Shown here in pieces: positions 1 to 64,000 of a stretch of DNA of 64,000 nucleotides. The notes under the pieces were generated by a model. It saw nothing but the letters and a program-made list of their open reading frames with translations, was not told where the DNA came from and did no database searches. Location of the stretch: NCBI RefSeq assembly GCF_017355785.1, contig NZ_JAFEWE010000016.1:62001-126000 (forward strand). The letters run 5' to 3'. Source of the DNA: Desertivirga arenae (GTDB lineage Bacteria; Bacteroidota; Bacteroidia; Sphingobacteriales; Sphingobacteriaceae). Position 1 is the stretch's first letter. Each line of letters opens with the position of its first letter. The position numbers and the translations under genes were made by a program.

Positions 1-1267
1 ACCGCACTATCCCGAAATGAAATATGTTTTCCAATGGATAAGCGTTAAACCTGTCGATCTTCAGAAAGGCCTGGTTTCCATCCGTAACAAATATCAGTTT
101 GTAAACCTGGATAGATTTGACGCAACCTGGGAGTTAAGTGAAAACGGTATTAAGCGGGATTCCGGAAAGATTGATATCAGTAACATTGGCCCCAGGTCTG
201 AAAAGCAAGTTTTCCTTCCTTATTCTGAATCTGCAACCAACTCCGCGAGTATTTACCACATAAGGATTTCTTTTAAGCTAAAGCAAGATGAGCTCTGGGC
301 AAAGAAAGGATTCGAATTGGCCTCAGAACAATTAGAGCTTCTGGCAAGTACTCGAGTTGCTGCAAAGAAAGATCTGGGAGGAGCTGCTAAAGGTCCCAAA
401 CTAATCGTTGAAGAAAAAAAAGATCTTATTTCTGTTAATGGTAGTATGTTCCAAGTGGTGTTTGATAAAGCAAAGGGGACGATCATTGACCTGGTAAGCA
501 ACAATAATAAATTGCTCAAAGAAGGAGGGGGACCGGTATTGCATTTATGGAGAGCTCCACACCAGGAGGATGACATCTATGCAGATAAAGGATGGAATGA
601 GTATGGATTGAAAGAACTTAACTGGAAGAAAGAGTCTTTGGTTGTTAATAAGCTTCCTGCAGGGTCTGTAAAGGTTACTGTGGTGCTTAAGGGTTTAGGA
701 AAAAAGGACTTTACTGTTAACCATAAAGTAATATATACCATAACTGCAGACGGAAGTATTAGGGTTGAAAATGAAGTTAATTCTACTAAACCTGAACTGG
801 TATTAGCCAGAATGGGTGTAAGAATGCTTCTGGATAAAAGGTATGAACAGTTCAGTTATTTTGGCAGGGGCCCAATGGAGAATTACTCCGACCGTAAGAG
901 TGGTTCTGAAATAGGCATTTATAAAAGTACGGTAATGCAACAATTCACTCCTTACGAGAAACCCATGGAGTGCGGTAATCACGAGGATGTACGCTGGGCG
1001 ACTTTAGCAAATAATACCGGAACAACTTTGAAGGTTTTGTCTGATAACTCGCTTCTGCAAGTTGCCGCCCTGCCTTATACTGACGAGCAAATGGCGCCGG
1101 TAGAGTACCGGATTGACCTGCCCGAGAGTAATACTACAGCATTAAGCATCGGCTATAAAACACTTGGAGTAGGCTCGAACGCGTGTGGCCCCAAACCAAT
1201 GCCTCAATACACCGTTACCGCTGCTCCTGCATCCTTTTCCTATATATTAAGCTTATCTGTTAAGTAA
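1..1267 (+). CDS. GH2 beta-galactosidase, C-terminal part (5' end outside window)
   Basis: The reading frame is open to the left edge, so the gene starts upstream; the first visible residues (PHYPEMKYVFQ) match the linker after the TIM barrel of LacZ-type enzymes. What remains is the DUF4981-like beta-sandwich (about residues 5-110 of the visible part) and the Bgal_small_N supersandwich, recognised by FGRGPMENYSDR, PYEKPMECGNHEDVRW and a GPKPMPQY-type ending. The catalytic glutamates lie outside the window. The family hydrolyses terminal beta-galactosides, usually in the periplasm in Bacteroidota. The NagB fusion gene follows after 12 bases, so the two are probably cotranscribed. GH2 membership is secure; the exact substrate cannot be judged from this half. 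Confidence 0.9.
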   Translation, partial: PHYPEMKYVFQWISVKPVDLQKGLVSIRNKYQFVNLDRFDATWELSENGIKRDSGKIDISNIGPRSEKQVFLPYSESATNSASIYHIRISFKLKQDELWAKKGFELASEQLELLASTRVAAKKDLGGAAKGPKLIVEEKKDLISVNGSMFQVVFDKAKGTIIDLVSNNNKLLKEGGGPVLHLWRAPHQEDDIYADKGWNEYGLKELNWKKESLVVNKLPAGSVKVTVVLKGLGKKDFTVNHKVIYTITADGSIRVENEVNSTKPELVLARMGVRMLLDKRYEQFSYFGRGPMENYSDRKSGSEIGIYKSTVMQQFTPYEKPMECGNHEDVRWATLANNTGTTLKVLSDNSLLQVAALPYTDEQMAPVEYRIDLPESNTTALSIGYKTLGVGSNACGPKPMPQYTVTAAPASFSYILSLSVK

Positions 1268-1279
1268 TATCTGATCTGA

Positions 1280-3199
1280 ATGTTACGATTAAATTTATTA
1301 GAAGAGACACGGTTTGAAAAATTACCGGTAAGGATTTTTGAAAGTGAAGCAGAGGCTTCAAAGGTTGTTGCAAGGCGAATTAGCGATTTGATTCTAACCA
1401 GACAGCAACAAGATAAGATGGCTGTGTTGGGGCTTGCTACAGGGGTAACGCCAATTAAGGTTTATGCAGAGCTGGTACGATTGCATAAAGAAGAAGGATT
1501 AAGCTTCAAGAATGTGGTTACTTTTAATTTGGATGAATATTATCCAATGAAGCCAGATGCAGAACAGAGTTACGTCACCTTTATGCATGAGAACCTTTTC
1601 AAGCATATTGATATCGACCCCGCCAATATCCATATCCCGGATGGCACCCTTGACCGGAACGAGATTGAAGCCTTCTGCCTGAACTATGAACAGCAGATCA
1701 GTGACCTCGGCGGACTGGACCTGCAAATTTTAGGAATTGGAAGGACAGGGCATATTGGTTTTAATGAGCCCGGTTCTGCACCTAATTCAGGAACTCGTTT
1801 GGTTACCTTGAACGACTTGACCAGAAGGGATGCAGCCCGTGACTTTGGTGGAAAGCAAAACGTACCTACCAAGGCCATCACTATGGGAATAGGCACAATT
1901 TTTAAAGCCAGAGAGATTATTCTAATGGCCTGGAACTCGAAGAAGGCCCCTATTATTCGAAAGGCTGTAGAGGGAGAAATTTCTTCTGAGGTTCCGGCAA
2001 CCTACCTGCAGCTTTCAGAGAATGTTGAGTTTATCCTCGACAAGGATGCAGCATCAGACTTAACCCGCTTTAATGCCCCCTGGTTAGTAAAGGATTGCGT
2101 ATGGAATGCGGCATTGATAAAAAAGGCGGTTACCTGGCTTTCAGAAAAAGTCGATAAGCCAATACTTAAGTTAACAGTTGAAGACTATAATAATAACGGT
2201 ATGGCCCAACTCGCTACGGAGAAGGGGCCGGTGTATGATCTGAATATTGATATCTTTAACAAAATACAACAAACTATTACCGGCTGGCCCGGAGGGAAGC
2301 CTAACGCCGATGACTCCCGCAGACCGGAACGAGCCTTGCCGGCAAAAAAGCGGGTGGTAGTATTTTCTCCGCATCCTGATGATGATGTAATTTCCATGGG
2401 CGGTACATTTATTCGTTTGGCCGACCATGGTCATGATGTTCATGTAGCCTATCAGACTTCAGGTAATACTGCAGTCTGGGACGATGATGCTTTGCGATTC
2501 GTTGAGTTCTCGATCGACTTCTGTCGCAAACAAAATCTCGATCTTAATTGTCAGGAAGAGCTTTATCGGAAGATGAAGGACTTTCTGAGTGCTAAAAAAC
2601 CAAATCAGCCTGACCTTAAGGAGATCCTGGAGATAAAGGGACTGATTAGAAAGGGAGAAGCTACCGCTGCAGCTAGATTTGTAGGTCTACCTGATGAAAA
2701 TATTCATTTTATGGATCTTCCATTCTACGATCGCAGTAAGGTTTCGAAAGTAAAGGATCATGAGGATGATATTCAGCAAACTATGAACCTGTTAAAGGAG
2801 ATAAAACCTCATCAGGTATTTGCTGCGGGCGACTTCGCCGACCCCCATGGCACTCATAAAGTCTGCTTTGATATTGTTTTAACTGCTTTGAAGCGGCTTA
2901 AGCAGACGGAAGACTGGGTGAAAGATTGTTGGTTATGGTTATACCGCGGAGCATGGCATGAGTATGCGATACACGAGATTGAGATGGCTGTTCCTTTGTC
3001 TCCCCAAGAAGTGGAGCGAAAGCGCTTCGCTATTTTTAAACACCAGTCCCAGAAAGACCGGCCGGTATTCCCGGGTGATGACTCAAGAGAGTTTTGGGTT
3101 AGGGCAGAAGATCGTACGCGTGAAACTGCAAATGCCTACAATCAGCTTGGGCTGGCAGAGTATGAAGCGATAGAGGGTTTTTCGAGATGGCGTTTCTAA
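1280..3199 (+). CDS. nagB: Glucosamine-6-phosphate deaminase fused to a PIG-L/LmbE domain (NagB-like, 639 aa)
   Basis: The N-terminal half (about 15-300) is a NagB/6-phosphogluconolactonase-type domain with LGLATGVTP, FNLDEYYPM and LGIGRTGHIGFNEPG. The C-terminal half (about 350-639) is a PIG-L deacetylase-like domain with the zinc-binding motif FSPHPDDD near residue 360 and a second motif, DPHGTHKV. NagB converts glucosamine-6-phosphate to fructose-6-phosphate and ammonia in the cytoplasm. In the canonical active-site motif (GxGxDGHIxFNEP) the aspartate is replaced by threonine here. I recall the same form in the long Bacteroidota NagB group, so this may be a subfamily trait. There is no signal peptide. 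The gene lies 12 bases after the GH2 gene. The family call is confident; the activity of the second domain is not known to me. Confidence 0.88.
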   Translation: MLRLNLLEETRFEKLPVRIFESEAEASKVVARRISDLILTRQQQDKMAVLGLATGVTPIKVYAELVRLHKEEGLSFKNVVTFNLDEYYPMKPDAEQSYVTFMHENLFKHIDIDPANIHIPDGTLDRNEIEAFCLNYEQQISDLGGLDLQILGIGRTGHIGFNEPGSAPNSGTRLVTLNDLTRRDAARDFGGKQNVPTKAITMGIGTIFKAREIILMAWNSKKAPIIRKAVEGEISSEVPATYLQLSENVEFILDKDAASDLTRFNAPWLVKDCVWNAALIKKAVTWLSEKVDKPILKLTVEDYNNNGMAQLATEKGPVYDLNIDIFNKIQQTITGWPGGKPNADDSRRPERALPAKKRVVVFSPHPDDDVISMGGTFIRLADHGHDVHVAYQTSGNTAVWDDDALRFVEFSIDFCRKQNLDLNCQEELYRKMKDFLSAKKPNQPDLKEILEIKGLIRKGEATAAARFVGLPDENIHFMDLPFYDRSKVSKVKDHEDDIQQTMNLLKEIKPHQVFAAGDFADPHGTHKVCFDIVLTALKRLKQTEDWVKDCWLWLYRGAWHEYAIHEIEMAVPLSPQEVERKRFAIFKHQSQKDRPVFPGDDSREFWVRAEDRTRETANAYNQLGLAEYEAIEGFSRWRF

Positions 3200-3522
3200 T
3201 GAAGCTTGTTTTAAAGCCACTAGAAGAAAGATAAGCATTAATGTTACTTCAAGGCTTTGTGCGGGGGTAGAAGTGCTTTACTTCATTTGAAATAAAAGAA
3301 CTTTTACTTAATCGGTTTCGTAATTAATTGCTGCCTGGCTGAACCTCCTAAGCTTTCATATTTATATTTTAGCAGTATCAATTATAAGCTTTAGGTTTGG
3401 TGAACCTTTAGTAAGAATAAACTTTTTTAATCAATCAGGCTCCTCTTTGAGCTTCCTGTAAATGAACAATGATGCTTATCGGAAGCTGGAACGATCTATA
3501 TATTCTTTGATGAAATCTTAAA
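3200..3522. other. Intergenic region with a candidate promoter for the GH92-GH28-GH92 operon
   Basis: No open frame worth calling was found. A match to the Bacteroidota -7 box (TAGGTTTG, 3392-3399) has an imperfect -33 element (TTTA, 3368-3371) at 20 bases, which would start transcription near 3406 and give a leader of about 115 bases. A short inverted repeat (AGGTT/AACCT) overlaps the -7 box. A single GGGGTA at 3264-3269 lacks the flanking bases of the susC operator repeats. No clear terminator follows the NagB fusion gene. Confidence 0.3.
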
Positions 3523-5811
3523 GTGAATAAGAAAAGGCTCCTCATAATCGTTTCGTTTGCAATTCTGACCTGTATGAAAGTACAGGCTCAGGATATTGTC
3601 TCTTATGTTCAGCCCCTGTCGGGCACTGCACCTGCCACTACCAAGGCTGCTTTGAAACATGGCAACGGCACTGAATTGAATGCGAATACTATTCCGGCAG
3701 TAGGATTGCCTTTTGCTATGACTCAATGGACAGCGCAAACCCGGCAAACCGAAGTAAAGTGCCAGCCGCCTTACTTTTATAAAGATTCCTTGCTTTCCGG
3801 TTTTAGAGGAACTCATTGGTTGAGTGGTTCCTGTACGCAGGATTATGGCAGCTTTACTATCATGCCTATAAGCGGCACTCTTAAAACCCTCCCGCAGGAA
3901 TATCAAACACCCTTTTCCCATAAAGAAGAGGTTGCGGCGCCTCATTACTACCGGGCAAGTTTACCTGGTTATAATCTGCTGGTAGAGATGACGGGTACTC
4001 TTCGCTGCGGCTTTTTTCAAATTACAGCTAAAAAGGCTGATAGTGTTTATTTGCTGATCACTCCAAACAGTGACCAGGAGAAAGGCTTTGTTAAAGTGGA
4101 TCAGAAGAAGGGCCTGATCTGGGGATACAACCCTGCTCACCGCATTTATCAGGGTTGGGGAAAACCGGCCGGGTTTAGTGGTTATTTTGTGTTGCAATTA
4201 GACCGCGGCTTTAGTCGCTCAGGAACATACAGTGAAAAGGAAGTATTTGAAATTGATAGTATCAGGAATGGAAAAAATATTGGCGCTTTTGCTGGCTTTA
4301 CATTAAAAGCAGGAGAGAAGCTGAGGGTTAGAGTGGGTACTTCCTTCAGCAGCCTGGAAGGTGCATTGCTGAATCTACAGACAGAAGTTAAAGACTGGGA
4401 TTTTGAAGCGCTTACCCAACGCAATAAAAAGGTATGGCTGCAGGCTCTCGGACAGATCAAGGTGGAAGGAAAGGATGTGAAAAGTAAAAAAATATTCTAC
4501 ACTTCGATGTACCATACGATGCAGCATCCGAGATTGTTTAATGATGTAGATGGAACTTATCCTGAATTTTCTGGTAATTACAAGCTAAACAAGATTGCCA
4601 AGGGCAGTTATTATGATGATTTTTCGATGTGGGACATTTATCGCGCTCACCTGCCTTTATTTGAGATCCTGCAGCCAGAGTTGATCAATAGTAGTGTCCG
4701 TTCGATGGTGCTAAAAGGACAACAAGGCGGTTGGTTACCCATCTTTCCCTGCTGGAACAGCTATACCGCAGCGATGATAGGAGATCATGTAACAGCATTC
4801 ATTGCTTCCGCTTATGTCAAAGGCATTCGCGACTACAACCAGCAGGAAGCTTATAGATTGATGCGGCAAAACGCTTTTGCCCAGTCATCCACGCAGGATT
4901 ATAAAGACGGCAAGGGGCGAAGGGCCCTGGAGTCGTATTTGAAATATGGTTACATTCCAATGGAGGATTCTGTGGAGGAAGCTTTTCATAAGAAAGAACA
5001 GGTAAGCCGTACCCTTGAATACGCTTTTGACGATTATGCATTGGCTAAAGTCGCGGAGGGATTGAATAAGAAGGAAGATCACCAGGCGCTGATCCGGCGC
5101 AGCTTGAATTACCGGAACGTCTTTGATCCTGCAGTAAATATGGTTCGTGGCCGGTACATCGATAGGACTTGGTATCAACCCTTTAAAGCCACAAGTAAGG
5201 AACCCTATATTACCGAGGGGACACCACAACAATATACTTTTTATGTTCCGCATGATGTGACCGGTTTGGCTTCTCTAATGGGAGGAGCGGAAAAGTTGGA
5301 GTCCTCCCTTGATAAGCTTTTTGATGGCGGGGAGTATTGGCATGGAAATGAACCAGGGCACCAGATCCCTTTTATGTACAACTTTACTCCATCGCCCTGG
5401 AAAGCTCAGTTGAGAGTGAAGCAGATCCTGGAGGATGAATACGGAGAGGGGCCGGGTGGCTTAAGTGGAAACGATGATGCCGGGCAGATGTCGGCTTGGT
5501 ACGTATTTTCAGCCCTTGGCTTCTATCCATTGAATCCCGTTTCAGATCAATATATGTTAACCGCTCCTTTGTTCGATAGTTATAACATAACCGTACGGGG
5601 TGGCAAAAACTTCAAAGTCGTAGCCCATCGCAAATCTGGGAACTCCCACTTTATATCCTCCGTAAAATTCAACGGCAGGCCATACTTTAAAAATTATTTC
5701 ACACACAGTATGATCACTAATGGTGGATTGCTTGAAATATTTTTAAGCAAGGAACCAAACAGGAATTGGGCGATTAAAGAAACTGACCAACCGATATCCC
5801 TTAGCAAATAA
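3523..5811 (+). CDS. GH92 alpha-mannosidase (first of two)
   Basis: An exported enzyme of 762 aa with a Sec signal peptide (MNKKRLLIIVSFAILTC, cleavage after about VQAQ). The start is GTG; the ATG at 3509 is followed at once by a stop in its frame. GH92 hallmarks are YYDDFSMWDIYRAH, EGTPQQYTFYVPHDV, the GNEPGHQIPFMYN loop and SGNDDAGQMSAWYVFSALGF near the C-terminus. The family consists of calcium-dependent inverting exo-alpha-mannosidases that act mainly on alpha-1,2, -1,3 or -1,4 linked mannose in N-glycans and mannans. The length is normal for the family. One base separates it from the GH28 gene, so it heads a three-gene operon. Linkage specificity cannot be fixed by eye. Confidence 0.93.
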   Translation: MNKKRLLIIVSFAILTCMKVQAQDIVSYVQPLSGTAPATTKAALKHGNGTELNANTIPAVGLPFAMTQWTAQTRQTEVKCQPPYFYKDSLLSGFRGTHWLSGSCTQDYGSFTIMPISGTLKTLPQEYQTPFSHKEEVAAPHYYRASLPGYNLLVEMTGTLRCGFFQITAKKADSVYLLITPNSDQEKGFVKVDQKKGLIWGYNPAHRIYQGWGKPAGFSGYFVLQLDRGFSRSGTYSEKEVFEIDSIRNGKNIGAFAGFTLKAGEKLRVRVGTSFSSLEGALLNLQTEVKDWDFEALTQRNKKVWLQALGQIKVEGKDVKSKKIFYTSMYHTMQHPRLFNDVDGTYPEFSGNYKLNKIAKGSYYDDFSMWDIYRAHLPLFEILQPELINSSVRSMVLKGQQGGWLPIFPCWNSYTAAMIGDHVTAFIASAYVKGIRDYNQQEAYRLMRQNAFAQSSTQDYKDGKGRRALESYLKYGYIPMEDSVEEAFHKKEQVSRTLEYAFDDYALAKVAEGLNKKEDHQALIRRSLNYRNVFDPAVNMVRGRYIDRTWYQPFKATSKEPYITEGTPQQYTFYVPHDVTGLASLMGGAEKLESSLDKLFDGGEYWHGNEPGHQIPFMYNFTPSPWKAQLRVKQILEDEYGEGPGGLSGNDDAGQMSAWYVFSALGFYPLNPVSDQYMLTAPLFDSYNITVRGGKNFKVVAHRKSGNSHFISSVKFNGRPYFKNYFTHSMITNGGLLEIFLSKEPNRNWAIKETDQPISLSK

Positions 5812-5812
5812 T

Positions 5813-7285
5813 ATGAGAAATAGATTTTTTAGAAATTATATCCTACTGCTTCTACTGATTGCAAGCCATCCTCTGCTAGCTCAGAAGAACTTATCAAAAT
5901 CTCGGGAGTTCAGTATTACAGATTATGGTGCTGTGGCTGAACTGAAAAAGGATAATGCCAGAGCTATTCAGAAAGCAATCGATGCCTGCTCGTCGGCAGG
6001 GGGCGGAAAAGTTATAGTTCCCGCTGGAAAAGTGTTCATGGCCGGACCGTTTGATCTGAAGTCAAATATAGAACTGGTTGTGGAAGTGAATGCTGGAATT
6101 TTGGCTAATCCTGACGAAAGTGTTTATAAGAAGAGTGCCTTCCGGGACAATAAAGGAGAGGGTACTATTTGGATCGGAGGTGAGAATTTAAAAAATGTAA
6201 CCATTTCCGGATCGGGGTTCCTCGATGGGAATGGGATCTCGTTTATGGGAGCCGAATTGGAAGATTCTTACGTACTGAAACCCTTTGACGTCATTGACCC
6301 TCGTCCTCATTTATTGACTATAGTAGGTGGTCAGAATATCCGTATTCACGATCTTATCATTCGAAACTCAGCCTATTGGACAGTTCACCTCATTGGCTGC
6401 GATGATGTGGCTATCGATAACATCACTTTATTAAACAGTTTGAAAGTGCGTAATAGTGATGGCATTGACCTGGATCACTGCAAGAATGTTCGTATTACCA
6501 ATTGTTATATAGAATCGGGAGACGACTGTATATGCCTGAAAAATCGCCGGGAGTATGAAGAGTTCGGGCCATGTGAAAATATCACCGTAAGTAATTGTAC
6601 AATGACCTCTCGCTCCTGCGCCATTAAAATTGGTTCGGAGAATATGGACAGGATCAGTCACGTAGTTATTAATAACTGCATCATCAAAAAAAGTAACAGG
6701 GGTATTGGGATCCAAAACAGGGACGAGGGGACAGTGACAGACGTGATCTTTTCAGATATCATAATAGATTCTCATTTGTTTTCAGATGTATGGTGGGGTA
6801 AGGCCGAACCTATTTATGTAACCGCTTTTCGCAGGGCGAATGGTAATCATAAGGATGCCAACTGGCGTTTCCCCAAGGGGAAAACAGAAGGTAGCGTGGG
6901 TAATGTGAGCCGCATTTACTTTAGTAATATTAAGGGGGTAAGCGAAAATGGTATTTATGTTGGAGCTGAGTCTTCAGATAAGATTTCAGATATTGTTTTT
7001 GATCAGGTAGATCTCCATATAAACAAAACTACAGATATAAAAGGTGGGGTTTATGATCGTCGCCCATCAAAAGTTGAAGGCTTACTTATGGGAAGCACTT
7101 CAGGTTTTTATTTGGATAATGCCAGCAATATCACTATTCGTAACAGTTCTGTGAAATGGGGGGAAAATAAGCCGGAATATTTTAAGCACGTCCTGGAAAG
7201 CCATGGCGTTAATAATCTCAAGACAATAAACCTCGAAGGCGAGGCTGCTTTCCCGGGAAAAGCGGAGGCCATTAAAAAGTACTAG
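5813..7285 (+). CDS. GH28 polygalacturonase-like enzyme
   Basis: Secreted protein of 490 aa: signal peptide with a hydrophobic core (NYILLLLLIASHPLLAQ), then a right-handed parallel beta-helix. The N-terminal Pectate_lyase_3-like segment is SITDYGAVAELKKDNARAI. Catalytic motifs of GH28 are present in order: NSDGIDLDHC, SGDDCICLKN, and weaker equivalents of the later motifs at SCAIKIGSE and RGIGIQNRD. The family hydrolyses galacturonic acid linkages in homogalacturonan or rhamnogalacturonan, and some members act on xylogalacturonan. It sits between two GH92 genes with one-base gaps on each side, so they are translated from one mRNA. This pairing of a pectinase-family enzyme with alpha-mannosidases is unusual, and its true substrate may differ from pectin. 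Confidence 0.9.
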   Translation: MRNRFFRNYILLLLLIASHPLLAQKNLSKSREFSITDYGAVAELKKDNARAIQKAIDACSSAGGGKVIVPAGKVFMAGPFDLKSNIELVVEVNAGILANPDESVYKKSAFRDNKGEGTIWIGGENLKNVTISGSGFLDGNGISFMGAELEDSYVLKPFDVIDPRPHLLTIVGGQNIRIHDLIIRNSAYWTVHLIGCDDVAIDNITLLNSLKVRNSDGIDLDHCKNVRITNCYIESGDDCICLKNRREYEEFGPCENITVSNCTMTSRSCAIKIGSENMDRISHVVINNCIIKKSNRGIGIQNRDEGTVTDVIFSDIIIDSHLFSDVWWGKAEPIYVTAFRRANGNHKDANWRFPKGKTEGSVGNVSRIYFSNIKGVSENGIYVGAESSDKISDIVFDQVDLHINKTTDIKGGVYDRRPSKVEGLLMGSTSGFYLDNASNITIRNSSVKWGENKPEYFKHVLESHGVNNLKTINLEGEAAFPGKAEAIKKY

Positions 7286-7286
7286 G

Positions 7287-9572
7287 ATGTTCAGGACTAT
7301 TTTCCATATCGTTGTTGCTTTTCTTTACCTTCTTTCTTTCTCGAAAGAGGCCAAGTGTCAGGATTATAGATTTGTGAAGTATGTTGATCCATTTATAGGT
7401 TCTGAGGGACTTGGAAATGTCTTCGTCGGCCCTTCCTGTCCATATGGGATGGTAAAGCCAGGTCCTGATGTTAGTAAAGCTTCAAATAGTGGTTATTCAC
7501 CCGACAAGGATATTCCACTGTATGGTTTCAGTCAGGTGCACGTAAGCGGAACCGGAGGTGGTCCTAAATACGGTAATATTTTACTGATGCCCTTTTCTGG
7601 GAAACCTGATCAGATCAGGCAAGAGTCGTTTAGAGATCAGGAAAAGGCCGATGCTGGTTATTATAGCGTATTCCTTAAAGATTATGGGATCAAGGCTGAG
7701 CTAAGTGCTTCAGAGAAAGTAGCGTTTCACCGCTATACTTATCAAACGGATAAAGCCAGGTTAATTAAAATTGATGCGGGTGAGTTTTTAGGAGAACGGC
7801 CGATCCCAGATTCCAGGGAGGCGCAGCAATTTGTTGGGTCGGAGATTGAGGTTGTTTCAGACACTGAAATAAGAGGTTATAGTCGCATAAGGGGAGGATG
7901 GAATAATGGCGCAGCCTATACAGTCTATTTTTACGCTATTACAGACAAGCCTTTTTCAGAGTTTTCGACCTACAAGAACGGTAATTTATACAAGGGTATT
8001 AAAGCCCAGGCCGATGACGGAAACAAAACCGGGGTGCTCCTTAGCTTTGGTCAGGATCCTACTAATGTTATACAAGTAAAAGTAGGAATTTCTTTTGTAA
8101 GTAGCCTTAAGGCCCGTCAGAACATTGAAGCAGAAGTACCGCACTGGAATTTCGCAAAGCTCCTTTCGGAGACACAAGGCAAATGGGAAGAGCTTCTAAA
8201 ACGAGTAGAACTTGATAAGTCAGCCTCTTTAGAACAAAAGAAAATGTTCTACACGGCACTGTATCATACTATGTTGATGCCGGTTGACCGCTCAGGGGAA
8301 AATCCATTATGGCAAACTGTTCCTTATTATGACGACTTCTATGCTATTTGGGATACCTTCCGGTCTTCGAACCCCTTAATTACACTGTTAGATCCGGAGC
8401 GGGAAGTAGCAATTGTGAATTCTCTGCTTAATATTTATCAGCGTGATGGTTACATGCCCGATGCAAGAAGCGGTAACAGTAATGGGCGCACGCAGGGAGG
8501 CTCAAATGCAGAAGTTTTGATTGCCGACGCCTATGTGAAGAAGTTAAAAGGCATTAACTATAACCTTGGGCTGGAGGCAATGTTAAAAGACGCTACCGTG
8601 CCGCCAGGAGGAAACGAAGAAAAAGAAGGACGTGGAGGTTTAACAGACTATAATACTCTTGGTTATGTTTCTAACCGGTTCGTTCGCGCAGGTAATCGTA
8701 CACTCGAGTATGCATATAACGACTATTGCCTGGCAATAGTAGCAAAAGGGTTAGGGAGAAATGGAGAGTACCAGCGGTTTATCAAACAGTCTGATAATTG
8801 GAAAAACCTATGGAGGCCCGTTACCGATCATGGTGCTACAGGCTTTATAATGCCAAGAGATCCTTCTGGAAAATGGATTGACAGCGTGCAATGTGTTGAA
8901 AGCAATGGTAGGATCACCTATGTGCCTTACACCCCATTGGCGCAGGAGTGGCCCATCTGTGTTTGCTGGTGGTGCGGCTTTTTTTATGAAGGAAATTCAT
9001 GGGAATATTCTTTTTACGTGCCGCACAATATAGCTGAGCTGGTAAAAGCATCGGGGGGACCGAAAGCTTTTAAAGAAAGGCTTGATACTTTTTTCAAGAA
9101 TGGATATTATACTGTTAGCAACGAGCCTGCCTTCCTGACTCCGAACTTGTACCATTGGGTTGGAAGGCCCGACTTAAGTAGTCAAAGAATAAAGCAGATC
9201 ATCAAGGAAAATTATAATAGCTCGCCGAGTGGCCTACCAGGAAACGACGACTCAGGTGCAATGTCTTCCTGGCTGGCTTTTCACATGATAGGTTTATTTC
9301 CTAATGCAGGGCAATCATATTATCTGATTAATTCTCCAGCGGTGAAAGAAACAGTGCTGCACCTTCCGGGAGGCAAAGACTTTAAGGTGATCGCAAAAAA
9401 TCTATCAGATAAAAATGAATTCATTCGGCAAGCGTGGTTGAATGGTAAGCTTTTTAATCAGGTCTGGATCGAACATGAAGATATTATTAAAGGGGGTGAG
9501 CTGGTGTTGGAGATGGACTCTCAAGCCTCTGCTTGGGGAAGTCGGAATGCTCCTCCATCTTTAGCGCCCTAA
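7287..9572 (+). CDS. GH92 alpha-mannosidase (second of two)
   Basis: Exported protein of 761 aa with signal peptide (IFHIVVAFLYLLSFSKEAKC; a cysteine at the end of this segment leaves a lipoprotein possible). Family marks are YVDPFIGSEG, GFSQVHVSGTGGGPKYGN, YYDDFYAIWDTFRSSNPL, NSWEYSFYVPHNIAEL and GLPGNDDSGAMSSW. The loop SNEPAFLTPNLYHWVGRP differs clearly from the GNEPGHQ loop of the upstream paralogue, so the two enzymes probably recognise different alpha-mannosyl linkages or leaving groups. It follows the GH28 gene by one base and is the last gene of the operon; no obvious terminator follows. The family call is confident; the linkage is inference. Confidence 0.93.
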   Translation: MFRTIFHIVVAFLYLLSFSKEAKCQDYRFVKYVDPFIGSEGLGNVFVGPSCPYGMVKPGPDVSKASNSGYSPDKDIPLYGFSQVHVSGTGGGPKYGNILLMPFSGKPDQIRQESFRDQEKADAGYYSVFLKDYGIKAELSASEKVAFHRYTYQTDKARLIKIDAGEFLGERPIPDSREAQQFVGSEIEVVSDTEIRGYSRIRGGWNNGAAYTVYFYAITDKPFSEFSTYKNGNLYKGIKAQADDGNKTGVLLSFGQDPTNVIQVKVGISFVSSLKARQNIEAEVPHWNFAKLLSETQGKWEELLKRVELDKSASLEQKKMFYTALYHTMLMPVDRSGENPLWQTVPYYDDFYAIWDTFRSSNPLITLLDPEREVAIVNSLLNIYQRDGYMPDARSGNSNGRTQGGSNAEVLIADAYVKKLKGINYNLGLEAMLKDATVPPGGNEEKEGRGGLTDYNTLGYVSNRFVRAGNRTLEYAYNDYCLAIVAKGLGRNGEYQRFIKQSDNWKNLWRPVTDHGATGFIMPRDPSGKWIDSVQCVESNGRITYVPYTPLAQEWPICVCWWCGFFYEGNSWEYSFYVPHNIAELVKASGGPKAFKERLDTFFKNGYYTVSNEPAFLTPNLYHWVGRPDLSSQRIKQIIKENYNSSPSGLPGNDDSGAMSSWLAFHMIGLFPNAGQSYYLINSPAVKETVLHLPGGKDFKVIAKNLSDKNEFIRQAWLNGKLFNQVWIEHEDIIKGGELVLEMDSQASAWGSRNAPPSLAP

Positions 9573-9646
9573 TTTTCGAATGTCTAAATGGCAATTTCTT
9601 TGAATTACTATTCAATTCTATCGGTCTATCAAGCAGGGGTACTGAT

Positions 9647-9658
9647 TGGTGTACACCA
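9647..9658. other. 12-bp perfect palindrome in the GH92-tdh intergenic region
   Basis: TGGTGTACACCA is fully self-complementary. It lies 75 bases after the GH92 stop and 50 bases upstream of the tdh -33 box. It is not followed by a T-run, so it is more likely a protein-binding site than a terminator. Confidence 0.3.
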
Positions 9659-9696
9659 TCGAAAATGGTTAACTGAGCTTTTACCTCGCCAATTTA

Positions 9697-9728
9697 TTTG
9701 TGATTAGTAATCAATCTACGTGATTTTG
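9697..9728 (+). promoter_or_regulatory. Predicted Bacteroidota promoter of tdh with an internal palindrome
   Basis: A -33 TTTG (9697-9700), 20 bases of spacing and a near-consensus -7 box TGATTTTG (9721-9728) predict a start near 9735, about 55 bases before the tdh ATG. Between the two boxes lies a perfect dyad, TGATTAGTAATCA (9701-9713), placed where a bound repressor would block sigma factor access. Promoter consensus is established for the phylum; the operator is inference. Confidence 0.45.
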
Positions 9729-9790
9729 TTGTTCTCTTCAAAAGGAATTAATTTCTCTTGAAGCCCTTTCAAAATTACAGGTAGAACAGA

Positions 9791-10732
9791 ATGAGCACAG
9801 AACGTATTTTAGTAATAGGAGCCAACGGTCAGATCGGTAAAGTACTTTTTCCAGCTTTGCAGGAATTATGGGGGAAAGACAATGTAACTGCTGCAGATAT
9901 ACGGCCAGTATTTGATGGAGAGGGGATCTTTGAAGTTTTGGATGCTACTGAACCTAAAGCAATATATGCGTTGCTATCCAGACATAAGATCACTCAGGTT
10001 TATCATTTGGCTGCTATCCTTTCTGCGAAGGCTGAGGAGAACCCCTTGAGCAGCTGGGAAATAAATACCAGGACATTGTTGAATGTCCTTGAGACAGGGC
10101 GGGAGTGTAAAGTGAGTAAGCTCTTTATTCCAAGTTCAATTGCTGTTTTTGGTCCTTCCGCTCCGCGCACTAAGGTTCCTCAAAATACGTTTTTGGATCC
10201 TTCTACTGCTTATGGAATCAGTAAAGTAGCCACAGAGACCTGGATAGCTTATTACCGCCGTAAATATAACCTTGATGTACGATCCATTCGTTATCCGGGC
10301 GTCTTAGGGTATCAATCGATGCCTGGTGGTGGAACAACCGATTATGCGGTAGATATTTTTTACAAGGCTGTTAAGGGAGAGCAATACACTTGTTTCCTCG
10401 AAAAAGACACGCGACTGCCGATGATCTATATGAATGATGCAATTAGGGCTACATTGGAATTGATGCAGGCTTCTCCTGAAAATCTTAGTGTTGACATGGC
10501 GTACAATGTTGCATCGCTTAGTTTTACTCCTGAAGAATTGGGAACGGCAATACGTAAGTACATCCCTGCTTTTCAGATCACTTACGTTCCGGACTATAGA
10601 CAAACGATAGCCCACAGCTGGCCCGAAAGTATAGATGATAGTGTGGCGCAAAAGGATTGGGGATGGCAACCGAAATTTGGGTTAGATGAGGTAGTTAGGG
10701 ATATGCTGGAACATTTATCAAATCATTCTTGA
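9791..10732 (+). CDS. tdh: L-threonine 3-dehydrogenase, short-chain (NAD-dependent epimerase-like) type
   Basis: The 313-aa cytoplasmic protein has an extended SDR Rossmann fold: nucleotide-binding glycine motif GANGQIG near residue 10, SSIAVFGPS, catalytic YGISK (Tyr and Lys four apart) and the typical tail SWPESIDDSVAQKDWGW found in the epimerase-like threonine dehydrogenases. The reaction is oxidation of threonine to 2-amino-3-ketobutyrate, the first step to glycine and acetyl-CoA. The gene has its own predicted promoter and lies between two carbohydrate clusters with no functional link to either. A generic UDP-sugar epimerase is the alternative, but the C-terminal signature argues against it. 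Confidence 0.88.
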   Translation: MSTERILVIGANGQIGKVLFPALQELWGKDNVTAADIRPVFDGEGIFEVLDATEPKAIYALLSRHKITQVYHLAAILSAKAEENPLSSWEINTRTLLNVLETGRECKVSKLFIPSSIAVFGPSAPRTKVPQNTFLDPSTAYGISKVATETWIAYYRRKYNLDVRSIRYPGVLGYQSMPGGGTTDYAVDIFYKAVKGEQYTCFLEKDTRLPMIYMNDAIRATLELMQASPENLSVDMAYNVASLSFTPEELGTAIRKYIPAFQITYVPDYRQTIAHSWPESIDDSVAQKDWGWQPKFGLDEVVRDMLEHLSNHS

Positions 10733-10793
10733 GCTTAGCAAAAAAAATGCTATCTATGTTTTAACCAATTTAAGTACTAACCACGGGCTGAGG

Positions 10794-13700
10794 ATGAGAA
10801 GATTTTTATTTTTGTTTTTTTTACTTTTCCTGTGCTGTAACGTTTATCCTCAGGGATTTACAGGCAATAGGACTTTGCATTTTGGGCCACAAAAGGGACT
10901 TTCCTTTGGCATTGTTAACAGTATCTGTCAGGATAAGCGAGGCTTTATGTGGTTTGCAACAGCCGACGGACTGAACAGGTTTGATGGGAATGCATTTAAG
11001 ATCTTTAAAAATGAAAAGGACAATCCCCGAAGTCTTAGCAGTAATTTTGTGCAGTCTGTTTACGCTGATCCCTCTGGTTCTGTTTGGGTATCTTCCAGAG
11101 ATGGTTTAAATCAATACGATCCTAAGTCTTCTGATTTTATTCACCACCGTTTTAATTCTGGAGCTACCTCTGCTTTTCAAAATGATATAAGTTCAATCAT
11201 CGGAAGCAGGAACGGGAATTTATGGGTGGGTACCAGTAATGGCTTTATTTATTTTGATGTAAAGATCAAAAAGATAAAAAGTTATAATAGTAAGAACCTG
11301 GAAGGCTTACCATCGAATTCGAATTCCATTTTGTCTTTGTTCGAGGATTCGAAGGGAATACTCTGGGTGGGTACAAGTGACAAGGGAGTGTCTGCATTTA
11401 GAGTTAGAGGCGGTCAGGTCTTATCGCCTGTAAAGTTTTCTAATTCCGTAAAAGAAACACGCGTCAACCGGATTTACGAAGACAAAAATAGTGATGTTTG
11501 GATTGCAACTTCGAACGGACTTGCAGTTTATAAAAGAGCTGCGAATAGGTTTGAGTTTATGAATGGCCCTGCTTTTGGCCTGGCTAGTAACATATTCTTA
11601 TCCTTACTCGAAAATCAACAGGGAGAATTGCTCGTTGGTTTGCAGGAGGGTGGCCTATATAAGATTAAGGCAAATAAGGATACTTACGCCTTCGAAACAG
11701 TTAAAGGCGAAAATGGTACCCCATTAACCCATCGTACTGTACAATGTCTCTTCCGGGATAAGGATAAAAATATCTGGTTAGGAACCTATGGTAATGGTTT
11801 GTATTTTATAAGTAGCCTTGCTGAGAAATTTCGAAAATTCCAGATCAAACAGCCCGACGAGAGCTTTGTAAGGTATTACGGGATGTGCCTCGATGACCAG
11901 GGGAACTTGTGGCTGGGCACAGATGGGAATGGAATTTATAAATCAACCGCCGAAGGTAAGATCCTGAAACATTATACTGCGGATGGCACTTCCGGAAGCA
12001 TTACAGACAATGCCATTCTTTCGGCTTTCAAAGATAGCAGGAATCGCCTTTGGTTTGGAAGTTATCAAAAAGGACTTTTCTTGTACAACCCTTCTACGGA
12101 TAATTTTAAGAATTATAAACGGGCAACAAATAACGATAGAGGTTTAGGCGCGAATGACGTAAGAGTAATTTTCGAAGATACTAAGAAGCGGCTATGGGTA
12201 GGCACAAACGGCGGAGGATTAAATCTTTTTAAGGAACCTGGTGATGACTTTGTCCGCTATAATAACGGAAATAGCAATATCAGTTCCAACGACGTCAGGT
12301 CTATTGTAGAAGACCGGAAAGGAAATCTTTGGGTTGGTACTTACGGAGGAGGTCTTAACTATTTCGACGTCTCTAAAAAACAATTCTACCCGGTATTCCG
12401 AACTGGAAAAGAAAAGCGCTTTATATCCAATAACGTAGTCTTTGCTCTTTACCTTGATCGGAAAGAGCAGCTTTGGATAGGAACAGAGGGAGATGGCCTT
12501 ATAAAGTATAATACGATCACGAAAGAGCTGAAGGTTTTTGATGAGAAGAACGGGCTGGGTAACAATACTGTAAATGCCATCAGATCGGAGGACGGCAAAG
12601 TACTATGGCTCAGCACGAACAAAGGTTTGAGTCGGCTGGATGCTAGTACTGGCAAATTGATTAATTACGATGCCAGTGACGGACTACAGCAGGGCCAGTT
12701 CCATGAAGGATCTGCCGTTTACAGTAAAGAAAAGAAGTTCATGGTGTTTGGAGGAACTGAGGGATGGAATATCTTTAATCCTTCTGGCGTACGGGAAAGT
12801 ACTTACCATCCTGATGTTTTGATCACAGGCTTAAGGTTATTCGGGAAGGAAACAGCAGAAGGACAAAAAGAAGAGACCACTGATATTACCGAAGCAGCTA
12901 AGGTTGTATTAAGGCCAGACCAGCCTGTCTTCTCGCTAAGTTATGTAATGCTGGATTATGCATTTCCCGGCGAAGGAGAGTTTGCTTATAAAATGGAAGG
13001 GCTTGATAAGGAATGGACATATGTGAAAGACCAGCAGTCGGCCACATACCGTTACCTTGACCCAGGCACTTATACCTTCAAGGTAAAGGCTGCTAACCAT
13101 GATGGAGTATGGTCTGATAAATTTTCGAGTATCACTGTTCAAGTACTGCCGCCCTGGTATAAAACCTGGTGGGCTTATTTATTCTATCTCTGCTCCGCCG
13201 TCGGAGCTGTTTATGCTTATATACGTTATCGCACGGAGCAGGCAAAGCTAAAATATGAAGTAAAGACCGCCCATTTTGAGGCAGAAAAGGAGAAGGAACT
13301 GCATCGGAAAAAAGCAGATTTTTTCACTAATATTTCTCATGAATTCCGTACGCCGCTAACCCTGATCATTAATCCTCTAAAAGAAATGTTATATGAGGAG
13401 GGGAAAGAAACGACCCCTGCAAAATTAAATGTGGTATATCGAAATGCCCGAAGGCTTTTGAGCCTGGTTGATCAGCTTCTTCTGTTCAGGAAGTCTGAAA
13501 GTGAGGGTGGAAAGCTAAAGATCGTAAAGTTAAACATCACAAGCGTTTGCCGCGAAGTTGTACTTTGCTTTACCAATCAGGCCAAAGTGCAGAAAGTTGA
13601 TCTGAGCTTTGAGACAGAGAACGAGGAAATAGAGATATACGCTGACCGGGAGAAGGTAGAGATAGTCCTGTTTAACTTGATATCAAACGCATTGAAGTTT

Positions 13701-14933
13701 ACAAGCGAAAATGGTGCTGTGCGAATACGGTTAATGGAAAAAGAGGAGCAAATAGAAATTTTGGTATCAGATACGGGAGTGGGAATCCCTGAGAGTGTGG
13801 GAGCCAAGCTATTTGACCAATTCTACCAGGTGAGCGGAAGCAAGGGGCCAGCCAAGAGTGGCTTTGGTATTGGGTTATTTCTTGTCAAAAACTTTATTGA
13901 GGCCCATAGCGGTTCCGTGAACTATTCCAGCAAAGAAGGGCTGGGTACAACTTTTACTATTAACTTGCTGAAAGGGAAAATCCATTTCAATTCCAATATA
14001 ATTTTTGAAGAGGTACCGGAAGCTTCAGTGTTTCTTGATGAACTGATAGAGGACCTCAAGCCGGTGGAACTTCCGGGTATCGAACCAGAGGAAGGAGAGA
14101 AAGGCTCGGAACTTTTTACGGAGGTTAAAACAATCCTGATCATTGATGATAACATACAGATACGCCAGTACATTCGCCAGCTATTCCAGCAGGAGTTTGA
14201 GGTGCTTGAAGCGGATAATGGGGCTGAAGGCTTTGAGATGGTTAAGAAGCACATTCCGGATGTGGTGATCAGTGACGTAATGATGCAGGAGTTAAGCGGA
14301 ATTGATCTTTGCAGTAAAGTTAAAGAAGATCCTTCCTTGAATCATATTCCGATAATTTTGTTAACGGCCAGTTCCTCAGTTGAAGTGAAACTGAAAGGAA
14401 TTGAATGCGGTGCAGATGATTTTATAAGCAAACCATTTGAAAAGGAAATCCTGTTAGCCCGTGTGTCGGGAATATTAAAAAGCCGCAATAATCTTCAGAA
14501 CTACTTTTATAACCAGGTAACGCTGCAGAGTGATAATTCAAAGATATCTGCTGAATACAAGGAATTTTTAGATAAGTGTATTCAGATCATAGAAGAGCAT
14601 TTAACGGATCAGGAATTTGGTATTAAAATGCTGGCTGATAAAATTGCTATGAGCAAGTCTACCCTGTATTTAAGGATAAAGTCTGTTTCAGGGCAGTCAG
14701 GGAATGCTTTTATTCGTTCAATACGTCTTCGAAAAGCAGCCGAAATGTTTATTAGTACCGGCGCTACTGTTTCGGAAGTAGCTTATATGGTTGGAATCAG
14801 AGACGTGAAGTATTTTCGTGAACAATTTAACAAGCTCTTCGGCATGAATCCATCTGAATATATTAGGAAGTACAGGAGAAATTTTAATTCGACCCATACG
14901 ATAAAGAAAGAGATTGTGAGTAAGGGCGGGTAG
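10794..14933 (+). CDS. Hybrid two-component system sensor/regulator (HTCS)
   Basis: A 1379-aa protein with a signal peptide, then periplasmic two-component-regulator propeller repeats (many blades of the form ...GNLWVGTYGGGLNYFD, about 35-660), a Y_Y_Y domain (about 700-775), one membrane helix (WWAYLFYLCSAVGAVYAYI), HisKA with phospho-acceptor His849 (ISHEFRTPL), HATPase (GFGIGLFLVKNFI), a receiver domain with Asp1161 (VISDVMMQELSG) and a C-terminal AraC-type helix-turn-helix (about 1275-1365). HTCS proteins bind oligosaccharides in the periplasm and activate the neighbouring polysaccharide locus. Here susC begins 378 bases downstream on the same strand, and directly repeated sequences in that gap are the likely target. 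All key phosphorelay residues are present. Confidence 0.95.
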   Translation: MRRFLFLFFLLFLCCNVYPQGFTGNRTLHFGPQKGLSFGIVNSICQDKRGFMWFATADGLNRFDGNAFKIFKNEKDNPRSLSSNFVQSVYADPSGSVWVSSRDGLNQYDPKSSDFIHHRFNSGATSAFQNDISSIIGSRNGNLWVGTSNGFIYFDVKIKKIKSYNSKNLEGLPSNSNSILSLFEDSKGILWVGTSDKGVSAFRVRGGQVLSPVKFSNSVKETRVNRIYEDKNSDVWIATSNGLAVYKRAANRFEFMNGPAFGLASNIFLSLLENQQGELLVGLQEGGLYKIKANKDTYAFETVKGENGTPLTHRTVQCLFRDKDKNIWLGTYGNGLYFISSLAEKFRKFQIKQPDESFVRYYGMCLDDQGNLWLGTDGNGIYKSTAEGKILKHYTADGTSGSITDNAILSAFKDSRNRLWFGSYQKGLFLYNPSTDNFKNYKRATNNDRGLGANDVRVIFEDTKKRLWVGTNGGGLNLFKEPGDDFVRYNNGNSNISSNDVRSIVEDRKGNLWVGTYGGGLNYFDVSKKQFYPVFRTGKEKRFISNNVVFALYLDRKEQLWIGTEGDGLIKYNTITKELKVFDEKNGLGNNTVNAIRSEDGKVLWLSTNKGLSRLDASTGKLINYDASDGLQQGQFHEGSAVYSKEKKFMVFGGTEGWNIFNPSGVRESTYHPDVLITGLRLFGKETAEGQKEETTDITEAAKVVLRPDQPVFSLSYVMLDYAFPGEGEFAYKMEGLDKEWTYVKDQQSATYRYLDPGTYTFKVKAANHDGVWSDKFSSITVQVLPPWYKTWWAYLFYLCSAVGAVYAYIRYRTEQAKLKYEVKTAHFEAEKEKELHRKKADFFTNISHEFRTPLTLIINPLKEMLYEEGKETTPAKLNVVYRNARRLLSLVDQLLLFRKSESEGGKLKIVKLNITSVCREVVLCFTNQAKVQKVDLSFETENEEIEIYADREKVEIVLFNLISNALKFTSENGAVRIRLMEKEEQIEILVSDTGVGIPESVGAKLFDQFYQVSGSKGPAKSGFGIGLFLVKNFIEAHSGSVNYSSKEGLGTTFTINLLKGKIHFNSNIIFEEVPEASVFLDELIEDLKPVELPGIEPEEGEKGSELFTEVKTILIIDDNIQIRQYIRQLFQQEFEVLEADNGAEGFEMVKKHIPDVVISDVMMQELSGIDLCSKVKEDPSLNHIPIILLTASSSVEVKLKGIECGADDFISKPFEKEILLARVSGILKSRNNLQNYFYNQVTLQSDNSKISAEYKEFLDKCIQIIEEHLTDQEFGIKMLADKIAMSKSTLYLRIKSVSGQSGNAFIRSIRLRKAAEMFISTGATVSEVAYMVGIRDVKYFREQFNKLFGMNPSEYIRKYRRNFNSTHTIKKEIVSKGG

Positions 14934-14958
14934 CAGTCTTATTCTGCTAATACCGCCC
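14924..14958 (+). terminator. Strong hairpin at the end of the HTCS gene
   Basis: GGGCGG (14924-14929) pairs with CCGCCC (14953-14958), and an inner AGCAG/CTGCT stem closes a 7-base loop. The stop codon lies in the 5' arm. There is no T-run directly after the stem, only a CCTTTTT about 16 bases further on, so it may be an RNA-stabilising end rather than a classic terminator. Confidence 0.5.
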
Positions 14959-15097
14959 GGAATAAGTGTACTCCTTTTTGCTATGCCCCAAAATGTAATA
15001 ATTGGTTAAACGATCCTTCAATTGCTACCGCTGATGATTTTTAATTTTTAAGACTTGCTTTTGTTAAAACTGCGCTATTTATGCTTTAGGACTAAAT

Positions 15098-15161
15098 TTT
15101 TAGTCTGATACCCCTCCTGCTTTTAGTCATTTACCCCTCACGCCATAACGCGTTTTACCCC
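15098..15161 (+). promoter_or_regulatory. Three-part direct repeat upstream of susC, probable HTCS operator
   Basis: Two copies of TTTTAGTC-N3-TACCCCTC (15098-15116 and 15121-15139) are followed by a third TACCCC core (15156-15161). The cores start at 15109, 15132 and 15156, a spacing of 23 and 24 bases, so they face roughly the same side of the helix about two turns apart. Direct repeats upstream of susC are what AraC-type HTCS outputs are known to bind. A related pair occurs at 38501-38529. The repeat is seen directly; the binding protein is inferred from adjacency. Confidence 0.6.
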
Positions 15162-15171
15162 GACTTTAGCT

Positions 15172-15221
15172 CCTGTCCTCAGCTCGTGAAAAGCCGGCTA
15201 GAATTAATTCACGAAGACAGG
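15172..15221 (+). other. Interrupted inverted repeat between operator and susC start
   Basis: CCTGTC (15172-15177) and TCGTGAA (15184-15190) face TTCACGA (15208-15214) and GACAGG (15216-15221). Inside lie two further palindromes, AGCCGGCT (15192-15199) and GAATTAATTC (15201-15210). Just downstream, TATAAAATTTTG (15223-15234) is an imperfect -7 box that would start transcription near 15241, with a leader of about 70 bases. If so, the dyad is a promoter element and not part of the mRNA. The rest of this 378-base gap shows nothing else. Confidence 0.35.
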
Positions 15222-15311
15222 GTATAAAATTTTGCAGTATGAAAAAACGATTACGATAGTAAATCAAGCCAATTATTTCAAGCCAATTATTAAACAAATC
15301 ATCTTTTAAGT

Positions 15312-18300
15312 ATGCGTAGTAGATATGCCACAACCTGGTGGATTAAGCTTGGCTTAATTCTGCCTTCATTGATATTCTCTGTCCTTACCGCCTCCGCTCA
15401 GGTTACCGTTAGGGGTAAAGTATCAGACAACACAAATGCCCCACTGCCAGGGGTGAGTGTAAAAGTTAAAAATACAGCTACAGGTTCAAGTACTGATGTA
15501 AATGGAAATTACTCAATTTCTGTACCTGCTAATAATGCAATTCTCGTTTTTAGTTTTATCGGGTTTAAGTCTCAGGAGGTTCCGGTAAACGGTCGAAGTA
15601 CTATCAATATTAGTTTAGCAAACGATTCCAAAGCATTGGATGAAGTTGTTGTAGTGGGTTATGGTACTCAGAAAAGAGCTACAGTTACAGGATCTATTTC
15701 AACTATTAAGGGATCCGACGTAGCAAAGAGTCCTCAGCCCAATCTCTCAAACTCATTAGCCGGACGTGTTTCCGGTGTTATTGCGACGAATAGAAGCGGA
15801 GAACCGGGATACGATGGTTCTCAAATTACTATAAGGGGTATATCAACTACCGGTAACAGAGATGTACTGGTTGTTGTAGATGGAGTACCGGGTCAGCTAG
15901 GTGGTATGGAAAGGCTTGATCCTAATGATATAGAGTCGTGGTCCATCCTTAAAGATGCCTCTGCTGCAGTTTACGGAAGTAGGGCGGCGAATGGGGTCAT
16001 CCTGGTGACTACGAAGAGGGGCGCGAATGGTAAACCAAGCATTTCATATAGCTTTAACCAAGGATTTTCATCGCCGACCAGATTACCTGAAATGGCAGAC
16101 GCAGCTACCTATGCAACTATCAGGAATGAAATTCAGTACTACGCCACTCCTGCTGGTGGCATGAATCAGGTTTATACAGAAGAGCAGATCGAAAAATTCA
16201 GAAACGGCTCTGATCCATTAAACTATCCCAATACGAATTGGGCTGATCAGGTACTGCGGAAATCAGCACCTCAAAGCCAGCATAGTCTTTCTCTTACCGG
16301 CGGTAGTGAAGCTGTAAAGTATTACGTTTCATTAGGAACACTTAATCAGGAAGCTCTTTATAAAAACAGTGCTACAAAGTACAGCCAGTATAACTTCCGG
16401 TCAAATATCGACGCTACTGTTTCAAATGATTTAAAGATAGGTTTGTCCCTGGCTGGAAGACAGGAGAACAGGCAGTTTCCTACCTCCGGTGCCGGAGATA
16501 TCTTTCGCTCGGTTTATCGTGCTTATCCAACTATATCTGCCTATTATCCTAACGGTTATCCTACCAATGGCATTGAAAATAATAACCCTGCCACCATGGT
16601 AACTGAAATGGGCGGGCTTAATAAAAACCCAAGGTGGATATTGAATGGTATTTTCAGAGCCTCATACACAATTTCCAAGGTTAAAGGTTTATCTGTGGAT
16701 GGTTTTTATTCTCTTGACAAAAATCGATTTGACGTTAGAAACTTTAGAAAACCTTATCTTGTATACCAATATAACTCCGCAACCGGAGCTTACGATGCAA
16801 AGACTGTAGGTGAATCAAAAGCGTCTTTAACCCAGTCGTCTAAAGACAGTACCCTCTCTACTGCAAACATTAAATTGAACTTTCAAAGGAAGTTCGGACA
16901 ACACAGCCTTGATGCTTTCGTTGCATATGAGCAAAGTCGTAGCTCAGGGGACTTTTTTGAAGCTACAAGCAGGAATTTTCCAACAGCACTAACTCCAGAG
17001 CTATCTCAGGGAGGAACCGATCCTTCGGATAGAACGTTGCGAGGGTATAGTGGGAAAGAAAGCAGGGTAAGTTATTTAGGAAAGGTAGCCTATAATTTCA
17101 AAGAGAAGTATTTGGCTGAAGTGCAGTTCCGTGCTGATGGTTCCTCAATATTTCCAGAATCAAACCGCTTCGGTTATTTTCCAGGCGTATTGTTAGGTTG
17201 GCGAATTTCAAACGAAGGATGGTTTAAAAATAATGTGCCTTTTGTTAATGATCTAAAACTTAGAGCTACATATGGAGAGCTAGGAGGTGATAGGGTTATA
17301 GCTAATCAATTTATTAATAATTATGTCTTTAATAATCAGTACACCCTTGGTAACACAGTTGTGCCAGGTATAGATTTGGTAAAGCTGGCTAATCCTAATA
17401 TAACCTGGGAAGTTTCAAAGAAGACTGACCTTGGATTCAATACAACCTTCCTTAATAATTTCAACTTCGAATTTATCTACTTCCGGGAAAACCGCGACAG
17501 ACTTCTTTTACAGCGAAACGCATCTATTCCCGCAGTGACAGGAATTGTGAACCAGTATGAGGGTGCTTTAGTTCCAAATGAGAACATTGGAAGGATAGAT
17601 AACAAGGGTTTTGAATCAACCCTCGGTTATAATCACCGCGGAAACTTCAGTTATGGTATTTCTGGAAATATCACTCTGGCTAAAAATAAACAAGTGTTTG
17701 TGGATGAAGCTCCAAGTGTTTTGGAGTATCAGCGTCAAACAGGAAATCCACTGAATTCTTATTTGCTTTACCGCACTACCGGAATTTTCAGAACTCAACA
17801 GGAATTAGACAATACCCCGCATGTTACCGGCGCTAAGCTTGGAGACTTGATTTTTGAAGACTTCAACAAAGACGGTAAGATCGATGCAAATGACCGGACA
17901 AGAACTGAGCTGGGTAATATACCGCAGCTAACTTATGGTTTTACATTTAATGCCTCTTGGAAAGGATTTGATTTCTCCTCTGTGTTTTCGGGACAAGGAA
18001 GGGTAAGACAATATGTGTTAGGTGAAGCAGGAACGATAGGGAATTATTATAGCTCATGGGCGGATAACCGTTGGAGTCCAACAAATCCAAACGGAACCTT
18101 TCCAAGGGTAGACACTCGTGCATCTTCAGCAATCAGTGGCGGTCTTTATCAAAATGATTTCTGGCTTTTCAATACTGCCTTTTTCCGACTTAAGAATGTT
18201 GAACTGGGTTATACATTACCGAAACGGTTGCTGTCGGGTATCAAGCTGCAAAGTGTAAGAGTTTATACTAATGCATTCAACGTCTTTACTATTACTAAAG

Positions 18301-18392
18301 TGAAAGACTTTGATCCTGAGCTGAACAACGAAAGCGGTCAATTCTATCCACAACAAAAAATTGTTAATCTGGGCCTTAACGTTAAATTTTAA
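15312..18392 (+). CDS. SusC-family TonB-linked outer membrane transporter
   Basis: The 1026-aa protein has a signal peptide (cleavage near TASAQ), an N-terminal CarboxypepD_reg-like domain (VRGKVSDNTNAPLPGVSV), the SusC signature DEVVVVGYGTQKR, a plug domain (GRVSGVIATN, DPNDIESWSILKDASAAVYG, ANGVILVTTKRG) and a long beta-barrel ending in an aromatic residue (LNVKF). It would import oligosaccharides across the outer membrane with energy from TonB, as a complex with the SusD protein encoded next. The susD start overlaps its stop codon by one base. It is the first gene of the locus placed under the HTCS. The glycan specificity is not visible in the sequence; neighbouring enzymes suggest galactan. 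Confidence 0.97.
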   Translation: MRSRYATTWWIKLGLILPSLIFSVLTASAQVTVRGKVSDNTNAPLPGVSVKVKNTATGSSTDVNGNYSISVPANNAILVFSFIGFKSQEVPVNGRSTINISLANDSKALDEVVVVGYGTQKRATVTGSISTIKGSDVAKSPQPNLSNSLAGRVSGVIATNRSGEPGYDGSQITIRGISTTGNRDVLVVVDGVPGQLGGMERLDPNDIESWSILKDASAAVYGSRAANGVILVTTKRGANGKPSISYSFNQGFSSPTRLPEMADAATYATIRNEIQYYATPAGGMNQVYTEEQIEKFRNGSDPLNYPNTNWADQVLRKSAPQSQHSLSLTGGSEAVKYYVSLGTLNQEALYKNSATKYSQYNFRSNIDATVSNDLKIGLSLAGRQENRQFPTSGAGDIFRSVYRAYPTISAYYPNGYPTNGIENNNPATMVTEMGGLNKNPRWILNGIFRASYTISKVKGLSVDGFYSLDKNRFDVRNFRKPYLVYQYNSATGAYDAKTVGESKASLTQSSKDSTLSTANIKLNFQRKFGQHSLDAFVAYEQSRSSGDFFEATSRNFPTALTPELSQGGTDPSDRTLRGYSGKESRVSYLGKVAYNFKEKYLAEVQFRADGSSIFPESNRFGYFPGVLLGWRISNEGWFKNNVPFVNDLKLRATYGELGGDRVIANQFINNYVFNNQYTLGNTVVPGIDLVKLANPNITWEVSKKTDLGFNTTFLNNFNFEFIYFRENRDRLLLQRNASIPAVTGIVNQYEGALVPNENIGRIDNKGFESTLGYNHRGNFSYGISGNITLAKNKQVFVDEAPSVLEYQRQTGNPLNSYLLYRTTGIFRTQQELDNTPHVTGAKLGDLIFEDFNKDGKIDANDRTRTELGNIPQLTYGFTFNASWKGFDFSSVFSGQGRVRQYVLGEAGTIGNYYSSWADNRWSPTNPNGTFPRVDTRASSAISGGLYQNDFWLFNTAFFRLKNVELGYTLPKRLLSGIKLQSVRVYTNAFNVFTITKVKDFDPELNNESGQFYPQQKIVNLGLNVKF

Positions 18393-20095
18393 TGATCATG
18401 AAAGCGACAAAATTTTTAAATATAATTTATCTGGCTGCCTCGGTATCGCTTGTTGCATCTTGTAAGAATGATATGCTTGATGTTACTCCTACCGATAGAG
18501 TTTCTGATGCGGCTATTACGGGTGACTCCGTAACATTTGAGGCCTATGTTATCAACCGTTATTTGGGCATCCGGCTTACCAACAAAGAGGCCGAAGGAAC
18601 TTTACCAGGCTTTGGTCGAGGATTTGAATATGCAATGTGGAGCTCTCTTACAGACGAGAGTATCTACAATAATGATGATAACACATGGTTAGTCCAGAAG
18701 GGGGAGCTATCTCCGGATAATCTGGGGATAGCAGGAACCTTCTGGGGCCGGAGCTACCGAAGTATCAGAGAGTGTAACTATGCTTTAGCAAACATTGATA
18801 AGGTGACTATCAGCGAAAGCCACAAGAAATGGTTGCGGGCAGAATTAAAGTTTATCAGAGCTTTCAGATACCACGACTTAATTAGAAATTATGGCGGTGT
18901 TCCTCTTTTAGGAGATAAAGTATATGAACTCGGCACCGATTATACTGATGGATCTTTATTTGAAAGAAAGAGCCTTGCAGAGTGTATAAACTATGCAGTA
19001 AACGAATTAAACACAGCTGCCGCTGATCTTCCCTCAAATAATAATTCAAGTTGGTTGAAAGGTAGGGCAACAAAGGGCGCAGCGCTCGCTCTGAAATCAA
19101 GATTGCTTCTTTACGCCGCTAGTCCTCTTTACAATGCTGGTACCTGGCAGGCTGCATTTGATGCTGCCAAAGCAGTAATTGATTTAAACAAATACAGCCT
19201 CAGTTCCAACTACCAGAACATGTTTATAAGTTCAAGTGAAAATAGCGAGGTGATCTTTGCGCGCTATTATACAATAGGTGCCAGACACGTTCCCATGGAA
19301 ATTGCAAACGGACCCAATGGTTACGATGCATGGGGTGGAAACCTTCCTTTACAGAATTTGGTAGATTCCTATGAAATGAATAACGGTAAATTGATCACAG
19401 ATCCTACATCTGGTTATGATCCTCAAAATCCATATAGTAATCGTGATCCTCGCTTCACATATACTGTCTTATATAATGGATCTCCCTACCGTGGAAGGGC
19501 AGTTGAAACTTTTGTGCCTGGAGGCAGGGATAGTAAAGATGGACCATCCAATTGGAATACTTCAAAAACCGGGTATTACCTGAAAAAATTCGTGGATGAG
19601 AGCATGCCTATTAATAACCCCTGGAACATTGCAGGATTGCAGCCTTGGATCTATTTTAGATATGCGGAGATTTTGCTTAACTACGCTGAAGCTGCAAATG
19701 AAGTATATGGTCCTGAAGTAATCCCAGCAGGAGCAACGCTTTCAGCTAAAGCTGCAATTGATCAGATAAGGGCAAGAAATGGGGTAAATATGCCTGCCCT
19801 TGCAGCAGGAATGACGAAAGATCAAATGCGGGAAGCTATACGTAGAGAACGCAGGGTGGAACTGGCATTTGAAGAGCATCGCTTCTATGATGTGCGTCGC
19901 TGGAAAATTGCTGAGCAAACAGAAAATGCCCCTGCGGAAGGAATAACTATTACTAAAACAGGGAATACTTTTTCTTACCAAAAGAAGGTGGCTCTGGAAG
20001 GAAGGAAGTTCCTGGAACAACATTATTGGTTACCAATTCCAAGAGCTGAAATCCAGGCTTCTGGCAATAAACTACCTCAAAATCCTAAATACTAG
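18392..20095 (+). CDS. SusD/RagB-family glycan-binding lipoprotein
   Basis: Predicted outer-membrane surface lipoprotein of 567 aa with lipobox (SLVASC, Cys at about residue 24). Its SusD-like N-terminal half includes WGRSYRSIRECNYALANID and LRAELKFIRAFRYHDLIRNYGGVPL. The RagB/SusD C-terminal segment includes YAEILLNYAEAANE and IRRERRVELAFEEHRFYDVRRW. SusD proteins cap the SusC barrel and bind the glycan. The ATG overlaps the susC stop by one base; a second ATG six bases on (18398) is an equally good start and also leaves the lipobox intact. The gap to the next gene is 112 bases, without an evident terminator. Confidence 0.96.
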   Translation: MIMKATKFLNIIYLAASVSLVASCKNDMLDVTPTDRVSDAAITGDSVTFEAYVINRYLGIRLTNKEAEGTLPGFGRGFEYAMWSSLTDESIYNNDDNTWLVQKGELSPDNLGIAGTFWGRSYRSIRECNYALANIDKVTISESHKKWLRAELKFIRAFRYHDLIRNYGGVPLLGDKVYELGTDYTDGSLFERKSLAECINYAVNELNTAAADLPSNNNSSWLKGRATKGAALALKSRLLLYAASPLYNAGTWQAAFDAAKAVIDLNKYSLSSNYQNMFISSSENSEVIFARYYTIGARHVPMEIANGPNGYDAWGGNLPLQNLVDSYEMNNGKLITDPTSGYDPQNPYSNRDPRFTYTVLYNGSPYRGRAVETFVPGGRDSKDGPSNWNTSKTGYYLKKFVDESMPINNPWNIAGLQPWIYFRYAEILLNYAEAANEVYGPEVIPAGATLSAKAAIDQIRARNGVNMPALAAGMTKDQMREAIRRERRVELAFEEHRFYDVRRWKIAEQTENAPAEGITITKTGNTFSYQKKVALEGRKFLEQHYWLPIPRAEIQASGNKLPQNPKY

Positions 20096-20207
20096 GTAGC
20101 TTTTCAAAGTTCACTATAGCTGGGGATTGTAAGGAATAGGATTAGAATGTTAATAATAGATCGGAGATGGCTAATTGTTAGTTAGCATCTCTGATCAATT
20201 TAAAAAG

Positions 20208-21767
20208 ATGAAAATAAAACATATAACAGCTATTATTCCCTTTTTGATTTTTGCCGGTATTGTTGCCTGCGGGAAAGATAAAGACTTGGGAAAGGCAGGC
20301 ACTAGTACCGACATAAGAAAAATCAGTGTAACGATTGATTTAAACAAAACTTACCAAACTATTGACAATTTCGGAGCTTCAGATGCCTGGGCTTGTCAAT
20401 TTGTTGGTAATTGGCCCGATACGAAGAAAAGCGCCATTGCTGATCTTTTATTCAGCAAGAAACTGAAAGCCGATGGATCGCCCGAAGGGATTGGTCTTTC
20501 CATGTGGAGATTTAATTTAGGAGCAGGTAGTGCTCAACAGGGAAGTCAAAGTGGCATTGCAGATGAATGGAGACGGGCTGAGTCTTTTCTGAATGATAAC
20601 GGAAATTACAACTGGAATTTGCAGGCGGGCCAAATATGGTTTTTGAAAGCGGCAAAAGAACGTGGCGTAAACCAGTTCCTTGCCTTTACGAATAGTCCCC
20701 CTGTTCAATTTACAACTACTAAAAAGGCTTTTGCAAATGCATCAATGCCTAACCTTTCTGCAGAAAATTATCCATCATTTGCCAATTATCTGGCCAACGC
20801 TATAAAAGGGATCTATGATAAAACTGGCGTCGCGTTCAATTACGTAAGTCCGGTAAATGAGCCTCAGTGGGACTGGAGTAATGGGGGGCAGGAGGGTACA
20901 CCTTTTACTAATAATAATATTTCAGGAATTGTAAAAGCGTTGGACGCCTCTTTAAAAACAACCGGTTTACAAACCAAAATCCTCGTTTCAGAAGCCGGAC
21001 AATACGAATTTTTATACTCCGCTCATGGTAAGGCCGATAAGGGGAATCAAATCGATGCCTTTTTCAATCCTTCATCAGCAGACTACATCGGCAATTTAAC
21101 CAAGGTTGAAAAATTAATTGCGGCACACAGTTATTTCACTACATCTACCTATGCAAAAGCAGTTTCTATAAGAAAAGAAATGGCTTCAAAACTAGCTTCA
21201 ACCAACAACTTAAAGCTGTGGCAATCCGAGTATTGTATTCTTGGTGATAATGAAAATGAAATAAAAGGAGAGGGACGGGACCTTGGAATGGCATCAGCTC
21301 TCTATCTGGCCAGAGTTATTCACAACGACCTTGTAAACGCAGGGGCCTCAGCATGGCAATGGTGGACTGCAGTTTCTCCTTATGATTATAAAGACGGTCT
21401 GGTTTATATTGATAAAAATAAAACTGACGGAAATTTTTATAGCAGTAAGATGTTGTGGGCTTTAGGTAATTACAGCCGTTTTATTGTTCCGGGTTCAGTG
21501 CGGTTAAATACTTCCGCTATGGGCGAGCCCGAAGTTCTGATTTCATCTTATAAAACACCGGATAACAGATTGGTAACCGTAGCTATAAATTCAAATGCTC
21601 AGCAAGCCGAATTAACGCTCAATACCAGTAGCGGGAAAATGAAAAATTTGACTTCTTATACTACTAATGCATCAAAAGATCTAACTGTAAAACAAGGTTT
21701 TCCTGCAGGAAGCAACGTTATCCTCGAAGCAAATAGTATTACAACGTTTATCTCTGAACTTGATTAA
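20208..21767 (+). CDS. GH30-family glycoside hydrolase, probably endo-beta-1,6-galactanase type
   Basis: A lipoprotein (lipobox GIVAC) of 519 aa if started at the ATG at 20208; an upstream TTG would add 11 residues before the signal and is unlikely. The clan A (beta/alpha)8 barrel is shown by TIDNFGASDAWACQFV, WRFNLGAGSAQQG, the acid/base motif SPVNEPQWDW and the nucleophile motif LWQSEYCILGD, followed by a small beta-sandwich. GH30 contains beta-glucosidases, glucuronoxylanases and endo-beta-1,6-galactanases. The neighbouring GH2 and GH35 beta-galactosidase-family genes favour the galactanase group. It follows susD in the same operon; the GH2 gene starts 20 bases after its stop. The subfamily is inferred from context. 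Confidence 0.85.
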   Translation: MKIKHITAIIPFLIFAGIVACGKDKDLGKAGTSTDIRKISVTIDLNKTYQTIDNFGASDAWACQFVGNWPDTKKSAIADLLFSKKLKADGSPEGIGLSMWRFNLGAGSAQQGSQSGIADEWRRAESFLNDNGNYNWNLQAGQIWFLKAAKERGVNQFLAFTNSPPVQFTTTKKAFANASMPNLSAENYPSFANYLANAIKGIYDKTGVAFNYVSPVNEPQWDWSNGGQEGTPFTNNNISGIVKALDASLKTTGLQTKILVSEAGQYEFLYSAHGKADKGNQIDAFFNPSSADYIGNLTKVEKLIAAHSYFTTSTYAKAVSIRKEMASKLASTNNLKLWQSEYCILGDNENEIKGEGRDLGMASALYLARVIHNDLVNAGASAWQWWTAVSPYDYKDGLVYIDKNKTDGNFYSSKMLWALGNYSRFIVPGSVRLNTSAMGEPEVLISSYKTPDNRLVTVAINSNAQQAELTLNTSSGKMKNLTSYTTNASKDLTVKQGFPAGSNVILEANSITTFISELD

Positions 21768-21787
21768 AAAATACACACACTTAGAAT

Positions 21788-24199
21788 ATGAATAGATGCT
21801 TTCTCTTTCTGATTTTAATCCTGCAGCTTAAGCTTGGCTACGCACAGGAGTATGGCAAGTCTTTGTTCAATGAGGATTGGAAGTTTCATAAGGGCGAGTT
21901 CAGGAATGCTCAAAATGAAAGCATCAACGACAGTGGCTGGCGAGCTGTAGATCTTCCACACGACTTTAGTATTGAAGGGCCGTTCAGCAAAGAGTGGGCG
22001 AGTGGCACTGGATATCTTCCGGGAGGAATAGGATGGTATCGTAAGTCATTTAACCTCGAAAAGCCTGATCCTGCGATCAAGACTTTCATCTATTTCGACG
22101 GTGTTTACAAAAACAGCGAGGTTTGGATCAATGGCCACTATCTAGGAAAAAGACCAAATGGTTATATTTCCTTTCAATACGAACTCAGCGCTTATTTAAA
22201 AAAGGGAAAAAACACTATTGCGGTTAGGGTCGACCATTCAAAGTTTGCCGACTCTCGGTGGTATCCAGGCTCCGGCATTTACCGTAATGTGTATCTTATT
22301 AAGAAAAATCTGGTTTATATTCCTACTTGGGGCCTTAGCTTCAGCACGCCTCAGGTTTCGGAGAAGAATTCTATTGCTCAGGTTAGTGTTTCCCTTGCAA
22401 ACAGTTCCGCGTCAAATGCATCCCTCAGGGTTGAAGCTAGCCTTATTTCTGGTAACAAAACCTTCGCCAGTATCAGCAAGTCTGTTTCTATTTCAGCATC
22501 ATCGAACCAGGACTTGAAGTTTACACTTCCCGTAGATCATCCCAAATTATGGTCTCCGGAAACTCCCGGTCTCTACACCTTAAACGTGAGAGTTTTAAAA
22601 GATGGAAAGCTGATAGATGCATATAAAAAGCAGGTGGGCTTCAGAAATATTCGCTTTGATGCCAATGATGGATTTTTCCTTAATGGTAAGAACATGAAGC
22701 TAAAAGGCGTTTGCGTACACCATGATGCCGGAGCTTTAGGGGCGGCTGTTCCGGAAGAAGTTTGGTTGAGAAGGTTGATGAAGTTGAAGGAGGTGGGATG
22801 CAACGCCATACGAATGAGTCACTATCCTCATCAGGATTATATGTACGATCTATGTGATCAACTTGGATTCCTGGTGATGGACGAAGCTTTTGATGAGTGG
22901 GAAGAGGGAAAGAACAAATGGATTGAAGGCTGGAATGTAGGCAAACCTGGCCGGGACGGATATCACGAGGACTTCAAAGAATGGGCTGAACGGGATTTGA
23001 GAGACATGGTATTGAGAACCCGCAACCATCCTTCTATTATTATGTGGAGCATAGGAAATGAAATCGACTACCCTAACGACCCTTATACTCACGAAGTCTT
23101 AAGCACTGGTCGTAACCCTCAGATCTATGGTAAGGGATATCAACAGGGTAATCCTCCTGCGAGTCGACTGGCAGAAATATCGAAGCGGCTGGTAGAGGTC
23201 GTAAAACAGGTTGATACCACAAGACCTGTGACTGCGGCATTGGCCGGTGTGGTGATGTCAAATACAACAAGTTATCCTCAAAACCTGGATATCGTGGGTT
23301 ATAACTATCAGGAATACCGCTACGAAGAAGATCATAAGGCTTATCCTGGCAGAATTATCTATGGAAGTGAGAACGGAAAAAATGCAGAGGCCTGGAGAGC
23401 AGTAGATACCAGCAAAAATATCTTTGGTCAATTTCTCTGGACTGGCTTTGATTTTATGGGAGAAGCCCGGATCTGGCCTGTAAGAAGTAGTGGAGCAGGA
23501 CTGCTTGATCTTGCAGGTTTTCCTAAGACTGACTTTTATGCCCGTCAGGCATTATGGCTTGATAAACCTATGACCTTCTTAACAGTATCTAAAATTACAG
23601 AAGGATCAGAAGAACGATCCTGGAGAAATAATAAGCCATCCTGGAACTGGGAAAAAGGAGATATTATCCGTGTTAATTGTATCACCAACGCCAACAAAGC
23701 GGAGCTTTTTCTCAATCGAAAGTCGCTTGGTGTGAAGACAAAGTCTGACAATATAAGAGGGCTGTTTTGGGAGCTTAGCTATGAGCCGGGGGAGTTGATG
23801 GTTAAAAGCCTTGAGAAAACAGGAAAAGCAGCTGCTTCTTTTTCGCTGAAGACATCTTCAGAACCTTCACATATTGGAGTAACAGTAGACAAAAGGCAAC
23901 TAATTGCAAGTGAAAAGGGGGTAGCCCATGTTGAAATACAAATACAAGATAAGGAAGGAAATGCGATATTCGAAGCTGATAATGAGGTTGCTGTGCAGGT
24001 AGAGGGGCCTGCTGTATTACTAGGCTTAGAAAGCGGAGACCTTGCCAGTCACGAAGATTATAAATTAAAAAAACGAAAAATATACAACGGAAAGCTGCTG
24101 GCCTATGTTCAGTCAACCGGAAGGCCCGGCGATATAAAGATTACAATTAGTTCCGTGGGCCTGAAACCAGTATCCCTAACATTGAAATCAGGTCGATAA
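21788..24199 (+). CDS. GH2 beta-galactosidase-family enzyme with DUF4982-type C-terminus
   Basis: Exported enzyme of 803 aa (signal cleaved near GYAQ). Domains in order are a sugar-binding jelly roll (WRAVDLPHDFSIEG, GYLPGGIGWYRKSF, NGHYLGKRPNGY), an immunoglobulin-like domain and a TIM barrel with acid/base motif WSIGNEIDYP and nucleophile region IYGSENGKNAEAW. QFLWTGFDFMGEA closes the barrel, and DUF4982-like and further beta-sandwich domains follow (about 610-800). This architecture is common among Bacteroidota exo-beta-galactosidases and related GH2 enzymes. The gap to GH30 is 20 bases and to GH35 24 bases, so it is part of the same operon. beta-Galactosidase is the most likely activity, not proven. 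Confidence 0.9.
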   Translation: MNRCFLFLILILQLKLGYAQEYGKSLFNEDWKFHKGEFRNAQNESINDSGWRAVDLPHDFSIEGPFSKEWASGTGYLPGGIGWYRKSFNLEKPDPAIKTFIYFDGVYKNSEVWINGHYLGKRPNGYISFQYELSAYLKKGKNTIAVRVDHSKFADSRWYPGSGIYRNVYLIKKNLVYIPTWGLSFSTPQVSEKNSIAQVSVSLANSSASNASLRVEASLISGNKTFASISKSVSISASSNQDLKFTLPVDHPKLWSPETPGLYTLNVRVLKDGKLIDAYKKQVGFRNIRFDANDGFFLNGKNMKLKGVCVHHDAGALGAAVPEEVWLRRLMKLKEVGCNAIRMSHYPHQDYMYDLCDQLGFLVMDEAFDEWEEGKNKWIEGWNVGKPGRDGYHEDFKEWAERDLRDMVLRTRNHPSIIMWSIGNEIDYPNDPYTHEVLSTGRNPQIYGKGYQQGNPPASRLAEISKRLVEVVKQVDTTRPVTAALAGVVMSNTTSYPQNLDIVGYNYQEYRYEEDHKAYPGRIIYGSENGKNAEAWRAVDTSKNIFGQFLWTGFDFMGEARIWPVRSSGAGLLDLAGFPKTDFYARQALWLDKPMTFLTVSKITEGSEERSWRNNKPSWNWEKGDIIRVNCITNANKAELFLNRKSLGVKTKSDNIRGLFWELSYEPGELMVKSLEKTGKAAASFSLKTSSEPSHIGVTVDKRQLIASEKGVAHVEIQIQDKEGNAIFEADNEVAVQVEGPAVLLGLESGDLASHEDYKLKKRKIYNGKLLAYVQSTGRPGDIKITISSVGLKPVSLTLKSGR

Positions 24200-24223
24200 G
24201 AAATCAGAGATAAACACATAATT

Positions 24224-26089
24224 ATGAATAAAATTGCTCGCAAACTTGCACTTCTTGGTTTGCTGTTGTCGGCAGGACAAGGGCTGCAGGCTCAAACATC
24301 ATCACACACTTTTGCATTAGCAGATTCTGTTTTCCTTTTAGATGGGAAACCTTTTCAAATGATTTCGGGGGAAATCCATTATCCGCGTGTTCCAAGGGAA
24401 GCCTGGAGAGCTCGAATGAAAATGGCCAAGGCAATGGGGTTGAATTCTATCGGTACCTACGTTTTCTGGAACGTCCACGAGCCGGAAAAGGGGAAGTACA
24501 ATTTTTCAGGGAATAATGATATTGCCGAATTTGTAAGGATTGCAAAAGAAGAAGGTTTATGGGTAGTACTGAGACCTAGTCCCTACGTTTGTGCGGAGTG
24601 GGAGTTCGGAGGGTATCCGTACTGGCTGCAGAATATTAAAGGACTGGAGGTACGTGGAAAGGAACCTCAGTATCTTCAGGCCTACCGCAATTACATAAAA
24701 GAAGTTGGAAAGCAGCTTGCTCCCTTACAGGTGAACCATGGGGGAAATATCCTTATGGTGCAGATTGAGAACGAATATGGTTCTTATGGTGCGGATAAGG
24801 AATACCTCGATATCAATCGGAAGATGTTCATTGAAGCTGGTTTTGATGGAATTCTTTATACCTGTGACCCTCAGGCAGCAATCAAAGACGGCCACCTTCC
24901 TGGCTTGCTCCCTGCCATTAATGGAGTGGATGATCCTAAGAAAGTAAAGTCCCTTATCAATGAGAATCACGGAGGAAAAGGGCCTTACTATATTGCCGAA
25001 TGGTATCCTGCCTGGTTTGATTGGTGGGGAACTAAACACCACACAGTGCCAGCAGAACAGTATGCAGGTAAACTAGATACGGCGCTTAGAGCCGGTATAT
25101 CAATAAATATGTATATGTTCCACGGAGGAACTACCCGTGATTTCATGAATGGTGCTAACTTTAATGATAAGAATCCTTACGAGCCGCAGATCAGCAGCTA
25201 CGATTATGATGCACCCTTAGATGAAGCAGGAAATGCAACACATAAGTTTATGAAATTCAGGGAGGCTATTCAACGTAATCTTCCTCCGGGAACTGTATTG
25301 CCTGCTGTTCCTGCGGCTAAGCCTGCTACCGCTACTTCCGCAGTTACTTTCACAGGAAGCACAAGTATCTTCGACCTTCTGTCTAATCCTGTTTCAAACA
25401 CAAAGCCTTTAACTTTTGAGGATCTAAACCAGGCCTACGGTTATGTAATGTATCGTACAACTGTTAATGGAGGTACAAGGCAAACGCTAAAGATCAAAGA
25501 TCTCAGAGATTACGGAGTTGTCTTTGTGAATGGGAAAAGAGTAGGGGCACTGGATCGTCGCTTGTATCAGGATAGTATTCAACTGGACCTTCCAAAAGGG
25601 AAGGTTCGTTTAGATATCCTGGTAGAAAACATGGGACGTATCAACTTTGGTCCTTATTTGTTAAAAAACAAAAAGGGTATTACAGAACAAGCTTTACTTG
25701 GAGGAAAAGAGCTGAAAGGCTGGCAAATGTTCAGGTTGCCATTTGATAACATCCAATCTGTACCTGCTAAAACTTCTGCAAGCATCCTACCTGGCGTTCC
25801 TCAGGTGAAAAGAGGGTATTTTACAATATCAAAAGCAGCCGATACCTATCTTGATTTCTCTAACTGGGGTAAGGGAGTGGTATGGGTTAATGGTCATAAC
25901 CTTGGTAAATACTGGGAGATTGGGCCTCAGCAGACTGTTTACGTACCTGTGGAATGGCTGAAATCAGGAAGGAATGAAATCATTGTTCTTGAACTGAATA
26001 AACCGGAACAAGTGAAATTGCAGGGAGTCGCAAAACCTATACTCGATGTCTTAAAACCAGCATCGCAAGTTGTATCCAGTAATAAATAG
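24224..26089 (+). CDS. GH35 beta-galactosidase
   Basis: Signal-peptide-bearing protein of 621 aa (cleavage near LQAQ). The GH35 barrel has SGEIHYPRVPREAWRARM, GTYVFWNVHEPEKG, RPSPYVCAEWEFGGYPYWL, the acid/base motif QIENEYGSYG and the nucleophile segment YIAEWYPAWFDWWG (the usual T-E-W is A-E-W here). MFHGGTTRDFMNGAN closes the barrel, and two jelly-roll domains follow, the last with VVWVNGHNLGKYWEIGPQ. It removes terminal beta-galactose, probably in the periplasm, from products made by the GH30 enzyme. It is the final gene of the SusCD operon and is followed by a strong terminator. Confidence 0.94.
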   Translation: MNKIARKLALLGLLLSAGQGLQAQTSSHTFALADSVFLLDGKPFQMISGEIHYPRVPREAWRARMKMAKAMGLNSIGTYVFWNVHEPEKGKYNFSGNNDIAEFVRIAKEEGLWVVLRPSPYVCAEWEFGGYPYWLQNIKGLEVRGKEPQYLQAYRNYIKEVGKQLAPLQVNHGGNILMVQIENEYGSYGADKEYLDINRKMFIEAGFDGILYTCDPQAAIKDGHLPGLLPAINGVDDPKKVKSLINENHGGKGPYYIAEWYPAWFDWWGTKHHTVPAEQYAGKLDTALRAGISINMYMFHGGTTRDFMNGANFNDKNPYEPQISSYDYDAPLDEAGNATHKFMKFREAIQRNLPPGTVLPAVPAAKPATATSAVTFTGSTSIFDLLSNPVSNTKPLTFEDLNQAYGYVMYRTTVNGGTRQTLKIKDLRDYGVVFVNGKRVGALDRRLYQDSIQLDLPKGKVRLDILVENMGRINFGPYLLKNKKGITEQALLGGKELKGWQMFRLPFDNIQSVPAKTSASILPGVPQVKRGYFTISKAADTYLDFSNWGKGVVWVNGHNLGKYWEIGPQQTVYVPVEWLKSGRNEIIVLELNKPEQVKLQGVAKPILDVLKPASQVVSSNK

Positions 26090-26111
26090 CAACCATAGCT
26101 TTATCACACAT

Positions 26112-26137
26112 AAGGCCTCCTTGTGGAGGCTTTTTTT
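26112..26137 (+). terminator. Intrinsic terminator of the SusCD/GH30/GH2/GH35 operon
   Basis: GCCTCC (26115-26120), loop TTGT and GGAGGC (26125-26130) are followed by seven T. The stem extends by A/T and G/T pairs at its base. It begins 22 bases after the GH35 stop. Confidence 0.9.
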
Positions 26138-26195
26138 ATTTAAATATCAGCTAAGCAAGGAGTAGAATATTACATTTGCTTGTTGATAATCGATT

Positions 26196-26696
26196 ATGCG
26201 TAAATTAAAGCAGGAGCAATTTTTACCTATCACTTTAGATGAGGCCTGGGAATTTTTTGCTACTCCCCGGAATCTTAATGAAGTTACTCCGCCGGATCTT
26301 ACATTTGAAATTACTTCAGATCTACCGGAGAAAATGTACGAGGGCTTGATCATTACCTATAAGATTAAGCCAATGCTTAATATTCCTTTAGACTGGTGCA
26401 CGGAGATCACCCATATAAAAGATCGACAGTTTTTTGTTGATGAACAGCGCAAAGGACCTTATAATATCTGGCATCATGAACACCATTTTAAGGAACAGGA
26501 TGGCGGCGTGTTAATGACAGATATACTGCACTACGATATAGGAAAGTGGATTATAGGCTGGCTCGCCGGAGAATTGTTCGTACACAAAAAGGTGAAGCAG
26601 ATATTCACTTACCGGTATAAGGCATTAGAATCCTATTTCAATAAGAACACGAATACCTTTCAAAGGAGTAGTAGAAAAGTTAAGTATCGCCAGTAG
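26196..26696 (+). CDS. SRPBCC-superfamily ligand-binding protein
   Basis: The 166-aa soluble protein has no signal peptide. The START/Bet v1-like SRPBCC pattern is seen in the N-terminal strand KQEQFLPITLDEAWEFFATPRNLNEVTP, the central DWCTEITHIKDRQFFVDEQRKGPYNIWHHEHHF and the C-terminal helix KQIFTYRYKALESYF. It resembles the small SRPBCC proteins annotated in Bacteroidota as ligand-binding or cell-division-inhibitor-like; no ligand is known. A -7-like box TACATTTG (26171-26178) lies 17 bases before the ATG, so it may have its own promoter with a very short leader. It follows the operon terminator and precedes the response regulator gene by 58 bases. Confidence 0.75.
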   Translation: MRKLKQEQFLPITLDEAWEFFATPRNLNEVTPPDLTFEITSDLPEKMYEGLIITYKIKPMLNIPLDWCTEITHIKDRQFFVDEQRKGPYNIWHHEHHFKEQDGGVLMTDILHYDIGKWIIGWLAGELFVHKKVKQIFTYRYKALESYFNKNTNTFQRSSRKVKYRQ

Positions 26697-26754
26697 GTTG
26701 ACCTATTCTTTGTTGTTGCATTAAATAAATTTCTTTTTAACCTTAGTAGCAATT

Positions 26755-28086
26755 ATGCAATCCATTCTGATAATAGACGATGAGCAAAAGTTAAGGGAGC
26801 TTTTAGCTCGGATTTTAAAGCTTGAAGGTTACAGAATTCTCGAAGCCGAAAGTATAAAAGCAGCAGAAGCACTTTTACAGCGGGAAGATGTTCAAATTGT
26901 GCTTAGCGATGTTCGTTTACCTGATGGCAATGGTGTCGATTTTTCCAGGGTGCTAAAGGATAAGTACCCTCATATTGAAGTTATTGTGCTAACAGCCTTT
27001 GGAACTATCTCTGACGGAGTTAAGGCAATCCAGAATGGAGCTTACGATTATATTGTGAAAGGGGATGATAATGAGCGTATCATTCCTTTAATCAGCAAGG
27101 CTTTTGAAAAAATAAAATTTCAGGACCGTATAAGAGAGCTTGAAAGCAAAGTTTCCAGAAAGTATAGTTTTGATAAGATAACAGGTGAATCAGCTGCAAT
27201 AAAGCAGGCAATTACCTTGGCTCAAAGGGTGGCCCAAACAGATGCAACAGTACTGTTAAATGGCGAGACTGGAACGGGAAAGGAAGTTTTTGCTCAATCT
27301 ATCCATCAAGCCAGCAGGCGTAGTAATAAATCTTTTGTAGCCATTAACTGCAGTGCTTTTTCTCGCGAGATATTAGAGAGTGAGTTATTCGGCCATACTG
27401 CCGGAGCCTTTACCGGTGCAGTTAAAAATAAGAAGGGGCTGCTGGAAGAAGCAGATGGTGGAACTTTATTCCTGGATGAAATAGGGGAAATGAGTGCGGA
27501 CCTGCAAGCCAAACTGTTACGTGTACTTGAGAGTGGGGAGTATATCAGAGTAGGAGAAACGAAGGTTTCTAAAGTTAATTTACGATTGATAGCTGCCACT
27601 AACAGGGATTTACAGGAAGAGATAAAGTCTGGCAATTTCAGAGAGGATCTATATTACCGGATCTCTGTGTTTCGAATTGTATTACCATCGCTGCGCGAGA
27701 GAAGCGATGATATTCCCCTTATTGCTGAGTCTTATCTGGAGGAATTTAATATCAAATCTAATCAGAAAGTGAAGGCCTTAAGTGAGGGCTTGAGAAACAA
27801 ACTAAAACAGATTCCCTGGAAAGGTAATGTCAGAGAATTGAAGAATGTGATGGAGCGAATGGTCATCCTTGCGGAGGGAGAACTATTAACAGAAGCTGAT
27901 CTTCCTTTTGAATACCAGTTGGAGACAGGGAATAACCTCTCTTCTTTGAGCCTCGATGGGATAGAAAAAGCACATATTCAAAAAGTACTACAATTGGTGA
28001 AAGGTAATAAAGCGGAAGCTGCAAAAATACTGAATATTGGTCTTACAACTTTATATCGTAAGATTGAAGAATACCAGCTGACTTAA
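26755..28086 (+). CDS. Sigma-54-dependent NtrC-family response regulator
   Basis: The 443-aa regulator has an N-terminal receiver domain (acidic pair Asp8-Asp9, phosphorylation site Asp52 in VLSDVRLPDG, Lys102). The AAA+ domain has Walker A NGETGTGKE (169-177), the sigma-54 contact loop GAFTGA (217-222) and Walker B GGTLFLDEIGEM; a Fis-type helix-turn-helix follows (AAKILNIGLTTLYRKI). It would activate RNA polymerase containing sigma-54 after phosphorylation by the kinase encoded just downstream. A near-perfect dyad starts right after its stop codon and may be its own binding site. The kinase, small membrane protein and Kup genes follow on the same strand, which suggests control of potassium uptake. 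Confidence 0.95.
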   Translation: MQSILIIDDEQKLRELLARILKLEGYRILEAESIKAAEALLQREDVQIVLSDVRLPDGNGVDFSRVLKDKYPHIEVIVLTAFGTISDGVKAIQNGAYDYIVKGDDNERIIPLISKAFEKIKFQDRIRELESKVSRKYSFDKITGESAAIKQAITLAQRVAQTDATVLLNGETGTGKEVFAQSIHQASRRSNKSFVAINCSAFSREILESELFGHTAGAFTGAVKNKKGLLEEADGGTLFLDEIGEMSADLQAKLLRVLESGEYIRVGETKVSKVNLRLIAATNRDLQEEIKSGNFREDLYYRISVFRIVLPSLRERSDDIPLIAESYLEEFNIKSNQKVKALSEGLRNKLKQIPWKGNVRELKNVMERMVILAEGELLTEADLPFEYQLETGNNLSSLSLDGIEKAHIQKVLQLVKGNKAEAAKILNIGLTTLYRKIEEYQLT

Positions 28087-28121
28087 TTTTCAAAATGGAA
28101 AAAGTAGTTTCATTTTGGAAA
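28087..28121. promoter_or_regulatory. 35-bp dyad, candidate enhancer site for the sigma-54 regulator
   Basis: Perfect arms CAAAATG (28091-28097) and CATTTTG (28111-28117) extend outward and inward to 12 matching pairs out of 14 around a 7-base centre. The centre is about 80 bases upstream of a TGGCAC element, a usual distance for an NtrC-type upstream activating sequence. The hairpin is AT-rich and lacks a T-run, so an RNA role is less likely. The dyad is directly visible; its function is inference. Confidence 0.45.
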
Positions 28122-28148
28122 AATATAAACATGATTCTTCTAAGATAT

Positions 28149-28178
28149 GCCCTTGTACGTGCACTATAAGGGCTTTTT
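28149..28178 (+). terminator. Intrinsic terminator after the response regulator gene
   Basis: GCCCTT (28149-28154) pairs with AAGGGC (28168-28173), followed by five T. The loop of 13 bases contains a self-complementary GTGCAC. It would separate the regulator transcript from the kinase gene and make a separate kinase promoter necessary. Confidence 0.75.
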
Positions 28179-28184
28179 CATTTT

Positions 28185-28200
28185 TGGCACGTATATAGAA
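28185..28200 (+). promoter_or_regulatory. Partial sigma-54 promoter match before the kinase gene
   Basis: TGGCAC (28185-28190) is a perfect -24 element, but at the -12 position the sequence is TAGA rather than TTGC, so the GC pair is missing. The predicted start would lie only a few bases before the ATG at 28216. The call rests mainly on its position between a sigma-54 regulator gene, a dyad and the kinase gene. Confidence 0.3.
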
Positions 28201-28215
28201 TAACCCATAATACAA

Positions 28216-29931
28216 ATGAAGATAAAAAGTAAACTTCAGTTAGGCATCGGGCTCTTATTTCTGCTCAACCTTATAGTAGGTGTACTTGCAGGATATTATC
28301 TGCAACAGTTGTCGGAAGTTTCGCAGTCTATCCTTACATCAAATTATAAAAGTTTACAATACGTAAGGCAACTGAACAATCAGCTTAATAAGTCGGGCGA
28401 CACGGGCGGGAATCAAATGGGTTTGTTCGAAAAGTATCTGAGATTGCAAGAGGAAAATGTTACGGAGCCTGGAGAGAGAGCTGCAACGGAACAGGTTCGA
28501 AGGATATTCAAGCAAACTGGAGGCTCAATGCCCGGAGAGGATCAAAAGATACGAATGGAGAAAAGCATTGACAGGATCGAAAAGATAAATCTTAAGGCGA
28601 TTTATATCAAGAATATCCGGAGTCAGCAGATTGCTGAAAATGTCACTCTTGTCTTAGGATTGATCACTGCTTTTTGTCTTCTGGTCGGTTTTTCTTTTAT
28701 GGTGAATTTTCCCGGTTATATAGCAAATCCATTACAGGAATTACTGGCGGGGATCAAGGCAATTGCCAATAAACAATACAACCAACAGTTGAAGATCTAT
28801 ACTGACGACGAATTGGGAGAGTTGGCAACTGCGTACAATGGTATGGCACAGAAGCTTGGAGAATATGAGAGTAGTAATCTTGCGAAAGTGCTGTTTGAAA
28901 AACGGCGTATAGAGACGATCATTAATAGTATGACCGATGGGGTAATAGGTTTTGATGCTGATGATAAAATCCTGTTCGTTAATCCAATAGGCTCTGATCT
29001 TTTGAAATTAAGTAAAGCAGACGAAGGGAAAAATGCACAGGAAGTTGCTGCACGGAACCGGCTTTTTGACGAAGTATTCCGGAAGGAGGATCACAAGGAG
29101 ATAGAGTTTAGTACACGAAATGGAGAATGTTTTTTTGCGAAGGAAACAATCGAGGTGAAGAACCAGGAGGAGGCTATTGGAAAGGTGATGATCCTGAATA
29201 ATATTACCAGTTTTCATGAATTAGATGCAGCAAAAACAAATTTTATAGCTACAATCTCTCACGAACTTAAAACACCCATATCTTCTATAAAACTAAGCTT
29301 AAAGCTTTTAGAAGATGAACGGATCGGTAAAGTGAATGAAGAGCAGCAATCTTTGATCCAGAACATACGTGATGATGCCACCCGGTTACTGCGGATAACA
29401 GGAGAATTGTTAGATCTGTCACAGTTAGAGAGCGGCAATATTCATCTTACGATACAGGAAGCGCCCGCAATGGCAATAGTTGATTATGCCCGAACAGCTG
29501 TTCAATTTCAGGCAGACCAAAAAGCTGTTAAGCTGAATGTGTTTACGGAAGAAGGTATAAGCACCATTACGGCAGATGAAGAGAAGACGGCATGGGTGTT
29601 AGTTAATTTTTTGTCCAATGCCTTAAGATATAGCCCTTCTGGTAGTAAAATCCTGATCCAGGTACGGTTGAAAAGAGACATGGTGGAGTTTACAGTTACT
29701 GACGAAGGACCGGGAATTGAGCTTCAGTACCAGAAGAAGATCTTTGAACGATATTTTCAGGTGCCTTCTGAATCAGGAAAAAAGACAGGAACAGGCTTGG
29801 GACTGGCAATTTCGAAAGACTTCATCGAAGCGCAAAAGGGACAGATATTTGTGATCAGCAAGCCAGGCAAGGGTAGTACATTTGGATTTACCATACCTAA
29901 AACCAGGGCTGATATTACATTACCGACCTAG
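28216..29931 (+). CDS. Membrane histidine kinase (HAMP-PAS-HisKA-HATPase)
   Basis: In this 571-aa protein, transmembrane helix 1 (about 8-30) and helix 2 (about 143-168) flank a periplasmic sensor of about 110 residues. HAMP (NPLQELLAGIKAIANKQYNQ), a PAS domain (IINSMTDGVIGFDADDKILFVN), HisKA with His349 (TISHELKTPISSIKLS) and HATPase (GTGLGLAISKDFIEA) follow. The layout is KinB-like and is often paired with NtrC-type regulators in Bacteroidota potassium loci. It should phosphorylate the regulator encoded upstream. The periplasmic part has no family I recognise, so the stimulus is unknown; the Kup neighbour suggests osmotic or potassium sensing. Confidence 0.93.
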   Translation: MKIKSKLQLGIGLLFLLNLIVGVLAGYYLQQLSEVSQSILTSNYKSLQYVRQLNNQLNKSGDTGGNQMGLFEKYLRLQEENVTEPGERAATEQVRRIFKQTGGSMPGEDQKIRMEKSIDRIEKINLKAIYIKNIRSQQIAENVTLVLGLITAFCLLVGFSFMVNFPGYIANPLQELLAGIKAIANKQYNQQLKIYTDDELGELATAYNGMAQKLGEYESSNLAKVLFEKRRIETIINSMTDGVIGFDADDKILFVNPIGSDLLKLSKADEGKNAQEVAARNRLFDEVFRKEDHKEIEFSTRNGECFFAKETIEVKNQEEAIGKVMILNNITSFHELDAAKTNFIATISHELKTPISSIKLSLKLLEDERIGKVNEEQQSLIQNIRDDATRLLRITGELLDLSQLESGNIHLTIQEAPAMAIVDYARTAVQFQADQKAVKLNVFTEEGISTITADEEKTAWVLVNFLSNALRYSPSGSKILIQVRLKRDMVEFTVTDEGPGIELQYQKKIFERYFQVPSESGKKTGTGLGLAISKDFIEAQKGQIFVISKPGKGSTFGFTIPKTRADITLPT

Positions 29932-29975
29932 TTATCTGAAATTAAAGACAGCAGAATAGTAATCATATAATCAGA

Positions 29976-30245
29976 ATGAATAAACTGGAATTGGCGGGTT
30001 TTAGACCTGTCCGGGAAGAGAACACCCTAATCGGAAGCGTAATGAAGCCATTTGAGTTAGTTAAAGATTTAAAAGCAAGTGGTTTAATTTTTTTAACCTT
30101 GCTTCTTCTTCTAATCCTTGGTTGGCTTTCATCCACCTGTTCAAGTCCTGTCAAGTACGATTTTCTATTTTTTCCTGTTGTACAGAAAGCAGTTGGTATC
30201 AGAATCCCCGCAACAGATTTGCTGGACAGTACGGATCATCGATAA
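29976..30245 (+). CDS. Small membrane protein of unknown function
   Basis: The frame encodes 89 aa, or 67 aa if the second ATG at 30042 is used. One clear transmembrane stretch (SGLIFLTLLLLLILGWLSS) is followed by a short tail. I recognise no family. It lies 44 bases after the kinase stop and 150 bases before kup on the same strand. In related genomes a tiny KdpF-like subunit can precede potassium transporter genes, but the sequence and length here do not match KdpF. The frame is open without an overlapping alternative, and the hydrophobic core supports it being real. Confidence 0.5.
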   Translation: MNKLELAGFRPVREENTLIGSVMKPFELVKDLKASGLIFLTLLLLLILGWLSSTCSSPVKYDFLFFPVVQKAVGIRIPATDLLDSTDHR

Positions 30246-30275
30246 TAATAAATTGTTAACCTTAAACTAAATACT

Positions 30276-30353
30276 ATGCAACAAAAAAAGATGGATTTAT
30301 TCCATAGACAACAAGCTTTTTTCGAAAAGAAGCAGGGCAACCTTAAACCTTAA
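30276..30353 (+). CDS. Possible 25-codon leader ORF upstream of kup
   Basis: A charged, lysine- and glutamine-rich peptide of 25 residues starts with MQQKKMDLF and ends in GNLKP. It lies 42 bases before the kup ATG. The surrounding 150-base gap also holds repeats of CCTTAAA (30260-30266, 30341-30347, 30348-30354) and a related ACCTTAT at 30370. The repeats overlap the end of the small frame, so the peptide may be incidental. No sigma-54 element or riboswitch-like fold was recognised in this gap. Confidence 0.22.
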   Translation: MQQKKMDLFHRQQAFFEKKQGNLKP

Positions 30354-30395
30354 ACACAATTTTAACCTAACCTTATCACATACTTTTTTAACTAT

Positions 30396-32333
30396 ATGGA
30401 AACTCATAAACACGTACATAAATTATCAGCAGCAGGAATATTAATTAGTTTAGGAATAATTTATGGAGATATTGGTACCTCACCTCTATATGTATTCAAA
30501 TCGATAATTGGTACACGGGTAATAACAGAGAATCTTATTCTTGGGGGCTTATCCTGTGTTTTTTGGACACTAACGCTTCAAACTACTATTAAATACGTAC
30601 TAATTACCCTGCAAGCCGATAACAAGGGAGAGGGGGGCATTTTTTCGTTATTCTCATTAGTAAAGAGACGTGCTAAATGGCTTATGATACCGGCAACGAT
30701 AGGTGGTGCGGCTTTGCTTGCCGACGGAATTATTACCCCGCCCTTTACAGTATCATCTGCAATAGAAGGCCTTGAACTGCGATATCCTCATATTCCAACT
30801 ATCCCTATCGTGGTGGGGATCTTGACGGCAATTTTTATTATTCAACAATTCGGTACTGCCCTTATCGGAAAAGCCTTTGGTCCAATCATGTGGATTTGGT
30901 TTACTATGCTGGCTATTCTGGGTCTCAATTACATCATAGATTCTCCTCAGATCCTGAGAGGTCTTAACCCCTGGTACGCTTATAGCATCTTAACCACACA
31001 TCCTGAGGCCTTTTTAATACTTGGGGGAGTGTTTCTTTGTACAACAGGTGCCGAAGCTTTATATTCTGACCTTGGGCATTGTGGCAAGGCAAATATTCGT
31101 GTTAGCTGGATATACGTAAAGTTATGCCTGGTACTAAATTACCTGGGACAAGGAGTATGGTTATCACAACACATAGGAGAGAAATTGAACAATCAGAGTC
31201 CTTTCTATAGTCTGATGCCTGATTGGTTCCTGGTGTACGGAATTGGTATTGCAACCTTGGCGGCTATAATAGCAAGTCAGGCATTAATTTCCGGATCATT
31301 TACCCTTATTGCCGAAGCCGTCCGTCTAAACTTATGGCCCAAGGTAAGAATCAACTATCCCTCATTGCAGAAGGGGCAGATTTACGTACCCTCCATGAAC
31401 TGGCTTTTATGGATTGGTTGTATGGTAATTTTATTCTTGTTTGAGCGGTCTGAAAAAATGGAGCATGCCTATGGGCTTTCCATCACCATAACGATGCTGA
31501 TGACCACTCTTCTGGTTGGAGAGTACATGAAAAGGAAGCACTATCCTCTTTTTCTGATTATTTTGTTCACCGTTACTTTTGGTATTATTGAGCTCACTTT
31601 TCTTGCTGGTAATCTTCCACGAGTTATGCACGGCGGCTGGTTCACCATCTTATTGGGAAGCTTCCTTTTTTCAATAATGTGGGCGTGGTCAAGAGGCAGG
31701 ATGGTGCGTAGTCGCTATACCAGATTTGTTGAGCTGGAGGAATATCTCCCAGTAATTGAAAGGCTGAGTAATGATCATTCAGTTGCTAAATACGCCTCTC
31801 AACTGGTCTATCTTACGAGCTCTAACTTTCATTCAGAGATAGAACAATCAATAATGTACTCTATAATTCAAAAGAATCCAAAGCGTGCTGATGTTTACTG
31901 GTTGCTCCATGTGGATGTTACAGATGAACCATTTACTATGGAATATAAAGTAAGCTCCTTTATTCCTGGCAAGTTGTTAAGGATAGACTTTAAACTTGGT
32001 TTTAAAGTTGAGCCTCGAATTTCAGGTCTGCTTCGAAGTGTAGTAGAAGAATTGGTAGAAAGAGGAGAGGTAAATATATCAAGCCGCTATGAGTCTCTCC
32101 GAGAGTTTAAGATCGCGGGTGATTTTAAGTTTATAGTGATCGAAAAAGTTCTATCTGATGTTTATAGCTTAAACCTTATAGACCGGGTAGTAATGTCGTA
32201 TCATCAGGTTTTGCGAAAAGTTGGATTGTCTGACGTTAAGACTTTCGGTTTAGATCTGAGCTCTGTGGCAGAGGAGAAAGTACCCTTAATGGTAGATCTA
32301 AACCAGCCTCTAAAATTGAAGAGAGTGGGCTAA
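30396..32333 (+). CDS. kup: Kup/HAK/KT-family potassium uptake protein
   Basis: A 645-aa inner-membrane transporter with about 12 helices: SLGIIYGDIGTSPLYVFKSI at the N-terminus, DNKGEGGIFSLFSL, LLADGIITPPFTVSSAIEGL, GAEALYSDLGHCGK and LIAEAVRLNLWPKVRINYPS are diagnostic for Kup, followed by a soluble C-terminal domain of about 200 residues. Kup proteins bring in potassium by proton symport. The location after a sigma-54 response regulator and its kinase points to transcriptional control by that pair; Bacteroidota often have the Kdp ATPase at such a locus instead. A bidirectional terminator follows. Confidence 0.96.
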   Translation: METHKHVHKLSAAGILISLGIIYGDIGTSPLYVFKSIIGTRVITENLILGGLSCVFWTLTLQTTIKYVLITLQADNKGEGGIFSLFSLVKRRAKWLMIPATIGGAALLADGIITPPFTVSSAIEGLELRYPHIPTIPIVVGILTAIFIIQQFGTALIGKAFGPIMWIWFTMLAILGLNYIIDSPQILRGLNPWYAYSILTTHPEAFLILGGVFLCTTGAEALYSDLGHCGKANIRVSWIYVKLCLVLNYLGQGVWLSQHIGEKLNNQSPFYSLMPDWFLVYGIGIATLAAIIASQALISGSFTLIAEAVRLNLWPKVRINYPSLQKGQIYVPSMNWLLWIGCMVILFLFERSEKMEHAYGLSITITMLMTTLLVGEYMKRKHYPLFLIILFTVTFGIIELTFLAGNLPRVMHGGWFTILLGSFLFSIMWAWSRGRMVRSRYTRFVELEEYLPVIERLSNDHSVAKYASQLVYLTSSNFHSEIEQSIMYSIIQKNPKRADVYWLLHVDVTDEPFTMEYKVSSFIPGKLLRIDFKLGFKVEPRISGLLRSVVEELVERGEVNISSRYESLREFKIAGDFKFIVIEKVLSDVYSLNLIDRVVMSYHQVLRKVGLSDVKTFGLDLSSVAEEKVPLMVDLNQPLKLKRVG

Positions 32334-32372
32334 TATCTGTAAGGTGCCAGTACTACCGAGAGGAAAGTGATT

Positions 32373-32409
32373 AAAGCAATCGCCATAAAAAATATCGGCG
32401 GTTGCTTTT
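32373..32409. terminator. Bidirectional terminator between kup and the convergent 83-aa gene
   Basis: AAAGCAATCGCC (32373-32384) pairs with GGCGGTTGCTTT (32397-32408), a 12-bp stem with one G/T pair and a 12-base loop. On the plus strand it runs into TTTT; on the minus strand into CTTTAAT. Confidence 0.85.
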
Positions 32410-32414
32410 ACCTT

Positions 32415-32666
32415 TTAGGAATTACTTATAAGTAACTCTTCGATAGACTTTCCAATATATTCTGCTGGCTGATGCATAAACCCTCCTTCAACCCATTCCC
32501 ATCCACCATCATGGGTGTTATGAATTACTGCAAGGGGAACTGGTCCTTCGCAAAGAGTATAGTAGGATGGTAGCTCCTTGCCGTCACAACCAACAACCAC
32601 ATCTAACCTATAATTTCTGTCTCCAATTGCAACCCGAACGGTGAATGAGTTAGAATAATTTTCCAT
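32415..32666 (-). CDS. Hypothetical protein, 83 aa
   Basis: A small soluble protein begins MENYSNSFTVRV and is rich in glycine, tryptophan and acidic residues (GGWEWVEGGFMHQP). No signal peptide, membrane segment or known motif is seen. It ends a few bases from the kup terminator and converges with kup. The gene is supported by clean boundaries and a terminator facing it, not by recognised homology. Confidence 0.5.
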   Translation of the reverse strand: MENYSNSFTVRVAIGDRNYRLDVVVGCDGKELPSYYTLCEGPVPLAVIHNTHDGGWEWVEGGFMHQPAEYIGKSIEELLISNS

Positions 32667-33149
32667 AACACGAATACGAACCTAATAACGTTGTTTTGGA
32701 TGCAATATATAATTTTCCTCCGAGAAATTGTATTATCTGGATCACTTATAAAAGTAGTCTTTTTGTCAAGAGTATTTAAGAATCACCTTCAGTTTGTAAG
32801 GTGAAAGCACTGTAATTATTGTAACAATCGGATGACATTCGGGATATAACTAAAGCAAATTAATCTCGTAATAAACACTAATTGTGATAAGGTTTAGGTT
32901 ACCCTGTTTGCTCTCATAGCGACAGGGTTTTTTATTGTTGATCCTTCCTTTTGTGCTTTTGCTTCTTGAGAACTACTCCTGCACATTTAGTCTTTCAGGA
33001 AGAATTTTCCCGTTCCTTAGGATTTTAAAAAGGGAATAATCGTGAGGAAAAAAGTGTAAATGTCTTTGCCTTAATTTAATACCACGTTGAAAACTTAATT
33101 TCTTAATTTTTCTCTTTTCTGCCAGTTTTGAAGCTCTAAAAATTCGAGT
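32667..33149. other. 483-base intergenic region with an orphan terminator and possible small transcript
   Basis: The region lies between a minus-strand and a plus-strand small gene. It holds a clear plus-strand terminator (32901-32933) with no annotated gene before it. A possible promoter, TTTG (32762-32765), 23 bases and TCAGTTTG (32789-32796), would produce an RNA of about 130 bases ending there. A 34-codon frame at 32700-32804 (starts MQYIIFLREIV) also precedes it, with no supporting features. From 32940 to 33149 nothing else was recognised. Confidence 0.35.
32901..32933 (+). terminator. Orphan intrinsic terminator
   Basis: ACCCTG (32901-32906) pairs with CAGGGT (32923-32928), with an inner GCT/AGC stem and loop CTCAT, followed by a T-run. 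No gene on the plus strand lies within 560 bases upstream, so it marks the end of an unannotated transcript. Confidence 0.75.
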
Positions 33150-33320
33150 ATGAGATTTAATGTTTTAGACAAAGTAAGGGTAAAAACCATAGATCAGTCA
33201 GGCTACATTTCGTTCCCATATAATGTCGGGGAAAAGGTTGTTGTTACATTAGACGGTGGAAAAGACAGAGAGTTTTTTGAGGAGGAGCTGGAACTGATCA
33301 CTGAGGACGTGATCTTTTAG
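33150..33320 (+). CDS. Hypothetical protein, 56 aa
   Basis: The frame starts MRFNVLDKVRVKTID and contains short alternating hydrophobic strands (GYISFPYNVGEKVVVTLDGG) before an acidic C-terminus, which suggests a small beta-barrel, SH3-like fold. I do not recognise the family. The stop is followed at once by a hairpin that also ends the convergent kinase gene, which supports it being a real transcription unit. Confidence 0.5.
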   Translation: MRFNVLDKVRVKTIDQSGYISFPYNVGEKVVVTLDGGKDREFFEEELELITEDVIF

Positions 33321-33339
33321 CCAGGGCAATTTACCCTGG
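33321..33339. terminator. Short hairpin between convergent genes
   Basis: CCAGGG (33321-33326) and CCCTGG (33334-33339) enclose a 7-base loop that contains the stop codon of the minus-strand kinase. It starts directly after the stop of the 56-aa gene. T-runs on both sides are weak. Confidence 0.45.
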
Positions 33340-35496
33340 TATAGTATTTCTTTGTAGTCCTGATACATTTTTCAGTGCAGACAGTAGTTCATCCATCTTG
33401 AACGGTTTGGATATATATATATCCATTCCTGCAGCAAAACAGGCTTCTTTATCCTCAGGTAAAGCGTTGGCTGTCATAGCTATGATGTGGGGTTGTCGTT
33501 GAGTTCCTGATCGAATTATTCGCGTAGCCTCGAGGCCGTCCATTTCAGGCATAAGAACATCCATCAGAATCAGGTCGTACAGCTTTTCCTGCGCCATTCC
33601 CACAGCTTCTACGCCATTACCCGCAATATCGATATGATATCCAAGTTTACCAAGTACTCTTAGGGCAAGCTTCTGATTGATCAGGTTGTCTTCGGCCAAA
33701 AGAATCGATAGGGGATACTCTTTGGCAAAATCAGCAGTTAGTTCAAGACCCTGGGAAAGCTTTACCTCCTGTTTTTTACCACCACTATTTCCTTTGAGTT
33801 CGATTTGAAGTGTTGAATAAAGCTGGCTCTCCTTAACAGGCTTCGTAAGAACAGATGAGAATAAATGAGGGTATTTACTACGGTTTTCGTCGCCCACGGC
33901 ACTTAGAAGAATAATAGGTATGGCAGGTATTTTCTCCTTAATCTTTTGTGCTAATTCTACACCGTCCATTTCCGGCATTAGCTTATCTGTTATTACCAGG
34001 CTGTATTCGGAGTTAGTGTCAAGAAGAGCCAGTGCTTCTGCTCCTGACCCTGCAACAGCCACTTCAAGCTTCCACTGCCCTAACTGATGTTTAAGAACCT
34101 CAAGATAATGCTTGTTATCATCGACAAGAAGAACCTTCTTATTTTCGTTGGATTTAGTATTAAGGTTTGCATAATGCAGTTGACCTTTGGTAGATGTGGA
34201 GCAGTTAACAATGAATGAGAATGTTGTACCAACACCTAAAGTACTTTTTACCGTGATCTCACCACCCATCAACTGTACGATCTTGTCGCAAATTACAAGT
34301 CCCAATCCGGTTCCACCATATTTTCTTGTCGTTGATGAATCAACTTGAGAGAAAGCTTTAAAAAGCCTGCCAATCTTATCTTCAGGGATTCCAATACCTG
34401 TGTCCTTTACTTCAAATAAGACTTTAGCTTTCCCATCTTCAAATTTAAGCAGGGAGAGTTTAAGAAATACTTCACCATCCGGTGTGAATTTAAGAGCATT
34501 ATTGATCAGGTTAATAAGCACCTGGCGAAGCCTGTGACTGTCTCCAATAAGACTGTTGGGAATTGCCGGATCAACCTGATAAATAAGGTCTAAGCCCTGA
34601 GTTGCTGCCTTGATAGAAAAAAGGTCCATTACCTCTTCAACACAAGTCCGGATATTAAAGTCATGCTGTTCAAGCTCCATGCTTCCCGATTCGATCTTCG
34701 AATAGTCAAGAATATCATTGATAAGCTCTAACAGAGCAGAACCACTTGTTTTAATAATTTCAAGGTATTCTTCCTGCTCTTTATCGAGCTTTGTGGAGGA
34801 TAAAAGATTAGCCATTCCAATCACCCCATTCATTGGAGTCCGGATTTCATGGCTCATTGTAGCAAGAAATGTGCTTTTTGCCCGGTTTGCTTTTTCTGCT
34901 TCCTTCCTCGCATCCTCGGCATGTATTTTTTCCAAAAGTATAGCTGCGAGAAACTTCTTATGAAAGTCGAGTCCCATAAAAGAGAAAACCCAGCAAAGCG
35001 CAACAGATACCACCATGCTCTGAAAAAATTTCTCCCTCAGATTTTCCGGCGAAATGTATTGGTAGGGACTGTGTTCTTTAGTTGCGATAATGGAGAGGGC
35101 GAAGCATAAAGTACTAAAGCTAAGGTAAATTATGATCTCCTTTTTCATGCGAGGGCTTTCCTCAATTAAAAAGGGAAGTGAGAAAAAAACTGGCATAAAA
35201 TACATATAGGTACCAGAGTCACGACCCTGCAAAATACTTAGAAGGCAGAAGAAAAGGTTGACCCCAACAATTGTTGAAAATTTAAGCAACTGAAAGTGCT
35301 TTCTTCTATACAGGTAGAAATCAAAAAGAAGCAAACCTGAATAAAGGCAAAGCAATAATACGGTGAGATTTAAGCCTTGTAAATAATTTATAACGATCAA
35401 AGGTATGTGAATCGCCAGCGTCACCTTTATGAATTTAACGATCCTTCTTGATACTTCAACAGAATCCAAAACAACCTCCCTCACATTTTCTCCCAT
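33331..35496 (-). CDS. Hybrid histidine kinase with two receiver domains and a membrane sensor
   Basis: The N-terminal 180 of 721 residues hold about six transmembrane helices (for example [20 protein letters not shown] and [17 protein letters not shown]) without a recognised sensor family. A short coiled linker follows, then HisKA with His216 ([15 protein letters not shown]), HATPase ([13 protein letters not shown]), and two receivers with Asp504 ([13 protein letters not shown]) and Asp646 ([13 protein letters not shown]). No DNA-binding output or HPt domain is present, so the signal must pass to a separate HPt or response protein not seen nearby. It is transcribed alone from the minus strand. 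Confidence 0.93.
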
Positions 35497-35849
35497 CCTG
35501 TTCGCCTAAGTAACTTTTAATGAATCAAGTTGTACGGCATCAAGTATCTTTTGTTACTATTTATCATAAGCGCCTGTAAATATTACAATCCTAAGTTAAA
35601 GACTTAAAGTATTGAACAACTTATACTTAACTGCTGCAGTCTTAAAATAGTCAATAAGGAAATGGAGCGGCTTATGATCCGATGAGTGATATAAAAAAGC
35701 GTTATTCGCGTATTCCTAAATAAATTACAATTTTTAGGAAACCTTAAATATTTATTCTCGTATACCTGCCCGAGAGCGTTAATTTAGATTAGAAATGCCA
35801 GGTGTAATGCCTGGCTTTTCTATTTTTAGCCCGTAAGTTTCTGTTAATA
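35497..35849. other. 353-base intergenic region
   Basis: This region separates two minus-strand genes. It must contain the kinase promoter near 35500-35560, but no consensus -7 box was found there. It also has a hairpin at 35797-35815 (listed separately). No open frame longer than about 12 codons was noticed, and no repeat or RNA family was recognised. Confidence 0.3.
35797..35825. terminator. Hairpin terminator downstream of the acyltransferase gene
   Basis: GCCAGG (35797-35802), a 7-base loop and CCTGGC (35810-35815) are followed on the plus strand by TTTTCTATTTTT. On the minus strand, the direction of the adjacent acyltransferase gene, it is followed by ATTTCTAAT. It ends 35 bases beyond that gene and can serve it, but the better T-run faces the plus strand. 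Confidence 0.6.
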
Positions 35850-36965
35850 TTACATCCTGGCTAGCCTAAACCTTCTACCGATATAACGACTTATTTTTGT
35901 AAAAACAATACTTAAATCTCCATTTATAATCGAGTTGAAAATCTCTTTCGATAGGAGAACCCTTGCAACGGCTAAAGAGAATATAAGCAATAATATGCCG
36001 TAGGCGATTTCAACAGGAATTATAATGGCCGAATGAAGGGTGGATCCGCTGTAGAATAAGGAACTCAGATGCTTCCCGATGTATAACCAATATGGATGAA
36101 TCAGGTAAATTAAAAACACAGTTTTCTCTTTAAAATAGTTCCCTGTCTTTATCCTATCCCGGTAATTAAAAATCAAAGCAAGTAGTAAAAATGTATATAT
36201 GATATTGCTCAATCTAAGAATATTTCCTGGGTCTGTACGAAGATTTGCTTCTTGTATGGAATAGCTTTCAAATACGCTGAGACCAAAGGCTGAAAACATG
36301 GCGATAAAAGCAAAAATACGTAATAGGAAGTTAGATTTGAGGTAGCCAAGAGATTGCTTGATGGGTTGGAAATAAACAAATAGTAACCGGCCCAGGAAGA
36401 AAAAGCTGAAATAGGCAAATACAGCGCTATTGTGTTTACGGGGAACCCAATGGTAGTAAATATTGATGCTGTAGAATAGGGTTATCAATACTGCTGGAAC
36501 CAGAAGGAATTTTACAAGCTTTATACTTCTTATATAATTGTTTAATAGTAGTATTAGAAATAAGTTGATCGGAAACCAGTAAATAGATCTGAAAAAAAGG
36601 TTAAAGAGCTCGTTGCCGGCAAAAGAAAGGTCAAGCTCCTGCTTGTTTTCCCCAAGCTGTGGGAGCACCAATACATTAAGAATAATCCATGGAAATATAA
36701 AGATGAGAGAAGGTATAAGAATAGTAAGCGCCTTTCTTCTGATCAATTCAGAGTAACTGTATTTGTTCACTGAATTTTGAAAAAGAAAGCCACCAATAAT
36801 CATAAAAAGTAGTGAGCCAAATTTGAAGAACTGACTATAAATCAAATATCCAACAGAATATTCTGTGTCTGCTGCAACCCCAATCTGGGCGTGATTTAGG
36901 ATGATAGCGACAATAGCTACTACGCGCAAATTCGCGATAGCTGAAAAACGTAAATTTGATTTCAT
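35850..36965 (-). CDS. Acyltransferase-3 (OafA/NodX-like) membrane protein
   Basis: Integral membrane protein of 371 aa with about ten helices. The N-terminal motif RFSAIANLRVVAIVAIILNHAQIG matches the first helix of the acyltransferase-3 family, including a conserved histidine; YLIHPYWLYIGKHL is the typical late helix. The family transfers acetyl or other acyl groups to sugars of surface polysaccharides or to other carbohydrates at the inner membrane. The usual catalytic histidine in H(A/S) context is present as NHAQ. It lies alone between other minus-strand genes, 129 bases downstream of the MFS gene. The substrate is unknown. Confidence 0.82.
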   Translation of the reverse strand: MKSNLRFSAIANLRVVAIVAIILNHAQIGVAADTEYSVGYLIYSQFFKFGSLLFMIIGGFLFQNSVNKYSYSELIRRKALTILIPSLIFIFPWIILNVLVLPQLGENKQELDLSFAGNELFNLFFRSIYWFPINLFLILLLNNYIRSIKLVKFLLVPAVLITLFYSINIYYHWVPRKHNSAVFAYFSFFFLGRLLFVYFQPIKQSLGYLKSNFLLRIFAFIAMFSAFGLSVFESYSIQEANLRTDPGNILRLSNIIYTFLLLALIFNYRDRIKTGNYFKEKTVFLIYLIHPYWLYIGKHLSSLFYSGSTLHSAIIIPVEIAYGILLLIFSLAVARVLLSKEIFNSIINGDLSIVFTKISRYIGRRFRLARM

Positions 36966-37094
36966 AGGTGAGAAAGGGATTTCAAGGTGATTAACACTAA
37001 CTCATCCTATCAGTTTTTATTAAATTTAATGAACGCTTAATCCTACTGTAACAAGTTGTTCACAATACCGGAAAGGCTTAGAGTTTTATGTAAG

Positions 37095-38294
37095 TCAAGC
37101 ATCTTCAAACACTTTGGCCCTCATCACGAGAAATGATATTAATAACCCAAAGCAACCTATCAATGCATAAGAATAACGAAGGCTTGATAGAGCAGACACA
37201 TAACCTATTAATGGAGGTCCAAGCAAGAATCCGAAATAGCTGATACTCGAAACCATAGCTAAAGCAGTGCCGGCTGAGATACGTTTGTTCTTGCCTGCGA
37301 TACTATATAGTGTGGGAACCACACTCGAGACGCCAAGACCAACGAGCATAAAGCCCAACGTTGCAGGAATCAGGGATGGAAAAAATACAGAAATGGCCAT
37401 CCCCGCAGAAATTGTCAGGCCGCTATACTGAATTGTCCTTTTACGACCGAATTTGGAGATAATGCGGTCGCCGATAAATCGGCCTGTTGCCATCATCACC
37501 ATAAAAGAGGCATATCCTACTACTACAAATCGCGAGGGAGCTTCAACGATTTCTTTGAAGTAAACCCCACTCCAGTCAAACATGGCTCCTTCCGTACCCA
37601 TGCAGCAGAATCCAACAACGCCCAATATGGCCAGTGATGCATCTGGTTTTACAAAAAATCTGCCTTTTTTATTTGCCTCCATGGCCGGTTTTGCCGGAAC
37701 AAGAAAAGGATAATTTATAAGTGTATTCGAAAAGATCAGCAGGATGATGAAGCAAAAGTGCTGGAATGGTGTCATTCCAAAATTTACCATAAGTAGTCCT
37801 ATTAGGGCTCCAGTAAATCCTGCAATGCTCCAGGCTCCATGAAAGGAAGCCATAATTGATCTTCCGAAGAGCTTTTCTGCTTCAACTCCCTGGGTATTAC
37901 AAGAGATGTTAGCAATATTACCGATGATACCAAACAGGAATAGGGAAGCCATAAGAGCCAATGAACTAGTCGCTAGTCCCAATATACACAAACCCAGTAC
38001 ATACAGCGGCGCGGCAATTGCAAGTATTTTTTTACTACCAAAAAGCGAAACTAATTTTGCAGATAGGGGCATAGTACAGAGTTGACCTGCAGGAAGGGCC
38101 AGAAGAATAGTGCCGAGAGCAGCATCCGAGAGGTCGAGTTCATGCTTGATATCAGGAATACGACTAGCCCATGAAGCGAAGGCTATTCCTTGACCGAAAT
38201 AGAATGCAGAAACTGCTATCCTCATCCGTCTCAAACTGCCAAACTGCTCCTTACCTTCATTGTCTTTGTTAGTGCTTATCGAGTGATTATCCAT
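37095..38294 (-). CDS. MFS transporter, YbjJ type
   Basis: Membrane protein of 399 aa with about twelve helices. The start RIAVSAFYFGQGIAFASWASRIPDIK, LSDAALGTILLALPAGQLCTMPL and the mid-protein GRFIGDRIISKFGRK are characteristic of the YbjJ-like branch of the major facilitator superfamily. Members are inner-membrane carriers whose substrates are mostly undefined; some are linked to sugars. The gene diverges from the GH43-GH51-GH97 operon, and the repeated GGGGTA boxes in the shared 308-base gap, read on its strand, have the same orientation and a similar distance (about 210-235 bases) as those before susC. Co-regulation is therefore possible. Confidence 0.85.
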   Translation of the reverse strand: MDNHSISTNKDNEGKEQFGSLRRMRIAVSAFYFGQGIAFASWASRIPDIKHELDLSDAALGTILLALPAGQLCTMPLSAKLVSLFGSKKILAIAAPLYVLGLCILGLATSSLALMASLFLFGIIGNIANISCNTQGVEAEKLFGRSIMASFHGAWSIAGFTGALIGLLMVNFGMTPFQHFCFIILLIFSNTLINYPFLVPAKPAMEANKKGRFFVKPDASLAILGVVGFCCMGTEGAMFDWSGVYFKEIVEAPSRFVVVGYASFMVMMATGRFIGDRIISKFGRKRTIQYSGLTISAGMAISVFFPSLIPATLGFMLVGLGVSSVVPTLYSIAGKNKRISAGTALAMVSSISYFGFLLGPPLIGYVSALSSLRYSYALIGCFGLLISFLVMRAKVFEDA

Positions 38295-38500
38295 TCCTAC
38301 GTTCTTACTGTTGCCAAAGATCGCTTAAACAACAGATGCAAAGAGCTATTGTATTCAATTTTTTCAATTTATACATCTTATCCGGGGGAATTGAAAGCTC
38401 TTTTAGCTAGATGACCTGAACCCAGGGGAGAGAAATATCGCGAAGTCAGGATAGGCAGCATTTAATTTTTACAAGGCTTGCTTTAAATTCGCTTCTTCTC

Positions 38501-38532
38501 AGGGGGTAATTAAATAAAATAGAGGGGTAATA
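38501..38532. promoter_or_regulatory. Repeat pair related to the susC operator
   Basis: AGGGGGTA (38501-38508) and GAGGGGTA (38522-38529) are 21 bases apart. They are the reverse complement of the TACCCCTC boxes upstream of susC. After the first box come three bases and then AAATAAAA, matching GACTAAAA (the reverse complement of TTTTAGTC) at 6 of 8 positions. The second copy keeps only the core box. The pair lies in the gap between the MFS gene and the GH43 operon and could serve either. Similarity is seen directly; a shared regulator is inference. Confidence 0.5.
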
Positions 38533-38543
38533 ACAATATTTTT

Positions 38544-38572
38544 AATATAATTGTATTACTGACAATTATATT
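38544..38572. promoter_or_regulatory. Perfect 11-bp inverted repeat at the GH43 promoter
   Basis: AATATAATTGT (38544-38554) and ACAATTATATT (38562-38572) are separated by 7 bases. The right arm overlaps a near-consensus -7 box TATATTTA (38567-38574), preceded by TTTA (38541-38544). A start near 38581 would give a leader of about 20 bases. A protein bound here would block or position RNA polymerase. The remainder of the 308-base gap shows nothing else. Confidence 0.4.
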
Positions 38573-38602
38573 TACAACCACACACTAATTACGATTCAAC
38601 CA

Positions 38603-39673
38603 ATGATTTCCCTAAGATCAATGTTTCTTATGTTGTCTGTTTTGTTAATCACAACGACTTATGGTCAGACAAGGAGAAAGCTGCCGAAAGAAAAACAAAT
38701 GGGTGCCTATCTGTTGGTCTATTTCAAGGATGATACTCATGGACTATATTATGCGGTAAGTAAAGACGGTTATAGCTTTACGGATGTTAATGGATCTAAG
38801 CCGATCATTGCCGGAGATACTATTGCTGAGCAGAAAGGTATACGGGATCCCTATATATATCGTGCTCCTGACGGGATGTTTTATTTAGCTCTTACAGACC
38901 TGCACATTTATGCTAAGAAAGCAGGTTATAGAGATTCCGAGTGGGAAAGGGATGGAGCGCAGTATGGCTGGGGTAACAACAGAGGTATTGTTTTAATGAA
39001 ATCGCCAGACCTCATTCACTGGTCACACACTGTTTTGCGCGTTGACAAAGCTTTTCCAGAACTTGCGAACATCGGCTGTGCCTGGGCACCGGAACTGATC
39101 TACGATGAGAAGGAGAGGAAGACGATGATGTACTTTACTATGCGATTCGGTAAAGAGAAGGAAAAGGTTTATTATACCTATATGAATAAGGATTTTACAG
39201 CCATGGAAACTTTACCAAAGGCGCTTTTTGAATATCCTAAACCCAATATTGCTTATATAGATGCGGATATAACTAAAGTTGGAAATAAGTATCACATGTT
39301 TTATGTACCGCATGAAGGTACTGCAGGGATTAAACATGCTGTGTCTGACTCCATAAACGCAGGGTATAGGTATGAGGAAACACAGGTAGACCCCGAGCGT
39401 GTGGGATGTGAAGCTCCCACGATTTATAAAAGGATCGGAGAAAATAAATGGGTGCTTATATACGATATATACCGAATTAATCCTCACAATTTTGGTTTTA
39501 GCGAAACTTCTGATTTTGTCCATTTCAAAAATTTGGGACATTTTAACGAAGGAGTAATGAAGGCAACCAATTTTTCTTCACCCAAGCATCCTGCGGTAAT
39601 ACAGATCACGGCTAAAGAAGCCAGGAAAATATCAAAGAATTGGAACTCGGGGTTACAGTTGCAGGGCAATTGA
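38603..39673 (+). CDS. GH43-family glycosidase (arabinofuranosidase/xylosidase/galactanase group)
   Basis: Exported protein of 356 aa (signal cleaved near TTYGQ) with a five-bladed propeller: LVYFKDDTHGLYYAVSKDG (blade 1), GIRDPYIYRAPDGMFYL with the conserved Asp of GH43, CAWAPELIYDE, and GCEAPTIYKR holding the general acid Glu. GH43 enzymes mainly release arabinofuranose or xylose, and some act on beta-1,3-galactan. It heads an operon with GH51 and GH97 (gaps of 55 and 30 bases), which fits arabinose removal from plant arabinan or arabinogalactan. The first-blade motif is unusual (FKDDTHG), so assignment of the catalytic base is uncertain. Confidence 0.85.
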   Translation: MISLRSMFLMLSVLLITTTYGQTRRKLPKEKQMGAYLLVYFKDDTHGLYYAVSKDGYSFTDVNGSKPIIAGDTIAEQKGIRDPYIYRAPDGMFYLALTDLHIYAKKAGYRDSEWERDGAQYGWGNNRGIVLMKSPDLIHWSHTVLRVDKAFPELANIGCAWAPELIYDEKERKTMMYFTMRFGKEKEKVYYTYMNKDFTAMETLPKALFEYPKPNIAYIDADITKVGNKYHMFYVPHEGTAGIKHAVSDSINAGYRYEETQVDPERVGCEAPTIYKRIGENKWVLIYDIYRINPHNFGFSETSDFVHFKNLGHFNEGVMKATNFSSPKHPAVIQITAKEARKISKNWNSGLQLQGN

Positions 39674-39728
39674 AGTTCCGGATTGAAGGAATACACTAAT
39701 CAACTATATAACACAAGCTAAATTAGGC

Positions 39729-42323
39729 ATGAAAAATTTTTTATTATCTCTTGTATTTATCCTGGCTACGCTTTGCCCGGGAACTAGCTTTGCTATAAAC
39801 AAAGTTGGATACGATAGACCAGATTCCGTTTATTTATTCTCGTATGGGACCAATGGTTTACGCTTTGCCTGGAGCCTTGATAAACAAAATTGGACGAGAA
39901 TAGGAAACGGGTACATTTTTCTAAAGAGTGATTACGGGACCTGGGGAGCAGAGAAGAAAATGTATACTCCATATCTTTTTAAGGGGAAAGATAACCTTTG
40001 GCAGCTAGTGTGGAGCCTCAACGATTATACTTTGCAATTCGCTCATTCAAGTTCCAAGGATCTTGTTAGCTGGGGGCCGCAAAGTTATCCCTATATAAAC
40101 AAGGGTAAAAATATCTTAAAGCCGGTTATCTCTTATAACCACGCTTCGCAGATTCACGAGGTAAGCTGGGTGGATGGAAATGGTAAATACTACCAAACCA
40201 CAAGCAAAGATCTAAAGAACTATTCGAAGGCAGAAGAGGTAACTGCCTCTGCGTACAAAAATAAGAGTGTAACAATAGTAATTGCCGGAGAATCTAACGA
40301 GGGGCAGATTCATAGAGTTAGCTGGAATATAGTGGATGGATTGATTAAAAGTTATGAACTTCAACAATTTAAGGCGGCCCAGAACTCGGAGGTGGCAAAG
40401 GACGACCCACAACGCTTTGCCGGACTAAAGCCGCTCGATGCCAAAATAGTGCTCCATCCCCAGGAAACTAAAAGAATAAGTGACCTCCTTACCGGGGTTT
40501 TCTTTGAGGACATTAATTATGCGGCTGATGGAGGATTATATGCAGAACTAGTTCAGAACAGGGGCTTTGAATATCACCCATACGATAAAAAGTATAGGGA
40601 TAAGGATTGGGACGCGAGCTATGCCTGGTCTATAAAAGGGGAGAAGGCCACTTTAACTATCGATTCGCTCAGTCCCATACATCCTAACAATAAGCATTTT
40701 GCGGTATTGAAAGTTGAAAGACCTGGTGCTTCCCTCACCAATTCAGGATATGATGGGATAGCAGTCAAAAAGGGTCTTTCCTATAATTTTTCAGCTTTTA
40801 TAAAGCAAGTTGAGGGGACTGGAAATAAAGTAGAAGTCCGCCTGGTGAGTGATAAACAAGGAGTTTTAGCTAAAACAGTGCTGAGGTATCCGGCTTCCGG
40901 ATGGAAAACACTAAATTCAACTCTCAAACCTTCTAGTGATGCTGTCGATGTCAGGTTAGAGTTACAGCCATTGAGTTCTGGTGCTCTTGCCTTTGATATG
41001 GTCTCTTTATTTCCCACAAATACTTTCAAAGGGAGGAAAAATGGCTTGCGTGCTGATCTTGCTCAGGCTGTTGCCGATATACGCCCGCGTTTTATTCGTT
41101 TTCCTGGCGGTTGCGTTGCCCATGGTGACGGACTTGCAAATATCTATCGCTGGAAAAATACTATCGGGCCGCTGGAAACCAGGAAAGGAGACCGGAATAT
41201 ATGGAACTATCATCAAAGTATGGGCTTAGGCTTTTTTGAGTATTTCCAATTTTGTGAAGATATTGGAGCCGAACCTGTTCCTATAGTAGCAGCTGGAGTT
41301 CCTTGTCAAAATTCTTCGCACGGAGGCGGCGGTCAACAGGGAGGAATCCCAATGAGTGAGATGGACGAGTATATACAGGACGTTATTGACCTGGTAGAAT
41401 GGGCTAATGGAGGAGTGAATACCCCGTGGGGAAAAAAACGTGCAGACGCTGGACATCCTAAGCCTTTTAATCTTAAATATTTAGGTATTGGGAATGAAGA
41501 TCAAATTACAGAAGTGTTTAAAGAACGCTTCGAGATGATCTATAAGGCCGTGAGGAAAGCCCATCCTGAAATAACCATAATTGGTACTGCCGGGCCTTTC
41601 TTCGAAGGAACAGATTACGAGGAAGGCTGGAAAATAGCGTCTGACCTTAAAGTTCCTGTAATCGATGAACATTACTACCAGTCGCCCGGTTGGTTCATTA
41701 ATAACCAGGATTTCTACGACAAATACGACCGGTCCAAGTCGAAAGTATATCTGGGTGAATACGCAGCGAGTTTACCGGGAGGAAACCGTACAAACCTGGA
41801 AACTTCATTAGCAGAAGCTGTATACCTTACATCGCTGGAAAGAAATGGAGATGTTGTTCATATGGCTTCTTATGCACCACTTTTAGCAAAAGAAGGACAT
41901 ACACAATGGAATCCGGATATGATCTATTTTAATAATACAGAAGTAAAGCCAACGGTAGGTTACTATATACAGCAGCTATACGGTCAGAACGCAGGGGACC
42001 AGTACATTCCCGCTAGTCTCAATCTTTCTAATCCTTCAGAAAATGTGAGGAAAAGAATAGCTTATTCTGTAGTAAGAGACAGTAAAACGAATGATCTTAT
42101 TGTAAAGATGGTTAACGTACTGCCAACCAGCGTAAATGCCGGGATTAACTTCAATGGTATCACTACTGGCGGAAGGGTATTAAAAACAGTTATCACTGGT
42201 AATCCTGACGACAGAAGCGTTCAGCCTTTGAAATCTGAGCTTTCCTCATCAGCTTTCAATAATAATTTGGAATTACCTCCCTATTCTTTCACCGTATTAA
42301 GATTTAAACGTAAACAAAATTAA
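39729..42323 (+). CDS. GH51 alpha-L-arabinofuranosidase with N-terminal GH43-like propeller segment
   Basis: The 864-aa exported protein has a signal peptide (cleavage near SFAIN). Residues about 25-210 resemble blades of a GH43-like propeller (VYLFSYGTNGLRFAWS, MYTPYLFKGKDNLWQLVWS) but lack its acid motifs. A short linker is followed by the GH51 unit from about 235: ISDLLTGVFFEDINYAADGG, a CBM4-like insert (about 310-430), FIRFPGGCVAHG, acid/base Glu in YLGIGNEDQ, nucleophile Glu in VYLGEYAAS, and a C-terminal beta domain. GH51 releases alpha-arabinofuranose from arabinan, arabinoxylan and arabinogalactan. It is the middle gene of a three-gene operon. The N-terminal segment looks like a non-catalytic binding module. 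Confidence 0.93.
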   Translation: MKNFLLSLVFILATLCPGTSFAINKVGYDRPDSVYLFSYGTNGLRFAWSLDKQNWTRIGNGYIFLKSDYGTWGAEKKMYTPYLFKGKDNLWQLVWSLNDYTLQFAHSSSKDLVSWGPQSYPYINKGKNILKPVISYNHASQIHEVSWVDGNGKYYQTTSKDLKNYSKAEEVTASAYKNKSVTIVIAGESNEGQIHRVSWNIVDGLIKSYELQQFKAAQNSEVAKDDPQRFAGLKPLDAKIVLHPQETKRISDLLTGVFFEDINYAADGGLYAELVQNRGFEYHPYDKKYRDKDWDASYAWSIKGEKATLTIDSLSPIHPNNKHFAVLKVERPGASLTNSGYDGIAVKKGLSYNFSAFIKQVEGTGNKVEVRLVSDKQGVLAKTVLRYPASGWKTLNSTLKPSSDAVDVRLELQPLSSGALAFDMVSLFPTNTFKGRKNGLRADLAQAVADIRPRFIRFPGGCVAHGDGLANIYRWKNTIGPLETRKGDRNIWNYHQSMGLGFFEYFQFCEDIGAEPVPIVAAGVPCQNSSHGGGGQQGGIPMSEMDEYIQDVIDLVEWANGGVNTPWGKKRADAGHPKPFNLKYLGIGNEDQITEVFKERFEMIYKAVRKAHPEITIIGTAGPFFEGTDYEEGWKIASDLKVPVIDEHYYQSPGWFINNQDFYDKYDRSKSKVYLGEYAASLPGGNRTNLETSLAEAVYLTSLERNGDVVHMASYAPLLAKEGHTQWNPDMIYFNNTEVKPTVGYYIQQLYGQNAGDQYIPASLNLSNPSENVRKRIAYSVVRDSKTNDLIVKMVNVLPTSVNAGINFNGITTGGRVLKTVITGNPDDRSVQPLKSELSSSAFNNNLELPPYSFTVLRFKRKQN

Positions 42324-42353
42324 GCTTCCTTCAGGAAGTTAAATCGATCTGTA

Positions 42354-44312
42354 ATGAACCAAAATCAAAAAGCGAAAAAAAGATTTTTTACACTATTGTT
42401 CCTGGGCCTTAGCGTTGTTTGCACCGCTCAGAATCTAAAGGTAAGCAGTCCGGATAAACTCCTTCAGGTAGATTTGTCTGTGGATAATGGCCGCCCTCGT
42501 TATACGGTTTCTTATAAGGGGAAGACGATGCTTGAAAAGTCTCCACTCGGTCTTGTAAGTAATGTTGCTGATTTAAGTCAGGGACTTACCCTAACTGCCA
42601 GGAACGAAACATTTATTGATAAAAACTATACCCAAAGGAAAATTAAAAAGTCGACAGTTCACTATCAGGCAAATGAACTTACCTGTACTTTTAGTAATCC
42701 CCAAAAACAAACATTACAGGTCGTATTCCGTGTAAGCAACAACGATATTGCTTTTAGATATGCCCTTCCGGCAGATGGTGAAACAGCACGTTGTATTATC
42801 CAGAAGGAGGCAACTGGATTTGATTTTCCTTCAGAGACAACCACATTTTTAACTCCACAAGCTACTCCGATGATCGGTTGGAAGCATACAAAGCCGAGTT
42901 ATGAGGAAGAATACGAACCTGAGGCTCCATTAGGGAAAGCGTCTAAATATGGATTAGGTTATACTTTTCCCGGCTTGTTCCACGTAGGAAAAAATGGTTG
43001 GGTTTTAATTTCGGAGACAGGGGTAAGTAGTTCCTATTGCGCCTCCCGTTTGGGAGAAGGAACGAAAGATGGTTTGTTCAATCTCTCTTTTCCTGAAAAA
43101 GGAGAGAATAACGGTATTGGAAGTGCGGAACCTGGACTGGCTTTGCCTGGAGAAACTCCCTGGAGAACTATTACTGTTGGGGATGGATTGAAACCAATAG
43201 TAGAAACCACCATCCCTTTTGATGTGGTTGAGCCGCTTTACGAGCCATCCGTAGATTATAAATACGGAAGGGCAACCTGGAGCTGGATTATGTGGCAGGA
43301 TAACAGTATGAATTACGACGACCAAATTACCTTCATTGATCTGGCGGCAAAAATGGGGTATGAGTACATTCTTGTTGATGCTTTATGGGATACTCAGGTG
43401 GGCTATAACCGAATGCCGGAACTTTTCAATTATGCTAAATCGAAAGGAGTAGGGATATTTCTCTGGTATAATTCGAATGGTTACTGGAACGATGCACCAC
43501 AGGGAGCTAAAAACCGCATGAATAGTGCAAGCGCTCGTAAGAATGAGATGAAGTGGTTAAAAAGTTTAGGGGTAAAGGGCCTCAAGGTTGATTTCTTTGG
43601 GGGCGATAAACAAGAGACCATGAAATTATATGAAGACATTCTTTCAGACGCGAACGAGTATGGCTTAATGGTCATATTTCATGGGTGTACCTTGCCAAGA
43701 GGCTGGGAGAGAATGTATCCGAATTACGTAAGCAGTGAGGCCGTTCTTGCGTCGGAAAACCTTATCTTTAATCAACACTTTGACGATAATGAAGCTTTTA
43801 ATGCTTGTTTGCATCCCTTTATCCGTAATACAGTAGGAAGTATGGATTTTGGTGGTACCCTATTAAATAAGCGTCATAACCGGAAAAACGACGGAGGCAC
43901 TATACGTAAGACTACTGATATCTTTCAGCTCGCAACCGCTGTGCTATTCCAAAGCCCTATTCAGAATTTTGCGATAACCCCGAACAATCTGACAGATGTA
44001 CCTGCATTCGAGATCGACTTTATGAAACAAGTACCTACAACTTGGGATGAAACTCGTTTTGTTGATGGTTATCCTGGTAAGTATTGTGTACTTGCCCGGC
44101 GCAATGGTGAAAAGTGGTATGTTACCGGTGTGAATGCAGGCAAGGAACCTCTTAATTTAAACCTTAATCTTCCAATGCTGGCAAACTCTGAAGTCTCTTT
44201 TTATATTGATAATAAGGATAGAACACCTCGTTACGGGAAGAAGAAAATTAAAGCTAATGGAACTGTAAGTGTTCAGATACAACCTGAAGGTGGGGTAATC
44301 TTCTGTAAATAA
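42354..44312 (+). CDS. GH97 glycosidase, retaining (alpha-galactosidase-like) type
   Basis: A periplasmic enzyme of 652 aa (signal cleaved near VCTAQ). It has the GH97 N-terminal beta-sandwich, then a barrel with WSWIMWQDNSMNYDDQ, LVDALWDTQVGY, GLKVDFFGGDKQ, CTLPRGWERMYPNYVSSEAV and a C-terminal beta domain. Family members split into inverting alpha-glucosidases (SusB, which lack the Asp) and retaining enzymes with a nucleophilic Asp in VDFFG. Asp413 is present here, so a retaining alpha-galactosidase or beta-L-arabinopyranosidase is more likely than an alpha-glucosidase. This fits its operon with GH43 and GH51, and a terminator follows. Confidence 0.92.
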   Translation: MNQNQKAKKRFFTLLFLGLSVVCTAQNLKVSSPDKLLQVDLSVDNGRPRYTVSYKGKTMLEKSPLGLVSNVADLSQGLTLTARNETFIDKNYTQRKIKKSTVHYQANELTCTFSNPQKQTLQVVFRVSNNDIAFRYALPADGETARCIIQKEATGFDFPSETTTFLTPQATPMIGWKHTKPSYEEEYEPEAPLGKASKYGLGYTFPGLFHVGKNGWVLISETGVSSSYCASRLGEGTKDGLFNLSFPEKGENNGIGSAEPGLALPGETPWRTITVGDGLKPIVETTIPFDVVEPLYEPSVDYKYGRATWSWIMWQDNSMNYDDQITFIDLAAKMGYEYILVDALWDTQVGYNRMPELFNYAKSKGVGIFLWYNSNGYWNDAPQGAKNRMNSASARKNEMKWLKSLGVKGLKVDFFGGDKQETMKLYEDILSDANEYGLMVIFHGCTLPRGWERMYPNYVSSEAVLASENLIFNQHFDDNEAFNACLHPFIRNTVGSMDFGGTLLNKRHNRKNDGGTIRKTTDIFQLATAVLFQSPIQNFAITPNNLTDVPAFEIDFMKQVPTTWDETRFVDGYPGKYCVLARRNGEKWYVTGVNAGKEPLNLNLNLPMLANSEVSFYIDNKDRTPRYGKKKIKANGTVSVQIQPEGGVIFCK

Positions 44313-44331
44313 AACCGTTCATATTACATAT

Positions 44332-44356
44332 AAGAGGGCCAAATGGCCCTCTTTTT
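44332..44356 (+). terminator. Intrinsic terminator of the GH43-GH51-GH97 operon
   Basis: AAGAGGGCC (44332-44340), loop AAAT and GGCCCTCTT (44345-44353) form a perfect 9-bp stem that runs into a T-tract. It starts 20 bases after the GH97 stop. Confidence 0.92.
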
Positions 44357-44461
44357 ATTTATCGCTACCAGGAAAAATAAAATTTTATTAACCTTGCTTT
44401 CACAATTGTTCTGGTAAATTCATCCTCAAATTTCACGAATTAGCACACATATATTCTTCTA

Positions 44462-45310
44462 ATGAAAAAAGTACTCTTATTCATCTTTTGCTTAATTAGT
44501 TCTACGAGCTCCTTTGCTCAAAATAAAAAGTTACCTGGTATGAAGGTAGCAAGTTATAACCTTCGCCTCGACACGAAGTCAGATAGTTTGAATGCCTGGC
44601 CATATCGCAAAGAAAATGTTAAGGCTTTAATTGAATATCATGGTTTAGACCTGATTGGAACTCAGGAAGGGTATCTTCATCAGATAAAGGCGCTTACTGA
44701 AATTCCAGGATTTGCTTATTTTGGCGCAGGTCGAGATGATGGAAAACAAGCAGGTGAGCACTCTGCTATTCTTTACAGAAAGGATCGTTTTGCTATTCTC
44801 GATTCAGGAAATTTTTGGTTGAGAGAAACTCCTGCTCTACCGGGAAAAGGCTGGGATGCGGTTTGTTGTAACCGGATCTGTTCATGGGCGAAATTTAGAG
44901 ATAATTTAAGTGGTAAAAAATTTTACATGTTCAACGTTCATTTCGATCACCAGGGAGTTGTCGCACGGCGGGAGTCTGGGAAACTTATGGTAGCAAAAAT
45001 GAAAGAAATAGCAAAAGGTGCTCCGCTAATTTGCACTGGTGATTTCAATTCTACTCCAGAGACCGAGCAAATACAGACATTGTCTTCTTATCTTAACGAT
45101 AGTTATACTGCAACCCGAATGCCTCCTTATGGTCCGGTTGGAACTTTCAACGCCTTCAAATTTGCTGCTCCTTTAAAGGAACGAATAGACTATGTCTTTT
45201 TGAGTAAAGACTTTTTGATAAAAAAATATGGGGTGCTTACTGATGCAAAAGAACAGCGCTACCCATCTGACCATCTTCCTGTAGTGGCTGACGTAGAATT
45301 TCTAAAATAA
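44462..45310 (+). CDS. Exported endonuclease/exonuclease/phosphatase (EEP) family hydrolase
   Basis: Predicted periplasmic or secreted protein of 282 aa (signal MKKVLLFIFCLISSTSSFAQ). EEP-fold metal-binding motifs are in order: MKVASYNLRLD, LIGTQEG (Glu), MFNVHFDHQG (His and Asp), CTGDFNSTPET (Asp and Asn) and SDHLPVVADVEF (Asp-His). The superfamily includes DNases, sphingomyelinases and inositol-phosphate phosphatases. Exported Bacteroidota members of this branch are common near carbohydrate loci, and their substrate is not established. The gene starts 150 bases after the GH operon terminator and is followed 14 bases later by the SBF-family transporter gene, so the two are probably cotranscribed. 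Confidence 0.85.
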   Translation: MKKVLLFIFCLISSTSSFAQNKKLPGMKVASYNLRLDTKSDSLNAWPYRKENVKALIEYHGLDLIGTQEGYLHQIKALTEIPGFAYFGAGRDDGKQAGEHSAILYRKDRFAILDSGNFWLRETPALPGKGWDAVCCNRICSWAKFRDNLSGKKFYMFNVHFDHQGVVARRESGKLMVAKMKEIAKGAPLICTGDFNSTPETEQIQTLSSYLNDSYTATRMPPYGPVGTFNAFKFAAPLKERIDYVFLSKDFLIKKYGVLTDAKEQRYPSDHLPVVADVEFLK

Positions 45311-45324
45311 AACAGGCCTTGCTA

Positions 45325-46299
45325 ATGGTCCAGTTCCTTAAGAAGATCGGTATTGATTATTTTATTGTCGGTATTATAAGTATGATCCTTCTGGCAAATC
45401 TATGGCCAGAAGGAGGCCTGGATACATCTCCTTATTCCCTGGGTACATTGGCTAATTGGGGAGTAACCGTTATTTTTTTCTTTTACGGCTTACGCTTGAG
45501 TCGCGAGAAACTGGTGACCGGTCTTACGAACTGGAAACTGCACGTAGTGGTTCAGATGAGTACATTCCTATTATTTCCTCTGTTAATTTTACTTGTAAAA
45601 CCTCTATTCGGATCCGCTCCTGATCTTTGGCCGGGTTCCTTCTTTCTAGCAAGTCTGCCCTCAACTGTTTCTTCTTCTGTTGTAATGGTATCAATTGCCT
45701 CCGGTAATATTCCTGCTGCTATTTTCAATGCAAGTATTTCAGGAATTCTGGGAATTTTTCTAACTCCAATTTGGATGAGCATAGCTGTGGGGCCAGGAGG
45801 AACCGAGGGCGGGGATCTTAAAAATATAATCTTAAAACTAACCCTTCAGGTTCTCCTTCCGGTTATTCTTGGATTCGTTCTTAGTAAAAAGTGGGGAGCG
45901 TTTGCGGAAAGAAATAAGAAGTTCTTAAAGCTATACGATCAAAGTATTATTCTAATTATTGTCTATACTTCTTTCTCTGAATCCTTTGCTAAGAATCTCT
46001 TTGATAGCCTTTCCGTTAAAGAGCTGTTCGTACTGGCAGCAGCAATGGCTGTCCTGTTTTTCTCGGTATTTTATCTAGTATCATTATTCTCTAGCTGGCT
46101 TAATTTCAATCGCGAGGACCGCATTACTGCTGTTTTTTGCGGTTCCAAAAAATCTCTGGTTCATGGCACTGTAATGTCCAAAGTTCTTTTTTTGAATAGC
46201 AGTGCTATTGGGCTGATCCTGCTGCCACTGATGATCTATCATGCTACGCAATTAATCATCGCCGCAATGATTGCGCAAAATTGGTCGGAAAAGAAATAG
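45325..46299 (+). CDS. SBF-like (bile acid:sodium symporter) family transporter
   Basis: A 324-aa membrane protein of about ten helices, if started at the ATG at 45325; an upstream TTG at 45319 adds only two residues. Signatures include GVTVIFFFYGLRLSREKL, FLASLPSTVSSSVVMVSIASGN, FNASISGILGIFLTP, LPVILGFVLSKKWG and FCGSKKSLVHGTVM, typical for the SBF_like branch of the BASS superfamily. These are sodium-coupled carriers of organic anions or other solutes; this branch is of unknown substrate. It follows the EEP hydrolase gene by 14 bases, which suggests uptake of a product of that enzyme, but this is only context. Confidence 0.86.
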   Translation: MVQFLKKIGIDYFIVGIISMILLANLWPEGGLDTSPYSLGTLANWGVTVIFFFYGLRLSREKLVTGLTNWKLHVVVQMSTFLLFPLLILLVKPLFGSAPDLWPGSFFLASLPSTVSSSVVMVSIASGNIPAAIFNASISGILGIFLTPIWMSIAVGPGGTEGGDLKNIILKLTLQVLLPVILGFVLSKKWGAFAERNKKFLKLYDQSIILIIVYTSFSESFAKNLFDSLSVKELFVLAAAMAVLFFSVFYLVSLFSSWLNFNREDRITAVFCGSKKSLVHGTVMSKVLFLNSSAIGLILLPLMIYHATQLIIAAMIAQNWSEKK

Positions 46300-46376
46300 C
46301 CTGATCAAAGATCCACCTGAATAATTACTTGTTTATTACAATGCCAGTAATGTTAAACAAGTATAGTTTTAGATAT

Positions 46377-46396
46377 TTGTATCGTGCACGATATAA
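46377..46396. promoter_or_regulatory. Palindromic operator, probably for OhrR
   Basis: TATCGTGCACGATA (46380-46393) is a perfect palindrome and extends to 20 bases with one mismatched pair. It ends 16 bases before the first gene of the ohr-gpx-ohrR operon and overlaps the end of a weak -7-like box (GATATTTG, 46372-46379). MarR/OhrR dimers bind palindromes of this length in autoregulated operons. The palindrome is directly seen; the binding protein is inferred from the operon content. Confidence 0.65.
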
Positions 46397-46412
46397 GTGA
46401 TGCATTAGTAGT

Positions 46413-46829
46413 ATGAAAGTAATTTATCAGACATCAGCAACAGCGAAAGGCGGCCGGAATCGTCATGTTAAAAGTATTGACGGAATCCTTGATCTTGAAG
46501 TCCGTATTCCGAAGGAAATGGGAGGATCGGGGGGATACACTAACCCTGAACAGTTATTTGCTGCAGGGTATGCCGCTTGTTTTGATAGTGCCTTGAATTT
46601 AGTAATGCGGCAGGAAAAAATAGCAACAGGTACGCAGTCAGAGGTTACTGGAACCGTAGGTATAGGTCAAAATGAAACGGGAGGGTTTCAGCTTTCTGTG
46701 AAGCTTTCAGTAAGTATTTCAGGGGTTGATAAGGAGAAAGCGATGGAACTTGTAGAAAAAGCTCATTCAGTGTGTCCTTATTCTAATGCGACGAGAGGAA
46801 ACATTGATGTTGAATTGGAAGTTATCTAA
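46413..46829 (+). CDS. ohr: Organic hydroperoxide resistance protein, Ohr/OsmC family
   Basis: Cytoplasmic peroxidase of 138 aa with the Ohr pattern: an arginine near residue 15 (GGRNRHV), Glu46, reactive Cys56 (EQLFAAGYAACF) and resolving Cys121 (AHSVCPYSNATRGN). Ohr reduces organic hydroperoxides through these two cysteines, with lipoylated proteins as the usual reductant. The length and final NIDVELEVI are typical. It is the first gene of a three-gene unit with a glutathione peroxidase (two-base gap) and OhrR. It lies directly behind a palindromic operator, so induction by organic peroxides is expected. Confidence 0.95.
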   Translation: MKVIYQTSATAKGGRNRHVKSIDGILDLEVRIPKEMGGSGGYTNPEQLFAAGYAACFDSALNLVMRQEKIATGTQSEVTGTVGIGQNETGGFQLSVKLSVSISGVDKEKAMELVEKAHSVCPYSNATRGNIDVELEVI

Positions 46830-46831
46830 AA

Positions 46832-47314
46832 ATGGAAAGCAATTTTTATAATCTTACAGCCAGGACTCCACAAGGAAAAGATATTCCCATGTCCGATTTT
46901 AGGGGAAAGGCTGTTTTAATTGTAAATACAGCAACAAGGTGTGGGCTAGCCCCACAGTTTGAAGGGCTGGAGCTGCTCCACCAGACCTATAAAGACCAGG
47001 GGCTTGTTGTCCTTGGTTTTCCTTGCGATCAGTTTATGGGTCAGGAGCCGGAATCTAATGAGACATTGGAGCAGGTTTGTAAAGTGAATCATGGAGTGAG
47101 CTTTCAACTTACTGAAAAATGCGATGTAAATGGGAGTAATACCCATCCTATATTTAAGTACTTGAAAAATGAACTCGGAGGGCTGTTTGGAAGCAAGGTG
47201 AAATGGAACTTTACAAAGTTTTTAATAGGGAAGGACGGCAAGCCCTACAAAAGATATTCTCCGGTGACAAAGCCCGATGCTATTGAGAAAGACATCCAAA
47301 AATTGCTATTATGA
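46832..47314 (+). CDS. Glutathione peroxidase family thiol peroxidase
   Basis: A protein of 160 aa without signal peptide. The peroxidatic residue is Cys37 (NTATRCGLAPQF), a cysteine rather than selenocysteine. The second motif, LGFPCDQFMGQEP, has Cys65 and the conserved glutamine. KWNFTKFLIGKDG supplies the conserved Trp and Asn. Such bacterial Cys-type enzymes usually take electrons from thioredoxin and use Cys near the second motif or in the following loop for resolution. The gene starts two bases after ohr and overlaps ohrR by four bases, so it shares the peroxide-responsive promoter. Confidence 0.94.
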   Translation: MESNFYNLTARTPQGKDIPMSDFRGKAVLIVNTATRCGLAPQFEGLELLHQTYKDQGLVVLGFPCDQFMGQEPESNETLEQVCKVNHGVSFQLTEKCDVNGSNTHPIFKYLKNELGGLFGSKVKWNFTKFLIGKDGKPYKRYSPVTKPDAIEKDIQKLLL

Positions 47315-47745
47315 CAAATGGAGAAGATAGTTTAAAATTAAGTAATCAGCTATGTTTTCCTTTATATACAGCAAGCAGACTGGTAACTAAATGTTATCAG
47401 CCTCTTCTATCTAAACTCGACCTTACCTATCCTCAATATCTCGTACTGTTGGTGTTGTGGGAGGAGGACCAGGTACGGCTTAGTGATATTGCTGTTAAGT
47501 TGCAGCTCCAAAGCAATACCCTAACTCCATTATTAAAAAGAATGGAGGAGTTGAAGCTGATTAAACGCCTGAAGTCATCCGAAGATGAGCGAAGTATTAT
47601 TATATCGCTCACCGAAAAGGGCATAGCTCTTAAGAAAGAAGCAGAGTGGATCCCAGAAAGTCTTGGAGAAAAGCTAAACCTATCCGCGGTGGAAGCAAAG
47701 CAGTTATACCAACTACTATACAAGCTTATCAACTCGGCTGAGTAA
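47311..47745 (+). CDS. ohrR: MarR-family peroxide sensor OhrR
   Basis: A winged-helix repressor of 144 aa: LCFPLYTASRLVTKCYQPLLSKLDLTYPQYLVLLVLWE, wing with RLKSSEDERSIIISLTEKG. The sensing residue Cys15 (SNQLCFPLY) is at the position typical for OhrR; oxidation releases the repressor from DNA. The gene overlaps the glutathione peroxidase stop by four bases (ATGA), so it is the last gene of the operon it probably represses. The likely operator is the palindrome at 46380-46393. Cys27 in VTKCYQ is a possible partner for a disulfide, but that is speculation. Confidence 0.93.
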   Translation: MTNGEDSLKLSNQLCFPLYTASRLVTKCYQPLLSKLDLTYPQYLVLLVLWEEDQVRLSDIAVKLQLQSNTLTPLLKRMEELKLIKRLKSSEDERSIIISLTEKGIALKKEAEWIPESLGEKLNLSAVEAKQLYQLLYKLINSAE

Positions 47746-47815
47746 TTAAAGAGCATTTGAAGTACAATAGTCTAATTTGCTGTATAGCTATTAAACCCCG
47801 ATTATTGCTCTTTAA
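47746..47815. repeat. Inverted repeat between ohrR and the DUF808 gene
   Basis: TTAAAGAGCA (47746-47755) and TGCTCTTTAA (47806-47815) are perfect 10-bp arms with a 50-base loop, placed between two convergent genes. It may end both transcripts, although the large loop and lack of T-runs make this weak. Confidence 0.4.
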
Positions 47816-47828
47816 CGTGTACAAAATA

Positions 47829-48692
47829 TTATTTGAAGGCGCTGACTGCCTTTTTTCCTCCGGTTATAACAACAACAGCCAGCAGGCCTGCTATAATGCC
47901 AAACCCAAATTCTTTTATAGTTGAGTTTAAATCTGGCAGAATATGATGTAAAAAATCAATATTATGAACGAAAATACCCCCAGCTACCAGTAGCAGTGCG
48001 ATAGTGCCAACAACTGAGAGGATGCGAATGATAACAGGAAGCGATTTTACCAGTAAAGTACCCAGCAGGGCCAGAGGACCTTTTTCATTGGCCCGTTTGA
48101 TAAGCTTATAACCTGCGTCATCCATTCTTACAATAAGAGCAACTATTCCGTACACGCCTATGGTTGCAAGGAGAGCCACGGTAGCTACTGTTATAATTTG
48201 AGTGGTAAGTGATTCATCCATCACACTTCCCAGCGCTATAATTACAATTTCAACTGATAATATAAAGTCAGTTGTTATTGCCGACTTTATCTTTGTTTTC
48301 TCAGCCTGCTGCGGGTCTTCCTCAACCTCTTCGATTACCTCATGCCCTTCTTTTCCCCGGTGAAAAAAATATTCGATAATTTTCTCAACTCCTTCGTACG
48401 CCAAATATAGTCCACCTAAAATCAGGACAATCTTGATGGCAGCAGGAAAAAAAGCATTTAGTAACAGAGCAATTGGGACAATAATGAGCTTATTGAGCAA
48501 AGAACCTTTTGTGATAGCCCATAGTACTGGAAGTTCTCTTGATGAAAGAAAACCTGTTGCTTTTTCTGCATTTACCGCCAAATCATCACCTAAGATACCA
48601 GCTGTTTTACGGGTAGCGACTTTAGTTGCAACCGCAACATCGTCCATTAAAGCAGTTATATCATCTAAAATCGCAAAAAAACCTGATGCCAT
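47829..48692 (-). CDS. DUF808 (YedI-type) membrane protein
   Basis: Inner-membrane protein of 287 aa with several helices. The N-terminus MASGFFAILDDITALMDDVAVATKVATRKTAGILGDDLAVNAEKA is the diagnostic DUF808 signature; LILGGLYLAYEGVEKIIEYFFH, FILSVEIVIIALGSV and YGIVALIVRMDDAGYKL follow. The family is widespread, includes E. coli YedI and has no established function. It is transcribed alone from the minus strand and converges with the ohrR operon. Confidence 0.93.
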   Translation of the reverse strand: MASGFFAILDDITALMDDVAVATKVATRKTAGILGDDLAVNAEKATGFLSSRELPVLWAITKGSLLNKLIIVPIALLLNAFFPAAIKIVLILGGLYLAYEGVEKIIEYFFHRGKEGHEVIEEVEEDPQQAEKTKIKSAITTDFILSVEIVIIALGSVMDESLTTQIITVATVALLATIGVYGIVALIVRMDDAGYKLIKRANEKGPLALLGTLLVKSLPVIIRILSVVGTIALLLVAGGIFVHNIDFLHHILPDLNSTIKEFGFGIIAGLLAVVVITGGKKAVSAFK

Positions 48693-48841
48693 ATTTTTTA
48701 AAAGTCCTTAAATCCTTGTTTTATAGTTTCAGCTATTCAAACTCCGCTTCTGCTATAATCTTGCCAATATTACTGAAAGGAATCGAAAGTTAAAGTATTG
48801 AAGTAATAACACTAACTTTTAAGAGAAATGTTCGATGTATA

Positions 48842-50137
48842 CTATTTCGAGTAATTGAAAAAACGGGGTTTAACTACTAATTGAGTCCAAAGCCAGGAGT
48901 TAAATTTGTTTTTATCTCCTCCATTGCTCATGAACTCCAATGTTGACGTTCCTTTCAGAGCCGATACGCCGCCTTGCAATAATGCGATTTCTGAAAACTT
49001 ATATCCTGCAGCAAGGTCACTTTCTACCGCCATGAATGAGCTCATGGGTTTTCCAGTATTAAGAACAGGAGCCATCGTATAAAATACATGAGGTGTAAGG
49101 TCAATATTAAATTTGCCTTTTTTGTACCGTATAGAGGCGTAAAGATCTTCTAAGCCTGTTTTGTTGGAAAGCCGGCCCCCAACAAAAAAATAATCCATAG
49201 TTCCGTTGAATTTGTGGTTTGTACCATAAAGCGGAGTAAATGAATGATTTTTGCCGTCAGATTCGTTCATTCCTGTTCCGGAAAGGATTTCACCTCCAAG
49301 AACGACAGTTAACATTTTCGACGTTTTCCACTTGATGTCCGTTGCCAGGTTCCATGCTCTTAACTTTTTGTGAGAAGCATCGTTTCCGCCTTGAAAGTAT
49401 CCTTCCGTATTCCATTCCAACTGGTTCCTAACATATTCTATTCTACTTCCAATAGTCTGCGAATGAGATATTCTGCGATTTGCAGGGCTAGAGGTTGCCT
49501 CCTTATTAACAGTATATTCAATTCCATTGTTAAGGAAAAGGAGACTGCTGTTCAGATTTTTAAACTTTTTATTAAACCAAAGTATCAGTAAGTATTTGTA
49601 GTTATTTACGTCATAGATCTCGCGACTTAATGTCTCAGATTTACTATTCAGGCCTAACACAAGGTGTCCTTGAATTTGCTTTTTTGCATCTGCATACTTT
49701 AAAAGAGCTGCGTCAAAACTTCTGGCCTGCTGAGCCCAGTCTGAGTTACCTACAATCCTGGCGTTGTCATAGTTCAACTCATGTCGTCCTAATTTGAGAT
49801 TCCATCGTTCAGCAAGTGCCAGTTCGATCCAAAACTCATGAACGTCAAAAGTATTTTTGTCTCCAATGTTCTGCTGCTCTGTTGATCCCCAGTTACGTAC
49901 ATCTTGCAATACTGCTCCCAGGCTTAGTTTCTGCTTCTCGTCACTATAATTGAAGTTCAGCCTTGAACGCTGGGTAATAAAACTTGCTGCCAGGTCAAGT
50001 GAATCGTTTGCGGGCCTTAATCTTCCATATCCATTGCGGTACTCAAACCTCGGTTTAAATTCACCACCGATAGAAAAGTTCTGAGATTTGGAGACAAAGA
50101 ATGAAAAACAGGAAATTATACAGAGAACGTATTTCAT
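48842..50137 (-). CDS. Alginate-export-like outer membrane porin
   Basis: Beta-barrel protein of 431 aa with signal peptide (MKYVLCIISCFSFFVSKSQ). Alternating strands and the segments RLNFNYSDEKQKLSLGAVLQDVRNWG, FDVHEFWIELALAERWNLKLGRHELNYDNARIVGNSDW and RSFDAALLKY resemble the alginate_exp domain used in Bacteroidota porins of unknown solute. The protein ends in a charged residue rather than the classical aromatic one. Despite the family name there are no alginate genes nearby, so alginate export should not be assumed. It is monocistronic, and no clear promoter or terminator was seen. Confidence 0.8.
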   Translation of the reverse strand: MKYVLCIISCFSFFVSKSQNFSIGGEFKPRFEYRNGYGRLRPANDSLDLAASFITQRSRLNFNYSDEKQKLSLGAVLQDVRNWGSTEQQNIGDKNTFDVHEFWIELALAERWNLKLGRHELNYDNARIVGNSDWAQQARSFDAALLKYADAKKQIQGHLVLGLNSKSETLSREIYDVNNYKYLLILWFNKKFKNLNSSLLFLNNGIEYTVNKEATSSPANRRISHSQTIGSRIEYVRNQLEWNTEGYFQGGNDASHKKLRAWNLATDIKWKTSKMLTVVLGGEILSGTGMNESDGKNHSFTPLYGTNHKFNGTMDYFFVGGRLSNKTGLEDLYASIRYKKGKFNIDLTPHVFYTMAPVLNTGKPMSSFMAVESDLAAGYKFSEIALLQGGVSALKGTSTLEFMSNGGDKNKFNSWLWTQLVVKPRFFNYSK

Positions 50138-50252
50138 GAGTTTATTTGAAAGGCTGATTTAACGAGAAACTCCCTTTTTTGTTACGATATGTTCTTTAAT
50201 CCTGTACCGGAGATTCAAGGAAGTTTAGGAATATCGATTTGTCCGGTGGATT

Positions 50253-50278
50253 AAAAAAGCCAGCATTTTTCAAATGCT
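50253..50278 (-). terminator. Intrinsic terminator of the minus-strand receiver gene
   Basis: On the minus strand AGCATTT, loop GAA and AAATGCT form a 7-bp stem followed by GGCTTTTTT. The arm starts at the stop codon of the gene (50278-50280). Confidence 0.7.
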
Positions 50279-50664
50279 TAAGCAGCAGGTGATTGTGCCC
50301 CATCCTCCGCTAAAAAAATTTTGATCAGGTCCAGTAGTTCGTTCACCTCAAAAGGCTTTCTTAAAATTCCATTCGCCCCGTACTCTTTAATGGCTGTTTC
50401 GATCCTCTCATGAGAAGAAACAATCATTATGGGAATGCCTGCGCTCTTTGATTCAGACTTTATTTTCCTGCAGACATCCAATCCGTCATGACTCCCCATT
50501 TGAATATCCAGCATTATAAGATCGGGAAGAAATTGATGAATGTCTTCCTCAATATTCTCAGGAGACAGGGCTGTATATAATTCATACCCCTCTATAGTAA
50601 GGATCAGTATCAGAGTATCTAATATATCCTCGTTATCGTCAACTATAAGTATCCGTTTAGACAC
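50278..50664 (-). CDS. Stand-alone response regulator receiver protein (first of three)
   Basis: A 128-aa protein consisting only of a receiver domain: ILIVDDNEDIL with the acidic pocket, phospho-acceptor Asp in LIMLDIQMGSHDGL, Ser/Thr switch in IMIVSSHERI and Lys in LRKPFEVNELL. No output domain exists. The start is GTG (50662-50664); no in-frame ATG is available upstream. It is a paralogue of the plus-strand receiver at 50905 (shared DPENI/SPENI-DLI-LDIQMG layout), with which it is divergent across a 240-base gap. It could act as a phosphate relay or by protein-protein contact. Confidence 0.92.
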   Translation of the reverse strand: MSKRILIVDDNEDILDTLILILTIEGYELYTALSPENIEEDIHQFLPDLIMLDIQMGSHDGLDVCRKIKSESKSAGIPIMIVSSHERIETAIKEYGANGILRKPFEVNELLDLIKIFLAEDGAQSPAA

Positions 50665-50904
50665 AGGTCTTTTATTCGCTAATTCAAATTAATTTGGGAG
50701 GCAAACATAGCAATTCTTTAAGGAAGTACGCAGTTTGTGAGTTGTAATAAATCCCGGCCTGATTTTTTCTTTAAGACACTGCTTTAGTTTTAGCAGATCT
50801 TTGTAATTCCAATCGAATTAAGCATTGCTAAAAATAAATTTCAAAAATTTAACAAATGGGCAGGTTTTTGCGGGAAATACTTGGTCTTACATAATTATTT
50901 AAGA

Positions 50905-51294
50905 ATGGGAAAGTTAATACTATCGGTAGACGACGATAGGGATATTTTAGATTGTCTGGAACTGATTTTACCAGCAGAAGGCTATTCTGTGGTAACTTCA
51001 GTTGATCCTGAAAACATTAGAGCAGATATAGCAGAATATAACCCTGACCTTATTCTGCTGGATATCCAGATGGGAGCCTACAATGGTCTTGAGATCTGCA
51101 AGGAATTGAAGTCACTGGATGACATTCGAGATATTCCTATACTCATTCTATCCTCTGATGACAGAATTTTTGAAGCCGTTGGTAAATATCACGCAGACGG
51201 GATAATAAGTAAACCATTCGACATTAGTGGATTAATTGCCGCGATAGACAACTTTCTCGCTGCTAAAATAATCTCATTGCCCCGTGCCTCCTGA
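50905..51294 (+). CDS. Stand-alone response regulator receiver protein (second of three)
   Basis: Receiver domain only, 129 aa from the ATG at 50905 (MGKLILSVDDDRDILDCLE); a TTG 24 bases upstream would add an unlikely N-terminal extension. Key residues are the acidic pair in SVDDDRD, the phospho-acceptor Asp in LILLDIQMGAYNGLE, Ser in ILILSSDDRI and Lys in IISKPFDISGLI. It is most similar in this window to the divergent minus-strand receiver. The two faces share DIQMG, so they probably dock with the same partner. It converges with the third receiver gene; the candidate partner kinase begins about 600 bases downstream. Confidence 0.92.
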   Translation: MGKLILSVDDDRDILDCLELILPAEGYSVVTSVDPENIRADIAEYNPDLILLDIQMGAYNGLEICKELKSLDDIRDIPILILSSDDRIFEAVGKYHADGIISKPFDISGLIAAIDNFLAAKIISLPRAS

Positions 51295-51348
51295 ATTTCG
51301 AAGAAATAAAAGAAAAACTAGTTTTAAAAAGAAAACATTGTCTTATGA

Positions 51349-51708
51349 TTAGGCCACAAGTTGATTTTTAACACTTGAAATTAGGTCATTTAAATCAAAA
51401 GGTTTAGATATTACATCGTCAGCACATACTTTTGCAAGTGCTTCTTTAACCTGATTATTTGTTGAGAGTACAATGATTGGAATATCCCGACTGATCTTTG
51501 AACTCTTAAGGCTTTTACAAAATTCAGCTTCTTCAAAATAGGGACTAATAACGTCGAGAAGAATGGCATTAGGTTTTCGTTTTTCGAGAAGCCCACGTAG
51601 TTCCTGAACGGTTTTTACACCTTCAACAACAAAACCTTCCTCGTGCAAAATCAGCGATATAATAGAAAGAATATCACTGTCCTTTTCCAGAACAAAAATT
51701 CGTTTCAT
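51349..51708 (-). CDS. Stand-alone receiver protein with altered acidic pocket (third of three)
   Basis: A receiver domain of 119 aa. The phospho-acceptor Asp is present in ILLDVISPYF, with Ser in IIVLSTNNQV and Lys in VISKPFDLNDL. The normal acidic pair DD at the end of the first strand reads E-K-D (VLEKDSDIL), which would weaken magnesium binding and phosphorylation. The loop after the Asp (ISPYFEEAE) is also atypical, where receivers usually have MP-x-MDG. It may be a poorly phosphorylated or phosphorylation-independent relative. The gene lies divergent to the large PAS kinase at 51900, with 191 bases between them. Confidence 0.9.
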   Translation of the reverse strand: MKRIFVLEKDSDILSIISLILHEEGFVVEGVKTVQELRGLLEKRKPNAILLDVISPYFEEAEFCKSLKSSKISRDIPIIVLSTNNQVKEALAKVCADDVISKPFDLNDLISSVKNQLVA

Positions 51709-51899
51709 AGTAGTAGATAGATCTGGTAGTGTACGGAGATTCAGAGACCGGGTTACAGAAATTTAATAATAATTCTATTATCTAACAATGAACACTTTCG
51801 AAGGATCGCCATGCGACTAAAACTTAACGTCTTTATTTTGGTATTTAAGTAGAACAAATGATTCCGTATCCTTGTACTGCGGCTATTTGAAAAACTTAC

Positions 51900-54800
51900 A
51901 TGTCTTCTAACAATATCGATTTTACACATCCTGAAGAACTTTTGATTTTTGAATCTCTTCCCGGTAACTTCCTTTTATTATCACCCGATCTTGAAATCAT
52001 TGGGGCCAGTAACAATTATCTGGAAACGACTGGTAAAGAAAGGGAAGTAATTACGGGAAAGTATCTTTTTGACGTTTTCCCTATATCCCCAGAGTGGCTG
52101 CAGGGCCAGGATGGGGGAATCCGCGATTCTTTAGAGGAGGTGATAAGTAGCCGTAAAGAGCATCACATCGAATCAATGCGTTTTGACGTTCCCTCAAAAG
52201 ATGGACAAAGTACTGAAGAACGATATTGGAAAACAACCAATAAGCCAGTACTGGGAAAAAATGGTGCCATCCGGTATATCATCCATCATACCGAGGATAT
52301 AACCCAAGAGGTCCTTAATGAAAGGTATTTGCAGGAGGCGCTTAAAACTGAGCGAAAAGCTACAGCAAAAGCAAGTATGCTAAGTGTACAGATAGAGCGT
52401 TTATTTCATGATATACCTGCTCAGATGGCAATTCTTAGTGGAGATGATCTGGTTTATACTTATGTGAATCCACAATATCAGCAGGAGCTCTTCCCTGGTC
52501 GAGAGGTGCTGGGCTTACCCTTATTGGCTGCTCTGCCGGAGATCTTTGGTCAGGCCATCTGGCATATTTTGCAGAAGGTCTACCAAACAGGAGAACCGCA
52601 CATAGAAGCGGAGATGATGGTTCATCTGGCGGCTCATAAAGGAGGAGCCGTTGAAGAACACTATTTCAACACCGTTTATCATCCAATGAGGAACGAAAGG
52701 GGAGAAATTGATGGGCTGCTCAGTTTTAAGTATGAGATAACCCAACACGTGGCAGCAAGGAAGAAATTGGAAGTTAGTGAAGCCCGTTTGCTGGAGGCTC
52801 ATTTGGATTTAAAGGAGTCTTATGAAGAATTACAGGCCATTCATGAGGAACTCCAAGTATCGAATGAAGAGTTAAAGGCTACTAATGAGGAATTGAAAAC
52901 GGCCCAGGAAAGTTTAAGCAGTTTGAACGCGGAATTGGAAGGAAGAATAGGAGAGCGCACAAAACAACTTACGGATAGCCTTGAAGAACAGCAGGCACTG
53001 AATGAGGAACTGGCTGCTACAAATGAAGAATTGAATGAAACGCAACTGGTACTTAAGAAGATACTTAATGGCTTGAGAGAAAGTGAGCAACGCTTCAGAA
53101 ACCTTGTTCGAGATATAAAGGTTGGAATTGTTCTCTTGATGGGTGAGGAAATGGAAGTTGCGATAGTGAATGAAAGTTACGGGCGTCTTATTGGTCGCCC
53201 GGTAGAAGAACTGGAAGGCGAACTTCTTTTTGATGTTATACCTGAAGCAGAAAAAGATTTTCGCCCGATCATTGATCAGGTCCGTTTATCTGGCCAACCT
53301 TTATATTTAAATGATCATCCCTATTTTGTTTTTAAAGACGGGCAAACAATTAATGGCTTTCTTGACCTTGTATATCAGCCTTACCTAGAACCTGATGGTA
53401 GTGTTAGCGGCGTAATGGTGGTTTGTCAGGACGTTACTGAGCAGGTTACTGCACGACGGAAATTAATAGAAAGTGAAGAACGCTTTCGATTTATGCTTAA
53501 CGCCATTCCCCAGCAAGTTTGGACAGCGAGCCCTGAGGGCGCATTAAATTATGTGAACCAGGTGGTCACCGATGACTTCGGGTATAACGGGGAAGAAATT
53601 GTAGGTTATGGATGGCAAAAGTTTATTCATCCTGAAGATCTTCAAAGCTGTTTGAAGGCCTGGAATCTGGCTTTATCAGGCGGAAAAGAGTATGAAACCG
53701 AATTTCGCCTGCTTATGAAAGATGGAGAGTATGTTTGGCATATAGCCCGCGCCTTGCCTTTCTTCCAGGATGGTCAGATTGTACAATGGCTGGGCACAAA
53801 CACCAACATTCAGCTTCAGAAAAATAACGAACAGAAGAAAGATGAGTTTATGTCTATTGCCAGCCACGAATTAAAGACTCCTTTAACAAGTATTAAGGCT
53901 TTCAATCAGATCATGCAGCGAATGGAAGCTCCAGAACGCTTGAAAGTTTTTATAGGTAAATCGGCTGATCACATTTATAGGTTGGAAAAACTTATCAACG
54001 ACTTGCTGGATGTTACAAAGATTTCTGCAGGAAAGATGGAGTACGACATGAAACTATTTGATTTTACAGCTATGCTTACTGATGCAGTGGAAAGTGTGCA
54101 GTTGAAAAGCGAGAAACATCAGATACTTCTTCGTTACTCAAAGCGTGTTAATTATACAGGAGACAGGTTACGTCTCGAACAGGTGATCAACAATTTTCTC
54201 AGTAATGCTATCAAGTATTCACCCGATGCGACAGAGGTTATAATCAATTGCCAGGTTGAAGAAAATAGTATAATTGTGTCGATTCGTGATTTTGGGATAG
54301 GTATCGATAAAGCCCATCTCGATAAGTTATTTGATCGCTTCTATCGTGTAGATAATACTGCTATGCGCTTTGAAGGCTTAGGTCTTGGTTTATTTATTTC
54401 TTCAGAAATATTAAAGAGACATCAGGGCTCATTCTGGATTGAAAGTGAACTTGGCCAAGGAACCACTTTTTATTTCCGTCTGCCTTTAGAGGAGCAAAAA
54501 GCCGAGATTGTTGTAGCCAATGACGATCTATACTATCATGATAGTTCAATTACTATCATGTATAATGATGAGGCAAAGAGGTTGGATGTCGACTGGACCG
54601 GCTTCCAGGATTTTGACAGTGTTCAAGCCGGTTGTTTAAAAATACTTCGAATACTGAAACATCATAAGGTAAGCAAGGTACTTAATGATAATACACATGT
54701 TATGGGGACCTGGTCTGAAGCAGCTGAATGGGTAGGTAAGGAGTGGTTTCCCATGATGGAAGAAGCTGGTCTCTGTTATTTTGCCTGGGTTTATTCTCCC

Positions 54801-54926
54801 AGTGCTTTCAGCAAGCTCTCGGCAGATAAAAGTGTTGAAGTAAAACTTGACGGTGTTATAACTCGCTTTTTTAACGATATACATGCTGCCAATAAATGGC
54901 TCAATTCTATTGCCGAAAAATTTTAA
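51900..54926 (+). CDS. Soluble PAS histidine kinase with C-terminal STAS/SEC14-like domain
   Basis: The 1008-aa protein has no signal peptide or membrane helix. It has an N-terminal PAS (about 12-140), a second PAS (about 160-290), a long coiled coil with repeated EELQ/NEELKATNEEL units (about 300-390), PAS three and four (about 395-640), HisKA with His656 (IASHELKTPLTSI) and HATPase (GLGLGLFISSEIL, to about 866). After this comes an extra domain of about 125 residues with VDWTGFQDFDSVQAGCLKIL, LNDNTHVMGTWSEAAEWV, EWFPMMEEAGL and YSPSAFSKLSADKS. That pattern fits the STAS/SEC14-like proteins of Bacteroidota. No receiver or DNA-binding output is present; the three nearby receivers are candidate partners. 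Confidence 0.92.
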   Translation: MSSNNIDFTHPEELLIFESLPGNFLLLSPDLEIIGASNNYLETTGKEREVITGKYLFDVFPISPEWLQGQDGGIRDSLEEVISSRKEHHIESMRFDVPSKDGQSTEERYWKTTNKPVLGKNGAIRYIIHHTEDITQEVLNERYLQEALKTERKATAKASMLSVQIERLFHDIPAQMAILSGDDLVYTYVNPQYQQELFPGREVLGLPLLAALPEIFGQAIWHILQKVYQTGEPHIEAEMMVHLAAHKGGAVEEHYFNTVYHPMRNERGEIDGLLSFKYEITQHVAARKKLEVSEARLLEAHLDLKESYEELQAIHEELQVSNEELKATNEELKTAQESLSSLNAELEGRIGERTKQLTDSLEEQQALNEELAATNEELNETQLVLKKILNGLRESEQRFRNLVRDIKVGIVLLMGEEMEVAIVNESYGRLIGRPVEELEGELLFDVIPEAEKDFRPIIDQVRLSGQPLYLNDHPYFVFKDGQTINGFLDLVYQPYLEPDGSVSGVMVVCQDVTEQVTARRKLIESEERFRFMLNAIPQQVWTASPEGALNYVNQVVTDDFGYNGEEIVGYGWQKFIHPEDLQSCLKAWNLALSGGKEYETEFRLLMKDGEYVWHIARALPFFQDGQIVQWLGTNTNIQLQKNNEQKKDEFMSIASHELKTPLTSIKAFNQIMQRMEAPERLKVFIGKSADHIYRLEKLINDLLDVTKISAGKMEYDMKLFDFTAMLTDAVESVQLKSEKHQILLRYSKRVNYTGDRLRLEQVINNFLSNAIKYSPDATEVIINCQVEENSIIVSIRDFGIGIDKAHLDKLFDRFYRVDNTAMRFEGLGLGLFISSEILKRHQGSFWIESELGQGTTFYFRLPLEEQKAEIVVANDDLYYHDSSITIMYNDEAKRLDVDWTGFQDFDSVQAGCLKILRILKHHKVSKVLNDNTHVMGTWSEAAEWVGKEWFPMMEEAGLCYFAWVYSPSAFSKLSADKSVEVKLDGVITRFFNDIHAANKWLNSIAEKF

Positions 54927-55023
54927 TAATATAAAAACTCAAATTTAGTGTTCAGGTTATTAGGATAGCGACCGGAGTAATGACCGTAGGGCTGGGATTT
55001 GAGAAAACGAAAATAGAGGTATA

Positions 55024-56016
55024 ATGAGATTTCTTTTAACTAAGGTATTGCTGATGCTCAGCCTACTTAGTTTTTCACAACAACAAATAACAACAGCTTC
55101 TATAAGCCACTATGTAAATTCTGAGCTTTACCTCAAAGGTGGGATTGTGACTTATCTTGGTGATAAGGCTGGGAATCCCTTGCCCGGAGGTAAGTTTGTA
55201 ACGATTTATAATAGCAGTGGTAAACCTGTATTTTATAGTCCAATAGGCGGCGGGCGGTCCTTGAAAGAGTTGAAGCCTGGTCAGAAGGTGGTTGTGCCGG
55301 TAAAAAACGAAGCTCAGGCGAAGGCAGTTAAACTCTTAATGAAGTATTCTCCAGATGAAAGCAATTTTTCAAAACGGGTACCTTCATTAAGTAAAATGAA
55401 CGCTGAGACGGAACGTAATCTGAAAAGCCCGACCCAGAATAAGGCGGTGCCTAATAACAGTATTCGTGCTGCAATAGAGACAAAACCCGTTGCTGCTCCT
55501 GTTTTTAAAACGACAATTACAAAGGCAGGTTTAGCGAAACATTCCCGGACAGGAAAATTAAATGCGAGTTCGGGAAAGACACCGGTAAGGGTATTGCCGC
55601 CATCGAAAGCAGCTGCTACTTCAGGCCCGTTTAATTGTCTGTATGCTCCTCAGCCTGCCTATTATACATTCTATTTCCTTAAGACGGGTAATGAAATCTT
55701 ATTCTCCGATCCTTTCGGAGTAAGCTTTTACAGCGATGAAGATACGGCCAATCAGTTGCTGGACGAAGTTTTAAGCTGTATTGAGGAGAGGCTAAAGAAA
55801 AAATTTGATGAGAAGAAATTTGAAAGATTGTTGATCGACCCGGATAACGGACTAGAGTTGGGAGTAATGCATTTACAGCATACCTCAATGGGAGCATCAG
55901 AAATACGGGCCAGATATCCCTACACAACTTCAAAAGACCTGGCCTCAAAAGAACTCACTCGATGGATACAACTGGAAAGGAAGAACCATAAAGGGTTGAT
56001 CTTCGTCAGGATTTAA
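55024..56016 (+). CDS. Exported protein of unknown function
   Basis: The 330-aa protein has a signal peptide (MRFLLTKVLLMLSLLSFSQQ). A beta-rich N-terminal part (about 20-115: GGIVTYLGDKAGNPLPGGKFVTIYNSSG) is followed by a low-complexity linker rich in Lys, Ala, Pro and Ser (about 120-200). A C-terminal domain (about 205-330) contains AYYTFYFLKTGNEILFSDPFG and a charged helix LLDEVLSCIEERLKKKFDEKKFE. I recognise no family. It lies 97 bases after the PAS kinase and 86 bases before the DUF1080 gene, all on the same strand. Two cysteines in the C-terminal half could form a periplasmic disulfide. Confidence 0.75.
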   Translation: MRFLLTKVLLMLSLLSFSQQQITTASISHYVNSELYLKGGIVTYLGDKAGNPLPGGKFVTIYNSSGKPVFYSPIGGGRSLKELKPGQKVVVPVKNEAQAKAVKLLMKYSPDESNFSKRVPSLSKMNAETERNLKSPTQNKAVPNNSIRAAIETKPVAAPVFKTTITKAGLAKHSRTGKLNASSGKTPVRVLPPSKAAATSGPFNCLYAPQPAYYTFYFLKTGNEILFSDPFGVSFYSDEDTANQLLDEVLSCIEERLKKKFDEKKFERLLIDPDNGLELGVMHLQHTSMGASEIRARYPYTTSKDLASKELTRWIQLERKNHKGLIFVRI

Positions 56017-56102
56017 TCCGTGTATTTCAATGATACGAATGAACTAAAAGTTGAGAGTGATAGTGCCTGCATATTTTTTATATTAGGGGCCAACTAACTT
56101 TT

Positions 56103-56828
56103 ATGAAAGTACTATTATTCTCATTGCTGGCGCTAACTTCTGCGCAACCTGGGGATCAAGACAATTTTGATACCCCTACCCCCCAAAGAATTAGCGAAAA
56201 GAAAGACAGCTGGAAACCATTATTTGACGGCAAGACAACCAAAGGATGGCATTCTTATGGAAGACCAGAAGCGGGAAAGGCCTGGAAAGCGGATAATGGA
56301 ATACTTCATCTTGATGCCTCAAGCAAAACTGCTGGTGCAGAAGGGGGCGATCTGTTAACTGACGAAGAGTATGGTGACTTTCACCTTAAAGTAGATTGGA
56401 AAATAGCCGCTAAGGGCAATAGTGGGATCATCTTTTATGTGAAAGAAGATCCAAAGAACTACCCGAATACTTTTAATACTGGTCCGGAGATGCAGGTTCT
56501 GGACAATGAGGGGCATCCTGATGCTAAGATCCATAAACATCGTGCCGGCGACCTGTACGATCTTATTCCTTCCAGCAAAGAAACGGTGAAACCCGTAGGT
56601 GAGTGGAACAAAGCTGAGATCATTAGCAAAGGTGGTAAGCTGGAATTTTATCTGAACGGTACCAAAGTGGTTAGCACAACCCTTTGGGACGAAAAATGGA
56701 ATGGTATGATTGCTGGAAGTAAGTTTGCGTCCATGCCGGGCTTCGGAACTTTCAAGTCCGGGAAGATCGCGCTGCAGGATCATGGCGATGAGGTATGGTA
56801 CAGAAATATTATGATCAGACGGCTTTAA
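56103..56828 (+). CDS. DUF1080 / 3-keto-disaccharide hydrolase-family protein
   Basis: Exported protein of 241 aa with a short signal (MKVLLFSLLALTSAQ). The concanavalin-like DUF1080 fold is shown by WKPLFDGKTTKGWHSYG, EGGDLLTDEEYGDFHLKVDWKIAAKGNSGIIFYV, GPEMQVLDNEGHPDA, EWNKAEIISKGGKLEFYLNG and the end IALQDHGDEVWYRNIMIR. Members have been linked to hydrolysis of 3-keto-glycosides in Bacteroidota and are common near sugar-uptake genes. The FucP-like transporter gene follows after 162 bases with its own predicted promoter. Which glycoside it acts on cannot be seen. Confidence 0.9.
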   Translation: MKVLLFSLLALTSAQPGDQDNFDTPTPQRISEKKDSWKPLFDGKTTKGWHSYGRPEAGKAWKADNGILHLDASSKTAGAEGGDLLTDEEYGDFHLKVDWKIAAKGNSGIIFYVKEDPKNYPNTFNTGPEMQVLDNEGHPDAKIHKHRAGDLYDLIPSSKETVKPVGEWNKAEIISKGGKLEFYLNGTKVVSTTLWDEKWNGMIAGSKFASMPGFGTFKSGKIALQDHGDEVWYRNIMIRRL

Positions 56829-56910
56829 TAGGGCCTTGCTTTTACCAATTTCTTCATGTTGATTAAAAGGAAATTATATTCATAAGACATAAAAGAGAAA
56901 AATAATTTCT

Positions 56911-56941
56911 CTTGCTAAAACGTTTTACATTATTATTTTTG
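56911..56941 (+). promoter_or_regulatory. Promoter of the FucP-like transporter with embedded LacI-type operator
   Basis: CTTG (56911-56914), 19 bases and a perfect -7 box TATTTTTG (56934-56941) predict a start near 56948. Between the boxes lies the perfect palindrome TAAAACGTTTTA (56916-56927), with the central CG typical of LacI-family operators. An additional inverted repeat, AGAGAAA/TTTCTCT with a 5-base loop (56894-56912), touches the -33 box. No LacI-type gene is present in the window, so the regulator is elsewhere. Confidence 0.6.
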
Positions 56942-56990
56942 CTTCAAATATGTATCTTAGTAAATCAGTTATAAACCCAATAATCAGAAA

Positions 56991-58271
56991 ATGCAATTAA
57001 CAGAAACAGAAGGAGCCTTACAACAGAAGGTAGGCCATTCTAGCGAGAAAGCTAAGTTCACCGAAAAGAGATTTTTAACCATACTGGTTTTTGTTACTTC
57101 CCTGTTTTTATGCTGGGGTGTGGCAATAACTATGGGAGATGTATTAAATAAGCATTTTCAGAATACATTGAGCCTAAGTCGCTCTCAATCTGCATTTGTT
57201 CAGTTTGCAATCTTTGGTGCATATTTCGTAATGGGAATTCCAGCCGGTCTATTCATGAAGAGATTTGGCTATAAAAACGGGGTATTGTTAGGATTGTCTT
57301 TATTTGCATTAGGTGCATTCCTATTTGTTCCAGCGGCAAATACTGCTTCATTTACGTTCTTTGGTATTGCCTTATTTATTTTAGGCTGTGGCTTATCTAC
57401 CCTTGAAACTGTAGCGCATCCTTTTGTTGCTGCACTAGGGGATCAGCGTACCAGTGATCAGCGTATAAATTTTGCACAGTCATTTAATGCATTAGGCGCG
57501 ATCGTAGGTCCTGCGATCGGCTCTTATTTCCTATTTAAAAACCATGTTCCGGGAAGTACTGATCTAAGTTCTGTTAAATTACTTTATATCATCATTGGAA
57601 GTGTTATTGCTGCAATAGCAATTTGCTTCGCTTTCGTTAAAGTTCCTACGCTTACAGATCCACACGCTGAAGTTATTGCGGATGAGGAAGCAGTTAACGT
57701 AGATGCTGCACCTGGCAAAACGCTTTTCCAGCATACACACTTTGTTTGGGCGGTCGCTGCTCAATTCTTTAATGTTGCTGCTCAGGCAGGCACCTGGGCC
57801 TTTTTTATTAATTATGGAGAAGAAGTAATGGGTTTCCCTGAAGCGAAAGCTGCTAAATACATGATGCTATTTATGGCCATGATGCTTAGCGGACGTTTTA
57901 TTGGAACTTTCCTTATGCGGGTTATCAAGCCAAGTAGCTTACTTGCGGCTTTTGCAGCTGCAAATATCCTGATGTGTATCATTATTGCTCAAGGATTAGG
58001 ATGGCCGTCATTCATTGCCTTATTGGCCCTTAACTTTTTCTTTAGTATTATGTTCCCTACTATTTTTAGCCTTGGATTAAAAAATCTGGGAAGTCATACT
58101 CAGCAGGGATCTTCATTCCTTTCAATGGGGGTAGTAGGAGGAGCTTTATTTCCCTTCCTTATGGGTAAACTAGCGGATAATATTGGAGTTGCTCATTCTT
58201 ATTATTTACCGATCATCTGTTATCTCGTTATCTTTCTATTTGGTTTCAAGTTCTATAAAGTAAAACACTAA
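56991..58271 (+). CDS. FucP-like sugar:proton symporter (MFS)
   Basis: The 426-aa inner-membrane protein has twelve helices. FucP-branch motifs are FLCWGVAITMGDVLNKHFQNTLSLSRSQSAF, GAYFVMGIPAGLFMKRFGYKNGVLLG, GLSTLETVAHPFVAALGD and a second-half NVAAQAGTWAFFINYGEE. The branch imports L-fucose, glucose, galactose, mannose or N-acetylglucosamine in different bacteria. The GH125 alpha-mannosidase gene follows after a terminator, so mannose is a reasonable guess, but the binding-site residues were not analysed. Its promoter contains a LacI-type operator, so it should be induced by a sugar. Confidence 0.9.
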   Translation: MQLTETEGALQQKVGHSSEKAKFTEKRFLTILVFVTSLFLCWGVAITMGDVLNKHFQNTLSLSRSQSAFVQFAIFGAYFVMGIPAGLFMKRFGYKNGVLLGLSLFALGAFLFVPAANTASFTFFGIALFILGCGLSTLETVAHPFVAALGDQRTSDQRINFAQSFNALGAIVGPAIGSYFLFKNHVPGSTDLSSVKLLYIIIGSVIAAIAICFAFVKVPTLTDPHAEVIADEEAVNVDAAPGKTLFQHTHFVWAVAAQFFNVAAQAGTWAFFINYGEEVMGFPEAKAAKYMMLFMAMMLSGRFIGTFLMRVIKPSSLLAAFAAANILMCIIIAQGLGWPSFIALLALNFFFSIMFPTIFSLGLKNLGSHTQQGSSFLSMGVVGGALFPFLMGKLADNIGVAHSYYLPIICYLVIFLFGFKFYKVKH

Positions 58272-58358
58272 GATACGCTAACAACCTTTGGTAAATCCTG
58301 GTGATGGAAGATGCCTCAGGTAGTTGATTGTTGGTTTGCAACAAATAAAAGAACAATG

Positions 58359-58396
58359 AGGAACTGTCAGCAATAAACTTAGTTGACGGTTCCTTT
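58359..58396 (+). terminator. Intrinsic terminator after the FucP-like gene
   Basis: AGGAACTGTCAGC (58359-58371) pairs with GTTGACGGTTCCT (58382-58394), 13 pairs with two G/T pairs, and is followed by TTTAACC. A smaller hairpin, TTGTTG/CAACAA, lies just upstream at 58329-58345. Confidence 0.7.
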
Positions 58397-58417
58397 AACC
58401 TAAAATTATAAACCTAA

Positions 58418-58460
58418 GATTTAGCATGAAAAGCAATAAATTATGTTTGTTTGCTAAATC
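58418..58460. promoter_or_regulatory. Widely spaced inverted repeat upstream of the GH125 gene
   Basis: GATTTAGCA (58418-58426) and TGCTAAATC (58452-58460) are perfect 9-bp arms with a 25-base spacer, centred 85 bases before the GH125 ATG. The arm-to-arm distance of 34 bases is close to three helical turns, as for two dimers or a looping regulator. A hairpin in RNA is also possible. Confidence 0.45.
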
Positions 58461-58523
58461 ATTTTAGTAACATGTTTTTCAGCCTTTATCAAGCTAATAT
58501 TAAACACACCAAACGATATTAAT

Positions 58524-59945
58524 ATGAAAAGAAGAGAATTTCTAAGAAATACGGGAGTATTAGGTACAGCATATTTCCTCAGTACAAATTTTTCATTTGC
58601 TGCGGCTCCGGCAGCTTTTCCTGAAGTTCGTGTACCCTTAGCCAATAGGAACTTTAGCAGCAAAGCAATTGAAGCAGCGATCGCTAAATTTAAAAAGGAG
58701 GTTAAGCAACCAGAACTTGGATGGTTGTTTGAGAATTGTTTTCCAAACACCCTGGACACTACTGTAACCTATTCCTTAAAAAATAACCGTCCTGATACTT
58801 ATGTTATTACCGGTGATATTGACGCCATGTGGTTAAGAGATAGTTCTGCTCAGGTATGGCCTTATTTGCCTTTTATGGAGAAAGATAAAGCTTTGAAAAA
58901 CATGATTGCGGGTGTGATTAACCGCCAGAGTCAGTGTATTATTAAAGATCCTTATGCAAATGCTTTTTATAATGATCCTGCCAAGCAAGGTGAGTGGAAG
59001 GACGATATTACTAAAATGCAGCCCGGAATTCATGAACGTAAGTGGGAGATAGATTCTCTTTGTTACCCCATTCGCCTGGCTTATCATTACTGGAAGCACA
59101 CAGGTGATGTTTCTCCCTTTGATGAAAGCTGGCAAAAAGCTGTGAAATTGACCTTTCAAACATTTAAAGAACAACAGCGAAAAGAGAATGATGGTCCGTA
59201 CTCGTTCCAGCGTAAAACTGCCTGGGCTACCGATGGAGTCCCCATGAATGGCTTCGGCTATCCCGTTAAACCTGTTGGGTTGATATGCTCTGCCTTCCGG
59301 CCTAGTGATGATGCGACAGTGTACTCCTTCTTGATCCCTTCCAACTTTTTTGCGGTGGCAAGTTTAAAACAGGCATCCGAAATGATGTCTGCTATTGCAA
59401 AGGATAGTGAAACCTCTGCTCAGCTCAGTGCGCTGGCAAATGAGGTAGAACAAGCATTGAAAGAACATGCAGTAGTTGAACATAAGGTTTTTGGGAAAAT
59501 ATACGCTTATGAGGTCAACGGTCTTGGCAGCTATAATTTGATGGACGACGCGAATGTACCAAGTCTTCTGGCAATGCCATATCTTGGTTCTGTCCCTAAA
59601 AATGATCCGGTTTATATTAATACCAGGAAATTTGTATTGTCTGAATATAATCCATTCTTTTTCAAAGGGACAGCTGCTGAAGGAATAGGCGGACCTCATA
59701 TTGGAAAAGATATGGTTTGGCCGATGAGTATTATCATGCGGGCTCTAACAAGTGATAACGAAGCCGAGATTAAATCATGTATCGCCACACTAAGAAAGTC
59801 GCACGGGGATACGGGATTTATGCACGAGTCTTTTCACAAGAATGATCCTAAGAACTTTACACGTAAGTGGTTCGCCTGGGCGAATACTTTATTCGGCGAG
59901 TTGCTTTGGAGAACTTATCAGGAAAAACCTGCCTTACTAGCTTAG
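58524..59945 (+). CDS. GH125 exo-alpha-1,6-mannosidase
   Basis: Exported protein of 473 aa; the N-terminus KRREFLRNTGVLGTAYFLST has a twin-arginine-like pattern, so Tat export is possible. The (alpha/alpha)6-barrel signature of GH125 (formerly DUF1237) is TGDIDAMWLRDSSAQVWPYL, with REWEIDS-like HERKWEIDSLCYPIRLAYHYWK, GFGYPVKPVGLICSAFRPSDDA, DDANVPSLLAMPYLG and ESFHKNDPKNFTRKWFAWANTLFGELL. The family removes non-reducing alpha-1,6-mannose in a metal-independent inverting reaction. GH125 commonly works with GH92 enzymes, two of which are in this window at 3523-9572. A terminator follows. Confidence 0.95.
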   Translation: MKRREFLRNTGVLGTAYFLSTNFSFAAAPAAFPEVRVPLANRNFSSKAIEAAIAKFKKEVKQPELGWLFENCFPNTLDTTVTYSLKNNRPDTYVITGDIDAMWLRDSSAQVWPYLPFMEKDKALKNMIAGVINRQSQCIIKDPYANAFYNDPAKQGEWKDDITKMQPGIHERKWEIDSLCYPIRLAYHYWKHTGDVSPFDESWQKAVKLTFQTFKEQQRKENDGPYSFQRKTAWATDGVPMNGFGYPVKPVGLICSAFRPSDDATVYSFLIPSNFFAVASLKQASEMMSAIAKDSETSAQLSALANEVEQALKEHAVVEHKVFGKIYAYEVNGLGSYNLMDDANVPSLLAMPYLGSVPKNDPVYINTRKFVLSEYNPFFFKGTAAEGIGGPHIGKDMVWPMSIIMRALTSDNEAEIKSCIATLRKSHGDTGFMHESFHKNDPKNFTRKWFAWANTLFGELLWRTYQEKPALLA

Positions 59946-60037
59946 TAGAAGTAAACAGCTTTAAATACTATAAATAGCCTTCCTTAAATGGCTGAATTCT
60001 CGCTCAGCCTGATACTATAAATTGATAATTGGTTATA

Positions 60038-60065
60038 AAGAGTGCGCACAACGCACTCTTTTTTT
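60038..60065 (+). terminator. Intrinsic terminator after the GH125 gene
   Basis: AAGAGTGCG (60038-60046), loop CACAA and CGCACTCTT (60052-60060) form a perfect 9-bp stem followed by a run of T. It overlaps the first codons of the longest possible frame for the next gene and so argues for a later start there. Confidence 0.92.
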
Positions 60066-60146
60066 ATACCGTTTTTAAGGGGCTGCAATATTATTCTTCT
60101 GCCTGTAATCAATTTAGCATTAATATTGTCTGATATTTGTGCTTAT

Positions 60147-62645
60147 ATGTTCTATATGCTGAAAAGTTTAAAAACTCGGCTGTTCTCAATATTTCTAAAA
60201 ACACCTGCAGAACCTTCAAAATCCAGCAGCTGGTTAACCTGGCTAAGGAAAGGTCTTCTATACTTCCTGTTGTTTTTCTTTGTTCTATGGCTGTTTATAT
60301 ACATTGGAGTTTTTGGAGCTATTCCATCGAAAGAGGCTTTGCTTGAAAGGAGACACGAGAAACCCTCCGAAGTGTATTCTTCCGATGGCGTGCTGCTAGG
60401 CCGTTACTTTATTACCGATAAAAAGGAGATAAGCTACGATCAAATCTCAGCACATGTAATCTCTGCGCTTTTAGCTACTGAAGATGTCCGGTTTTACGAA
60501 CATAGTGGCATTGATACCCGTAGTATGTTCAGAGTTCTGATAAAAAGTCTGCTTCTACAGCAATCAAGTGCCGGAGGAGGAAGTACTATTACACAACAAC
60601 TTGCAAAAGGCCTGTATCCGAGACGTGACTACTGGTTGCTGGAAACACCAATTAACAAGATCAGGGAGATGATCATCGCTAAAAGACTTGAGGCGGTGTA
60701 TTCCAAGCAGGAAATTCTTGAACTATACCTTAATTCTGTTCACATGGGTGGTAACATCTATGGTATAGAGCAAGGTTCGAGGGCTTATTTCAATAAGCCG
60801 GCGAGTAGACTAAAATTAGCAGAGGCTGCTGTTTTGGTAGGAATGTTAAAGGCAAGTACAAGGTATAACCCAGCAAGAAATCTGGAGAAATCTAAAGAGC
60901 GAAGAAATGTAGTACTGGCACAAATGGCGAAGTATGGATTTATTACTAGTCAAAAAGCAGAGGAACTTCAAGACCTTCCACTAAGATTAAGAAAGGGCAA
61001 GACGGACCTCAGCAATGGTACTATGGCGTTCTACTTTCGGGAGATGATAAAAAAAGGTCTGCTCACCTGGTGCGAGGAACATGAGAAAAGCGGAGGCGAG
61101 AACTACAATCTTTACCGGGATGGTTTAAGGATCTATACTACCATAAACAGCAAAGCGCAGCGTGCGGCCGAGAGCGCTGTAAAGAAAAGAATGTACGCTC
61201 TTCAGAGTCTGTTTAACCGGCATTGGTCAGGACGGGGCCTGTGGACTGAAAACAGATCGATCATTGAAAACGAGATTAAGCGAACAAGAAGATATAAGTT
61301 GATGAGCGAGGCAGGAATCAGCGAAGATGAAATTCAGCGCAGCTTTGCCACACCTGTTCCCATGAAGATCGTTAACCCTTATTCGGGAAGTGTGATGCAG
61401 CGGACTTTAAGTCCGACCGACTCCATAAAGTATTATCAGAAGTTTTTGAACACCGGACTGGTAGCTATGGAACCCGAGACCGGGTACGTTAAAGCCTGGG
61501 TGGGGGGGATCAATTTCAAAGTTTTCAAATATGATCATGTACTAAGCAAACGGCAGGTCGGTTCAACATTCAAACCTATCTTATATGCTGCAGCTCTTGA
61601 TGATGGCATGGAACCTTGCCAGACCTTTGAGAATAAACAGGTTTCTTACGGCGACTGGACGCCAAAAAATGCTGATGATCAGTACGGTGGAAAGATGACA
61701 ATGGTCCAGGCCCTTGCTCATTCCGTTAATACGATTTCCGCTCAGATCATTGATGAGGTAGGTGTTAGAAAAACAGTTAACCTTGCTGAAGATCTGGGAA
61801 TTACATCAGAGCTTCCACGAGTGCAATCTCTCGCCTTAGGTACAGCAGAGATACCGCTTTTAGAGATGGTAACAGCTTACGCATCCATGGCTAATCAGGG
61901 AAAACGCACTAAGCCAGTGTTTATTACAAAGATCGTAGATCAGGAAGGCAATGTAGTGGATGAACATGTACCAGAAGCCCAGGATCAGGCGCTCGACCCG
62001 GTTCATGCTCAAACTATCATTGAAATGATGAAGGTGGTTGTAAACGAGGGAAGTGCAAGAAGGTTAAGAGGGCAATACGGGCTGGAGATGGATATTGCCG
62101 GCAAAACAGGAACAACACAAAATCAATCCGATGGATGGTTCATCGGTATTATTCCGGGACTGGTTACTGGAGTGTGGGTTGGCGGAGAGAATCCTGCTAT
62201 ACGGTTCAGGACACTGGAACTAGGTCAGGGATCCAGCACTGCTCTTCCTATATTTGGTAGCTTCATGAATTCTCTGGTTCGTAACAGGGGAGGCTATAAA
62301 TATCATTACGCTCATTTTTCGGAGCCATCTGCAGAAGTTAAGAGTAAAATTACCTGTGTCGATTCTGAGTCTGCTCCTCAGGATGAGTATCATGTAAGCT
62401 TCCCTGAGCAGGTAGGGGAGGTGATAGAAACTGCAATCGAAGACTTCAAAACCAAAGATGAAAACGGGAATGCCGACAAAAAAATGGATGAGTTTTTGAA
62501 GAAGAGGGAAGAGGACGCAAAAAAACTAGCTGAACGTTATCGTGAAACAGAAAAGAAAGTCCAGGATATGATCCGGAACGAGCTGGAACAGGGGCACAAA
62601 AAAGATCAGAAAGCTAAAGAAAAAGATAAGAAGCAGCAAGAATAA
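60147..62645 (+). CDS. Class A penicillin-binding protein (bifunctional transglycosylase/transpeptidase, PBP1A type)
   Basis: From the ATG at 60147 the protein has 832 aa; an ATG at 60156 is equally possible, and the longer GTG frame from 60042 would start inside a terminator hairpin. One N-terminal membrane helix (GLLYFLLFFFVLWLFIYIGVFGA) is followed by the GT51 domain (ALLATEDVRFYEHSGID, GGSTITQQLAKGLYPR). The transpeptidase domain has SxxK in GSTFKP, SxN in SVNTIS and KTG in GKTGTTQNQSDGW. A highly charged, coiled C-terminal tail (last 70 residues) is rich in Lys and Glu. It polymerises and cross-links peptidoglycan in the periplasm and is transcribed alone. Confidence 0.95.
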   Translation: MFYMLKSLKTRLFSIFLKTPAEPSKSSSWLTWLRKGLLYFLLFFFVLWLFIYIGVFGAIPSKEALLERRHEKPSEVYSSDGVLLGRYFITDKKEISYDQISAHVISALLATEDVRFYEHSGIDTRSMFRVLIKSLLLQQSSAGGGSTITQQLAKGLYPRRDYWLLETPINKIREMIIAKRLEAVYSKQEILELYLNSVHMGGNIYGIEQGSRAYFNKPASRLKLAEAAVLVGMLKASTRYNPARNLEKSKERRNVVLAQMAKYGFITSQKAEELQDLPLRLRKGKTDLSNGTMAFYFREMIKKGLLTWCEEHEKSGGENYNLYRDGLRIYTTINSKAQRAAESAVKKRMYALQSLFNRHWSGRGLWTENRSIIENEIKRTRRYKLMSEAGISEDEIQRSFATPVPMKIVNPYSGSVMQRTLSPTDSIKYYQKFLNTGLVAMEPETGYVKAWVGGINFKVFKYDHVLSKRQVGSTFKPILYAAALDDGMEPCQTFENKQVSYGDWTPKNADDQYGGKMTMVQALAHSVNTISAQIIDEVGVRKTVNLAEDLGITSELPRVQSLALGTAEIPLLEMVTAYASMANQGKRTKPVFITKIVDQEGNVVDEHVPEAQDQALDPVHAQTIIEMMKVVVNEGSARRLRGQYGLEMDIAGKTGTTQNQSDGWFIGIIPGLVTGVWVGGENPAIRFRTLELGQGSSTALPIFGSFMNSLVRNRGGYKYHYAHFSEPSAEVKSKITCVDSESAPQDEYHVSFPEQVGEVIETAIEDFKTKDENGNADKKMDEFLKKREEDAKKLAERYRETEKKVQDMIRNELEQGHKKDQKAKEKDKKQQE

Positions 62646-62667
62646 GAGTAGTGGAGCTATAAAATAG

Positions 62668-62700
62668 AAAGGGGAAAGACAGGAATCTTTCCCCTTTTTT
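62668..62700. terminator. Bidirectional terminator between the PBP and TonB receptor genes
   Basis: AAAGGGGAAAG (62668-62678), loop ACAGGAAT and CTTTCCCCTTT (62687-62697) form an 11-bp perfect stem ending in a T-run. The minus-strand side continues with CTATTTTAT, so both convergent genes can end here. Confidence 0.9.
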
Positions 62701-62717
62701 GATGCTGTTCCGGGAGA

Positions 62718-64000
62718 TTAGAACCTGTAACGAAGCTCTGCCAGAAAATATCTGCTTTTCTGCGGCATTCCTGTCGAATTCCAGTATTGTGCATCGCCTA
62801 TATTGTTCGCCTTCAGACCCAGGCGATATTTGCCATAGTTGTAAAACACAGTGGCGTTAACAAGGGTGTATGAAGGATTGGTGAACAGGTTAGCACTGTC
62901 AAACCAGGAATCGTCTACATAATTTCCTCCCGCGCCAAAACCGATGCCACTTAGTTTTCCTCGCAATAGGGAGTAACTTAACCAGAGGTTGGCAACATTG
63001 CGGGGACTAGAAGTGAGGTTCTTTCCAGTGAGGGCCGGAGATGCTTTTGTATATTTGTTCTCATTGTAAGCATAGCCTGCAATCACGTTAAAGCCTTCGA
63101 ATGGATTTGCTGTTACATCGAATTCAAAACCTTTGCTGTTTTGTGTTCCATCCTGAACTGTGATCACCTGGTTTGCTGCACCGCCGCCAGGAGATACACT
63201 CTCCGTACGGGTTGAGTTCGTTACCTTGATATCGTAGTAGCTGGCCGAACCACTGATCCGGTTATTCATAAAGGCGAATTTAACACCCCCTTCCAACTGA
63301 TTACCATACTGCGGCTTCAAACCTGTTAGATCCGAGTTAACTTGCTGTTGGGCGGGAGCAAGGTAATTGAACCCATTCATGTAGTTAACAAATAAGGATA
63401 GTTTCTCTTTAAGAGGCTGGTAGACTAATCCCAGCTTTGGAGACAAAGCGGTTTTATCAAAGCCTCCGGTGTATTTTCCTGTTGACGGAGAGAAGTTGCC
63501 TTCTGTCTTATAATATTCGCCGCGTAGGCTAAGCATAGCCATCAAAGCGGGGGTAATATTAAAAACATCACTCACGTAAGCAGAATAGTTGTTGCTTGTA
63601 AAGGAAGAGGCCGACCAACCAGTAAGGGATAAAGCGTTAACCCGGTCGATGTTGAAATCAGGGATAGCCTGATTGATATCTACTTCATCGTATTTAAAGG
63701 TTACACGATTTAAAGTGTTATAAGTTCTGTTATAATCCAGGCCAGCTACAATTCTGTTCCTGAAACTACCGAGGTTGAAGTCGCCAATAAAGTTTTGCTG
63801 AAGCTGAACATTGCCGAAGTTTTCAGGTGTTTGATTTCTAACTGTACGGTTAATCTTAGTATCACTTAAGATAGCAAATGTTCCCCAAAGCAAACGGTCG
63901 TAATAACCTTCCGAGAATAAGAACTTAGTTTGTGATTTCCATTGATCAGAGATCTTGTACTCCGCTTCTGCTCCGATCTCATTCACACCCACTTTAGAGT
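62718..64000 (-). CDS. TonB-dependent receptor, siderophore type, C-terminal part (5' end outside window)
   Basis: The frame is open to the right edge, so the N-terminal plug, TonB box and signal peptide are outside the window. The visible 425 or so residues form outer-membrane barrel strands. Features include NRIVAGLDYNRTYNT, NNYSAYVSDVFNITPALMAMLSLRGEYY, ALSPKLGLVYQPLKEKLSLFVNYMNGF, GNQLEGGVKFAF, VIAGYAYNENKYTKA, NVANLWLSYSL and a C-terminal FLAELRYRF ending in Phe. This pattern is typical of ferrichrome/pyoverdine-type receptors (FhuA/FpvA branch) rather than SusC. It would import an iron-siderophore complex. No regulatory sequence is visible because the start is missing. Confidence 0.9.
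   Translation of the reverse strand, partial: SKVGVNEIGAEAEYKISDQWKSQTKFLFSEGYYDRLLWGTFAILSDTKINRTVRNQTPENFGNVQLQQNFIGDFNLGSFRNRIVAGLDYNRTYNTLNRVTFKYDEVDINQAIPDFNIDRVNALSLTGWSASSFTSNNYSAYVSDVFNITPALMAMLSLRGEYYKTEGNFSPSTGKYTGGFDKTALSPKLGLVYQPLKEKLSLFVNYMNGFNYLAPAQQQVNSDLTGLKPQYGNQLEGGVKFAFMNNRISGSASYYDIKVTNSTRTESVSPGGGAANQVITVQDGTQNSKGFEFDVTANPFEGFNVIAGYAYNENKYTKASPALTGKNLTSSPRNVANLWLSYSLLRGKLSGIGFGAGGNYVDDSWFDSANLFTNPSYTLVNATVFYNYGKYRLGLKANNIGDAQYWNSTGMPQKSRYFLAELRYRF

Follow-up and report, generated by a model that had tools for sequence, protein, structure and literature searches.

The histidine kinase encoded at positions 51900-54926 (+) of the window, the 64,000-nucleotide stretch of Desertivirga arenae DNA analysed here, carries behind its catalytic core a C-terminal domain (the tail) for which a STAS fold is predicted. 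What is new here is that this fusion recurs, that in this genome it belongs to a single kinase clade, and that it combines a near-constant linker with a conserved serine. Recurrence, linker and serine together suggest a switch on the kinase, and we give an even chance to the reading, built on predicted structure, that the tail may serve as a protein-docking switch of STAS-like type, held on the output side of the histidine kinase core.

The kinase gene and the spread of the fusion

The open frame is unbroken throughout and encodes a PAS histidine kinase of 1008 residues, with Pfam matches to PAS, HisKA and HATPase_c. Its sensor part (residues 16-634; 51945-53801, +) contains PAS_4 matches in four stretches, the best stretches of the PAS models being residues 16-128, 172-283, 401-513 and 551-634, the third of which lies below the cut-off; weak matches to coiled-coil families near residues 290-405 point to a probable coiled coil there. 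The HisKA domain (residues 647-711; 53838-54032, +; Pfam 3.6e-15) has an H-box, SHELKTP, starting at residue 655, and from knowledge of the family we take His656 to be the phospho-acceptor. Together with a HATPase_c domain (residues 754-864; 54159-54491, +; Pfam 1.7e-29) in which the N, G1, F and G2 boxes are all present, this marks the protein as a histidine kinase.

About 144 residues continue in frame beyond residue 864, where Pfam ends HATPase_c. They comprise a linker (54492-54530, +), variable in sequence and nearly fixed in length among the fusions compared, and the STAS-like domain (residues 878-1008; 54531-54923, +), whose folded part spans residues ~878-1004 (54531-54911) in the AlphaFold model. 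The initial annotation of this DNA had the kinase extending past a normal HATPase domain, with the extra domain at 54540-54926; the extension is borne out as one unbroken frame, the coordinates are correct to within a few residues, and the four sequence stretches quoted in that annotation all lie between residues 897 and 977.

Three lone receivers lie beside the kinase gene and, by inference, may be its phosphotransfer partners. One, at 50278-50664 (-), is by its motif presumably a CheY-like receiver; a second, at 50881-51294 (+), is 48% identical to it, and the third, a receiver-like protein at 51349-51708 (-), gave a match of 27% identity.

The recurrence of the tail is far beyond chance. 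Six further copies are present in the same genome (E <= 1e-27), the frames that carry them measuring 624-817 aa. This makes seven in all, and each sits at the C terminus of a kinase in which H-box and G2 box are present. The same genome also holds a decayed tail fragment with two stops, at C12:17455. Tail matches were found in 28/151 genomes and 11/25 genera of the window's own family, and in 114/400 genomes of the order, all 114 of which belong to that family; among the 149 matches of the order survey, 141 lie in frames of at least 399 aa and 8 in frames of less than 200 aa. An assembly or stop-codon artefact, which the initial annotation had named as a possible cause of a fusion unique to this sequence, is thus ruled out by the seven copies in the genome and the recurrence across genomes.

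A scan of named genomes gave 134 loci, the best 80 of which form our locus set. In 64 of these 80, H-box, G2 box and tail share one frame (one of them, L129, is cut at its start), and in two more (L142 and L153) the kinase end is cut by a contig edge; the fusion is spread across many Pedobacter and Mucilaginibacter species. A further 13, from Rufibacter, Pontibacter and Sabulibacter (Hymenobacteraceae), are genes of 133-141 aa that stand alone and whose single-domain products are 45-52% identical to the tail, and the last, L113 from a Mucilaginibacter MAG, is a short and doubtful frame. The tail had been likened to small Bacteroidota proteins that are usually encoded alone: the kinship stands, as these 13 proteins indicate, whereas in the window's own family fusion is the rule.

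Related domains reach beyond the family, with a match to the tail in 17/296 genomes of a phylum survey. Outside the window's family the frames measure 116-340 aa, with the exception of L189 (656), and two genomes of a family designated f9 have 9 and 14 tail-like copies. L189 is a histidine kinase of another kind (HisKA 4.1e-7, HATPase_c 1e-20) that ends in a diverged domain; in L182 the related domain precedes a LytTR DNA-binding domain (2.9e-24), and L183/L194 hold two copies in one frame. Since it is placed both before LytTR and behind a different histidine kinase, the related domain has been put to use in regulators more than once.

Within the fusions, the tail is closely tied to the kinase core. 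Counted from the G2 box, Trp899 lies 71, 72, 73 or 74 residues away in 1, 12, 36 and 15 of the 64 named fusions, respectively. Mean pairwise identity is 61% for the core, 53% for the tail and 17% for the linker (43 sequences, 903 pairs; 42 of the 64 core-plus-tail stretches, less than 75% alike, plus the window's own), and in the same set core and tail identities correlate (Mantel r 0.46, with 0/2000 permutations as high). Of the genome's 101 kinase-core matches, the top seven, among them the window's own, coincide with the seven tail-bearing kinases. In a tree of 30 of these 101 cores those with tails group together as one clade (support 99/99). Their sensors are several PAS domains in the window, PAS and GAF in L063 and L064, PAS in L065 and L066, and DUF4118 and PAS in L067 and L068. 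Because the sensors differ in this way, the tail travels with the catalytic core and not with the input.

An AlphaFold model of HisKA, HATPase and tail together has overall scores of pLDDT 82.3 and pTM 0.71. In the tree of the domain itself, a single origin of the fusions was neither established nor ruled out (p-AU 0.457, 38 fused rows versus 40), a value to be read in light of few columns and of long branches that meet. The partial sequence L078 was left out of the alignment, and L190 out of the domain tree.

Fold and family of the tail

Structure prediction, which the initial annotation had proposed as a check, gave a STAS fold with pLDDT 89.6 and pTM 0.85 (59 rows, namely 58 of 80 tails less than 80% alike and the window's own). 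The top Foldseek matches of this model were SpoIIAA (E 6.5e-4) and RsbS (E 1.4e-3). The best VIA-align match was RsbS (Z 13.1, rmsd 2.3 A over 114 residues), with stressosome entries at Z 10.3-11.8, SpoIIAA at 10.1-11.6 and a Dyadobacter STAS protein at 11.0; only the top rows are clearly above background, because unrelated proteases score Z 10.3 and 9.4. The tail thus folds like SpoIIAA and RsbS in a predicted model, as distinct from a solved structure.

Agreement from sequence profiles was weak. Pfam returned no family for the tail alone at E <= 1, the STAS family PF01740 included. The list of 25 families obtained with 45 tail members lacks PF01740 as well, and the 8 places of PF01740 in this genome include no tail. 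An hhalign comparison between the tail and six STAS domains from the same genome was not significant (probability 0.4%), and the 21-column block that it aligned ends on the strand preceding the serine in the tail and the STAS domains alike. Two NCBIfam matches for the tail (E 0.04-0.05) were taken as chance. Among solved structures, profile search found no match at E <= 10, and a further sequence search returned one antibody chain (E 0.29). As the PF01740 profile does not recognize it, we file the tail as STAS by fold only.

Two families of small proteins come closer, being of similar length and giving weak profile matches to the tail family. The SpoIIAA-like family PF11964 matches 9/45 members at E <= 1 (best 5.1e-5), and its two places in this genome include no tail. 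DUF7793 (PF25056) matches 18/45 members (best 7.5e-4); it scores 15 bits against two of the tails in this genome, below its cut-off of 26, and hhalign of the tail against this genome's DUF7793 protein aligned 26 C-terminal columns at a weak probability of 31%. The window tail itself matches neither model. The 21 DUF7793 matches in 247 phylum genomes are unfused, their frames measuring 128-219 aa.

The domain had been called "STAS/SEC14-like" in the initial annotation. The first half of that name agrees with AlphaFold, Foldseek and VIA-align; for the second, and for a lipid role, we found no evidence: no entry named SEC14 or CRAL-TRIO is among the 50 VIA-align matches listed, and the Sec14-like SpoIIAA structures 2q3l (Z 9.6) and 2ook (Z 9.0) rank below RsbS and SpoIIAA. 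These two structures nonetheless lead to the first alternative to docking, in which the tail, in the manner of the Sec14/CRAL-TRIO-like SpoIIAA proteins, would bind a small molecule of hydrophobic or aromatic character, or else a membrane surface, and would report this to the adjacent ATPase domain. The 2ook/2q3l proteins have been proposed as carriers of nonpolar compounds, and most of their family has Glu or Asp in place of the SpoIIAA serine, as the portion of the source concerned with them describes (PMC2954212). The weak PF11964 matches and the scores of 2q3l and 2ook speak for such a ligand sensor, as do many conserved aromatics: among the distinct fused tails, W899, F970, F991 and W1000 are present in 87/87, W938 in 85 and W944 in 83. 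Yet RsbS and SpoIIAA fit the model better, and a tail that stays constant with the core under varying sensors would be unusual for an input domain and would require one ligand common to all. We regard a ligand-sensing tail as possible, if unlikely.

Conserved residues and gene neighbourhood

Residue counts were made on 102 fused rows, of which 87 differ from one another within residues 884-1001, with L113 and L153 (contig-end cut) omitted; an earlier tally of 103 fused rows held duplicates and the doubtful L113. Distinct sequences were used because certain records appear under both a named and an unnamed locus. Besides the aromatics named above, G901 is present in 87/87 of these tails, N931, G936 and S939 in 86/87, N929 in 85/87 and D930 in 79/87. 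N929-D930-N931 (54684-54692, +) lies in strand beta-3, and Ser939 (54714-54716, +) is the first residue of helix alpha-2, which starts at residue 69 of the AlphaFold model. This is the place of the SpoIIAA phospho-serine, described as sitting at the start of alpha-2 (PMC2954212); the register with STAS domains comes from extending the non-significant hhalign block. The position of 939 is Ser in 15 of the 21 rows for stand-alone proteins, to which Hymenobacteraceae contribute 13 and family f9 contributes 8.

The serine varies in six relatives with H-boxes of the SHxxRKP/S type (L057, L050, L061, L059, L062 and L142), all with an eroded F box. The G2 glycines are mostly gone in L057, L050, L061 and L062, partly kept in L059 and all kept in L142; L059 and L062 are without a normal G1, and L062 is also without the N-box Asn. 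These six keep the tail and have A, M, S, L, T or E at the serine position. Such a pattern fits a serine that would matter only where the ATPase is active, judging from these motifs, although two cases are not neat: L142 keeps its G2 glycines yet has Glu, and L059 is eroded yet has Ser. In the domain tree five of the six form one clade, with L062 apart, and the six may represent only one or two events.

We found no conserved neighbour gene beyond ordinary gene order among the 18 largest neighbour clusters of 68 loci, and no cluster of a GHKL serine kinase with a PP2C phosphatase among the latter. The largest non-kinase cluster is a long, probably signalling protein at 12/68 loci; small receivers lie near tail kinases at 9/68 loci, and clusters found at 5-6 loci of either Mucilaginibacter or Pedobacter have the appearance of normal synteny. 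Two candidates from this genome were rejected as general partners: an RsbQ-like hydrolase gene or fragment lies near three of the seven copies (L064, L065 and L066) but gave matches at 4/68 loci overall, of which that at L111 is weak with 19% identity, and BLUF lies near two copies (L063 and L065) but at 2/68 loci overall.

A second alternative is that a separate GHKL kinase of the RsbT/RsbW type phosphorylates Ser939 and a PP2C phosphatase reverses this, so that stress would gate the histidine kinase. In favour of this, the genome appears from motifs to hold two RsbR-RsbS-RsbT-type modules, an RsbV-like gene and, elsewhere, a STAS/GHKL/REC-PP2C-like cluster. In addition, Ser939, at the start of alpha-2, aligns with the DS motif of the genome's STAS domains when the non-significant hhalign block is extended. 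Set against this, no such gene is a conserved neighbour among the 18 largest clusters of the 68 loci, and Trp replaces the Asp before the serine in 85/87 tails. RsbS was found in only 32/114 tail genomes versus 41/286 others (odds ratio 2.3, Fisher p 0.002, kinship uncorrected), the tail and RsbS surveys being assumed, from equal settings and shared handles, to cover the same 400 genomes; since RsbS is absent from 82/114 tail genomes, the stressosome is not required. Cross-talk of this kind therefore seems quite improbable to us.

Proposed mechanism and related systems

The docking switch would work as follows. PAS and similar domains would bring the sensor input, and His656 would still pass its phosphoryl group to a separate receiver. 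The non-phosphotransfer output envisaged in the initial annotation may exist as well. The short linker would let the tail pack on or beside the ATPase domain, and the tail could thereby couple the signalling state of the kinase to the binding of another protein; or, perhaps, the bound protein would set kinase activity through the tail. Ser939 would be the on/off site, whether phosphorylated or read out unmodified. Several observations count against a docking switch, namely the lack of a canonical STAS profile match, of a conserved neighbour as partner and, in most tail genomes, of RsbS; the same is true of the eroded-ATPase relatives that keep the tail without the conserved serine, and of the incomplete conservation of that serine in the stand-alone kin.

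The near-constant linker and the co-divergence of core and tail would also suit static packing, in which the tail would stabilize the kinase, or its dimer, without acting as a switch. We consider such a structural cap very unlikely, as related domains stand alone as proteins or are fused to LytTR, and the NDN motif and Ser939 hardly vary. Moreover, with 7 tails against 101 kinase-core matches, most kinases in this genome lack such a tail, so that a kinase core can do without it.

The GHKL ATPase domain of histidine kinases belongs to the same superfamily as the SpoIIAB and RsbT serine kinases. It is tempting to speculate that it might itself phosphorylate Ser939 in its own tail or in that of its dimer mate, which fits a serine near-invariant with intact ATPase motifs and variable in the six eroded kinases, and which would place two-component phosphotransfer and a built-in partner switch in one polypeptide; we hold this to be the most far-fetched of the readings and highly improbable.

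The docking switch, which we prefer, has partial parallels in known systems. RsbS, SpoIIAA and RsbV (PF01740) share with the tail the fold, a serine at the start of alpha-2 and an Asp in beta-3; they differ in that the tail has no PF01740 match, has Trp for Asp before the serine, sits behind HisKA-HATPase and has neither a serine kinase gene nor a PP2C gene conserved beside it. Hybrid histidine kinases (HK-REC) likewise carry a domain of ~125 residues directly behind HATPase, but theirs is a receiver, whereas the tail is STAS-like by fold (Spo0F TM-score 0.43, E 0.08 in Foldseek). In YtvA (LOV-STAS), as the relevant part of the source presents it, a STAS domain also stands behind a sensory domain (PMC10949197), although there is no histidine kinase core and STAS is the output in the place of the kinase. 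In the SiaB/SiaC/SiaD system, as far as the cited text describes it, SiaC acts on a signalling enzyme as a switch of the STAS type (PMC9239204), and SiaC chains are among the Foldseek matches of the tail (E 0.03-0.1); unlike the tail kinase, that system consists of separate proteins and its target is a diguanylate cyclase. TciR, a REC-RsbW fusion, combines elements of two-component and partner-switching systems within a single protein according to the sections of the source that deal with it (PMC12826045), but there it is a response regulator with an RsbW-like kinase and not a histidine kinase with STAS. The initial annotation knew of no described example of the present fusion, and our literature search likewise found, among the papers that it covered, no account of a histidine kinase with a STAS-like domain at its C terminus. 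Automated annotation may well have a name for such proteins.

Separate proteins normally carry two-component signalling on the one hand and partner switching by STAS domains on the other. Here, two-component and STAS-like parts are united in one polypeptide, of which this genome has seven copies, and the near-constant linker and single serine make the idea of a switch directly testable.

Tail kinases with degraded catalytic boxes

A second group of kinases carrying the STAS-like tail (loci L057, L050, L061, L059, L062, and L142) emerged from motif comparison, in which the H box is of the SHxxRKP/S type, the F box is eroded and, in most of the group, the G2 box is damaged as well. In L062, the N-box asparagine and the G1 box are also missing. 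Because these losses come on top of the motif erosion seen in the group, the L062 protein looks from its sequence like a pseudokinase that has retained its STAS-like tail.

The domain outside kinases

The same kind of STAS-like domain precedes a LytTR DNA-binding domain in L182 (genome G303), a protein that is possibly a one-component regulator. In family f9, which lies outside the family of D. arenae, the domain occurs in 9 copies in G221 and 14 copies in G311, in short frames, a large expansion. The stand-alone genes of L131, L135, L144, and L147 (around 6000) share one common genomic position in Rufibacter/Sabulibacter, flanked by what we take to be a nadD-like gene on one side and frr/pyrH-like genes on the other.

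Genomic surroundings in D. arenae

Just upstream of the tail kinase of the window, at 50278-51708, three genes encode lone receivers without output domains, and their strands alternate. Elsewhere in this genome, part of an eighth tail persists in decayed form, interrupted by two stops (G000:C12:17455-17592; L008/L170). The genome also holds two modules (L202 and L203), presumably of the RsbR-RsbS-RsbT type to judge by their motifs, and the gene that comes after each of them begins with a second GHKL-like domain.

At two tail-kinase loci (L065:3763-6446 and L066:10459-11870), an alpha/beta hydrolase gene (Pfam), presumably RsbQ-like, is directly followed by a PAS gene, and in L065 a BLUF gene adjoins this pair. 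The PAS protein behind the hydrolase in L065 lacks PP2C and is instead a histidine kinase, so kinases may be the partners of RsbQ in this setting.
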